From positions 1 to 44,427 of the forward strand of contig QHUR01000033.1 in the NCBI GenBank assembly GCA_003221995.1: a stretch of DNA of 44,427 nt, given 5' to 3'. The stretch is from Gemmatimonadota bacterium. Its GTDB lineage: Bacteria > Gemmatimonadota > Gemmatimonadetes > Gemmatimonadales > GWC2-71-9. Below are positions 1-44,427 of the stretch, in pieces; position 1 is the stretch's first letter; each line of letters starts with the position of its first letter. A program made the position numbers and the translations under genes. Under the pieces are notes generated by a model that ran no database searches, had not been told where the DNA came from, and worked only from the letters and a program-made list of their open reading frames with translations.

Positions 1-994
1 TGTGGGGAGCCTCGCGGCAGCGCTCGAGCGCGACCCGGAGCTCGCCCGCCAGCATTTGGCGCGCTATGCGCCCTATCAGGCGAGCCCGTTCGCCGCCCTG
101 AACACGGCGTTCCTGTGCGACGGCGCGTTCGTGTACGTGCCCGCGGGCGTGGAGCTCGAGGGGGCGATCGAGCTCGTGTTCGTGGCGACGGCGGGCGCCG
201 GCCCGACCGTGTCGCACCCGAGGAGCCTGGTGGTCCTGGAGCGCGGGGCGCAGGCCACGGTGGTCGAAAGCTACGTGGCGCTCGCGGACGGCCTGTACTG
301 GACTAACGCCGTGACCGAGGTGGTGGTCGGCGATGGGGCGCGACTCGAGCACTACCGGCTGCAACGCGAGAGCCGACAGGCCTATCAGGTCGCCACCACG
401 CATGCGACACAGGGCCGGGACAGCGTGCTGCGCCTCCACCCGATCGCCTTGGGCGGGGGGCTCGCCCGCCACGATGTGCACACGGTGCTCGCGGGGAGCG
501 GCGCGGAGCTGATCCTGAACGGCTTCTACCTGCTGCACGGCAGCCAGCACTCGGACCATCACACGGTCATCGATCACGCGCAGCCGCACTGCGCGAGCCA
601 CGAGTTCTTCAACGGGATCGTGGGTGAGCAGGGCCATGGAGTGTTCAACGGCCGGATCATCGTGCGGCCCGGCGCCCAGCGGACGGATTCGAAGCAAACC
701 AACAACAACCTCCTGCTCTCGACCGCGGCCCGCGCGGACAGCCAGCCGCAGCTCGAGATCTATGCCGACGACGTCAAGTGCACGCACGGCTCGACCGTGG
801 GCCCGCTCGACCAGACGGCGCTGTATTACCTGCGAAGCCGTGGCCTCTCGCCGGAGACCGCCGCGGGAATGCTGACCTACGGCTTCGCCGCCGAGATCCT
901 CGGGCGGATGGCGCACACGGAGCTGCGGGAGGAGCTCGACCGCGTGGTACGGGCCCGGCTGGCCGACCGCTCGCGGGGGGGACGGAGGGCGTAA
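1..994 (+). CDS. sufD: Fe-S cluster assembly protein SufD (5' truncated by window edge)
   Basis: Translation has SufB/SufD beta-helix core motifs (HHTVIDHAQPHCASHEFFNGI, GRIIVRPGAQRTDSKQTNNNLLLS, CTHGSTVGPLDQTALYYLRSRGL); followed directly by sufS and sufU. Confidence 0.93.
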   Translation, partial: VGSLAAALERDPELARQHLARYAPYQASPFAALNTAFLCDGAFVYVPAGVELEGAIELVFVATAGAGPTVSHPRSLVVLERGAQATVVESYVALADGLYWTNAVTEVVVGDGARLEHYRLQRESRQAYQVATTHATQGRDSVLRLHPIALGGGLARHDVHTVLAGSGAELILNGFYLLHGSQHSDHHTVIDHAQPHCASHEFFNGIVGEQGHGVFNGRIIVRPGAQRTDSKQTNNNLLLSTAARADSQPQLEIYADDVKCTHGSTVGPLDQTALYYLRSRGLSPETAAGMLTYGFAAEILGRMAHTELREELDRVVRARLADRSRGGRRA

Positions 995-2223
995 TGCTCG
1001 ACGCCGCCCGCTTGCGCGCCGACTTCCCGCTGCTCCAGCGGCAGGAGCACGGACGGCGTCTCGTCTACCTCGACAACGCGGCCACGACACAGAAGCCGCA
1101 GGCAGTGCTCGACGCGATCCTCGATTACTATCGCACCACGAACGCGAACGTCCACCGCGGGGCGTACGGTCTCGCGATCCGTGCGACCGAGGCCTACGAA
1201 GCGGCGCGCGAGCGGGTCGCGCGATTCCTGAACGCCTGGGCACCGGAAGGCGTCGTGTTCACGCGCGGTACCACGGAGGCGATCAATCTGGTTGCCGGCG
1301 CGTACGGGCGGGCGAACCTGCGGCAGGGCGACATGGTCGTGGTTACGGCGATGGACCACCACTCGAACCTCGTGCCCTGGCAGATCCTCTGCCAGGAGAA
1401 GGGCGCCGTGCTGCGGATGGTGGAGATCACCGAGGACGGGCGCATCGATCTCTCCGACTACGGGCAGGCCCTGGAGCGGCGGCCGAAGATCGTGGCCTTC
1501 CCGTACGTGTCGAACTCGCTCGGGACCGTGAACCCTGCGGGCCAGCTGATCCGGCTCGCGCACGCGGTGGGGGCGGTTGTGGTGGTGGATGGCGCACAGT
1601 CCACGCCGCACCTCAGGGTGGACGTGCAGGCGCTCGACTGCGACTTCTACGCCTGCTCGGGCCACAAGATGCTCGGGCCGATGGGATCGGGCGCACTCGT
1701 CGCCAAACCGGCGCTGCTCGAGGCGATGCCGCCCTATCACGGTGGCGGTGAGATGATCTCCAAGGTCTGGGACGATCACTCCACGTACAACAAAATCCCG
1801 CACAAGTTCGAGGCCGGGACGCCGAACGTGGAAGGCGCCGTCGGGCTCGCGGCCGCGATCGACTACCTGGAGCGGATCGGGCTGGAGCAGATCGCCGAGC
1901 ACGAGCAGGCGCTCGCCAAGGCGGCGATCGAGCGGCTCTCCCAGATCGACGGCGTCGTCGTGTACGGCCCACGCGGCCACCGGGCGGGCGTCGTCTCCTT
2001 CACGTACGGCGATGTCCATCCGCACGACATCGCCACCATTCTCGACCAGGACGGGATCTGCATTCGCGCCGGCCACCACTGCACCCAGCCGCTGATGCGC
2101 CGCCTGAACGTCGCGGCCACGGCGCGCGCCTCCTTCTATCTCTACAACAGCCTCGAGGAGGTGGAGGCTCTCGCGACGTCGCTCGTCAAGGCCGGAGCGC
2201 TGTTTGGATACGTCCCCGCCTGA
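994..2223 (+). CDS. sufS: Cysteine desulfurase SufS
   Basis: ATG at 994 overlaps the sufD stop (TAATG); motifs YLDNAATTQKP, SGHKMLGPMGSG (PLP Lys), RAGHHCTQPLM (catalytic Cys). Confidence 0.95.
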   Translation: MLDAARLRADFPLLQRQEHGRRLVYLDNAATTQKPQAVLDAILDYYRTTNANVHRGAYGLAIRATEAYEAARERVARFLNAWAPEGVVFTRGTTEAINLVAGAYGRANLRQGDMVVVTAMDHHSNLVPWQILCQEKGAVLRMVEITEDGRIDLSDYGQALERRPKIVAFPYVSNSLGTVNPAGQLIRLAHAVGAVVVVDGAQSTPHLRVDVQALDCDFYACSGHKMLGPMGSGALVAKPALLEAMPPYHGGGEMISKVWDDHSTYNKIPHKFEAGTPNVEGAVGLAAAIDYLERIGLEQIAEHEQALAKAAIERLSQIDGVVVYGPRGHRAGVVSFTYGDVHPHDIATILDQDGICIRAGHHCTQPLMRRLNVAATARASFYLYNSLEEVEALATSLVKAGALFGYVPA

Positions 2224-2653
2224 GCCCAGGCTCAGCGCCCTCTATCAGGAGCTGATCCTCGACCACTACCGGCGCCCCCGCAACAAGGGGATGCTCGAGC
2301 ACCCCACCCACGCCGTGTCGCTCAACAACCCGCTGTGCGGCGACGAGATCGACCTCCAGCTCTTGGTCCAGGACGCCGTGATCCGGGACGTGCGCTTCGT
2401 GGGCCGGGGCTGCTCCATCAGCCAGGCGTCGGCGTCGATGATGACACAACTGCTGAAGGAGAAGTCGGTGCCGCAGGCGCTCGTCCTCGCCGGGCGGATC
2501 AGCGCCATGATGCAGGGCGACGCGGCCGCCGCCACGGACAAGTCGCTCGGCGAGCTGCGGGCGCTGGCCGGGGTGTCCAAGTTCCCGGTGCGGATCAAGT
2601 GCGCCCTGCTTCCCTGGAACGCGCTGAGCGACGCCCTCAAGAGCTCCGCGTGA
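2204..2653 (+). CDS. sufU: Fe-S scaffold/sulfur acceptor SufU
   Basis: LYQELILDHYRRPRNKG, NNPLCGDEI, GRGCSISQASASMM, and third Cys in RIKCALLPW; overlaps the sufS end. Confidence 0.93.
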   Translation: MDTSPPEPRLSALYQELILDHYRRPRNKGMLEHPTHAVSLNNPLCGDEIDLQLLVQDAVIRDVRFVGRGCSISQASASMMTQLLKEKSVPQALVLAGRISAMMQGDAAAATDKSLGELRALAGVSKFPVRIKCALLPWNALSDALKSSA

Positions 2654-3615
2654 GCTCCCCGGTGCTCGCGCTCGACCGGGTCACCAAGCGGTTCGCCGGC
2701 CACACGGCCGTAGACGGTCTGTCCCTCTCCGTGCCGCGCGGCGTCATCTACGGGCTGCTCGGCCCGAACGGCGCCGGCAAGACGACTACCATCCGGATGA
2801 TCATGGACATCATCGAGCCCGACGAGGGATCGGTGCGGCTGTTCGGCGAGCCGGGCACGGGCCGGGACCACTCGGCGCGCATTGGGTACCTGCCCGAGGA
2901 GCGGGGGCTGTACCGCAGAATGCGCGTGCTCGACTTGGTTGTGTTCCTCGCCGAGATGAAGGGCGTGGAGCGGCGGCGGGCACGGGCGCGCGCCGCGCTC
3001 TGGCTCGAACGGCTGGGCCTCGAAGCGTGGCGCCTGCGTCGCGTGGACGAGCTCTCGAAGGGCATGCAGCAGAAGGTGCAGTTCGTCTCGACCATCCTGC
3101 ACGAGCCCGAGCTCCTCGTGCTGGACGAGCCTTTCGCCGGGCTCGATCCCGTCAATACGCAGGTCCTGAAGGATGCGGTGGTGGAGCTGCGGCGCGATGG
3201 TGTCACGATCCTGTTTTCGACGCACATCATGGAGCAGGCGGAGAAACTGTGCGACCAGCTGTGCATCATCGCTCGCGGCAGGAAACTGGTGGACGGAGCG
3301 CTCGCCGACATCAAGCGGACACAAACAGGACACCATCTCGTCATCGGGTTTGACGGCGCTCCCGGGGCGGCAGCCCAACTGTTTGCAGACGAGCGGGTTG
3401 TGAAGAAGGTGGACGATTATGGCCAGTATGCCGAGCTCGAGCTCGCACCGGGCGCCGACGCGCAGCGTCTGCTGGCGGCCCTGGTGAACTCGGGGGCGCG
3501 GCTGGCGCGGTTCGAGCTCAGCGAGCCGTCGCTGAACAAGATCTTCCTCGACCTCGTGGGGCCGGAAGCGGCGACGCCCGCAGCGCGGCCCCACCCGGGA
3601 GGGGCTCGTGCGTAA
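2650..3615 (+). CDS. ABC transporter ATP-binding protein (NatA-like)
   Basis: Walker A GPNGAGKTT, signature LSKGMQQKVQ, Walker B LLVLDEPFAGLD; GTG start at 2650 overlapping the sufU stop. Confidence 0.92.
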   Translation: MSSPVLALDRVTKRFAGHTAVDGLSLSVPRGVIYGLLGPNGAGKTTTIRMIMDIIEPDEGSVRLFGEPGTGRDHSARIGYLPEERGLYRRMRVLDLVVFLAEMKGVERRRARARAALWLERLGLEAWRLRRVDELSKGMQQKVQFVSTILHEPELLVLDEPFAGLDPVNTQVLKDAVVELRRDGVTILFSTHIMEQAEKLCDQLCIIARGRKLVDGALADIKRTQTGHHLVIGFDGAPGAAAQLFADERVVKKVDDYGQYAELELAPGADAQRLLAALVNSGARLARFELSEPSLNKIFLDLVGPEAATPAARPHPGGARA

Positions 3616-4867
3616 GATCTGGGCCGTGATCCGGCGGGAGTTCGTGGAGCGGATTCGGAGCAAGTGGTTCTGGATTTCCGCGCTGCTCGGCCCCGTGTTT
3701 TTCGGCGCGATGATCGTCGTGCCGGTGCTGTTCGCGGGAGCCGGCGGCACGCGGCGGATCGCCGTGGTGGACGGGACCACGGGGGCGTTCGGGGCGCGGG
3801 TCGTCGCAGGCCTCCGCGGCGGCAAGATCTTTCGCGCGACCCGCGTGCCTGCGGGCGTGGGCGTGGTGGACTCGCTCACCCAGCTCGTGGGCGCGAAGCA
3901 GCTCGACGGTTTTCTCATCGTGACCGACGCGGTGGTCGAGACCGGCACAGCCGAGTACCGAGCGTCCAACGTGTCGTCGTTCCGCGACGTCGCGGAGCTG
4001 CAGGACGTGCTCGCCCGGGTCGCGGTAGCCGCGCGTCTCGAGCGCCAGGGGGTCGACCCCGCCGTGGTAGGGCGCGCCCAGCTCCGGATCAGCCTCGACA
4101 CGAAGAAGATCTCCGGCTCGAGAACGACGGGCGAGAGCGCCGCCCAGTCGTTCGCGCTTGCCTACGTCATGGGGGTTGTGCTCTTTCTGGTCATCACGAT
4201 TTACGGCGTGAACGTGATGAGCTCGGTGGTCGAGGAGAAGACGACCCGCATCGTCGAGGTGCTGGTGTCGTCGCTGCGACCGTTCCAGTTGATGATCGGG
4301 AAGGTGCTGGGAGTGGGAGCGGTGTCGATCTTCCAGTTCGTGCTGTGGGGACTCGGCGCGAAGCTGCTCCTATCGCAGCGCCAGGCGCTGCTCGCAGGTG
4401 TGGGCGGGGCGGAGGAGGCGCGCCAGGTGTTCCAGATGCCCCACCTCTCCGCCGCCACGCTGGGCGTGTTCCTTGGCTACTTCTTGGGTGGGTTCTTCCT
4501 CTATTCGGCGATGTACGCCGCCGTGGGCGCGATGTCCTCCAACGAGCAGGAGGCGCGCCAGGCGCAGCAGCCGGTCATGTTCCTGTTGATGATCGCCTAC
4601 GTCTCCATGTTCGGGCTCACGAACAACCCGGAGTCGACCTACGCGGTGACGCTGTCGCTGATTCCGTTCACCGCGCCGATCGCGATGCCGGTGCGCTGGG
4701 CGGCGAGCACGGTGCCAGCGGCCGAGCTGGTGGGTTCGCTCGGGCTGCTGGTGGCGGGCATCGTCGCAGTGACTTGGGTGGCGGCGCGGATTTATCGGGT
4801 CGGCATACTCATGACGGGGAAGCGGCCGAACGTTAGGGAGCTGGTCAGATGGGTTCGAGCCGGCTAG
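3608..4867 (+). CDS. ABC transporter permease (NatB / ABC-2 type)
   Basis: N-terminal RREFVERIRSKWFW, GVNVMSSVVEEKTTRIVEVLVSSLRPFQLMIGKVLG; multiple TM segments; overlaps the upstream ATPase gene. Confidence 0.9.
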   Translation: MRKIWAVIRREFVERIRSKWFWISALLGPVFFGAMIVVPVLFAGAGGTRRIAVVDGTTGAFGARVVAGLRGGKIFRATRVPAGVGVVDSLTQLVGAKQLDGFLIVTDAVVETGTAEYRASNVSSFRDVAELQDVLARVAVAARLERQGVDPAVVGRAQLRISLDTKKISGSRTTGESAAQSFALAYVMGVVLFLVITIYGVNVMSSVVEEKTTRIVEVLVSSLRPFQLMIGKVLGVGAVSIFQFVLWGLGAKLLLSQRQALLAGVGGAEEARQVFQMPHLSAATLGVFLGYFLGGFFLYSAMYAAVGAMSSNEQEARQAQQPVMFLLMIAYVSMFGLTNNPESTYAVTLSLIPFTAPIAMPVRWAASTVPAAELVGSLGLLVAGIVAVTWVAARIYRVGILMTGKRPNVRELVRWVRAG

Positions 4868-4876
4868 ACGGCGAGG

Positions 4877-4920
4877 GAGACGCGGAGACGCCGAGGAAGA
4901 CGCCAAGGTGCCGAGACGCT
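4877..4920. repeat. Degenerate octamer array, left arm of an inverted repeat around the four-helix-bundle gene
   Basis: Reads GAGACGCG GAGACGCC gagg AAGACGCC AAGGTGCC GAGACGCT, followed by GAGTAGATGTGAG. Confidence 0.8.
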
Positions 4921-5015
4921 GAGTAGATGTGAGATGCAAGCAGAAGGCGTAGGAAGGGGACGGCGCGCGCACTTTGGATACCGCGTTGTTGGCGTCGCCG
5001 TACCAGCTTGAGCCA

Positions 5016-5393
5016 ATGGCGCACTACAAGACCCTCAAGGCTTGGCAACATGCGCAGCGCCTCGCCATCGAATGCGTGAAAGCCGCTCGCGCGTTCCCTG
5101 ATTATGAACAGCACGCACTAGCAGATCAGTTGCGACGTGCTTGTTACAGCGTCCCCTTAAACATCGCCGAAGGCAACACTCGGCAGGGCTCGCGCGAATA
5201 CCGGCGGTTCCTGGACACGGCTCGGGGCTCGCTTGCCGAGGTGGAGACGATTATCGAGATGGCCCGCGAGCTGGAGTACATGAGGCCCGCCGAGTTCGGG
5301 CGCCTGGAAGCCTTGGTCAACGAAACGGGCAAGACCCTGTATGGGTTGCTTCGGAAGGTGAGCGGGGCGGCTGTAAGAACTCCTGCTACCTAA
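5016..5393 (+). CDS. Four-helix bundle protein (S23 / 23S rRNA intervening-sequence-protein family)
   Basis: MAHYKTLKAWQHAQRLAIECVKAARAFPDYEQHALADQLRRACYSVPLNIAEGNTRQGSREYRRFLDTARGSLAEVETIIEMA matches the family pattern (LxxW, QxRRAxxSVPxNIAEG, FLxxArGSlaEvet). Track start is TTG at 4974; ATG at 5016 is more typical. Confidence 0.92.
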   Translation: MAHYKTLKAWQHAQRLAIECVKAARAFPDYEQHALADQLRRACYSVPLNIAEGNTRQGSREYRRFLDTARGSLAEVETIIEMARELEYMRPAEFGRLEALVNETGKTLYGLLRKVSGAAVRTPAT

Positions 5394-5410
5394 GCTCCTC
5401 ACATCCACTC

Positions 5411-5454
5411 AGCGTCTCGGCGGCTCGGCGTCTCCCTAGTAGTCGGGGCGTCTC
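5411..5454. repeat. Degenerate octamer array, right arm of the inverted repeat
   Basis: Reverse complement reads GAGACGCC (5427-5434) GAGCCGCC (5419-5426) GAGACGCT (5411-5418) GAGTGGATGTGAG; extra GAGACGCC at 5447-5454. Confidence 0.8.
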
Positions 5455-5472
5455 CTCCCCTATTATTGGGCC

Positions 5473-7344
5473 ATGCCTTTCGACTATGACGTCCTCATCG
5501 TCGGTGCCGGCCACGCCGGCTCCGAAGCCGCCGTCATGTGCGCCCGGCTCGGCGCACGCGCACTGCTGATCACTTCCAACCTCGACACTATCGGTCAGAT
5601 GTCGTGCAATCCGGCGATCGGCGGGATCGCGAAGGGGACTGTCGTGCGCGAGATCGACGCGCTGGGCGGTCTCATGGGTCGTGCCAGCGATCGTGCGACG
5701 ATCCAATTCCGGATGCTCAACCGCTCCAAGGGCCCGGCGGTGTGGGCGCCGCGCGCGCAGTGCGACCGCACGCTGTACCGCCGCGCGGTGCGGCAACTGC
5801 TCGAGGGGTTCCGCGATCTCGAGCTGACCCAGGGAATGGTCGCGCGGCTGGTCGTCCACGGGGACCAAGTCGGGGGGGTCGAGACAACCGATGGGCGCCG
5901 CTTCACCGCGCGGGCGGTGATCATCACGGCGGGCACGTTCCTGCGGGGTCGGATTCACGTTGGGACCGATACGGCGATTCCGGCGGGCCGGGCGGGTGAC
6001 CAACCGGCCGTCGAGATTGCGCAACACATTGCGGCACTTGGGCTTACAGTGTCGCGCTTCAAAACTGGGACGCCGCCTCGCGTGGACGGGCGGACGGTCG
6101 ATTGGTCCAAGGTGGAGCGACAGGACGGCGACGAGGATGAGTACCGCTTCTCGTTCTACGAACGGGTGGAGCGACCGCAGCAGTTGCCGTGCTGGATCAC
6201 GTGGGCCGGCCCTGCTGTAAAGGCGATCATCGAGCGGCACCTTAAGGAATCGGCGCTGTACGGTGGGGCGATCAGCGGGCGGGGTCCGCGCTACTGCCCG
6301 TCGGTCGAGGACAAGGTGGTGAAATTCCCGGACGCGAAGCGCCACCAGGTGTTCCTTGAGCCTGAAGGGCTGGATACGGCGGAGCTGTACGTGAACGGGC
6401 TGTCCACTTCCCTGCCCGTCCAGGTGCAGGTGGAGTTCGTGCACGCCGTGCCCGGGCTGGAGCGAGCGAAGCTGACGCGGCCGGGCTACGCGATCGAATA
6501 CGACTACTATCCCCCGACTCAGCTGACCCCGTGGCTCGAAACCAAGGCGATCGAGCACCTGTGGTTCGCCGGGCAGATCAACGGGACGACGGGCTACGAG
6601 GAGGCAGCGGGACAGGGAGTGGTCGCGGGAATCAACGCAGTGCGGCGCATCCGGGGGCACGAGCCGGTGGTACTGGGGCGGGACGACGCCTACATCGGGG
6701 TGCTCGTGGACGACCTGGTGACGCGGGGCGTGGACGAGCCGTATCGATTGTTCACGTCCCGCTCGGAGTTCCGGCTCCTGCTGCGCCAGGACAACGCGCT
6801 TCGGCGGCTGCTGCCCCTTGCGGAGACCCTGGGCTTGCTCACAGCGAGCGAGCTGCGTGTGGCGGAGCGGCGGCTCGGCGAGGAGGAGGAGGTGCTGGCG
6901 GCCGCGCGCGAGACGACGATCACCCCCGCACAGGCGGCGGGCGCGCTCGCGGCGACGGGAACGAAGCTGGTAGAGCCGGAGCGTGTGGCGTCCGTGGTGA
7001 AGCGACCGGGTGCATCGTTGGGGCAACTGCTCGCGGCGGCGGGGGCGGTACAGCAGGTGGAAGGCGACGTGGTGAGGTCGGCGGAGATCGAGCTCAAGTA
7101 CGAGGGGTATCTCGCGCGCGAGCGGGAGGCAGCGCGGCGCCTGGCGGAGCTTGCGTCGTTCGCGCTGCCGGGGGACCTGCCCTACCTCGAGCTGGCGAGT
7201 CTCGCGACGGAGGCGCGGCAGAAGCTCGACGTCGTACGCCCGACCTCACTGGCGCAGGCGGCGCGGATTCCGGGTGTGTCGCCGAGCGATCTGCACAATC
7301 TCGTGGTGGAGGCGACGCGCTGGCGGCGCCGGGAAGTGGCCTAA
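5473..7344 (+). CDS. mnmG: tRNA uridine-5-carboxymethylaminomethyl modification enzyme MnmG
   Basis: FDYDVLIVGAGHAGSEAA, SCNPAIGGIAKG, RFKTGTPPRVDGRTVDWSK, GQINGTTGYEEAAGQG. Confidence 0.97.
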   Translation: MPFDYDVLIVGAGHAGSEAAVMCARLGARALLITSNLDTIGQMSCNPAIGGIAKGTVVREIDALGGLMGRASDRATIQFRMLNRSKGPAVWAPRAQCDRTLYRRAVRQLLEGFRDLELTQGMVARLVVHGDQVGGVETTDGRRFTARAVIITAGTFLRGRIHVGTDTAIPAGRAGDQPAVEIAQHIAALGLTVSRFKTGTPPRVDGRTVDWSKVERQDGDEDEYRFSFYERVERPQQLPCWITWAGPAVKAIIERHLKESALYGGAISGRGPRYCPSVEDKVVKFPDAKRHQVFLEPEGLDTAELYVNGLSTSLPVQVQVEFVHAVPGLERAKLTRPGYAIEYDYYPPTQLTPWLETKAIEHLWFAGQINGTTGYEEAAGQGVVAGINAVRRIRGHEPVVLGRDDAYIGVLVDDLVTRGVDEPYRLFTSRSEFRLLLRQDNALRRLLPLAETLGLLTASELRVAERRLGEEEEVLAAARETTITPAQAAGALAATGTKLVEPERVASVVKRPGASLGQLLAAAGAVQQVEGDVVRSAEIELKYEGYLAREREAARRLAELASFALPGDLPYLELASLATEARQKLDVVRPTSLAQAARIPGVSPSDLHNLVVEATRWRRREVA

Positions 7345-7348
7345 CGGT

Positions 7349-7362
7349 GTTTCACGTGAAAC
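7349..7362. promoter_or_regulatory. parS site 1
   Basis: GTTTCACGTGAAAC, perfect palindrome identical to the core parS consensus, just 5' of parA-parB. Confidence 0.9.
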
Positions 7363-7372
7363 TGCCGCCCTC

Positions 7373-7386
7373 GTTTCACGTGAAAC
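7373..7386. promoter_or_regulatory. parS site 2
   Basis: Second GTTTCACGTGAAAC, 24 bp from the first. Confidence 0.9.
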
Positions 7387-7479
7387 CCACCGCTTTCCTT
7401 CCCCCATCCCTTACGCTATATTTGTGGGCCACTTAGCGAGTTGTCACGTAACATATTGTCCAATAACGAGTTCCAGGCC

Positions 7480-8301
7480 ATGTCTCGCGTCGTCGCGATC
7501 GCCAATCAGAAGGGTGGGGTCGGCAAGACTACCACCGCGGTGAACCTCGCCGCCTCCCTCGCGGCGGCGGAGCGCAAGACGCTCCTGATTGACGGGGACC
7601 CACAGGCCAACTCCACGAGCGGCGTCGGCATCGAGCGCGATCGCATCCGGCACTCCCTCTACGACGCGCTGCTCGACGGTCGCCCGCTCTCGGGCACGCG
7701 CTTCCCGCACGTGCACTTCCCGTTCCTGGATCTCGTGCCGGCCACCCAGGACCTCGTGGGAGCCGAGCTGGAGCTCGTCAACGTATCCGCGCGCGAATCC
7801 CGCATGCGGCGGGCCCTGGACGACGTGCGGGAGGACTACCACTACGTGATCATCGACTGTCCCCCGTCCCTCGGCCTCATCACGCTCAACATGCTCGCCG
7901 CAGCGGATAGCGTCGTGATCCCGATTCAGTGCGAGTACTACGCGTTGGAGGGACTCTCCCAGCTCCTCAACACCATCAAGCTCGTGCAGCGGAACTTCAA
8001 CCCCGCGCTCGCCATCGACGGCGTGCTGCTGACGATGTTCGACGCGCGGCTCAACCTCTGCAGGCAGGTGGCTGAGGAGGCGAAGGAGTACTTCGGGCCG
8101 AAGATGTTCGACATCACCGTGCCTCGGAACGTCCGCCTGGCGGAGGCGCCGAGCTTCGGAAAGCCGATCCTCTTATATGACGTGCAGTCCGTCGGAGCCA
8201 AGAGTTATCTCGCGCTGGCCCAGGAGCTGATCCACCGGGTGGAGCGCGCACCGTCCCCTGCCCCGCCTGCTGCTGAACCGCTGCCGGAGGTGCCTGCATG
8301 A
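7480..8301 (+). CDS. parA: Chromosome partitioning ATPase ParA/Soj
   Basis: MSRVVAIANQKGGVGKTTTAVNLAASLA, LLIDGDPQANST, YVIIDCPPSLGLIT; start chosen at 7480 (track start is TTG 7441). Confidence 0.95.
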   Translation: MSRVVAIANQKGGVGKTTTAVNLAASLAAAERKTLLIDGDPQANSTSGVGIERDRIRHSLYDALLDGRPLSGTRFPHVHFPFLDLVPATQDLVGAELELVNVSARESRMRRALDDVREDYHYVIIDCPPSLGLITLNMLAAADSVVIPIQCEYYALEGLSQLLNTIKLVQRNFNPALAIDGVLLTMFDARLNLCRQVAEEAKEYFGPKMFDITVPRNVRLAEAPSFGKPILLYDVQSVGAKSYLALAQELIHRVERAPSPAPPAAEPLPEVPA

Positions 8302-9185
8302 CAGAGACCGCGCTAGGACGCCGTCGCCTCGGCCGGGGGCTCGAGGCGCTGCTCGGCCCCACCCGGGAGGAGGCCGAGCGAGAGGGAAGTCTCGTGGAAT
8401 TGCCCGTGCGGGAGATCCGCCCCAACCCATTCCAGCCGCGGCAGGATGTGGATGCGGCCTCGCTCGAGGAGCTGAAGTCTTCGATCCAGCAGGCGGGGCT
8501 ACTGCAGCCCGTGGTGGTGCGAACGGCGGCGAGCGGCGGCTACGAGCTGATCGCGGGCGAGCGGCGCCTGCGCGCCTGCCAGGCGCTCGGCTGGGAGCGC
8601 GTCCCGGCGGTGAAACGCGAAGTGGACGACCGCACCGTGCTGACGCTCGCCCTCATCGAGAACCTACAGCGCGACGACCTCTCCCCCGTCGACGAAGCCC
8701 GCGGCTACGACCGCCTCATCGCGGAGTTCAGCCTCACGCAGCAGGACGTGGCGGACGCCGTGGGGCGCGATCGCTCCACTGTCGCCAACGCGCTCCGGCT
8801 CCTGAAGCTGCCTGAGGCGGTGCTGGCGATGCTCCATGGCGGCGACCTCACCGTGGGCCATGCGCGCGCGCTCCTCGCCATCGAGGATCCCCGCACGGCG
8901 ACCACGCTCGCGCGGGAGGCGGTTGCGCAGGGGCTCTCGGTGCGCGAGATCGAGGACCGCGTGCGCGGGGGGCGCGCACCGGAGCGGCGCCCGCGCCTCA
9001 AGCGAGGAGTGGGACAGGCGCCCGAGGTGCGGCGCATCGAAGAGGCGCTGCGCCGCGAGCTGGGCACCGACGTACGGGTGACGCTGCGCGCGAAGGGGAA
9101 GGGGCAGATCCACGTCGCGTTCTACTCGAACGAGGACCTCGCGCGCTTGCTCGAGGTCTTCCTCGGAGCTCCGTTCGACGGATGA
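8298..9185 (+). CDS. parB: ParB/Spo0J DNA-binding partition protein
   Basis: [51 protein letters not shown]. Confidence 0.95.
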   Translation: MTETALGRRRLGRGLEALLGPTREEAEREGSLVELPVREIRPNPFQPRQDVDAASLEELKSSIQQAGLLQPVVVRTAASGGYELIAGERRLRACQALGWERVPAVKREVDDRTVLTLALIENLQRDDLSPVDEARGYDRLIAEFSLTQQDVADAVGRDRSTVANALRLLKLPEAVLAMLHGGDLTVGHARALLAIEDPRTATTLAREAVAQGLSVREIEDRVRGGRAPERRPRLKRGVGQAPEVRRIEEALRRELGTDVRVTLRAKGKGQIHVAFYSNEDLARLLEVFLGAPFDG

Positions 9186-9976
9186 AGGACCGCGCCGTGA
9201 CGATCGTCATCCACACGGATGGCGATCTGGACTCGCGACAGTATCGGGTACCGGTGTGGGCGTTCGAGGCGGGGAAGTGGGGGGCGCTGGTGGTCGCCCT
9301 CCTGGTGGTCCTGTTCTTCGCCTTCGCGGGGCCGATCAGTCGCGCGGCGGCGCGCGTGCCCGGTCTGGAGCGGCAGGTGACGCGACTGCGCGAGGAGAAC
9401 AGCCAAGTGCAGCAGCTCGCCGCGGCGCTGAATCGGGCCGAAGAGAACTACCAGTCCCTGCGCCAGCTGCTTGGCGTGCGGGCGCCACCCGAGCGGACGA
9501 GCGCGAAGCTCGGACTAGAGCTGCTACGGGCGGTGGCGGTCCGCGCGCGCACACCCGCCGCTTCGCTGCGCTACGAATCGGGCCCCTCCCAGCCGACACA
9601 CTGGCCGCTCGACGTGAGCGGCTTCGTCACCCGAGGCCAGGTGCGCGCGGGGGACGCGGCCGAGTCGCATCCGGGCGTGGACATCGCCGTGCCCGAGGGC
9701 ACCCCGGTGCGTGCGGCGGGAGGGGGGATGGTGGCGGCTGCCGGCATCGATCCCGCCTACGGGTTGTTCGTGCTCTTGCGCCATGCGCAGGGGTATGAGA
9801 CGATGTACGGTCACGCCTCGCGGCTGTTGGTGCGCGAGGGGGACTCTGTGCAGGCAGGGCAGGTGATCGCGCTGTCCGGGACCTCGGGGCGATCCACGGC
9901 TCCGCACCTGCACTTCGAAATCCGCCGTGACGGACGGTCGCTCGACCCTCTCACCGTCGTGAAACAGGAGAACTGA
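9182..9976 (+). CDS. M23 family metallopeptidase (murein hydrolase), membrane anchored
   Basis: N-terminal TM segment, coiled coil, then HPGVDIAVPEGTPVRAAGGG...GYETMYGHASRLLV...SGTSGRSTAPHLHFEIRRDGRSLDP. Confidence 0.92.
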   Translation: MKDRAVTIVIHTDGDLDSRQYRVPVWAFEAGKWGALVVALLVVLFFAFAGPISRAAARVPGLERQVTRLREENSQVQQLAAALNRAEENYQSLRQLLGVRAPPERTSAKLGLELLRAVAVRARTPAASLRYESGPSQPTHWPLDVSGFVTRGQVRAGDAAESHPGVDIAVPEGTPVRAAGGGMVAAAGIDPAYGLFVLLRHAQGYETMYGHASRLLVREGDSVQAGQVIALSGTSGRSTAPHLHFEIRRDGRSLDPLTVVKQEN

Positions 9977-9977
9977 C

Positions 9978-10376
9978 ATGGCGATCTTCACCGAGAAGGG
10001 GCACGGCGCGCCGGAGTCCGAAGCCGGGCTCTCGATCATCGGGGCCGGCATGCGTGTGGAGGGCGATATCGTCGCCGAAGGGGTCGTGAAGATCGAAGGA
10101 ACGGTCGTCGGCACGGTGCGCGCCGGCCGCCAGGTGCTCGTCGCGAAGGGCGGCGAAGTAGAGGGGGACGTCATCACGAAGGAAGCCATCATTGGCGGCG
10201 AAGTGCGCGGCAGCGTGCGCGCGGAGGAGCGGATCGAGATTCAGGCGGCGAGCGTCGTTCACGGAGACCTCGCCTCGCGGCGGCTGCAGGTGCAAGAGGG
10301 GGGCGAGATCAACGGCGTGGTGCGGATGGGGGAGGGTGCATTGGAGAAAGAGCCTGAACACACGGGCTCCCGCTGA
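9978..10376 (+). CDS. Bactofilin family (polymer-forming cytoskeletal protein)
   Basis: SIIGAGMRVEGDIVAEGVVKIEGTVVGTVRAGRQVLVAKGGEVEGDV beta-helix repeats. Confidence 0.92.
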   Translation: MAIFTEKGHGAPESEAGLSIIGAGMRVEGDIVAEGVVKIEGTVVGTVRAGRQVLVAKGGEVEGDVITKEAIIGGEVRGSVRAEERIEIQAASVVHGDLASRRLQVQEGGEINGVVRMGEGALEKEPEHTGSR

Positions 10377-10389
10377 GCCCCATCGCCAC

Positions 10390-10427
10390 ATTTCCACACG
10401 GAGCCCCGACTTCCGTGTGGAAATTTT
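10390..10427 (+). terminator. Rho-independent-type terminator after bactofilin
   Basis: 13-bp perfect stem ATTTCCACACGGA / TCCGTGTGGAAAT with 9-nt loop, followed by TTT. Confidence 0.75.
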
Positions 10428-10567
10428 AGTCCGCTGTACAGCAGTGAGTTACGTAATCGGTCATGTGGGAATCTCCCCGAAATTGGCCGTCACTGTCTCT
10501 AAAATGGCGCGATAATGTCGCTATACTGTAAGCGCGCTTCACGAGGCGTGCGGCGCTGCGCTTTCCC

Positions 10568-11320
10568 ATGCGGCTAAGGGACCTGACGGCATACCTCGAT
10601 GACTACTTGCGAGTGCGAGACGTGCCCGACGCACCCGAGGCGCTTAACGGACTGCAGGTAGCGAACGCCGGTGAGATCACGCGCGTGGCCGCCGCAGTCG
10701 ATCTCTGCGAGGCGACGGTGCGGCTTGCCACTGAGGCGCGGGCTGACCTGTTGCTCGTGCACCATGGCCTCTTCTGGGGGGGGCCTCGTCCCCTGACTGG
10801 TCCTGCCTACCGGCGGGTCGCCGGCCTGCTGCAGTGCAACATCGCCGTCTACAGCGCGCATCTGCCGCTCGATCGGCACGCGGAGGTCGGGAACAACGCA
10901 GTGCTCGCTCGGCAGCTCGGGGTGAGCGTGCGGGGTGAGTTCGGCGAGGAGTACGGCGTCACGATCGGCGTCTGGGGGGAGCTCGAGGTGGAGCGGATGG
11001 ACCTGCGGGAGCGACTCAACCAGTTGCTCGGGTCGACGCCGCGCCTCATGGCTTTCGGCCCGGCGCGTACCCAGCGCCTCGGCATCGTGACGGGAGGGGC
11101 GGGGTCACTGATCGGGCAGGCTGCGGCGGCGGGACTGGACACCTATATCACGGGCGAGGGAGCCCACCACACCTACTTCGATGCCGAAGAGCTCGGCCTG
11201 AACGTCTTCTACGCGGGTCATTACGCCACTGAGACGGTGGGCGTCAAAGCGCTGGCCGAACACCTCCACGAGCGCTTCGGCTTGCCCTGGGTGTTTCTCG
11301 ACCATCCCACCGGCCTTTGA
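10568..11320 (+). CDS. Nif3-like dinuclear metal centre hexameric protein
   Basis: LLLVHHGLFWGG, YSAHLPLDRH, GIVTGGAGSLIGQAAAAGLDTYITGEGAHHT, YAGHYATETVGVKALAEHL. Confidence 0.92.
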   Translation: MRLRDLTAYLDDYLRVRDVPDAPEALNGLQVANAGEITRVAAAVDLCEATVRLATEARADLLLVHHGLFWGGPRPLTGPAYRRVAGLLQCNIAVYSAHLPLDRHAEVGNNAVLARQLGVSVRGEFGEEYGVTIGVWGELEVERMDLRERLNQLLGSTPRLMAFGPARTQRLGIVTGGAGSLIGQAAAAGLDTYITGEGAHHTYFDAEELGLNVFYAGHYATETVGVKALAEHLHERFGLPWVFLDHPTGL

Positions 11321-12522
11321 GCCCGCGCCGCGTGCTCGCGGTGCTCGCAGCCGCGGAGCTGCTGGGGATGGCGCCGTGGTTCAGCGCATCGGCGGTCGCG
11401 CCGGTGTTGGCCGCGCGCTGGGGTCTGGGCGCGGCGGGGACGGCGTGGCTCACGATCTCCGTGCAGCTGGGCTTCGTCGCTGGTGCGCTCGTGTCGGCGG
11501 TGCTGACGCTGAGCGACCGCTGGTCCGCGCGGAGGTTGATCGCCGGTTGCGCCGTAGTCGCCGGGGTCGCGACCGTCGGTGTGGCGGTCGCGCCCACGGC
11601 GGGCGCGGCGATCGCGTTGCGGCTGCTGACGGGGGCGGCGCTCGCGGGCGTCTATCCCCCGGGCATGAAGCTCGCGGCGGGCTGGTTTCGAGAGGCACGC
11701 GGCTGGGCGATCGGAGTGCTCGTGGGCGCGCTCACCGTGGGGTCGGCGCTGCCGCATCTGCTGCGCTGGTCCGTGCCGGGGGAATTGTGGCGGTCCGTGC
11801 TCGGTAGCGCCGGGGTGAGCGCGCTGATCGGCGCGGGGCTCGTGCTGGTGGTGCCGCACGACGGACCGTATGCGGCGCCCGCGCCCCGGTTCACGTGGCG
11901 CGCCGTGCCCCGGATCCTCAGCGACCGTGCGCTCACGCTCGCGAACCTCGGCTACCTCGGACACATGTGGGAGCTATATGCGATGTGGACGTGGATGGCC
12001 GTGTTCATCGCAGCAAGCGAGCAGGCGCACGGGGGCGACGCGGCGGGCGGGGCGCTCCCGGCCCTGCTGACGTTCGCCGTCGTGGGGAGCGGAGCGGTCG
12101 GCTGCTGGCTGGGGGGGCTGTACGCGGATCGCTGGGGGCGGACTGTCGTGACGAGTGTCGCCATGATGATCTCGGGCGCCTGCGCGCTCTCCGCCGGCGT
12201 GGTATTCGGGCGCCCGCTCGGGGCGCTCGTTCCGCTGCTCCTCGTCTGGGGCGTTACGGTCGTGGCTGACTCGGCCCAGTTCTCCACGGCCGTGAGCGAG
12301 CTCGCGCCCCCCGACCACGTGGGCACGGCGCTCACGCTGCAGACCAGTCTCGGGTTTCTGCTCACGTGCGTGACGATCTATCTCCTGCCGGCGGTGGCCA
12401 GTCGCATTGGTTGGCGCTGGAGCATGAGCGTGCTGGCCCTGGGCCCGGCGTGCGGTGTGTGGGCGATGCTCGCGCTCAGGCGCCGACCGGAGGCGCTGCG
12501 GCTCGCCGGGGGGAGACGGTGA
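11317..12522 (+). CDS. MFS transporter
   Basis: About 12 hydrophobic segments; ADRWGRTVVTSVAMM loop motif; TTG start overlapping the nif3 stop. Confidence 0.85.
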   Translation: MSPRRVLAVLAAAELLGMAPWFSASAVAPVLAARWGLGAAGTAWLTISVQLGFVAGALVSAVLTLSDRWSARRLIAGCAVVAGVATVGVAVAPTAGAAIALRLLTGAALAGVYPPGMKLAAGWFREARGWAIGVLVGALTVGSALPHLLRWSVPGELWRSVLGSAGVSALIGAGLVLVVPHDGPYAAPAPRFTWRAVPRILSDRALTLANLGYLGHMWELYAMWTWMAVFIAASEQAHGGDAAGGALPALLTFAVVGSGAVGCWLGGLYADRWGRTVVTSVAMMISGACALSAGVVFGRPLGALVPLLLVWGVTVVADSAQFSTAVSELAPPDHVGTALTLQTSLGFLLTCVTIYLLPAVASRIGWRWSMSVLALGPACGVWAMLALRRRPEALRLAGGRR

Positions 12523-12547
12523 ACGAAGGGCCGGCTTGAGTGATCGG

Positions 12548-12838
12548 CTACTTCAGCGGGACCACGAAGCGCACCGTGACGCTCTCCGCCGTCTGCGGCG
12601 CGACGGTGCAGTAGCAATTCGCCCCGATCAACTTCTTCACGCCGAGCACTTCTGCTTCGGCGATGCCGGCCACGTCCCGGAAGGTGATCTCGAACACTTC
12701 GCCGTCGAGCACGCGATAGTTGACGGGCCGGCCGAGCAGGCGATGGTGTGGGTCGATCTTAGCGAGTCCGTCCGCCAGGCGGTGCCGGATATCGCTGAGC
12801 TGTTCGGCCGAGAGCAGGGGCGGGGACGCGTCGCTCAT
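12548..12838 (-). CDS. Conserved hypothetical protein (96 aa)
   Basis: Start MSDASPPLLSAEQL at 12838; translationally coupled to queG; no family recognised. Confidence 0.6.
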   Translation of the reverse strand: MSDASPPLLSAEQLSDIRHRLADGLAKIDPHHRLLGRPVNYRVLDGEVFEITFRDVAGIAEAEVLGVKKLIGANCYCTVAPQTAESVTVRFVVPLK

Positions 12839-13779
12839 CGGCGGTTGGCCGACGCGGCCGCGGCGTTGCGGCGCATCCCGTCCGGCCCGGCGCGCTCGAA
12901 CGCGGTGTCGCCAAAGCGGCGGTCGAACTCTTGCGGGTCGATCCGGAGCAGTGTGTCGAGCTCCGGTGCGGAGAGCTCCGGCCGCGGCGTGAGCTCCGGA
13001 TCCGTCGTGGGCGTCGCAAAGCGGACATTCCACGGGCACACGTCTTGGCAGACGTCACACCCGAACAGCCAGTCGCCGACCATCCCCTGTTCGGTGTCCG
13101 TGAATGCGCCGCGATGCTCGATCGTGAGGTACGAGATGCAGCGGCGCGCGTCCAGCACCCGGGGGTCCGGGAACGCGGCGGTGGGGCAGGCCTCGAGGCA
13201 GCGGGTGCACGTACCGCAGCGGTCCGCCTCGAACGGCGCGTCGGGGGCGAGCGCGGCGTCGGTGAGGATGACGCCGATGAAGGTGAAGGAGCCCAGCCTG
13301 GGGTGGATGAGCATCGTATTCTTGCCGATCCAGCCGAGACCCGCGCGCTGCGCCAGCTCGCGCTCGGGCACTGGCCCGGCGTCGACGTAGCAGCGCGTGC
13401 GGGAGTCCGGCGCGAGCTCGCGGACGGCGCTTGCGAGTCGCTCCAGCCGGCGGCCCACGACGCGGTGGTAATCGGCGGTCCGGGCGTACTGGGCGACCTT
13501 CCCATGATTCCGGGCCGCCGGCCCGGGGTCGGCCGACCCATGGAAGTAGCTGGTGAGGGTCACCACGGCTACCGTGGCCTCGGGCATGATGCGGTGGGGC
13601 AGCTTGCGCTGCTCCGCTTGGCGGTGCAGGTAGCTCATGGTGCCCGCGTAGCCTGCGGCGAGCCAGCGGTCCAATTCGTCCGCGTGCGTGTTGCGCTCGA
13701 GTGAGGCGACGCCGATGGCGTTGAACCCCAACGCTTCTCCTCGACGCTTTAGCGCGACGCTTTTCTGGACGAGGTTCAT
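12835..13779 (-). CDS. queG: Epoxyqueuosine reductase QueG
   Basis: GLGWIGKNTMLIHPRLGSFTFIGVILTD, CGTCTRCLEACPTAAF, CISYLTIEHRG, GDWLFGCDVCQDVCPWN (two 4Fe-4S sets). Confidence 0.95.
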   Translation of the reverse strand: MNLVQKSVALKRRGEALGFNAIGVASLERNTHADELDRWLAAGYAGTMSYLHRQAEQRKLPHRIMPEATVAVVTLTSYFHGSADPGPAARNHGKVAQYARTADYHRVVGRRLERLASAVRELAPDSRTRCYVDAGPVPERELAQRAGLGWIGKNTMLIHPRLGSFTFIGVILTDAALAPDAPFEADRCGTCTRCLEACPTAAFPDPRVLDARRCISYLTIEHRGAFTDTEQGMVGDWLFGCDVCQDVCPWNVRFATPTTDPELTPRPELSAPELDTLLRIDPQEFDRRFGDTAFERAGPDGMRRNAAAASANRR

Positions 13780-14042
13780 ACGTGCATGACTTCGCGCCGC
13801 CAGCGCGCGAACCGCACCACGTCCTCGAGCGGCGGCACGGCCGCTTCGTCGCCGTAGGCGGTGAACATGCGCCAGCGGATGTACTCGCGGGGCGGGAGCG
13901 GGAGAAACGGCGGATGGCGGTACCAACCGCGGGCACGGAAGCTCCAGGCGAGTCGCAGCAGATCCACGGCGAGACGCGGGTTCGCGAGCGCTCGCAGCGC
14001 GAGACGCAGGGACAGCGACGGCCAACTGGTGGGGGTTCGCAT
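13776..14042 (-). CDS. Small hypothetical protein (88 aa)
   Basis: MRTPTSWPSLSLRLALRALANPRLAVDLLRLAWSFRARGWYRHPPFLPLPPREYIRWRMFTAYGDEAAVPPLEDVVRFARWRREVMHV; stop overlaps queG start. Confidence 0.6.
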   Translation of the reverse strand: MRTPTSWPSLSLRLALRALANPRLAVDLLRLAWSFRARGWYRHPPFLPLPPREYIRWRMFTAYGDEAAVPPLEDVVRFARWRREVMHV

Positions 14043-14132
14043 CGCCGTTTGCAATCTACATGCGCGGTGGAGCGGGCGAGTGTCGTCGCGCGCGGTGTCG
14101 AGGCCGCGGCTCCTCCTGTATATTGACCGCCT

Positions 14133-15314
14133 ATGACGCTCGCAAGCGGCCTCACGGCGACCCGCCAGGCCGGCGCCCATCCGCTCGCCCGCTATCGGGG
14201 CGAGTTCCCGATCTTCCGGGACAAGATCTACCTCAATACCTGCTCCCTGGGCGCCCTGGGGGAGCGGACTCGCCGGCGCGTCGCCGAGTTCCTCGATCTC
14301 TGGCAGGAGCGCGGCGCGTCCGCCTGGTACGACGTGTGGTGGGCGGCGCTCGCGGAGCTGCGCCGGCGCTACGCGCGCGTGATCGGCGCGACCCCCGAGG
14401 AGATCGCGCTCGGCCCGAGCATCTCCGTCGCGCTCGCGTCCGTGGCGGAGGCACTCGACTATGGCAAGCGCCGTCGGGTCGTCGTCACCTCGCTCGACTT
14501 CCCCACGGTCGCCTACCAGTGGCTCGCGAAGCGGGCGCGGGGGATCGAGCTCGTCGTCGTCGAGAGCCCGGATGAGGTCACCGTGCCGGTGGAGATGATC
14601 GCCCGGGCGGTGGACGAGCGCACCGCGCTCGTGGCGACGTCCCACGTCTACTTCACGAGCGGAGCGATCCAGGACATCGCCGCCGTGGCCGAGGCTGCCC
14701 ACGCGAGCGGCGCGCTCTGCCTGATCGATGCCTACCAGTCCGTGGGGCAGGTACCCGTGGACGTGCACACGAGCGGGGTCGACTTCCTCACCGCGGGCGG
14801 CCTCAAGTGGCTGCTCGGCGGCCCGGGCGTGGTGTTCCTGTACGCGCGGGAGGAGCTGGCGCGCCGGCTCATGCCCGGCGTCGCCGGGTGGTTCGGGCAC
14901 CGGGACCAGTTCGCCTTCGACCCCCGGCGGCTCGAGTTTCACGACGACGCGCGGCGCTTCGAGCTCGGCACGCCGGCGCTCGCGGCGATCTACGCCCAGC
15001 TCGGCGGGCTCGACTACATCGACGAGATCGGGGTGCCGGCGATCCGGGGCGTCGCCGCGGCGCTGACCGAGGACCTGATCGCCCGCGCCCGGGAGCGGGG
15101 CTTCCAGCCCAAGGTCGCGGCGCATCCGCAGCAGCGCTCGGCGATCGTGATGCTCCCCGCCGCGGATCCCGCGGCCAGGGTGCGTCTGCTCGCCGAGGCG
15201 GGGATCGTCGCGGACGCCCGGCCCGGGCACGTGCGCCTCTCCCCATTCTTCTATAACGTGCAGGATGACCATGTCGCAGCGCTCGAGCGGCTCGCCACGC
15301 GCGCCGGTCACTGA
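14133..15314 (+). CDS. Class V aminotransferase-fold PLP enzyme
   Basis: LIDAYQSVGQVPVDVHTSGVDFLTAGGLKWLLGGPGVVFLYAR (PLP Lys region). Confidence 0.88.
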   Translation: MTLASGLTATRQAGAHPLARYRGEFPIFRDKIYLNTCSLGALGERTRRRVAEFLDLWQERGASAWYDVWWAALAELRRRYARVIGATPEEIALGPSISVALASVAEALDYGKRRRVVVTSLDFPTVAYQWLAKRARGIELVVVESPDEVTVPVEMIARAVDERTALVATSHVYFTSGAIQDIAAVAEAAHASGALCLIDAYQSVGQVPVDVHTSGVDFLTAGGLKWLLGGPGVVFLYAREELARRLMPGVAGWFGHRDQFAFDPRRLEFHDDARRFELGTPALAAIYAQLGGLDYIDEIGVPAIRGVAAALTEDLIARARERGFQPKVAAHPQQRSAIVMLPAADPAARVRLLAEAGIVADARPGHVRLSPFFYNVQDDHVAALERLATRAGH

Positions 15315-16010
15315 GGACGAACGCCTCCTCACGCCCACCCCCCATGCGGAGCGGCGGGGGTTCACGCGCACGGACCCGTGGCGGGTGCTGCGCATCCTGG
15401 GGGAGTTCGTGGAGGGGTTCGACACCCTCTCCGACGTCCACAACGCCGTCACCATCTTCGGCTCGGCGCGCACGCCGCCCGACGACCCGTTCTACGAGCG
15501 GGCGGTCGTGACGGCCCGGCTGCTCGCGCGCGAGGGGTTCCCCGTCATCACGGGGGGCGGTCCCGGTATCATGGAGGCGTCGAACCGCGGGTGCCAGGAG
15601 GGGAACGGGCTCTCGATCGGCTGCAACATCGAGCTGCCGTTCGAGCAGGGGATCAACCCCTACGTTGAGCGCGCGATCAACTTTCGCTATTTCTTCGTGC
15701 GCAAGACCATGTTCGTGAAGTACTCGACGGCGTTCATCGCCTTCCCGGGTGGGTTCGGGACGATGGACGAGCTGTTCGAAGCGCTGACGCTCATCCAGAC
15801 GGGAAAAGTGAAGCACTTTCCGGTCATCTTGTTCGGCAAAGCCTACTGGGCCGGCCTCGCGGAATGGCTGCGGGAGCGGGTGGCGGGGGAGGGGAAGATC
15901 GACACGGCGGACCTCGAGCTGTTTCACGTGACCGACGACCCCGAGGACGCGGTGCGCCGCTGCGTCAAGGCGCGCGCCCGTCGCACTGAATCCTTTGCGG
16001 TGGAGAGCCG

Positions 16011-16014
<4 letters not shown>
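15265..16014 (+). CDS. LOG family protein (Rossmann-fold; PGGxGTxxE)
   Basis: [54 protein letters not shown]. Confidence 0.93.
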
Positions 16015-17150
<1,136 letters not shown>

Positions 17151-17202
17151 GCCCGGCTCCGAGCCCGCGCCCCCGAGGGCGTACGCCGTCTACGCCCTCG
17201 GG

Positions 17203-18636
17203 TTGCTCACGCTGATCAACCTCCTCAACTACACCGACCGCAACGTCGTCTTCGCGCTGTTTCAGCCGCTGAAGCGCGAGCTCGCGCTCACCGATCATGA
17301 GCTCGGCTGGCTGGGGTCGGCGTACGTGATCGTGTTGTCGCTCGCGGCGCTGCCGCTGGGCGTCGTGGGCGACCTCAGGTCGCGTCGTGCGGTCATCGCC
17401 TTCGGCGTGGGGCTGTGGAGCGCGTTCACGGCGCTCGGTGCCGCGGTGAAGGGCTTCTGGCAGCTCCTGGTGTGCCGGGCGATGGTGGGCGTGGGGGAGG
17501 CGGGCTACGGACCCGCGGCCCAGGCGCTGATCGCGGAATTCTTCCGCGGGCGGCGTCGCGCCTTCGCCATCGGGGTCTACTCGGTGGGTATGGCCTTCGG
17601 GGGCGTGCTCGGCATCTGGCTCGGCGGCGTGCTGGCCGAGCGCTACGGCTGGCGCGCCGCGTTCGTCGCGATGGGCGCCCCGGGGCTCGTGCTCGCGCTG
17701 CTCGCCTCGCGCCTGCGCGAGCCCCGGCGGCAGGCGCCGGCGTCCATTCGGGTCACGCTCGCACGCTGGTACGACCGCGGGGTCCGCAATGTGGTGTGGC
17801 CGGCGCTGCCGCTCGCGGGCCTCACGCTCGTCGGCGCCGCCGTGAGCGCTGTGATGGCGCTGTTCGAGCGCATTCCTTCGGGCGTGGACGCGGCGCTGTT
17901 CGGCGGCTTCGTGACGGTCGGCGTGGTGTGGACGGTCGTGCGGTTGGTGCCGATCGCCGTCCGGCGCACGACCGAGGCGAGCGCAGTGGCGGCGACCGCC
18001 TTCGACGACTTCCTCCAGGCCGCCGCAACGGTGCTGCGCACGCCGACCCTCGTCTGGATGTTCGTGGGCGGCGCCCTGGTGACCTTCGCGGTGAACGGGC
18101 TGATCGCGTGGGCCCCGAGCTTCATGGAGCGGGTGCACGGCTTCTCCGTCGGGCGCGTGGGCCGGGAGTTCGGGATCTGGGGGCTCGCCGGCGGCGCGCT
18201 CGGCGGGCTGTTCGGGGGGCGCGTGGGGGACTGGCTGGTGGGGCGCTGGCCCGGGGGGCGGGTGGTCGTGTCGGGAGCCGGGTTCGTGCTCGGCGGCCCC
18301 GTGTGCGCGGCGTTGCTGCTCGTCGACGAGCTGCGCTGGTTCGTGCCGCTCCTGTTCGCGACGTTCTTCCTCTACACCTGGTACAACGGCCCCCTCTCGG
18401 CCGTGATCCTGGACGTCGTGCCGCCCGAGGTGCGCGCCTCGGTGTTGGGCGCCTTCCTCCTGTTCTCCCATCTGGCGGGGGACGCGATCGCACCGCCGCT
18501 CGTCGGCTACCTGTCCGACCGCTTCGGGTTGCGCCCCGCGATGCTGCTGCTCCCGTCCGCGGGAGCGGTGGGAGGGCTGGTGATCTTGATCGCGCTGACG
18601 ACGGTGGGGCGGGATATGCAGCGGGTGAGGCAATGA
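17203..18636 (+). CDS. MFS transporter (spinster/general substrate type)
   Basis: NLLNYTDRNVVFALFQPLKRELALTDHELGWLGSAYVI; frame is open upstream to about 17131 (CTG), so the N-terminus is uncertain. Confidence 0.88.
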   Translation: MLTLINLLNYTDRNVVFALFQPLKRELALTDHELGWLGSAYVIVLSLAALPLGVVGDLRSRRAVIAFGVGLWSAFTALGAAVKGFWQLLVCRAMVGVGEAGYGPAAQALIAEFFRGRRRAFAIGVYSVGMAFGGVLGIWLGGVLAERYGWRAAFVAMGAPGLVLALLASRLREPRRQAPASIRVTLARWYDRGVRNVVWPALPLAGLTLVGAAVSAVMALFERIPSGVDAALFGGFVTVGVVWTVVRLVPIAVRRTTEASAVAATAFDDFLQAAATVLRTPTLVWMFVGGALVTFAVNGLIAWAPSFMERVHGFSVGRVGREFGIWGLAGGALGGLFGGRVGDWLVGRWPGGRVVVSGAGFVLGGPVCAALLLVDELRWFVPLLFATFFLYTWYNGPLSAVILDVVPPEVRASVLGAFLLFSHLAGDAIAPPLVGYLSDRFGLRPAMLLLPSAGAVGGLVILIALTTVGRDMQRVRQ

Positions 18637-18661
18637 ATGCGGAGCGCGGAGGGGGGGCGCG

Positions 18662-19663
18662 GTGAAGATCGCCGTCCTGTTCGACACCCTGCACCCCGAG
18701 TGGAGCGACGCGGACTACAAGAAGGCGATCGAAGCCAAGGTCGAGGAGGCGGAGTACGACGTGGCGCGTGCGCTCGTCGCCAAGGGGCACGACGTGTTGA
18801 TGGTGGGCGTGCACGAGGCGCTCCAGCCGCTGCTCGATCGGCTCGCCGCGTTCCAGCCGAAGCTCGTGTTCAACGGCTGCGAGGGGTTCCGCGGCCGCGC
18901 CCACCACGAGTACGGGCTCGCCGCGGTGCTGGAGATGCACGGCTACCGCTACACGGGCTCGTCGCCCACCGGACTGCTGGTCGCGCGCAACAAGTCGCTC
19001 ACGAAGAAGATCCTCGCGTATCACGGGATCCGCGTCCCCGCATTCGCGGAGTTCCATCCCGGCGAGAAGCCGCTCCGGCCCTCGGAGCTCCGCTTCCCGC
19101 TGATCGTGAAGCCGCTGCTCGAGGACGCGTCGATCGGCATCGCCCAGGCATCGGTGGTCGAGGACGACCAGAGCCTGGCCGAGCGGGTGAAGTTCATCCA
19201 CGAGAAGTTCAACCAGGCGGCGATCGTGGAGGAGCTCATCGAAGGACGGGAGCTGTACGTGGGGCTGCTCGGCAACGACAAGCTGCAGGTGTTGCCGATC
19301 GTCGAGATGACGTTCGGCGAGGCGGAGGCGGCGGAGCAGCGCATCGCCACCTACAAGGCGAAATGGGACGAGGAGTACCGTAAGCGGAAGCGCATCAAGA
19401 ACGTGTTCGCGAAGGGCCTGGCCGACGACGTGACGGCCAAGATCGGGGACCTCTGCGCCACGGCCTTTCACGCGCTGTGGCTGCAGGACTACGGACGGGT
19501 TGACCTGCGGTTGACCCACGACGACGAGGTGTACGTGCTCGAGGTGAACCCGAATCCGTTCCTCGCGTTCGAGCACGAGATGGCGAACGCCGCCGAGAAG
19601 GCGGGCCTGTCGTACGACGATTTCATCCAGCGCATCGTGGACGAGGCGATGAAGCGTGGCTAG
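18662..19663 (+). CDS. ATP-grasp ligase of the D-Ala-D-Ala ligase superfamily (substrate unknown)
   Basis: KLVFNGCEGFRGRAHHEYGLAAVLEMHGYRYTGSSPTGLLVARNKSLTKKIL, FPLIVKPLLEDASIGI, VLEVNPNPFLAFEHE. Confidence 0.88.
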   Translation: MKIAVLFDTLHPEWSDADYKKAIEAKVEEAEYDVARALVAKGHDVLMVGVHEALQPLLDRLAAFQPKLVFNGCEGFRGRAHHEYGLAAVLEMHGYRYTGSSPTGLLVARNKSLTKKILAYHGIRVPAFAEFHPGEKPLRPSELRFPLIVKPLLEDASIGIAQASVVEDDQSLAERVKFIHEKFNQAAIVEELIEGRELYVGLLGNDKLQVLPIVEMTFGEAEAAEQRIATYKAKWDEEYRKRKRIKNVFAKGLADDVTAKIGDLCATAFHALWLQDYGRVDLRLTHDDEVYVLEVNPNPFLAFEHEMANAAEKAGLSYDDFIQRIVDEAMKRG

Positions 19664-20651
19664 TCGGCGCGAGGTCCCGACCCCCGAACTCCGCTGCCCC
19701 ACGTGCCGGGCGGAGCTCGATCGGTTCTGGTCGTACTGCTCCGATTGCGGGCGCCGGCTCGAGTGGCGGGACGTCACCCGGGAGACCGGGGCCGAGTGCT
19801 ACTACTGCGGCTGGGTCGTCTCGGACAGCTTCTCTCACTGCCCGTGGTGCGGGCGCGACATCGCGGACCGGGACTCGAGCCCCGAGCCGCTCAAGGCGCC
19901 GAAGGGGTTCAAGTACCACCGCCGCTGCCGCTGGGGTTGCGGCGGTGGTGTGATGTATCCGATGCGCTACTGCCCGTGGTGCGGCCGGCCCGAGAAGTGG
20001 CGCCACGACGAGTTCCAGAACGTCTGCCCCCACTGCAACAAGGGCGTGGACGACTGGATGAACTGGTGTCCCTGGTGCGGCGAGGATTCCACCGGACAGG
20101 ACCTCGTCCGCCAGGCGCTCGCCCGGGCGCGCCGGCTGCTCGTGACGACGCGGATCAAGGACTGGCATTACCGCGTGTTGCTGCGGCCCGGCGTGTCGGG
20201 TGTCACGCACAGCTCGCCCAAGGTGATCGAGATCGAGCGGCGTTATGTGACGGGGAAACGGCGGCGCGACGAGATCTCCTGGACCATGCTCACGGGGCTC
20301 ATCCTGCACGAGCTCGGGCACTCGTTCCTGTTCCACAACTGGCGGTTGACCCGCACCGGCCGGTTCCGGCGGGCGTTCGGCGAAGTGCGCAAGGCCTACC
20401 GCGTGTCGGACTCGAAGTGGGTGGACTTCGAGATGCGCCACGTGACGACGACCTTGCCGAACTACGTCACCGCCTACGCGGCGACCCACCCGCAGGAGGA
20501 CTTCGCGGAGACGTTTCGCGTGTACGTCGTGCGGCGGGGCCGGCTGCGGGAGCTCTTCGGCGAGTTTGGCCGGAAGCGCAAGGGCGTGGTGCTGTTCGAG
20601 AAGTTCCTCGTGCTGCACGACTACGTGCGGTCGCTGTGGGGCTGGCGATGA
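19656..20651 (+). CDS. Multi-zinc-ribbon zincin-type metallopeptidase (HELGH)
   Basis: Repeated CxxC pairs (CPTC, CSDC, CYYC, CPWC x3, CPHC) then LILHELGHSFLFH and downstream HPQEDFAETFRVYVV. Confidence 0.75.
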   Translation: MASRREVPTPELRCPTCRAELDRFWSYCSDCGRRLEWRDVTRETGAECYYCGWVVSDSFSHCPWCGRDIADRDSSPEPLKAPKGFKYHRRCRWGCGGGVMYPMRYCPWCGRPEKWRHDEFQNVCPHCNKGVDDWMNWCPWCGEDSTGQDLVRQALARARRLLVTTRIKDWHYRVLLRPGVSGVTHSSPKVIEIERRYVTGKRRRDEISWTMLTGLILHELGHSFLFHNWRLTRTGRFRRAFGEVRKAYRVSDSKWVDFEMRHVTTTLPNYVTAYAATHPQEDFAETFRVYVVRRGRLRELFGEFGRKRKGVVLFEKFLVLHDYVRSLWGWR

Positions 20652-21403
20652 AAGGCCGGGGACGAGGGAAGGGGGAAGCGGGACAGGGGAAGGGGCCTGC
20701 GGCGGGGGCGAAGCACATCGGGATCGTGGGGGTGAGCGCCGAGGGGGCGGCGCTGTGCTATCGCACGATCTGCAGCGAGGCGCCGCGCGTGATGGGGGAG
20801 CACAGCCATCCCGAAGTCACGCTCCATACCCACCCGCTCGCCGACTACATGCGTCACATCCGCCGTCACGACTGGCGGGGCGTCGCGGACTTGATGCTCT
20901 CGTCGGCCCGCAAGGCGGCGCAGGTCGGCGCCGCGTTCGTCATCTGCCCGGACAACACGGTCCATCAGGCGTTCGCGCTGGTGGAGCCCGAGTCCCCCAT
21001 CCCCTGGCTCCACATCGGCCGGGTCGTCGCTCGGGAGGCCGAGGGTCGCGGCTTCCGGCGGCTCGGGATCCTGGGCACGCGGTACCTGATGGAGGGCCCC
21101 GTCTACCCCGAGGCGCTCCAGCCCGCCGGGATCGCGACTTTGACCCCGGAGCCCTCCGAGCGCGCGCGCATCGACGCGATCATCATGGAGGAGCTCGTGA
21201 ACGGCCGCTTCCTCGAAGCGTCGCGGGCGTACTTCCATGACGTGATCACGGCGCTGGGCCGACGCGGCTGCGATGGCGTGGTCCTCGGCTGCACCGAGAT
21301 CCCGCTCATCGTCCGCGACGGCGCGGCCCCTCTCCCGGCGCTCGATTCGACCCGGCTGCTCGCGCGGGCGGCGCTGCGGGAGGCGGGCCTCACGCTCGGC
21401 TGA
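20648..21403 (+). CDS. Aspartate/glutamate racemase family protein
   Basis: IGIVGVSAEGAALCYRTI, VICPDNTVHQAF, RRLGILGTRYLMEGPVY, CDGVVLGCTEIPLIV. Confidence 0.88.
   Translation: MKGRGRGKGEAGQGKGPAAGAKHIGIVGVSAEGAALCYRTICSEAPRVMGEHSHPEVTLHTHPLADYMRHIRRHDWRGVADLMLSSARKAAQVGAAFVICPDNTVHQAFALVEPESPIPWLHIGRVVAREAEGRGFRRLGILGTRYLMEGPVYPEALQPAGIATLTPEPSERARIDAIIMEELVNGRFLEASRAYFHDVITALGRRGCDGVVLGCTEIPLIVRDGAAPLPALDSTRLLARAALREAGLTLG
20659..20693. repeat. Heptamer array (GGGAAGN type) inside the racemase N-terminus
   Basis: Exactly 5 x 7: GGGACGA GGGAAGG GGGAAGC GGGACAG GGGAAGG. Confidence 0.75.
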
Positions 21404-23072
21404 CTCTCGCCACCTCCTTCAGGTACGCCCGCGACTGCGCCACGTGCTTCGCGTAGTCGGCGATCTCCTCGGAGCGGCGGGCCGCGTCCCAGCCAAGCAG
21501 CTCGCCCACATGGTCCGCGACGGCACTCGTCGCGGGCATCGCCTGGTCCCGGGTCTCGGAGAAGAGGTGCAGCCGGCGCATGAGCACGTCCGCGAGCCGC
21601 AGCGCCATCTCCCGCTCCACGGCGTGCGTCACTTCGGCCCAGATCTCCGGCCGGCCGGGGACGATCGGCTTTCCGAGGGCGCGGTCGCGCTCCACGAGGT
21701 TCAGCACCGCCGCGGCTTCGCTGCCGTAGGCCTGCACCAGATGGCGCGCCGTGGGCTCCGGGACCTCGCGGGCACGGGCCGCCTCGACGAGCACGTCGAG
21801 ATCCGCCGCCTCGCCGCCCGGCAACGGCACGCGATCGGTGGGGGGCCGGCGCGGGATCGGCCGGCCATCGAGCTGGTGCAGTCGCCGGGCCACGCGGTCG
21901 ACCATGTCGCGCCCCATGACGCGAAACGTCGTGAGCTTGCCGCCGGCGATGGTGATCAGACCGCTGGCGCTCTCGACGATGCGGTGCTCCCGGGACACCG
22001 CCGACGCCGCGAGCTCGCGCTCGGGAGCGAGCAGGGGTCGCAGTCCCGCCCAGCTGCAGATCACGTCGTGCGGGGCGAGGCGGGCCTGCGGAAAGAACGC
22101 GTTCGCCGAGCGCAGCAGGTAGACGACGTCGCTGCCGGAGGCCCGCACGTCGTCGGGCTGGGCAACGTCGTCCGTGTCGGTGGTCCCGACGTAGCTCAGG
22201 TCTCCCCAGGGCAGCACGAACATCACTCGCCCGTCGATCGGTGAGGTCAGGGTCACCGCGTGCGTATTCCCGATCCGCGCGCGGGGCACGGCGACGTGCG
22301 CGCCCTTCGTGAGGCGGAGGAGCGGCGGGGCCTGCGGGTCGTCGAGCCGGCGCAGGGCATCCACCCAGGGTCCCGTCGCGTTCACCACGATCAAGGCGCG
22401 CACCGTCCGGGCCTCGCCGGTGATCGCGTCCCGCACCATCGCGCCTCGCACGTGGCCGTCGGGACGAACGAGGCTCGTCACCTCGGTGTAGTTCGCGACC
22501 AGCGCGCCGGCCTGGGCCGCGCCGCGGATGGCGGCCAGCACCAGCCGCGCGTCGTCGGCCTGCGCATCGTAGTACAGCGCCGCACCCACTAGGCCCCGCT
22601 GCCGCAGGCCCGGCTCGGCCTTGAGCGCGGCCCGCCGGCCCAGCCAGCGGTGCAGGCGCACGTTGCGGAAGGCGGCGAGCAGGTCGTACAGCCACATGCC
22701 CGCCCACAGCCGCCAGGCCGGTACCCGCGCACCACGGTAGACGGGGAACAGGAATGCGAGCGGCCGGACGAGATGCGGCGCCAGGTCGAGCAGCAGGCGC
22801 CGCTCGCGGCTTGCTTCCCGCACGAGGTGAAAGTCGTACTGCTCGAGATAGCGCAAACCCCCGTGGATCAGGCGCGACGAGCGCGACGACGTCGCGCCGG
22901 CGAAGTCGCCCTTGTCCACCAGCGCCGTGCGGAAGCCGCGCAGCGCCGCATCGCGCGCGATTCCGGCGCCCGTGATCCCGCCGCCGATGACGAATACATC
23001 CACGGGCTCAGCGGCCATCGATGCGAGCGCGCGGGCGCGCGTGCGCTGCGAGAACGGTGTCTCAGCCGCCAA
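21390..23072 (-). CDS. glpD: Glycerol-3-phosphate dehydrogenase (FAD)
   Basis: VDVFVIGGGITGAGIARDAALRGFRTALVDKGDFAGATSSRSSRLIHGGLRYLEQ. Confidence 0.94.
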   Translation of the reverse strand: MAAETPFSQRTRARALASMAAEPVDVFVIGGGITGAGIARDAALRGFRTALVDKGDFAGATSSRSSRLIHGGLRYLEQYDFHLVREASRERRLLLDLAPHLVRPLAFLFPVYRGARVPAWRLWAGMWLYDLLAAFRNVRLHRWLGRRAALKAEPGLRQRGLVGAALYYDAQADDARLVLAAIRGAAQAGALVANYTEVTSLVRPDGHVRGAMVRDAITGEARTVRALIVVNATGPWVDALRRLDDPQAPPLLRLTKGAHVAVPRARIGNTHAVTLTSPIDGRVMFVLPWGDLSYVGTTDTDDVAQPDDVRASGSDVVYLLRSANAFFPQARLAPHDVICSWAGLRPLLAPERELAASAVSREHRIVESASGLITIAGGKLTTFRVMGRDMVDRVARRLHQLDGRPIPRRPPTDRVPLPGGEAADLDVLVEAARAREVPEPTARHLVQAYGSEAAAVLNLVERDRALGKPIVPGRPEIWAEVTHAVEREMALRLADVLMRRLHLFSETRDQAMPATSAVADHVGELLGWDAARRSEEIADYAKHVAQSRAYLKEVARVSRA

Positions 23073-23128
23073 CTCCCCTCCCCTCAGAGCCGATGCTAGC
23101 TTTCCACCGGGCGCGAAGGGAGAATGTA

Positions 23129-24388
23129 ATGCCGGGTGGAAACGGACGGCGCGTCGCCGTGGTCGCCGGATGTCGCACGCCGTTCTGCAGGGCGGGCACC
23201 GTGCTGAAGGACGTGCGCGCCGTCGATCTCGCGCGGCTCGCTGCGCGCGAGCTCGTGCACCGTACGAATCTCGACGGCGCGGAGGTGGACCAGGTCATTT
23301 GGGGCCAGGTCGTCCCATCGGCCCTGGTCCCCAATGTCGGCCGCGAGGTCAGCCTGCTGCCGCAGTTCCCGAAGGAGATCCCCGCCTACTCCCTCAACCG
23401 CGCTTGCGCCTCCGCCAACCAGGCCGTCACCGCCGCTCACGACCAGATCGTGCTGGGCCACGCGGACGTGATCCTGGCGGGGGGCGTCGAGAGCCTCTCC
23501 GACATTCCCATCCTGGCCTCGCGCCGCCTCGCCGACATCCTGGTCGAGGCGAGCAAGGCCAAGACGGCCGTGCAGCGCGTGAAGGCCTTTGCGAAGATGC
23601 GGCCGCGCGACTTGATCCCCGTGTCCCCGGCGATCGCCGAGCCGTCCACAGGCGAGACGATGGGCCAATCGGCCGAGAAGATGGCCAAGGAAAACCGCAT
23701 CTCCCGCGAGGCCCAGGACCGCTGGGCCCTGCGCAGCCATCAGCTCGCCGCGCAGGGCAGCGCCGACGGCCGGCTCACCGCGGAGATCGTGCCGGTCTTC
23801 CCGAGCCGTCCCGGCGACCCGATCGTCACGGAGGACAACGGCATCCGGCGCGACACGTCGCTCGAGCAGATGGCCAAGCTCAAGCCCGTGTTCGACCGCC
23901 GCTATGGCAGCGTCACCGCCGCGAACTCCTCGCCCCTCACGGACGGCGCTGCGGCGGTGCTCCTGATGAACGGCGAGGCCGCCCGGGCCCTCGGATACGA
24001 GCCGCTTGCCTACGTGCGCTCCTACGCGATCGGGGCGGTGGATCCGGGGTGGCAGCTGCTGCAGGCGCCGGTGTTCACGGTCCCCCGGGCGCTGGAGCGG
24101 GCCGGCGTCGCGTGGAAGGACCTGGGGCTGATCGAGATCCACGAGGCCTTCGCCGCCCAGGTGCTCTCCAACCTGAAGGGCTTCGAGGAGCGGGGCTGGG
24201 AGATCAACGAGGACATCATCAACGTGATGGGCGGCTCCATCGCGATCGGGCATCCCTTCGGCGCCACGGGCGGCCGGCTCGTCACCACGCTCGCGAACGA
24301 GATGAAGCGACGCGACGTGCAATTCGGGCTCATCTCGGTGTGCGCGCAGGGCGGGATGGCGTCCGCCATCGTGCTGGAGCGGCGCTGA
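23129..24388 (+). CDS. Acetyl-CoA C-acyltransferase (thiolase, FadI-like)
   Basis: SLNRACASANQAVTAAHDQI (active Cys), NVMGGSIAIGHPFGATGGRL, ISVCAQGGMASAIV; ATG at 23129. Confidence 0.93.
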   Translation: MPGGNGRRVAVVAGCRTPFCRAGTVLKDVRAVDLARLAARELVHRTNLDGAEVDQVIWGQVVPSALVPNVGREVSLLPQFPKEIPAYSLNRACASANQAVTAAHDQIVLGHADVILAGGVESLSDIPILASRRLADILVEASKAKTAVQRVKAFAKMRPRDLIPVSPAIAEPSTGETMGQSAEKMAKENRISREAQDRWALRSHQLAAQGSADGRLTAEIVPVFPSRPGDPIVTEDNGIRRDTSLEQMAKLKPVFDRRYGSVTAANSSPLTDGAAAVLLMNGEAARALGYEPLAYVRSYAIGAVDPGWQLLQAPVFTVPRALERAGVAWKDLGLIEIHEAFAAQVLSNLKGFEERGWEINEDIINVMGGSIAIGHPFGATGGRLVTTLANEMKRRDVQFGLISVCAQGGMASAIVLERR

Positions 24389-26517
24389 TGCCGGGACCGG
24401 CGCTCACCTGGGAGCTCGCCGACGGCGTCGCCATCGTCACGTTCGACCTGAAGGACTCCCCAGTCAACAAGTTTTCCCGCGCGGTGAAGGACGAGTTCCT
24501 TGCCACGTTCACGGCGCTGGAGCAGGACCGCGCGGTGCGGGCGATCGCCGTGTTCTCGGGCAAGCCCGACAACTTCATCGCGGGCGCGGACATCGAGGAG
24601 TTCGTGACGATCGGGAGCGCCGCCGAGGCCGAGCGACTGGCGGCCGAGGGACAGGAGATGATGGACCGCGTGACGCGCTTCCCGAAGCCCGTCGCCGTCG
24701 GCATCCATGGCGCCTGTCTCGGCGGAGGACTCGAGTTCGCGCTCGCCTGCCACTACCGCGTCGCCACGGACCATCCCAAGACCCAGCTCGGCCTGCCCGA
24801 GGTGCAGCTCGGCATCCTCCCGGGGGCGAGCGGGTGCCAGCGGCTGCCGCGGCTGATCGGCGCACGGGCGGCGCTCGACATCATCCTCGCCGGCAGAAGC
24901 GAGCGGGCGCCCAAGGCGTTCCGGCTCGGGATGGTGGACGAGCTGGTGCACCCGGCGATCCTGCAGGACATCACCATCGCGGCCGCGCGGCGCCTCGCGG
25001 ACGGCTGGCGTCCCAGGCGGCGGCGCCCGGGCGGCGTGCTCGCCTGGCTGCTCGACCGAAACCCGCTCGGCCGCCGCTTGGTGTTTCGCACGGCGCGCCG
25101 GCAGGTGCTGGAGCGCACCAAAGGCCACTACCCCGCGCCGCTCGCGGCGCTCGAGGCGGTCGAGCACGGACTGAAGCACGGTATGGCGGAAGGGCTGAAA
25201 CGGGAGGCCCGGCTGTTCGGGCAGCTCGCGGTCACCGACGTCTCCCGCAAGCTCGTCCAGATCTTCTTCGCCACGACCCAGCTCAAGAAGGACTTCGGCC
25301 TCCCCAACGCCCCGCCGCCCACGGCGGTGCAGCGGCTGGCGATCGTGGGCGCCGGCTTCATGGGGTCGGGCATCGCGGGCACGGCGATCGTGCAGGCGGG
25401 CGTCGACGTGCGCATGAAGGACGCGGACCTGCCCCGCGTGGCCAAGGGGCTCGCGGCCGCCCGCGCGCTGCTCGACGATCGGCTGCGACGCCGCCGCATC
25501 GCGAAGTACGAGTATGCGCGCCTCGCTGCACTGCTCTCGGGCGGGGACGGCTACGCCGGCTTCGGGCGCGCCGACCTCGTCATCGAAGCGGTGTTCGAGG
25601 ACCTGAGCGTGAAGCAGCAGGTGCTGCGCGAGGTGGAAGCGGCGGCGCGGGACGACGCCGTGTTCGCGTCGAACACCTCGACGATCCCCATCGCGCGCAT
25701 CGCGGAGGCGGCGCGCCGGCCGGAGCGCGTGATCGGCATGCACTTCTTCTCGCCCGTCGACCGGATGCCGCTGCTCGAGGTCATTCCCGCGGCGCGCACC
25801 GCGCCGGGCGTCGTGAGCACTGCGGTCGGCTTCGGGCGGCGCCTAGGGAAGACGGTGATCGTCGTGAAGGACAGCCCCGGGTTCTGGGTGAACCGCATCC
25901 TCGCCCCGTACGCGAACGAGGTCGGGCACCTGCTCGCCGAGGGTGCCTCGATCGAGGAGATCGACGCGGCGGCGGTGGGGTTCGGGTTTCCGGTCGGGCC
26001 CGTCACGCTGCTCGACGAGGTGGGGCTCGACGTGGCGGAGAAGGTGAGCCAGGTGATGGGCGCGGCGTTCGGGGAGCGGCTGCAGGCGACCGCCGGCGTG
26101 ACGGCGCTCGTGAAGGCGGGCCGCCTCGGGCGCAAGTCGGGGCGCGGGTTCTACCGCTACGGCGGCGGCAAGAAGCGGGGCGTGGACCCCGCCGTGTACG
26201 AGCTGCTCGGCGTCCACCCCAACGGCGGCCCCCGCCTCGCCGAGATCCTGCAACGCCTCGTGGACGGCATGCTGAACGAGGCCGCGCGGGCGGTCGGCGA
26301 CGGCGTGGTGGGCACCCCTCGCGACGGCGACATCGGGGCCATCTTCGGCTTCGGCTTCCCACCGTTCCGGGGCGGCCCGCTCCGCCACGCGGACGACCTG
26401 GGCGCGGCCCGACTCGTCGCCGAGCTGGAGCGGCTCGCCGAGCGCTACGGCCCGCGCTTCGCCCCCTGCGAGGTGCTGCAAGAGCAGGCGCGCCGCGGCT
26501 CCAAGTTCTATCCCTGA
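24388..26517 (+). CDS. Enoyl-CoA hydratase/3-hydroxyacyl-CoA dehydrogenase fusion (FadJ/FadB-like)
   Basis: HGACLGGGLEFALACHYRVATD (crotonase) plus LAIVGAGFMGSGIAGTA and GMHFFSPVDRMPLLEVI (HAD); ATG overlaps the thiolase stop. Confidence 0.94.
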   Translation: MPGPALTWELADGVAIVTFDLKDSPVNKFSRAVKDEFLATFTALEQDRAVRAIAVFSGKPDNFIAGADIEEFVTIGSAAEAERLAAEGQEMMDRVTRFPKPVAVGIHGACLGGGLEFALACHYRVATDHPKTQLGLPEVQLGILPGASGCQRLPRLIGARAALDIILAGRSERAPKAFRLGMVDELVHPAILQDITIAAARRLADGWRPRRRRPGGVLAWLLDRNPLGRRLVFRTARRQVLERTKGHYPAPLAALEAVEHGLKHGMAEGLKREARLFGQLAVTDVSRKLVQIFFATTQLKKDFGLPNAPPPTAVQRLAIVGAGFMGSGIAGTAIVQAGVDVRMKDADLPRVAKGLAAARALLDDRLRRRRIAKYEYARLAALLSGGDGYAGFGRADLVIEAVFEDLSVKQQVLREVEAAARDDAVFASNTSTIPIARIAEAARRPERVIGMHFFSPVDRMPLLEVIPAARTAPGVVSTAVGFGRRLGKTVIVVKDSPGFWVNRILAPYANEVGHLLAEGASIEEIDAAAVGFGFPVGPVTLLDEVGLDVAEKVSQVMGAAFGERLQATAGVTALVKAGRLGRKSGRGFYRYGGGKKRGVDPAVYELLGVHPNGGPRLAEILQRLVDGMLNEAARAVGDGVVGTPRDGDIGAIFGFGFPPFRGGPLRHADDLGAARLVAELERLAERYGPRFAPCEVLQEQARRGSKFYP

Positions 26518-26548
26518 CGCCTGACGCCTGACACCTAGCACCTAGTGC
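26514..26548. repeat. Heptamer array bridging the fadJ-like stop and PRODH start
   Basis: Exactly 5 x 7: CTGACGC CTGACGC CTGACAC CTAGCAC CTAGTGC. Confidence 0.8.
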
Positions 26549-27477
26549 TCCGCGCCGGCCTCCTCTGGCTCAGCGAGCAACCCCGAGTCTTCGCGTTCGT
26601 CCGGGGGAATGGCCTGGCTCGTCGCTTCGCGGCGCGGTTCGTCGCGGGAGAAACGGTCGACGACGCCGTCGCCGCCCTGAAGCTGCTCAACGCGGCCGGC
26701 ATCTCGGCCAGCCTGGATCTCCTGGGAGAGGCGGTGAGCGGTGCCGCCGAGGCGCGGGCGGCTCGGGACGTCTACCTCCAGACGCTCGACCGAATCCACG
26801 GCGCGCGCGCCGACGGCCACGTGTCGGTGAAGCTGACGCAGATGGGGCTGGACAGCGACGAAGGCCTGTGCGTCGACAACGTCCGCGCCATCGCCGCGCG
26901 GGCCCGCCAGTACGACTCGTTCGTGCGCATCGACATGGAAGGCTCGGCCTACACCGAGATGACCCTGCGGCTCTTCACGGAACGCTTCCACCCCGAGTTC
27001 GGCAACGCGGTCGGCGTGGTGCTGCAGTCCTATCTGCGGCGCACTGAGCGCGACGTGGCGGACATGATCGCCCGGGGGGCCCGGGTGCGGCTCTGCAAGG
27101 GCGCCTACAAGGAGCCGCCCGAGGTCGCCTTCCCGGCCAAGCGCGATGTGGATGCGAGCTACGTCCGCTGCATGGAGCAGTTGCTCGAGCGTGGTACCTA
27201 CCCCGGGATCGCGACCCACGACGTCAGGATCATCGCGCACGCGAAGGCGTTCGCGCGCCGGCGAGGCATCGCGCCGGCCCGGTTCGAGTTCCAGATGCTG
27301 TACGGCGTGCGGCGCGACCTGCAGCACGCGCTCCGGCGCGAGGGCTGGAACGTCCGCGTCTACGTCCCGTTCGGGGAACAGTGGTATCCTTACCTCATGC
27401 GCCGTCTCGCCGAGCGCCCGGCCAACATCGCGTTCCTGCTGGGCAACATCGTGAAGGAGTCTGTACGCCTGAGCTGA
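26545..27477 (+). CDS. Proline dehydrogenase
   Basis: VSVKLTQMGLD, VRIDMEGSAYTE, VVLQSYLRRTERDV, RLCKGAYKEPP, IATHD, FEFQMLYGVRRDLQ. Confidence 0.93.
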   Translation: MLRAGLLWLSEQPRVFAFVRGNGLARRFAARFVAGETVDDAVAALKLLNAAGISASLDLLGEAVSGAAEARAARDVYLQTLDRIHGARADGHVSVKLTQMGLDSDEGLCVDNVRAIAARARQYDSFVRIDMEGSAYTEMTLRLFTERFHPEFGNAVGVVLQSYLRRTERDVADMIARGARVRLCKGAYKEPPEVAFPAKRDVDASYVRCMEQLLERGTYPGIATHDVRIIAHAKAFARRRGIAPARFEFQMLYGVRRDLQHALRREGWNVRVYVPFGEQWYPYLMRRLAERPANIAFLLGNIVKESVRLS

Positions 27478-27806
27478 CGGACCTCACCCTCGGCGGCTAC
27501 CAGCGGGTGCACGAGCGCGCGCCCGCCTTCGGCGGCAAGGATGGCCGATCCTACTCCGTCGCCACGTTCGTGGACGACACGCCGGACCAGGGCGGACGCT
27601 ACGGGGCCGCGCTGCTCTTTGTCCGGTGGTCCGAGGCGGGGGACCGCCCCGTCGGCCATCTCGAGACCGATTACATCGCCTACGGGCGGACGCCTGCGGA
27701 GGCGCTCGCCCCGCTGCTCGCACTCACGCTGCACGACCTGAAGACGCACCTCGACGCCTGTGTCGAAGGCGAGGGAACGGGGAAGCGGGAAGGGGGGAGG
27801 GTGTGA
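27381..27806 (+). CDS. Conserved hypothetical protein; real start probably near 27474
   Basis: LGGYQRVHERAPAFGGKDGRSYSVATFVDDTPDQGGRYGAALLFVRWSEAGDRPVGHLETDYIAYGRTPAEALAPLLALTLHDLKTHLD; the track's first ~30 aa overlap PRODH out of frame. Confidence 0.65.
   Translation: MVSLPHAPSRRAPGQHRVPAGQHREGVCTPELTDLTLGGYQRVHERAPAFGGKDGRSYSVATFVDDTPDQGGRYGAALLFVRWSEAGDRPVGHLETDYIAYGRTPAEALAPLLALTLHDLKTHLDACVEGEGTGKREGGRV
27773..27800. repeat. Heptamer array (GGGAAGN type) at the 3' end of the ORF before rsgA
   Basis: 4 x 7: GGGAACG GGGAAGC GGGAAGG GGGGAGG; 24/27 identity between 27770-27796 and 20663-20689. Confidence 0.75.
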
Positions 27807-28771
27807 CCGGCGTCGTGCTCGCCCGGACGGGCTCGACCTATCGCGTGCACGCGGAGCGCGGGGAAATAACGGCGGTGCTGCGCGGGAGGCTCAAGCGCAG
27901 AGACGATGACCGCGTCGTCGCGGGGGATGTGGTCGACCTGGACGTTCGCGGCGACGGCCCGGCCGCCATCACGGGCGTGCGCCCGCGCCGCTCGCTGCTC
28001 GCGCGCCGCTCGTCCGGCACGCGTGGGCCCGGCCGGCGGCAGCCGATCGCCGCGAACGTGGACCAGGTCGTCGTGGTGGCCGCGACACGGGATCCCGAGC
28101 CGGACTTCCGCATGCTGGATCGCCTGCTGGTGATCGCCGAGGCGAATCGCATCCCCCCGGTGCTGGTCCTCAACAAGCTCGAGCTCGACCGCGGAGTGCT
28201 CGAGCCGTTCCGCCGCCGCTACGGGCCCGCCGGCTATCAGGTGCTCCCGACGTCGGCCAAGGCGGGGGAGGGTCTTCCCGCGCTGCGCGACCTGCTGCGG
28301 GGCCGCGCCTCGGTCCTGACCGGGGAGTCTGGCGTGGGAAAGTCGAGCCTCGTGAACGCGCTCCAGCCCGGCCTGAATCTCCGGATCGGCGAGATCAGCG
28401 AGAAGTGGGGGACGGGGAAGCACACGACGCGGGCGGCGCAGCTCGTGCCCCTCGCCGGGGGCGGGGGCGGGGGGGGCGTGGGGGGGGTGGGGGGCGCGGG
28501 GGGCGCCTACGTGGTGGACACGCCGGGCCTGCGGGAGGTCGCGGCCTGGGGCGTCGACCCGGAGCTGCTCGCCCCCTGTTTTCCCGAGTTCCGCCCCTTC
28601 CTAGACCAGTGCCGCTTCGACAATTGCCGCCATCTGGCCGAGCCGGATTGCGGCGTACGCACCGCCGCGGAGCGGGGCGCGTTCGACCCCGACCGGCTCA
28701 CCTCTTACCGGCACATCTACGACGAGGTCAGCGTTCCTTCCTGGTCCAGCGCGCGGCGTCGCGGGCGTTGA
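27803..28771 (+). CDS. rsgA: Ribosome small-subunit biogenesis GTPase RsgA
   Basis: VDQVVVVAATRDPEPD, VLNKLEL, LTGESGVGKSSLVNAL, TGKHTTRAAQ, VVDTPGLREV, CRFDNCRHLAEPDCGV zinc motif; GTG start at 27803. Confidence 0.93.
   Translation: MTGVVLARTGSTYRVHAERGEITAVLRGRLKRRDDDRVVAGDVVDLDVRGDGPAAITGVRPRRSLLARRSSGTRGPGRRQPIAANVDQVVVVAATRDPEPDFRMLDRLLVIAEANRIPPVLVLNKLELDRGVLEPFRRRYGPAGYQVLPTSAKAGEGLPALRDLLRGRASVLTGESGVGKSSLVNALQPGLNLRIGEISEKWGTGKHTTRAAQLVPLAGGGGGGGVGGVGGAGGAYVVDTPGLREVAAWGVDPELLAPCFPEFRPFLDQCRFDNCRHLAEPDCGVRTAAERGAFDPDRLTSYRHIYDEVSVPSWSSARRRGR
28457..28503 (+). repeat. G-rich low-complexity tract (potential G-quadruplex) coding a poly-Gly insert in RsgA
   Basis: Runs of 5 to 8 G separated by single non-G bases; translates to AGGGGGGGVGGVGGAGGA. 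Confidence 0.8.
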
Positions 28772-29048
28772 TCTTCGCCATCATCGCGTCGAAGGCCTTA
28801 TCCAGATCGATCCCCTGCGAATTGGCGAGGCAGACCACCACGAACAGGATGTCGACCAGCTCCATGGCGAGCGAGCCCGCGGGCTCTTCGCGCTTCTTGG
28901 TTTTTTCGCCGAAGCGGTGGTTGATCTCGCGCGCGAGCTCGCCCACTTCCTCGGTCAGCCGGGCGAGGTTGGTGAGCGGAGAGAAGTAGCCTTCCTTATA
29001 TTGCCCGATCCACTGATCGACTCGCTGCTGGGTTTCGCGCAGGGACAA
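28728..29048 (-). CDS. MazG-like nucleotide pyrophosphohydrolase
   Basis: NLARLTEEVGELAREINHRFG ... LAMELVDILFVVVCLANSQGIDLDKAFDAMMAKINARDAARW (EExxE and ExxD). Confidence 0.9.
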   Translation of the reverse strand: MSLRETQQRVDQWIGQYKEGYFSPLTNLARLTEEVGELAREINHRFGEKTKKREEPAGSLAMELVDILFVVVCLANSQGIDLDKAFDAMMAKINARDAARWTRKER

Positions 29049-29062
29049 GGGGACTCTCCTCC

Positions 29063-30325
29063 GTGGTGAACGCCGACTTGCCGCCGCTCGCGGCGCCGTT
29101 CCGGGGCGAGCGCTTCGGCGCGTCGTCGCGCCTGAGCGCGCTGCTCGCGCCCCCCTACGACGTGGTGTCGCCGGAACAGCGCGCGCAGCTTGCCGCGCGG
29201 GACCCTCACAATATCGTGCACCTCACGCTCCCGGAAGCGCCGCCGGGGGAGGATCGCTACCTCTGGGCGGCGAGTCAGCTCGCGGCGTGGCGCAAGGAAG
29301 GGGTGCTCCGCACCGACCCCGCGGATACCGTGTACGTGGTTGCCGAGGACTTCGCGCTGCCGAGCGGGGAGCGCCGCACGCGGATCGGGATGTTCGCGGC
29401 GGTGCGGGCGGAGAGCTTCGAGACGCGGCGGGTGCGGCCGCACGAGAAGACGCACGCCGCGCCCAAGGCCGATCGCCTCGCGCTGCTGCGGGCGACGCGC
29501 GCCAACCTCGAGGCGATCTTTCTCCTCGCCCCCGATCCCGACGGCGCGCTCGCGACGGCGCTCGCCGCCGTGACCCGGCGCCCGCCCGCGGCGCGAGCCG
29601 AGCTCGACGGCGTCGCGATGCGGCTCTGGGCCGTGGCCGGCGACGAGGGGGACCGCCTCGCGGCTGCCGCCTCTCGCCACCCGCTCTACATTGCCGACGG
29701 CCACCACCGCTACGAAACGGCGATCGCCTACGCGCGGGAGAACCCGCGGGCCGATCGGGTGCTCGCCTTCGTGGTGTCCGCCACGGATCCCGGGCTCGTG
29801 ATTCTGCCGACCCACCGCATCGTCTTCGGCGCGGGCCGGGATCCCGCGAAGCTGATTCCGGCGTGGCGCGAGTGGTTCGACGTAGGGCGTGTGGCACCCT
29901 GCGCCGACCGCATCGAGCGGCTGGCAGAGCTGGGCCGTCAGGGAACGGCGTGCATCGTGGCGTTTCCCGGCGGCTACGACCTCACCTTGGTGCTGAAGCG
30001 GGACGCGCCGCTCGACAGGTTTCCCGAGCTCGGGCACACGGAGGCCGTGCGTGGGCTCGACGTGGCGCGCATCGAGGCGCTCGTCGTGCAGTACATTCTC
30101 AGCGCCGGCACCGCCACCCCGTCGCTCGCCTACACGGCCGACGCCCACGCCGCGTTCGACGCCGTGCGCAACGGCCGGGCAGCGGCGGCGGTGCTGCTCA
30201 ATCCCACGAAGGTGGAGCAGGTGTTCGCGGTGGCGGACGCCGGCGGGGTCATGCCGCCCAAGTCCACCTATTTCGTGCCGAAGGTGGCGAGCGGCTTGGT
30301 CATCAAGGCGGCGGAGGGAACGTGA
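29063..30325 (+). CDS. DUF1015 family protein
   Basis: SALLAPPYDVVSPEQRAQLAARDPHNIVHLTLPE, RPHEKTHAAPKADRLALLRATRANLEAIFLL, YIADGHHRYETAIAY. Confidence 0.92.
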   Translation: MVNADLPPLAAPFRGERFGASSRLSALLAPPYDVVSPEQRAQLAARDPHNIVHLTLPEAPPGEDRYLWAASQLAAWRKEGVLRTDPADTVYVVAEDFALPSGERRTRIGMFAAVRAESFETRRVRPHEKTHAAPKADRLALLRATRANLEAIFLLAPDPDGALATALAAVTRRPPAARAELDGVAMRLWAVAGDEGDRLAAAASRHPLYIADGHHRYETAIAYARENPRADRVLAFVVSATDPGLVILPTHRIVFGAGRDPAKLIPAWREWFDVGRVAPCADRIERLAELGRQGTACIVAFPGGYDLTLVLKRDAPLDRFPELGHTEAVRGLDVARIEALVVQYILSAGTATPSLAYTADAHAAFDAVRNGRAAAAVLLNPTKVEQVFAVADAGGVMPPKSTYFVPKVASGLVIKAAEGT

Positions 30326-30852
30326 GCCTGAACGGCAAGAAGGTCCTGTTCTTCGCGGGCCCGCTGTACGAGGATCTGGAGCTCTGGTATCCGAAGATCC
30401 GGCTCGAGGAGGAAGGCGCGGCGACCACGGTCGCGGGCCTCGGGGAGAAAACCTACCAGGGGAAGCGCGGGTATCCCGTCACCGTGGACACGAACGTGGA
30501 TCAGGTGAGTGCCGCGGGCTTCGACGGGCTCGTGATCCCGGGAGGGTTCGCGCCTGATCAGCTGCGGCGCTACGATACGGTGCTCCGGATCACCCGGGAG
30601 ATCTATCAGGCTGGGAAGCCGCTCGCGTTCATCTGCCACGCGGGATGGGTGCCCATCTCGGCGAAGATCCTCAAGGGCAAGCGGGCGACCAGCGTCCGGG
30701 CCATCAAGGACGACATGGAGAATGCCGGAGTCATCTGGGAAGACGCCGCCGTCGTGATCGACGGGAACCTGATCTCGTCCCGTACTCCCGCGGACCTGCC
30801 CGCGTTCTGCAAGGCGCTGATCGCGGCGCTCAGGAAGGGGCCGGCGGACTAA
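30322..30852 (+). CDS. DJ-1/PfpI family protein
   Basis: KKVLFFAGPLYEDLELWYPKIRLEEEGA, YPVTVDTNVDQV, GLVIPGGFAPDQLRR, LAFICHAGWV (nucleophile elbow); GTG start at 30322. Confidence 0.9.
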   Translation: MSLNGKKVLFFAGPLYEDLELWYPKIRLEEEGAATTVAGLGEKTYQGKRGYPVTVDTNVDQVSAAGFDGLVIPGGFAPDQLRRYDTVLRITREIYQAGKPLAFICHAGWVPISAKILKGKRATSVRAIKDDMENAGVIWEDAAVVIDGNLISSRTPADLPAFCKALIAALRKGPAD

Positions 30853-31106
30853 TGCCGCGCGCCCGCGACCGCATTCTCGCGAACCTCGAGTCCGTGTATC
30901 GCGAAGCCTACGAGCGCGCCAACGCCGCGGGGGACCAAGCGCGCATGGCGGACCTCGACGCCGCCTATCAGCGCGAACAGCTCCTGCTCGAGGTGCTCCT
31001 CGACATCCGCGACGCGCTGGCTGCACCGGGCGAGGCGAAACCGGAGCAGGGTCCGGGCCCCCTCGCCGCGCTCGAGACCATCCGCCGCATCACCAAGCTG
31101 CGCTGA
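30852..31106 (+). CDS. Small hypothetical protein (84 aa)
   Basis: MPRARDRILANLESVYREAYERANAAGDQARMADLDAAYQREQLLLEVLLDIRDALA; overlaps the pfpI-like stop. Confidence 0.65.
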   Translation: MPRARDRILANLESVYREAYERANAAGDQARMADLDAAYQREQLLLEVLLDIRDALAAPGEAKPEQGPGPLAALETIRRITKLR

Positions 31107-31117
31107 GGGGATCCGAT

Positions 31118-32776
31118 ATGTCGCGACGCTTCTCCGCCCCCGGGCTGTTGCTGATCTGTCTCGCCGCCTGCGGCCGCAAGGCCGACCTCATCATCACGGG
31201 TGGCGTCGTCTGGACCGGCCTCTCCAGCGGCCAGCCGCAGCCCGGCGCCGTGGCGGTCAGAGGTGGCAGGATCGTCGCGGTCGGTGACACGGCGGTGGTG
31301 CGCCGCTACGTGGGCGCCGAGACCCAGGTCCTGTCCGCGCGCGGCGGGCTCATCATGCCCGGGTTCTCGGACGGGCACACCCACTTCATCAACGGTGGCT
31401 TCCAGCTCGCCTCCGCGGACCTGCGCGATGCGGCCACGCCGCAGGAGTTCATCCGGCGGCTCAAGGCATACGCCCAGAAGCTCAAGCCGGGCGAATGGAT
31501 CACGGGCGGCGACTGGGACCACACCCTCTGGAAGGGAGCCCCGCTGCCGCGGCGCGAGTGGATCGATTCGGTGACCCCGAGCAATCCCGTGTTCGTGAAT
31601 CGGCTCGATGGTCACGAGGCGCTCGCCAACAGCGCCGCGATCAGGGCGGCCGGTGTCACCAAGGACACACCCACGCCCCCAGGCGGTGAGATCCTGCGTG
31701 ATCCGCGGACCGGCGAGCCGATCGGCATCTTCAAGGACCAGGCCTTGGGCCTGATCGACAGAGCGGTCCCAGAACCGAGCGCCGAGCAGCGCGACTCCGC
31801 GCTGGCACGGGCGCTCGCTCATGCCGCCTCGCTGGGCGTGACTGCGACCTCCCATGTGTCCGCATCCTGGGCCGACCTCGCGAGCTATCGGCGGCTGGAG
31901 AAGGCCGGGCGGATGACCCTGCGCGTGGCCGTGTACCTCGATCTCTCGCAGTGGCGCGCGGTGGCCGACACGATGCGTCGCTCGGGCCCGGGCGACGACT
32001 GGGTCAAGATCGGCGGGCTCAAGGGGTACGTGGACGGCTCGGCGGGCTCGCGCACCGCGTATTTCTTCGAGCCCTACGCGGACTCGGCGGGCTACGCAGG
32101 GCTGATGCAGTATGCCGAGCCGGACCTTCGCAACTGGATCGGCAACGCCGACTCGGCCGGGCTGCAGGTCACCGTGCACGCGATCGGCGACCGCGCGAAC
32201 GCCATCATCCTCGACATCTACGATAGCGTCGCCAAGGCCCACGGGGCGCGCGACCGGCGCTTCCGCGTCGAGCACGCGCAGCACCTGCGGCCGCAGGACA
32301 TCCCCCGCTTCGGCCGCCTGGGCGTGATTGCGTCGATGCAGCCCTACCACGCGATCGACGACGGCCGCTGGGTCGAGGGGCGCATCGGACCGGTCCGCAT
32401 CAAGACCACCTATGCGTTCCGCACGCTGCTCGACACCGGGGCGAAGCTCGGCTTCGGGTCGGACTGGACCGTCGCGCCGCTCGATCCCATCCTGGGCGTC
32501 TACGCGGCGGTGACGCGCCGCACGCTCGACGGCAAGCATCCGAGCGGCTGGGTGCCCGAGCAGAAGATCACCGTGGGAGAGGCGCTGCGCGCCTACACCG
32601 AGGGGAACGCTTACGCGACCTTCAACGAGAAGAAATGGGGGACGCTCGCCCCGGGCTATGACGCCGACCTGGTCGTGGTCGATCGCAACCTGTTCACCAT
32701 GCCGCCCGACTCGCTCGACCGGGCGATGGTGAGCTACACGGTGGTCGGTGGCAAGGTCGTGTACGCTCGGAAGTAA
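31118..32776 (+). CDS. Amidohydrolase family protein (YtcJ-like), predicted lipoprotein
   Basis: Signal with lipobox LLLICLAAC; GFSDGHTHFI, ITGGDWDHTLW, VTVHAIGDRANA, RVEHAQHLRPQD, FGSDWTVAPLDP. Confidence 0.92.
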   Translation: MSRRFSAPGLLLICLAACGRKADLIITGGVVWTGLSSGQPQPGAVAVRGGRIVAVGDTAVVRRYVGAETQVLSARGGLIMPGFSDGHTHFINGGFQLASADLRDAATPQEFIRRLKAYAQKLKPGEWITGGDWDHTLWKGAPLPRREWIDSVTPSNPVFVNRLDGHEALANSAAIRAAGVTKDTPTPPGGEILRDPRTGEPIGIFKDQALGLIDRAVPEPSAEQRDSALARALAHAASLGVTATSHVSASWADLASYRRLEKAGRMTLRVAVYLDLSQWRAVADTMRRSGPGDDWVKIGGLKGYVDGSAGSRTAYFFEPYADSAGYAGLMQYAEPDLRNWIGNADSAGLQVTVHAIGDRANAIILDIYDSVAKAHGARDRRFRVEHAQHLRPQDIPRFGRLGVIASMQPYHAIDDGRWVEGRIGPVRIKTTYAFRTLLDTGAKLGFGSDWTVAPLDPILGVYAAVTRRTLDGKHPSGWVPEQKITVGEALRAYTEGNAYATFNEKKWGTLAPGYDADLVVVDRNLFTMPPDSLDRAMVSYTVVGGKVVYARK

Positions 32777-32785
32777 AGGTGTCAC

Positions 32786-33265
32786 CTATCCGGAGTACTT
32801 GAACCCAGCCGCCTGCAGCGTGAGGGCTGGCCCCTCGCGCTCCACGCCTGCCTCCACCACCTCCCCCAGCACGAGCGTATGGTCGCCGCTCGGCATCGTA
32901 GCGACCACGCGACACTCCAACCAGCCGAGCGCTTCGGTGAGGATGGGCGCGCCCGAGACCGGAGCTGGCTTGGTCTTGATCCCCTTGAGCTTTTGCGGGG
33001 TGTTGGCGGAGGAGCGGCCCAGCTTGCCGGCCAGGTCGCGCTGGCCATCGTGGAGCACGTTGAGCCCGAAGTGGTGGGCGTCGCGGATCAGGTCGATCGT
33101 CTTCGAGGTGTTCTCGACCGCCACCACGACCATCGGCGGCTCGAACGATGCTTGCGTCACCCAGTTCGCGGTCATGCCGTGCTCCTCGCCGCGGTGGGCG
33201 ACGGTGACGGCGTAGAGGCCGTAGGGAAAGCTCCGCAGCACCGTCTTCTTCGCGGCCTCATCCAT
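32786..33265 (-). CDS. Flavin reductase family protein
   Basis: YGLYAVTVAHRGEEHGMTANWVTQASFEPPMVVVAVENTSKTIDLIRDAHHFGLNVL; ATG at 33265. Confidence 0.9.
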   Translation of the reverse strand: MDEAAKKTVLRSFPYGLYAVTVAHRGEEHGMTANWVTQASFEPPMVVVAVENTSKTIDLIRDAHHFGLNVLHDGQRDLAGKLGRSSANTPQKLKGIKTKPAPVSGAPILTEALGWLECRVVATMPSGDHTLVLGEVVEAGVEREGPALTLQAAGFKYSG

Positions 33266-33363
33266 GCTCGTCCTCGCGTGGTGGGTGGGTCCGTCGCGCA
33301 GTGAAATATTGACCGGCCTCACCGCGGCCGCCATCTTGCCCCGAATCAGGCTATTTTTCTCCC

Positions 33364-35484
33364 ATGTCGACGCGCACCAAACCGCAGCCGAAGGCCGCCA
33401 AGCCGCTCGCCAAGGCGGACCTGCTCGACATGTTCCGCCTCATGTACCTCTCCCGCCGTCTCGACGACCGCGAGATCCAGCTCAAGCGCCAGAACAAGAT
33501 CTTCTTCCAGATATCGGGTGCCGGCCACGAGGCGGTGCTCGTCGCCGCCGGCAGGGTGCTGCACCCCACGTACGACTGGTTCTATCCCTATTACCGCGAC
33601 CGCGCCCTGTGCCTCGCCCTCGGCATGACGCCGACGGAGATGCTGCTTTCGGCCGTCGCCGCGGCCGACGACCCGAATTCGGGTGGCCGCCAGATGCCGT
33701 CCCACTGGGGCCACAAGGCGCTCCACATCGTGAGCCAATCGAGCCCCACGGGGACCCAGCTGCTGCAGGCGGTGGGCTGCGCCGAGGCGTGGCTGCGTTT
33801 CGATCGCAGCGACGGCATCGCGGAGAAGCCGATTCGCGGCGACGAAGTCGTCTACTGCTCCGGGGGCGACGGCACCACGAGCCAGGGTGAGTTCTGGGAG
33901 GCGATGAACACCGCGAGCAATCTGAAGCTGCCGGTCCTGTTTCTGATCGAGGACAACAAGTACGCGATCTCGGTGCCGGTCGAAGTGCAGACGGCGGGGG
34001 CCTCGGTGTCGAAGCTCGTGGCCAACTTTCCTGACCTCTTCATCGAAGAAGTGGACGGCTGCGACCCGATCGCGTCCTTCGAGACCCTGACCCGCGCGGT
34101 CGCGCACTGCCGGCAGCGCCGCGGTCCCGCCCTCGTGCATGCGCACGTCATCCGGCCGTACTCGCACTCGCTGTCGGACGACGAGGTGCTGTACAAACCG
34201 CCCAAGGAGCGTGAGGAGGAGTCGAAGCGGGACCCCATCGCGACGTTCTCCAAGCGGCTGGTGGCCGAGGGAATCGCGACTGCGGCGGAAGTCGAGGGGA
34301 TCAAGCAACAGGTGGACGAGGAGGTGGAGGTCGCGGCCGACATGGCGCTCGCCTCCCCCCAGCCCCAGCCCGAGACGGCGCTCCACTACGTCTACTCCCC
34401 TGACGTCGATCCCACGTCGGAGCAGTTCGACACCGAGGATGACCCCCAGTTCGCGGGGGATCCGACGACGATGGTGGACCTCCTGAACGTCTGCCTCAAG
34501 GACGAGATGGCCCGCGATCCGCGTATCCTCCTCTTCGGCGAGGACGTGGCCGACGTCAGCCGGGACCAGTACCTGGGCCAGGTGAAGGGGAAGGGCGGGG
34601 TCTTCAAGGTCACCTGGGGGTTGCAGCGGCAGTTCGGGAGCGGGCGGGTATACAACTCGCCGCTCGCGGAGGCGAACATCATCGGGCGGGCGATCGGACT
34701 CGCCACGCGGGGCCTCAAGCCGGTCGTGGAGATCCAGTTCTTTGACTACATCTGGCCGGCCTACCACCAGCTGCGCAACGAGCTCGCCACGCTGCGGTGG
34801 CGCTCGCACAACGCCTTCAGCTGCCCCGTCGTGGTGCGCGTGACGTATGGTGGTTACCTCAAGGGCGGGGCGATCTACCACTCGCAGACGGGCGCCGTCG
34901 TGTTCACCGCCATTCCCGGGCTCCGCGTCGTGTGCCCCGCAACCGCCCTCGACGCGAACGGCCTGCTCCGCACCGCCATCCGCTGCGACGACCCGGTCCT
35001 GTTTCTCGAGCACAAGCACCTCTATCGCCAGACCTACAACAAGGCGCCCAACCCCGGCCCGAACTTCATGATCCCCTTCGGCAAGGCCAAGGTAGTCAAG
35101 GAGGGGCCCGACCTCACGGTCGTGACGTACGGGGCCGTCGTGCACCGGGCGCTCCTCGCGGCGAAGGAACTCGAGGAGAGAGACGGTGTGCGGGCCGAGG
35201 TCATCGATCTGCGGAGCCTCTCGCCGATCGACTGGGACGCGATCGCCCGATCGGTGCAAAAGACCAGCCGGGTGCTCGTCGCTTACGAGGACGCGCGCTC
35301 CTGGGGCTACGGCGCCGAGATCGCGGCGCGCGTCGCGGACGAGGCGTTCTCGTGGCTCGACGCGCCGGTGAAGCGCGTCGCGTCGACCGATACGTTCGTC
35401 GGGTACGCCCCCACGCTGGAAGACTTCATCCTGCCGCAGGTGGAAGATCTCGCGCAGGCGATGCGCGAGCTGCATGCGTTCTAG
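33364..35484 (+). CDS. Thiamine-diphosphate 2-oxoacid dehydrogenase E1, alpha-beta fusion
   Basis: E1-alpha: [53 protein letters not shown]1-beta: [62 protein letters not shown]. Confidence 0.92.
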
Positions 35485-38400
35485 CGCGGCCCGCGGCTAC
35501 AGCCTCTTGTTCTTCCTCTCCGGGGCCACCGGGCTCGTGTACGAGCTCCTCTGGGTCCGGCTCCTCTATCAGGCGTTCGGCTCGACGATCGAGTCGGTGA
35601 CCACCGTCGTGGCCGCCTACATGGGTGGGCTCGGGCTCGGCGCCTGGCTGCTCGGGCGACGCAGCGACCGCCACACGCGGCCCGCGGCCCTCTACGGCAG
35701 GCTCGAGATCGCGATCGGCGTGTTCGGCCTCGTCTCGCCTTTCGTGCTGGCACTGGCGCACCGCGTCTACGTGAGTGCGGCCGGGGCGCTCGGCCTCGGC
35801 GGGGGGGTGAGCGTGGCGCTGCGGTTCACGCTGGCCGCGCTGGTACTGCTCGTCCCGACCACGCTGATGGGCGGCACCCTCCCCGTGCTCACCCGCGCGT
35901 TCATGGGCACCGAGCGCGATCGCCTGAAGCGGTCCCTGGGCTGGCTGTACGGCATCAACACCCTGGGTGCTGTCGCGGGCACGGCGCTCGCCGGCTTCTT
36001 CCTGATCGAGTACGTCGGCATCCGGGCAAGCCTCTGGGCCACGGCCGCGGTCAACCTCGGACTCGGAGCGGCGGCGCTCGCGCTGGCGCGCCCGCTCGAA
36101 CCCGTTCCCGTCCCCGCGCTCGCCGTCGACGGGCCGGTGGCCCCGGTGGCCCCGGTGGCCCCGGCCGCGGAGGCGGGTCGCACGCTGCGCAGAGTGGGGC
36201 TCGGGTTGCTCGGCGTGACCGCGTTCGCCGCCCTGCTGCACGAGATCGCGTGGACTCGCGTCCTGGTGATGATCGTGGGAGGCTCGACGTACGCCTTCAC
36301 GCTGGTGCTGCTCGTCTTCCTCCTGGGGATCGGACTGGGCAGCGCGGTGCTCACCCGCGGCGCCGCCGCCGCCTCCGAGACGGCCGCCGACGCGGCCCTG
36401 GCGCAGGGGGTGACGGCGGCGGGCGCGGCGCTCCTGTTCGCGTTCTTCAGCTTGCTGCCCCGCTACATCATCGCCGTGTTTCAAGCGCAGTCCTGGGGTG
36501 CCTCCCAGCGACTGGTGGCGCTGGGCCTCGTGATCGGCGGCGTCGTGCTGGTTCCGGCGATCGGGATGGGGATGACCTTTCCGCTGTTGACCGATCTCGT
36601 GGCGCCCGGCGGCAGCGGCCGGGGGGAAGACGTGGGGCGCGCCTACGCCCTGAACACCGTGGGCAGCATCGCCGGGGCGGTGCTCACCGGCTTCGTGTTG
36701 GTGGTGGCGTTCGGGACCGATCTGACGCTGCGCTTAGGCCTCCTCGTGAGTGCCGCAGCGGCGCTCGGACTCGCGGCGCTTGCGGCCCGCGGCGTTGCCG
36801 AGGGCTCGGCGCAGCACCGCCGGCTGCGGGCCCGCGTGCTCGGGGCGGGCGTCCTCGCCAGCGCCGGGCTCGTCGCGGCGCTCGGCGCCCCCCGCTGGAG
36901 TACCCGGCTGATCGACCTCGGCCCCGCCATCTACGCGCGCGAGCCGATGGATCGCGCCGCCGTCGAGACGTTCCTCGGCCATCGCGGCGCCCGCCAGCTC
37001 GCCTATCGCGAGGGCCGCAACGCCACCGTGTCCGTATGGGAGAGCGGCCCGGGCCGGAGCCTCAAGGTGAACGGCAAGGCGGACGCCTCCGACCACGGAG
37101 ACATGGACACCGAGATCATGCTCGGCCTCGCCCCCGTCGCGGCCCGCCCGCAAGCGAGCACCGCACTGGTGATCGGCTACGGCAGCGGGGTAACGGCCCG
37201 GGTGCTGGCCGACGTGCCGGGCATGCGGCGCGTGCGCGTCGTGGAGATCGAGCCCGCGGTGCTCGCCATGAGCCGCTACTTCGAGCACGTCAATGACACC
37301 GTGCTGGCGCGCCCCGGCGTCGCGGCAGTGGTGGACGACGCGCGCAGCGCGCTCCAGCTCGACCCCGCACGCTACGACGTGATCTCGTCCGAGCCGAGCA
37401 ACATCTGGCTGGCGGGGGTCGCGACCCTCTATACGCCCGAGTTCTACCGCATCGTGCGCCGTCGCCTCGCGGACGACGGCGTCTTCTGCCAGTGGGTCCA
37501 GCTCTATCAGGTGCCGGTCCCGGTCGTTGCGGGCGTGGTGCGGAACATCCGTACGGTGTTTCCGCACGTGGAAGTGTGGTTCAGCTCGCCGGGCGACGTT
37601 CTGATCGTCGGCTCGCTCAAGCCGCTGACGTACGATGCGGCGTGGCTCGCGCGGCTGGTGGGGCCGGGCGGCGCGCTGGGCGGGCTCGCGCGGGAGTACC
37701 TGGCGGTGGATGCCCCGGAGCAGTACTTCGGCCACCTGCTGCTCGACTCGATCGGGGCGGCACGGCTCGTCGAGCGCGCCACGATCGTCCACAGGGACGA
37801 CCGGCCCCGGCTCGAGTTCGTAGCCGCGCGCCGCTTCCTCGACACAGGGACGGAGGGCGTTTTCGACTCGCTCGCCGCCTTGGCGGGTGCGGCGCCCGCG
37901 CACGGCTCGCCGCTGCTCTTCGCCAGGGCGCTCACCGCGCGGCGCGGCGACCTCGCGGCGTGGCGTTACGTCGAGGCGGCGCGGCGCCAGCGCCCCGACG
38001 ACCCCTTCTGGACGGTCCACGCCGCGGCCATTCGCCTCGGGGCCGGCGACACCACGTTCGCCGACACCGCCCTCGCGCGGTTCGTCCCGCGGAGCGCCGA
38101 TGCGGCGTTGCTCGCGGGGCTCGTCGCCGCGAAGCGGGGACAGGGGGAGCGCGCGCGGCGCCTGCTCGCACAGGCGCTCGCGGGTGGCGCGGGAGTGGAC
38201 AGCGCGGAGGCGAAGGCGGCGCTCGCGACGTTGGCCACGCGGGACAAGCGGTGGGCGGACGCCGCGGCGCTCGCGCGGGCCGCGTTCGCGGCGGAGGGCA
38301 CATTGCGGCACCCCTATCCCCGGGCGTGGTTGGCGGAGGCGTTGACCCGCATGGTGCAGGCCGGCCCCGCTGCGTCGGCGGACAGCCTGCTCGCCGACGC

Positions 38401-38575
38401 CGTACGCGGTCGGCCCGGCTGGTCGACGCTGCACGAGCTGCGCGCGTTCGCCGCGCTGCGGATGGGACGCTGCGATGTGGCGGTGAAGGAGTTCCTGCTG
38501 CTGCTCGACTTCGGGATCGAGCGCGACGACGGGCCCGACCTGGTGATGCGCTGCCGCCGTGGCCTGAAGCTCTAG
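35474..38575 (+). CDS. Fused MFS / spermidine synthase-like protein with repeat-type C-terminus
   Basis: [21 protein letters not shown]..., [17 protein letters not shown]; then [34 protein letters not shown]...[26 protein letters not shown]-terminal Ala/Leu helical repeats. Confidence 0.9.
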
Positions 38576-40425
38576 GCCCTGGGCCTCTCCCCCAGCGCCT
38601 CGCGAATCTCCCCCGCCGCAGCGATCGCGTGGTCCACGTCGCGTGACAGGGCCCGCGCCTGTTGCGTCGCCTGCGTGAGGTCGTCCAGCACGGCCGCCAC
38701 TCCCGCTGAGCGGAGCCGCAGCAGGTCGAAGCGCACGTTCTGCATCGCCAGCACACACGACTCGACCTGATCCTCGATCAGCTGGCGGCGCGTCACGAGA
38801 TCGGTGAGCGTCTGCCGCTGCCGCGCGAGCAGGCCGAGCTGCCGCTCCCGCTCCGCCCCCTCCGGCTCCTGCTTCGTCGCCGCGATCTTCGCATCTAGGC
38901 GCGCCAGCGCGCTCTGGTCCACATCCGCGCTCATCGTATGGAGCATGCGGGCGAGCTCCTCGGCACGGTGCAGCAGCGCGTCCACCGTGTGCAGCACGTC
39001 CGGCAGCAGCTTCTTCTCCGACTTCGGTACGCGCTCGAGGATCTTGAGGATCGCCCTGCGGTCGTTGCGCGCCTGCTGGACCGCGCCCGTCTGGCGCCCG
39101 AACTCCCCACTCGTGGCGGGCGGGAGCTCGGCCGGCTTCGCTCCCGCGGCGAGCCCGAGACGGGCATCGGCGGCGTCGGGTGCGGGAGGCCGGTACAACA
39201 CGTCGCGCCAGGAGTAGCCGGCATGCCAGAGCCTGATGTAGCGCGGCACGAGACTGAACGCGGCCATGAAGCCCGCGACCATCAGCGACCAGCTGGGCAC
39301 ATGATGGCCCGTGAGGACATCGACCAGGAGCAGCGACCCACTCACCGAGGCCCACCGCACGAAACTGGCGCGCGCATCCCGCACGATTGCCGCCTCGCCG
39401 GCCTCTCCCAGCGGAGCGGGCTGCTCGGCGCGCCCCCGGCGGCTCGGCCGCCGGTCCCGCTCGCGCCCGCGTTGCGCGGGGGGGCCCAGCGGCGCCGGCC
39501 GCGGGGGGGCGTCACTGGAGCGGCGGGCGCCAGCGAGTGGACGCCGCGGCTGGTACGCGGTCGCCGTGCGCGCCTCGAGGGACCGGCGTAGCGCGTCGGC
39601 GGTGGGCCAGCGGTCCTCGGGATCCTTCTCGAGGCAGCGCATCACGCAGCTCTCGAGGTCGGGCGGGCAGTCGGGGCGCTTCGCGACGACGCGCGGCGCC
39701 GGCTCCGTGATGTGCTTCATCAGGATCCCCGGCACCGTCGGGGCGGAGAAGGGCAGCTCGCCCGTGAGCGTCTGGTAGGACACGACGCCGAGGCTGTAGA
39801 GGTCGGAGCGGCCGTCGATCTCCCGGTCGCCCGCCGCCTGCTCGGGGCTCATGTAGTGCGGTGTGCCGATGGCTACGCCGGTGGCCGTGAGCGTCGCGGG
39901 GCCCGTGGTGGAGGAGAGGGCCTTCGCGATTCCGAAATCCGTCACGACCACCCGGCCCCGGCTCCCTTCGAGCAGGATGTTGTCAGGCTTGACGTCGCGA
40001 TGGATGATGCCGACCGCGTGCGCGGCGCCCAGCGCGTCGGCGGTCTCGATCATGACCCGGCGCGCCTCCTCCGGAGGCAACCGGCCCCGGCGCTTGAGCC
40101 GGGCCGCGAGCGACTCCCCGTCGACATACGCCATCACGAAGTAGACGAGGCCGTCCGGACCTTCGCCGACGCTATGAATCGGCACGATGTGCGGGTGGGA
40201 GAGCTGAGCGGCGGTCTCCGCCTCGCGCAGGAACCGGATGCGGATCTCCTCGCGGAAGGCGAGCTCGGGCGGGAGCACCTTGACGGCCACCTGGCGCTTC
40301 AGGCGCTCGTCCCGCGCCTGATACACCACGCCCATCCCGCCGCGGCCGATCTCCCCCGCGATCGTGTAGGAGCTGCCCAGCGCCTTGCGCAGGCGCGTCA
40401 CCAGGGAGTTTTCGGCCTCGGCCAT
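38572..40425 (-). CDS. Serine/threonine protein kinase with TM and coiled-coil C-terminus
   Basis: EIGRGGMGVVYQARDERLKRQVAVKVL, IIHRDVKPDNILLE, VTDFGIAKA, GTPHYMSPEQAAGDREIDGRSDLYSLGVV. Confidence 0.94.
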   Translation of the reverse strand: MAEAENSLVTRLRKALGSSYTIAGEIGRGGMGVVYQARDERLKRQVAVKVLPPELAFREEIRIRFLREAETAAQLSHPHIVPIHSVGEGPDGLVYFVMAYVDGESLAARLKRRGRLPPEEARRVMIETADALGAAHAVGIIHRDVKPDNILLEGSRGRVVVTDFGIAKALSSTTGPATLTATGVAIGTPHYMSPEQAAGDREIDGRSDLYSLGVVSYQTLTGELPFSAPTVPGILMKHITEPAPRVVAKRPDCPPDLESCVMRCLEKDPEDRWPTADALRRSLEARTATAYQPRRPLAGARRSSDAPPRPAPLGPPAQRGRERDRRPSRRGRAEQPAPLGEAGEAAIVRDARASFVRWASVSGSLLLVDVLTGHHVPSWSLMVAGFMAAFSLVPRYIRLWHAGYSWRDVLYRPPAPDAADARLGLAAGAKPAELPPATSGEFGRQTGAVQQARNDRRAILKILERVPKSEKKLLPDVLHTVDALLHRAEELARMLHTMSADVDQSALARLDAKIAATKQEPEGAERERQLGLLARQRQTLTDLVTRRQLIEDQVESCVLAMQNVRFDLLRLRSAGVAAVLDDLTQATQQARALSRDVDHAIAAAGEIREALGERPRA

Positions 40426-40517
40426 GCGGTTCCGCGAAGGAGTGCGCGGATAGATTTAGCGGCGCGCGGGCGGTCGTGCAACCTTCAAAAAGGGTTGGAC
40501 TTACACGTCAACGGAAC

Positions 40518-40633
40518 TTGGCCGCTAGCTTTTGGCCGTTGGCTGCTCCGCACGTGGCCAAGCGCCACCCTGACGGCTAAGGGCCAATGGCTAATGGCTC
40601 CCTGGCAGTCTCCTGCCTCATTGGCCGCTTGCT
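40518..40633. repeat. Degenerate heptamer repeat region upstream of lon (TTGGCCG / GGCCAAT words in both orientations)
   Basis: 40518 TTGGCCG CTAGCTT TTGGCCG TTGGCTG (7-bp phase); 40575 GGCTAAG GGCCAAT GGCTAAT GGCTCCC (7-bp phase); ATTGGCC at 40620. Confidence 0.65.
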
Positions 40634-40667
40634 ACCGGAACGCGACACCCCATCGCGGCGTTAATTG

Positions 40668-40683
40668 TGGCACGGTCGATGCT
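40668..40683 (+). promoter_or_regulatory. Candidate sigma-54-type -24/-12 promoter for lon
   Basis: TGGCACG-GTCG-ATGCT, GG-N10-GC spacing, one mismatch to TGGCACG-N4-TTGCW, 53 nt upstream of the lon ATG. Confidence 0.4.
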
Positions 40684-40735
40684 GTGGCCATGTGGTACGT
40701 GGTGTGACGGACCATCTCCTGCTTGAGAGATCGCA

Positions 40736-43195
40736 ATGTCTGAGCGACTGACGCTCCCGGTGCTTCCGCTCCGGGACATGGTGCTGTTTCCCGGCGTCAC
40801 CGCGCCGATCGGCGCGGGGCGGCCGGCCACGCTGCGCGCCATCGAGGCGGCGCTGAAGCATCCGTCCCGCCGCGTGTTCGCGGTTGCCCAACGGGAAAAC
40901 GTGGACGCGGTAACGCCGGCCAGCCTTTATGGGATGGGCACGATCGCGCGCATCGGCCAGGTGCAGCGCGGGCTTGGCGGAGTACAGCTCATGCTGAACG
41001 GCGACGCCCGCGCGGTCGCATTGCAGTACCGTGAGACCGACGGCTACCTCGAAGCCGACCTGCGGGAGGCCGAGGAGCTTCCGCCCCTCAATGCAGAAGA
41101 CGCGGCGTTCGTGGCGCTGTACCGGGAGACCCGGCAACGCGCCGCCGAGCTGGGCCAGAAGTCCGGGCTCCCCGAGGAAGTGGTGAAGCAGGTCTTGGAG
41201 GGAGTCACCGATGCCGGCCGGTTCGCCGATCTCGTGGCGGGGTACCTCGAGGTGAAAGCGCCCGAGCGCCAGGCGCTGCTCGAGACCCTCGCAGTCGAGG
41301 AGCGATTGCGGCGGGTGCTGGTCCACATCCAGCGCCAGATCGGCGTCATCGACGCTCAGGAGGAGATCAAGTCGCAGGTCCAGGAGGAGCTGGGCGAGCG
41401 GCAGCGTGAGATGCTGCTGCGCGAGCAGCTGAAGGCGATCCGCAAGGAGTTGGGCGAGGAGGACGAGGGAAGCGAGGTCGCAGAGCTGCGCAAGCGGTTG
41501 GCGGAGCTGGAGCTTCCCGAGGCGGCGCGCAAGGAGGTGGAGCGGGAGCTGGCGAGGCTGGAGCGGGCGAACCGCGACTCGATGGAGGCCCAGGTGATCC
41601 GGACCTACCTCGAGACCATGGCGGAGTTGCCGTGGGGCACACGGGCCGACGAATCGCTCGACCTGAAGCGCGCGGCCGAGATCCTCGAGCAGGACCACTA
41701 CGGCCTGAAGGACGTCAAGGACCAGGTGCTCGAATTCCTGGCGGTGCGCCAGCTGCGGCAGCGCGAAGCCCCCTCGGCAGCCCCGAAGGAGCCCGCGCCC
41801 GAGGAGGGGCGCCGGCCGCAAGGGAACGAGGACGACAAACAGAAGGGGCACATTCTCCTGTTCGTCGGCCCGCCCGGCGTCGGCAAGACGTCGATCGCCA
41901 AATCGATCGCCCGCGCGATGGGCCGGCCCTACGTGCGCATCTCGTTGGGCGGCGCCCGCGACGAGGCGGACATCCGCGGCCACCGCCGGACCTACGTGGG
42001 CGCGATGCCCGGTCGCATCATCCAGGGGATGAAGCAGGCGGGCGCGAAAAACCCCGTGTTCCTGCTCGACGAGGTGGACAAGCTCGGCGTCTCGTTCCAG
42101 GGAGACCCGGCCGCCGCGCTGCTCGAGGTGCTGGATCCGGCCCAGAATGACTCGTTCACGGACCACTATCTCGGTGTGCCGTTTGACTTGTCCGAGGTGC
42201 TGTTCATCGCGACGGCGAACTTCCCCCAGAGCATCCCCGGTCCGCTGGTAGACCGCATGGAGGTGGTCAACTTCGCGGGCTACACCGAGCGGGAGAAGCT
42301 CGAGATCGCGAAGCGCTACCTCGTACCGCGCCAGCTGCGCGAGAACGGGCTGACCGTGGATCAGCTCGTTCTCACGGAGGCGGCCCTCTCGGACATCATC
42401 GCGAGCTACACGCGCGAGGCGGGCGTCCGCCAACTGGAGCGGGAGATCGGCAAGTTGGGGCGCCGGGTGGCGCGGAAGATCGCGACCGGCGAGGTCGACC
42501 GCCTGACCGTGGACCGGCTGGATGTCGAGGACCTGATTGGCCGGCCCAAAGTCCATCCGGAGCGCAAGGCGCGGGAGGACCAGATCGGCGTCGCCACGGG
42601 GATGTACTACACACCCGTCGGAGGGGACATCATGTTCGTCGAGGCGAGCGTGATGAAAGGGAAGGGCGAGCTCGTGCTCACGGGCCAGCTCGGCGACGTG
42701 ATGAAGGAATCGGCCCGTGCCGCGCTCACCTACGCGAAGTCGCACGCTGATCTGCTCGGCATCCCGGAAGAGGCGTTCAACGACACGGACATCCACGTCC
42801 ACGTGCCCGCGGGCGCCATCCCGAAGGACGGGCCGTCGGCCGGCGTTACGATGGCGACGGCGCTCGTGTCGGCGCTGTCCAGGCGTCCGGCCCGTCACGA
42901 CATCGCCATGACGGGGGAGGTCACGCTCCGCGGGCGGGTGCTGCCGATCGGCGGCGTCAAGGAGAAGGTGCTGGGCGCCGTACGAGCGGGGATCAAGACG
43001 ATCATCCTCCCCAAGGAGAACGAGGCGGACCTGCAGGATCTCCCGGAGGACGTGCGCAAGTGGTTGGACGTGCACGTCGCGGAGGAGCTGGGCGAGGTGT
43101 TGAGCCTGGCCCTGCGCGGCGCACGCTTCGAGGAGGGTCACCTCGTCTTCGAGGGCGAGGCGCCGATGGAGCCGAGTCTGGTCTCTAAGAACTGA
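40736..43195 (+). CDS. lon: ATP-dependent protease La (Lon)
   Basis: [93 protein letters not shown] (Ser/Lys dyad). Confidence 0.98.
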
Positions 43196-43772
43196 CGGCG
43201 CGCACGCCGTTGACCACGAGATCCACCGCAGCCTCCTTCCACCGTTCCCGCAACGTAGGCTCGTCCGCCCCCAGCGGGGCCGCGCTTGCCGCGATGAGCG
43301 ACTCGAGCTGCAGGTAGGCCACCATCAGTACCAGCGCTTGCGCCGCCGTGACGTGGGGGTCGAGATCGTCCCGCACCTGACCGAGCCCCTGCCCCTCGGC
43401 GAGCAGCACCACTAGCCGCTTGATCGCCGGCGTGAAGGGGCGGGCGTCCGAGCGCTGGGCCTGGCTCAACAGCGTGACGAGCTCGGGGTGCGACGCGAGG
43501 AATTCGAATTGCGCCCGCAGCGCGTGCTGCAGCCGTTCCAGAGGTGATCCCGAGAGGGGCGGGATGTCGGCGAGCGCCCGCTCCAGCTCCGCTGCGCCGC
43601 GCGCGAGCACGGCCTGGAAGAGTCCCCGCTTCGAGTGGTAGTAGTAGAACAGCAGCTGCTTGTTTACTCCGGCGTGGCGGGCAACCCGCTGCACGCGCGC
43701 CCCCGCGTAGCCCTGGCTCGCAAACTCGTCTCGGGCTGCCGCGATGATCCGTAGTGCCCTACCATTACTCAA
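43185..43772 (-). CDS. TetR/AcrR family transcriptional regulator
   Basis: RIIAAARDEFASQGYAGARVQRVARHAGVNKQLLFYYYHSKRGLFQAVL (TetR HTH). Confidence 0.93.
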   Translation of the reverse strand: MSNGRALRIIAAARDEFASQGYAGARVQRVARHAGVNKQLLFYYYHSKRGLFQAVLARGAAELERALADIPPLSGSPLERLQHALRAQFEFLASHPELVTLLSQAQRSDARPFTPAIKRLVVLLAEGQGLGQVRDDLDPHVTAAQALVLMVAYLQLESLIAASAAPLGADEPTLRERWKEAAVDLVVNGVRAVSS

Positions 43773-43788
43773 CTTGGGTGGCAGGAGG

Positions 43789-44427
43789 CTAATTCCTCAA
43801 CCAGATGGTTGATGAAATGTAGGGTCCTCGCCCTACCCACGCCAGGTTCTCCGGTACGCGCGGTAGCCCCTGAGTGAGGAAGCGGATGAGGAAGCGATTT
43901 GTCTCTGCCGGGGCCTCTTCCTGCACCGCATGGCCGGCGTGAGGAACGATGACAAAGGCTGCGCGCAGGAGCTGAGCGGCAATGGCCCGGCCCGCGCCGA
44001 GCGGAACCCAGCGGTCCTCGGCACCCCAGATGAGGAGCGTCGCGGGCTGGATCCGCTCGAGGCGGCCGTCCAGGGCGTTGAAGTCAAACTCGCGCAGCAC
44101 CGCTCGCAGCGCGGCGCCGTAGGCAGGGTACGCAACCGCAGCATAGTACTGATCGACGTCCGCGGGCGTGACCTTCTCTGGATCGGCGTAAGTGGACCGG
44201 AGGAGCCGCTCAGTGAGGCTGCGGCCGCGGAACGACACCATCAGGGGGCCGAGCACGGGCCAGCGGGCCACCTTGAACAGCAGGGGTTCGCGGGCGCCGA
44301 GTCCGGCCGCGCCGATGAGCACGAGGCCGCGGACGCGCCGCGGGTCGCGGATCGCTACCTCGGCGGCGATCGCGCCCCCCATCGAGTGTCCCACCAGCAC
44401 GGCATCCTGAATGTGAAGCGAGTCCAG
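43789..44427 (-). CDS. Alpha/beta hydrolase (N-terminus beyond window end)
   Basis: LVGHSMGGAIAAEVAIRDPRRVRGLVLIGAAGLG (GHSMGG elbow), LLIWGAEDRWVP, VPHAGHAVQEEAP; frame open to the window edge. Confidence 0.9.
   Translation of the reverse strand: MDSLHIQDAVLVGHSMGGAIAAEVAIRDPRRVRGLVLIGAAGLGAREPLLFKVARWPVLGPLMVSFRGRSLTERLLRSTYADPEKVTPADVDQYYAAVAYPAYGAALRAVLREFDFNALDGRLERIQPATLLIWGAEDRWVPLGAGRAIAAQLLRAAFVIVPHAGHAVQEEAPAETNRFLIRFLTQGLPRVPENLAWVGRGPYISSTIWLRN

Follow-up and report, generated by a model that had tools for sequence, protein, structure and literature searches.

The window (the whole stretch of 44,427 nt analyzed in this study) contained a gene of the S23/IVP four-helix-bundle family between an ABC permease gene and mnmG, enclosed by two arrays of 8-bp units in opposite orientation (Table 1). 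The original prediction had placed an S23/IVP-type gene between such arrays, and this was borne out by matches of the protein to the profiles PF05635 (23S_rRNA_IVP; E 1.2e-31, 109.5 bits, curated cut-off 33.8) and TIGR02436 (E 2.5e-30, 104.9 bits, curated cut-off 24). The reading frame starts at the ATG at 5016, and an alternative in-frame TTG is present at 4974. The absence of rRNA from the locus, also claimed there, holds, as the copy of the window is located in the permease-mnmG interval and not in an rRNA gene.

Table 1. Positions of the S23 element and of the neighboring host genes in the window
Feature	Positions	Strand	Remarks
ABC permease gene, upstream host gene outside the element	3608..4867	+	Stop codon overlaps the first array unit
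Left array, 8-bp units	4865..4933	+	Flank-to-flank alignment and direct reading
S23/IVP four-helix-bundle gene	5016..5393	+	PF05635, TIGR02436; 125 aa from ATG
Right array, inverted copy of the left	5398..5454	-	GAGACGCC .. GAGACGCCGAGCCGCC GAGACGCT GAGTGGATGTGAG on the - strand
mnmG, downstream host gene outside the element	5473..7344	+	Served as reference for the host tree

The units of the left array are, in order, TAGACGGC gagg GAGACGCG GAGACGCC gagg AAGACGCC AAGGTGCC GAGACGCT GAGTAGATGTGAG. The units originally proposed were all found, but the array extends slightly further upstream than had been assumed and starts at 4865, where the TAG of the first unit TAGACGGC is the stop codon of the permease gene by direct reading. 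Thus, the last codon of the permease gene is also the start of the element. The two predicted arm matches were exact in their coordinates: the inner segment at 4911-4933 (ccgagacgctgagtagatgtgag) differs by one base from the reverse complement of 5398-5420, and the outer segment at 4885-4895 (gagacgccgag) is identical to the reverse complement of 5424-5434. When the flanks of the S23 gene were aligned locally with each other, the match covered 58 nt per side with a score of 61 (z 15.8), against a mean of 22 and a maximum of 33 in dinucleotide shuffles. In the minimum-energy fold of the whole element as RNA, 50 arm-arm pairs were predicted, indicating terminal inverted repeats that would be able to form a stem.

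S23/IVP genes are labelled 'four helix bundle protein' or 'S23 ribosomal protein' in very many genomes, without a function. The AlphaFold2 model of the window S23 protein (pLDDT 94.8) was matched by Foldseek to the four-helix bundle XCC0516 (2GSC; E 1.6e-8, TM 0.89), which is known as a homopentamer (quoted in PMC4990558). No recognizable nuclease or recombinase domain was identified in S23. A more distant fold homologue is Avd (4DWL, 8UB7), and the sequence gave weak matches, below curated cut-offs, to the bAvd and diversity-generating retroelement (DGR) Avd models. This homology would be in line with an S23 that acts, like Avd, as the partner of a reverse transcriptase, the element being retro-mobilized. 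We consider such a mode extremely improbable, because no RVT_1 domain was found in the source genome, in five relatives, or in Xanthomonas and Dokdonella, and Thiobacillus alone has one; with RVT_1 absent in eight of nine genomes, mobilization by reverse transcriptase was rejected.

Array pairs and array words at other S23 loci

The generality of the layout was examined by aligning the 450 nt to the left of S23 genes with the 450 nt to their right in reverse complement, and array pairs were accepted at z above 5 relative to dinucleotide shuffles. An inverted short-period array pair enclosed the S23 gene at 111 of 150 loci, as the original prediction had expected for flanks of other members of the family. 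These comprised 25 of 29 loci from the taxonomic family, 13 of 16 from the phylum, 6 of 7 from named plasmids, 50 of 77 from named genomes (many phyla and one archaeal genome, ANME-1), and 17 of 21 from IMG/VR contigs. Further S23 paralogues in four genomes had an array pair in 19 of 20 cases. About a quarter of the S23 loci, including one of the three in the source genome, lacked a significant pair. The best period was 7 in 99 pairs, 8 in 11, and 5 in one, so that the 8-bp period of the window belongs to a minority and 7 bp is the rule across S23 loci. On the coding strand, the upstream arm was G-rich in 97 and C-rich in 12 of the 111 pairs, and the median matched arm had 5.0 units. Where the upstream gene was on the same strand, the left array lay within about 20 nt of its stop codon at 46 of 64 S23 loci, as assessed with a crude null model.

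Pseudo-intervals taken from the same contigs yielded no array pair (0/135), and only one of 65 real neighboring genes was enclosed. This exception (L167:750-1115) is itself an S23 gene (Pfam 9.8e-34) that was found blind, so none of the 64 non-S23 neighbors was enclosed. Chance or low complexity as the source of the array pairs was ruled out by the shuffles and the two types of control. Separately, the IMG/VR contigs with S23 elements (L184-L212) are classed as viral, which could reflect carriage between hosts or contamination by prophage flanks.

The array word varies between loci. Matches to the doubled word GGGAATC numbered 147 in Xanthomonas arboricola, 36 in Solimonas, and 17 in Dokdonella, in all of which the S23 arms are GGGAATC or GGGATTC, and there were none in 12 other S23-bearing genomes. 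Likewise, doubled GGTGAGT gave 77 matches in a Thiobacillus genome with GGTGAGT S23 arms, a single match in one further genome, and no match in the other 13. For both words, direct reading of the sequence showed pairs without a gene as well as solo arrays. The distance between words rose with the distance between S23 proteins in the global set (Mantel p 0.0005, r about 0.2), the correlation being strong only among close relatives. Within the family, arm similarity was 0.17 among S23 genes of one genome versus 0.58 for close S23 relatives across genomes (p 6e-10). Up to 17 S23 paralogues occurred per genome, with unrelated words where examined. The covariation of array word and protein clade, which had been named beforehand as support for a system, was therefore found, and we regard as solid the inference from these comparisons that the word tracks the S23 protein and not the genome or the neighboring gene.

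These observations also bear on the role of transposases. Dispersed inverted pairs of short repeats resemble REPINs, and Y1_Tnp genes were present in eight of nine S23 genomes searched; S23 could accordingly be a passenger in a system of REPIN type that a Y1 (RAYT-like) transposase mobilizes in trans. It is highly unlikely that this applies here, since the enclosed gene is S23 and none of the 64 other neighbors, the word follows S23, and no Y1_Tnp match was obtained in the source genome (assembly 88% complete). For genomes other than the source, a Y1 transposase acting in trans is not excluded.

History of the site and gene-less copies

In at least eight genomes of the family, the permease-mnmG interval was occupied by an S23 gene; in several others it was empty (about 10-130 bp). 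The occupied site is old and shared, so the copy in the window is not a recent insertion. Arms of type A (GAGACGCC) were identified at this site in the source genome (G000), G020, G011, and G044, type B (AGACGGGT) in the sister species G001 and in G016 of a related genus, and type C in G048 and G049. The mnmG tree places G000 next to G001 as its sister (100/99) and requires three changes for arm type A, whereas the S23 protein tree unites type A in a single clade (100/97). The pairing of G000 with G001 was rejected by the S23 protein data (AU p 0.005; p 0.058 for the DNA version). Within each genome, the left and right arms at this site still match one another. The simplest reading of these trees is that the gene and both arms were swapped as one unit at a persistent site. 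The dN/dS values between S23 occupants of the site were 0.06-0.14 (only pairs with estimable dS), showing that the protein there is under purifying selection.

Comparison of the element with its own 2.1-Mb assembly gave 42 matches, nearly all on the arms; these matches correspond to about ten inverted pairs without a gene, each roughly 130-180 bp long, distributed over seven other contigs. The consensus of these pairs consists of GAGGGAGACGCCGAGATGCCGAGACGCTGAGTGGATGTGAG, a short loop, and the reverse complement of GAGGGAGACGCCGAGATGCCGAGACGCTGAGTGGATGTGAG; it folds into a 34-bp hairpin, and the copy in the window has the S23 gene in the position of the loop. The second S23 gene of the source genome is flanked on both sides by inverted 7-bp AGACGTC/AGACATC arrays, and a gene-less AGACGTC/AGACATC pair lies 0.4 kb from it. 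For the third S23 gene (contig C47), no inverted array pair was significant relative to shuffles. CGTA-GGG words stand on both sides of this gene (L020, G000:C47, 818-1063), possibly as a decayed copy; they looked arm-like but were rejected as arms for want of significance.

Four gene-less copies on contig C80 of the source genome are missing in G016, where one site consists of 2 nt between conserved flanks, and one of the C80 copies is down to a single arm in the sister species. At another intergenic position, a GAGACGCC pair of the source genome has as its counterpart in the sister species a gene-less GGGGAGT pair (L291, G001:C48, 130-360). No consistent target-site duplication was detected in the empty-site comparison of gene-less copies. 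Covariation in the hairpins was weak (2 compensatory changes among 34 pairs), and this signal cannot tell selection on RNA from gene conversion. We also observed a crowding of the window array on contig C80 (L012, G000:C80, 2023-7104), where five copies or part-copies, one of them a solo arm at 5334, lie around small intergenic gaps in a stretch of about 5 kb.

Among the genes found, only S23 has termini that match the gene-less copies, which look like MITE-like derivatives of S23 cassettes. The gene-less pairs outnumber the gene-bearing ones, as would be expected if the arrays were an independent MITE-like repeat family and S23 inserted or homed into existing pairs, using them as a target and not as termini. 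We judge this relationship quite unlikely, because the paralogues of one genome each have a word of their own and, across genomes, words go with the S23 clade, while a homing gene of single specificity would not need private words.

One gene-less element of Xanthomonas, for which 35 genomes of the genus were searched, was present in every readable interval, with 2 to about 19 units and with loops replaced between species. A clean empty allele was sought for this element and not obtained, every readable species being a carrier. In some Xanthomonas species (L287, L288, L290), a different repeat (CCCCTCTCCC..GGGAGAGGGGTTGGGGTGAGGG) is nested in the loop of the GGGAATC element at the same site or replaces that loop. 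A further gene-less element, in Thiobacillus (L250, G340:C31, about 310-560), has a 25-unit GGTGAGT/GGGGAGT array with a short partner array and is nested in a larger inverted repeat (ATTATATAGGGGG .. CCCCCTATATAAT).

The persistence of sites, with one site shared by at least eight genomes and the Xanthomonas element in all readable species, counts against a mobile element. Together with the purifying selection and the placement flush with stop codons, it would suit S23 as a host regulatory nucleic-acid-binding protein, whose own arrays are autoregulatory and whose scattered arrays form a regulon (e.g., post-transcriptional sites at gene ends); nothing would then be mobile, and the arrays would arise and drift in place. 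A regulatory role has likewise been proposed for the TAACTGA heptamers of Beggiatoaceae (PMC4679880). However, a host regulator would not account for the exchange of gene and arms as a unit against the host tree, the clean absence of gene-less copies in relatives, the pair of a different word at the same site in the sister species, a copy within 23S rRNA (see below), or the numerous paralogues with unrelated words, and we consider it unlikely.

Interpretation and comparison with known systems

Taken together, we think it likely that an S23 gene and its inverted arrays form a compact mobile cassette, in which S23 is an array-specific factor whose roles in binding and transposition are inferred. 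The layout and the coupling of word and protein are solid. Mobility is well supported by comparison of genomes but has not been observed, and the function of S23 as a recognition factor with direct protein-array binding is an inference, as is its promotion of movement together with host enzymes. Since the word tracks the protein rather than the host, S23 is inferred to recognize the array, most likely as a hairpin; the ligand might be the cognate array word folded as a hairpin of either RNA or single-stranded DNA. Gene-less copies have the same word as the local S23 gene, and their presence differs from genus to genus; from this we infer that S23 probably helps gene-less copies of its own word to spread and persist. 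Insertions would usually be flush with a gene end, and a long stem formed by the arms may explain why they are tolerated. With no reverse transcriptase detected in eight of the nine genomes and no Y1 in the source genome, host enzymes or some unknown activity would have to do the cutting and joining. That an arm has about five units and that XCC0516 is a pentamer is a suggestive parallel and no more.

The original prediction had described the locus as a minimal module of cargo plus termini, and this description gains support from the covariation, from empty permease-mnmG sites in other genera, and from the enclosed S23 genes elsewhere, with mobility remaining inferred. It had also named two outcomes that would speak against such a module. 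Arrays of the same word away from S23 genes do occur in the form of the gene-less copies, but these carry the word of the local S23. As to vertical conservation, the occupied site is old and shared by several genomes, although gene and arms were apparently exchanged there as a unit; empty sites exist in other genera.

Through these results, S23/IVP genes of no known function gain a partner, the array word, and two separate old oddities are joined, namely the insertions that fragment 23S rRNA and the heptamer repeats of Xanthomonas. They suggest a protein-plus-repeat element without transposase or reverse transcriptase that occurs in several versions with unrelated words in one genome. More tentatively, and short of calling it probable, we propose that S23 genes across many phyla and one archaeon encode the protein component of a class of mobile elements that has not been described so far. 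In this scheme, a four-helix bundle without enzymatic activity, possibly with one subunit per heptamer of an arm of about five units, would read a private word and spread hairpins, and rRNA intervening sequences, the Xanthomonas heptamers, and possibly the cyanobacterial heptamers would be its outcomes. No literature linking S23 genes to arrays was found, with preprints and most subscription papers outside the scope of the search.

The closest known relatives are the intervening sequences of 23S rRNA with an S23 ORF (Coxiella, Leptospira; PMC4990558), which share the S23 gene, the terminal inverted repeats forming a long stem, and a sporadic, partly horizontal distribution. In Coxiella, the intervening sequence has 28-bp terminal inverted repeats, tandem GACAGAT heptamers beside the S23 ORF vary in number between strains, and RNase III excises the sequence in vitro (PMC4990558). 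In Azospirillum lipoferum 4B, we found an S23 gene with inverted GACAGAG/GACGGAT heptamer arms within a 23S rRNA gene; the flanking sequence points to the helix-45 position. Given the matching anatomy of this copy, the classic rRNA intervening sequence is taken to be the same element, and excision of the stem by RNase III would make it a special case thereof. The rRNA-embedded element lies on plasmid AZO_p2 (L100, 1436-1904), and no gene is listed there in the plasmid table. Unlike these sequences, the copy in the window and the other loci examined are, as far as checked, outside rRNA, Azospirillum excepted. Cognate words, genome-wide gene-less copies, and covariation of word and protein were not described for rRNA intervening sequences.

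The intergenic heptanucleotide repeats GGGAATC of Xanthomonas and GGGGA(T/C)T of Nostoc are related to cyanobacterial STRR, and GGGAATC forms about 70 inverted convergent pairs per Xanthomonas genome (PMC4692102). The same word encloses the Xanthomonas gene that matches XCC0516, the protein of the solved structure 2GSC. However, the heptanucleotides were treated in that study as G-quadruplex repeats, and the S23 gene is unmentioned.

RAYT/REPIN systems are similar in having one protein gene between short repeats and many dispersed, non-autonomous inverted doublets. They differ in that S23 is an unrelated protein without a HuH/Y1 domain, the enclosed gene being PF05635, and in that S23 elements have tandem 7-8-bp arrays instead of single REPs, often with several systems per genome. 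The Avd protein of DGRs shares a homologous four-helix-bundle fold with S23 but works in a ribonucleoprotein with reverse transcriptase, which most S23 genomes examined are without. On this evidence, the rRNA intervening sequence would be one special case, already known, of a wider class whose cognate words and gene-less derivatives fit none of the families compared.
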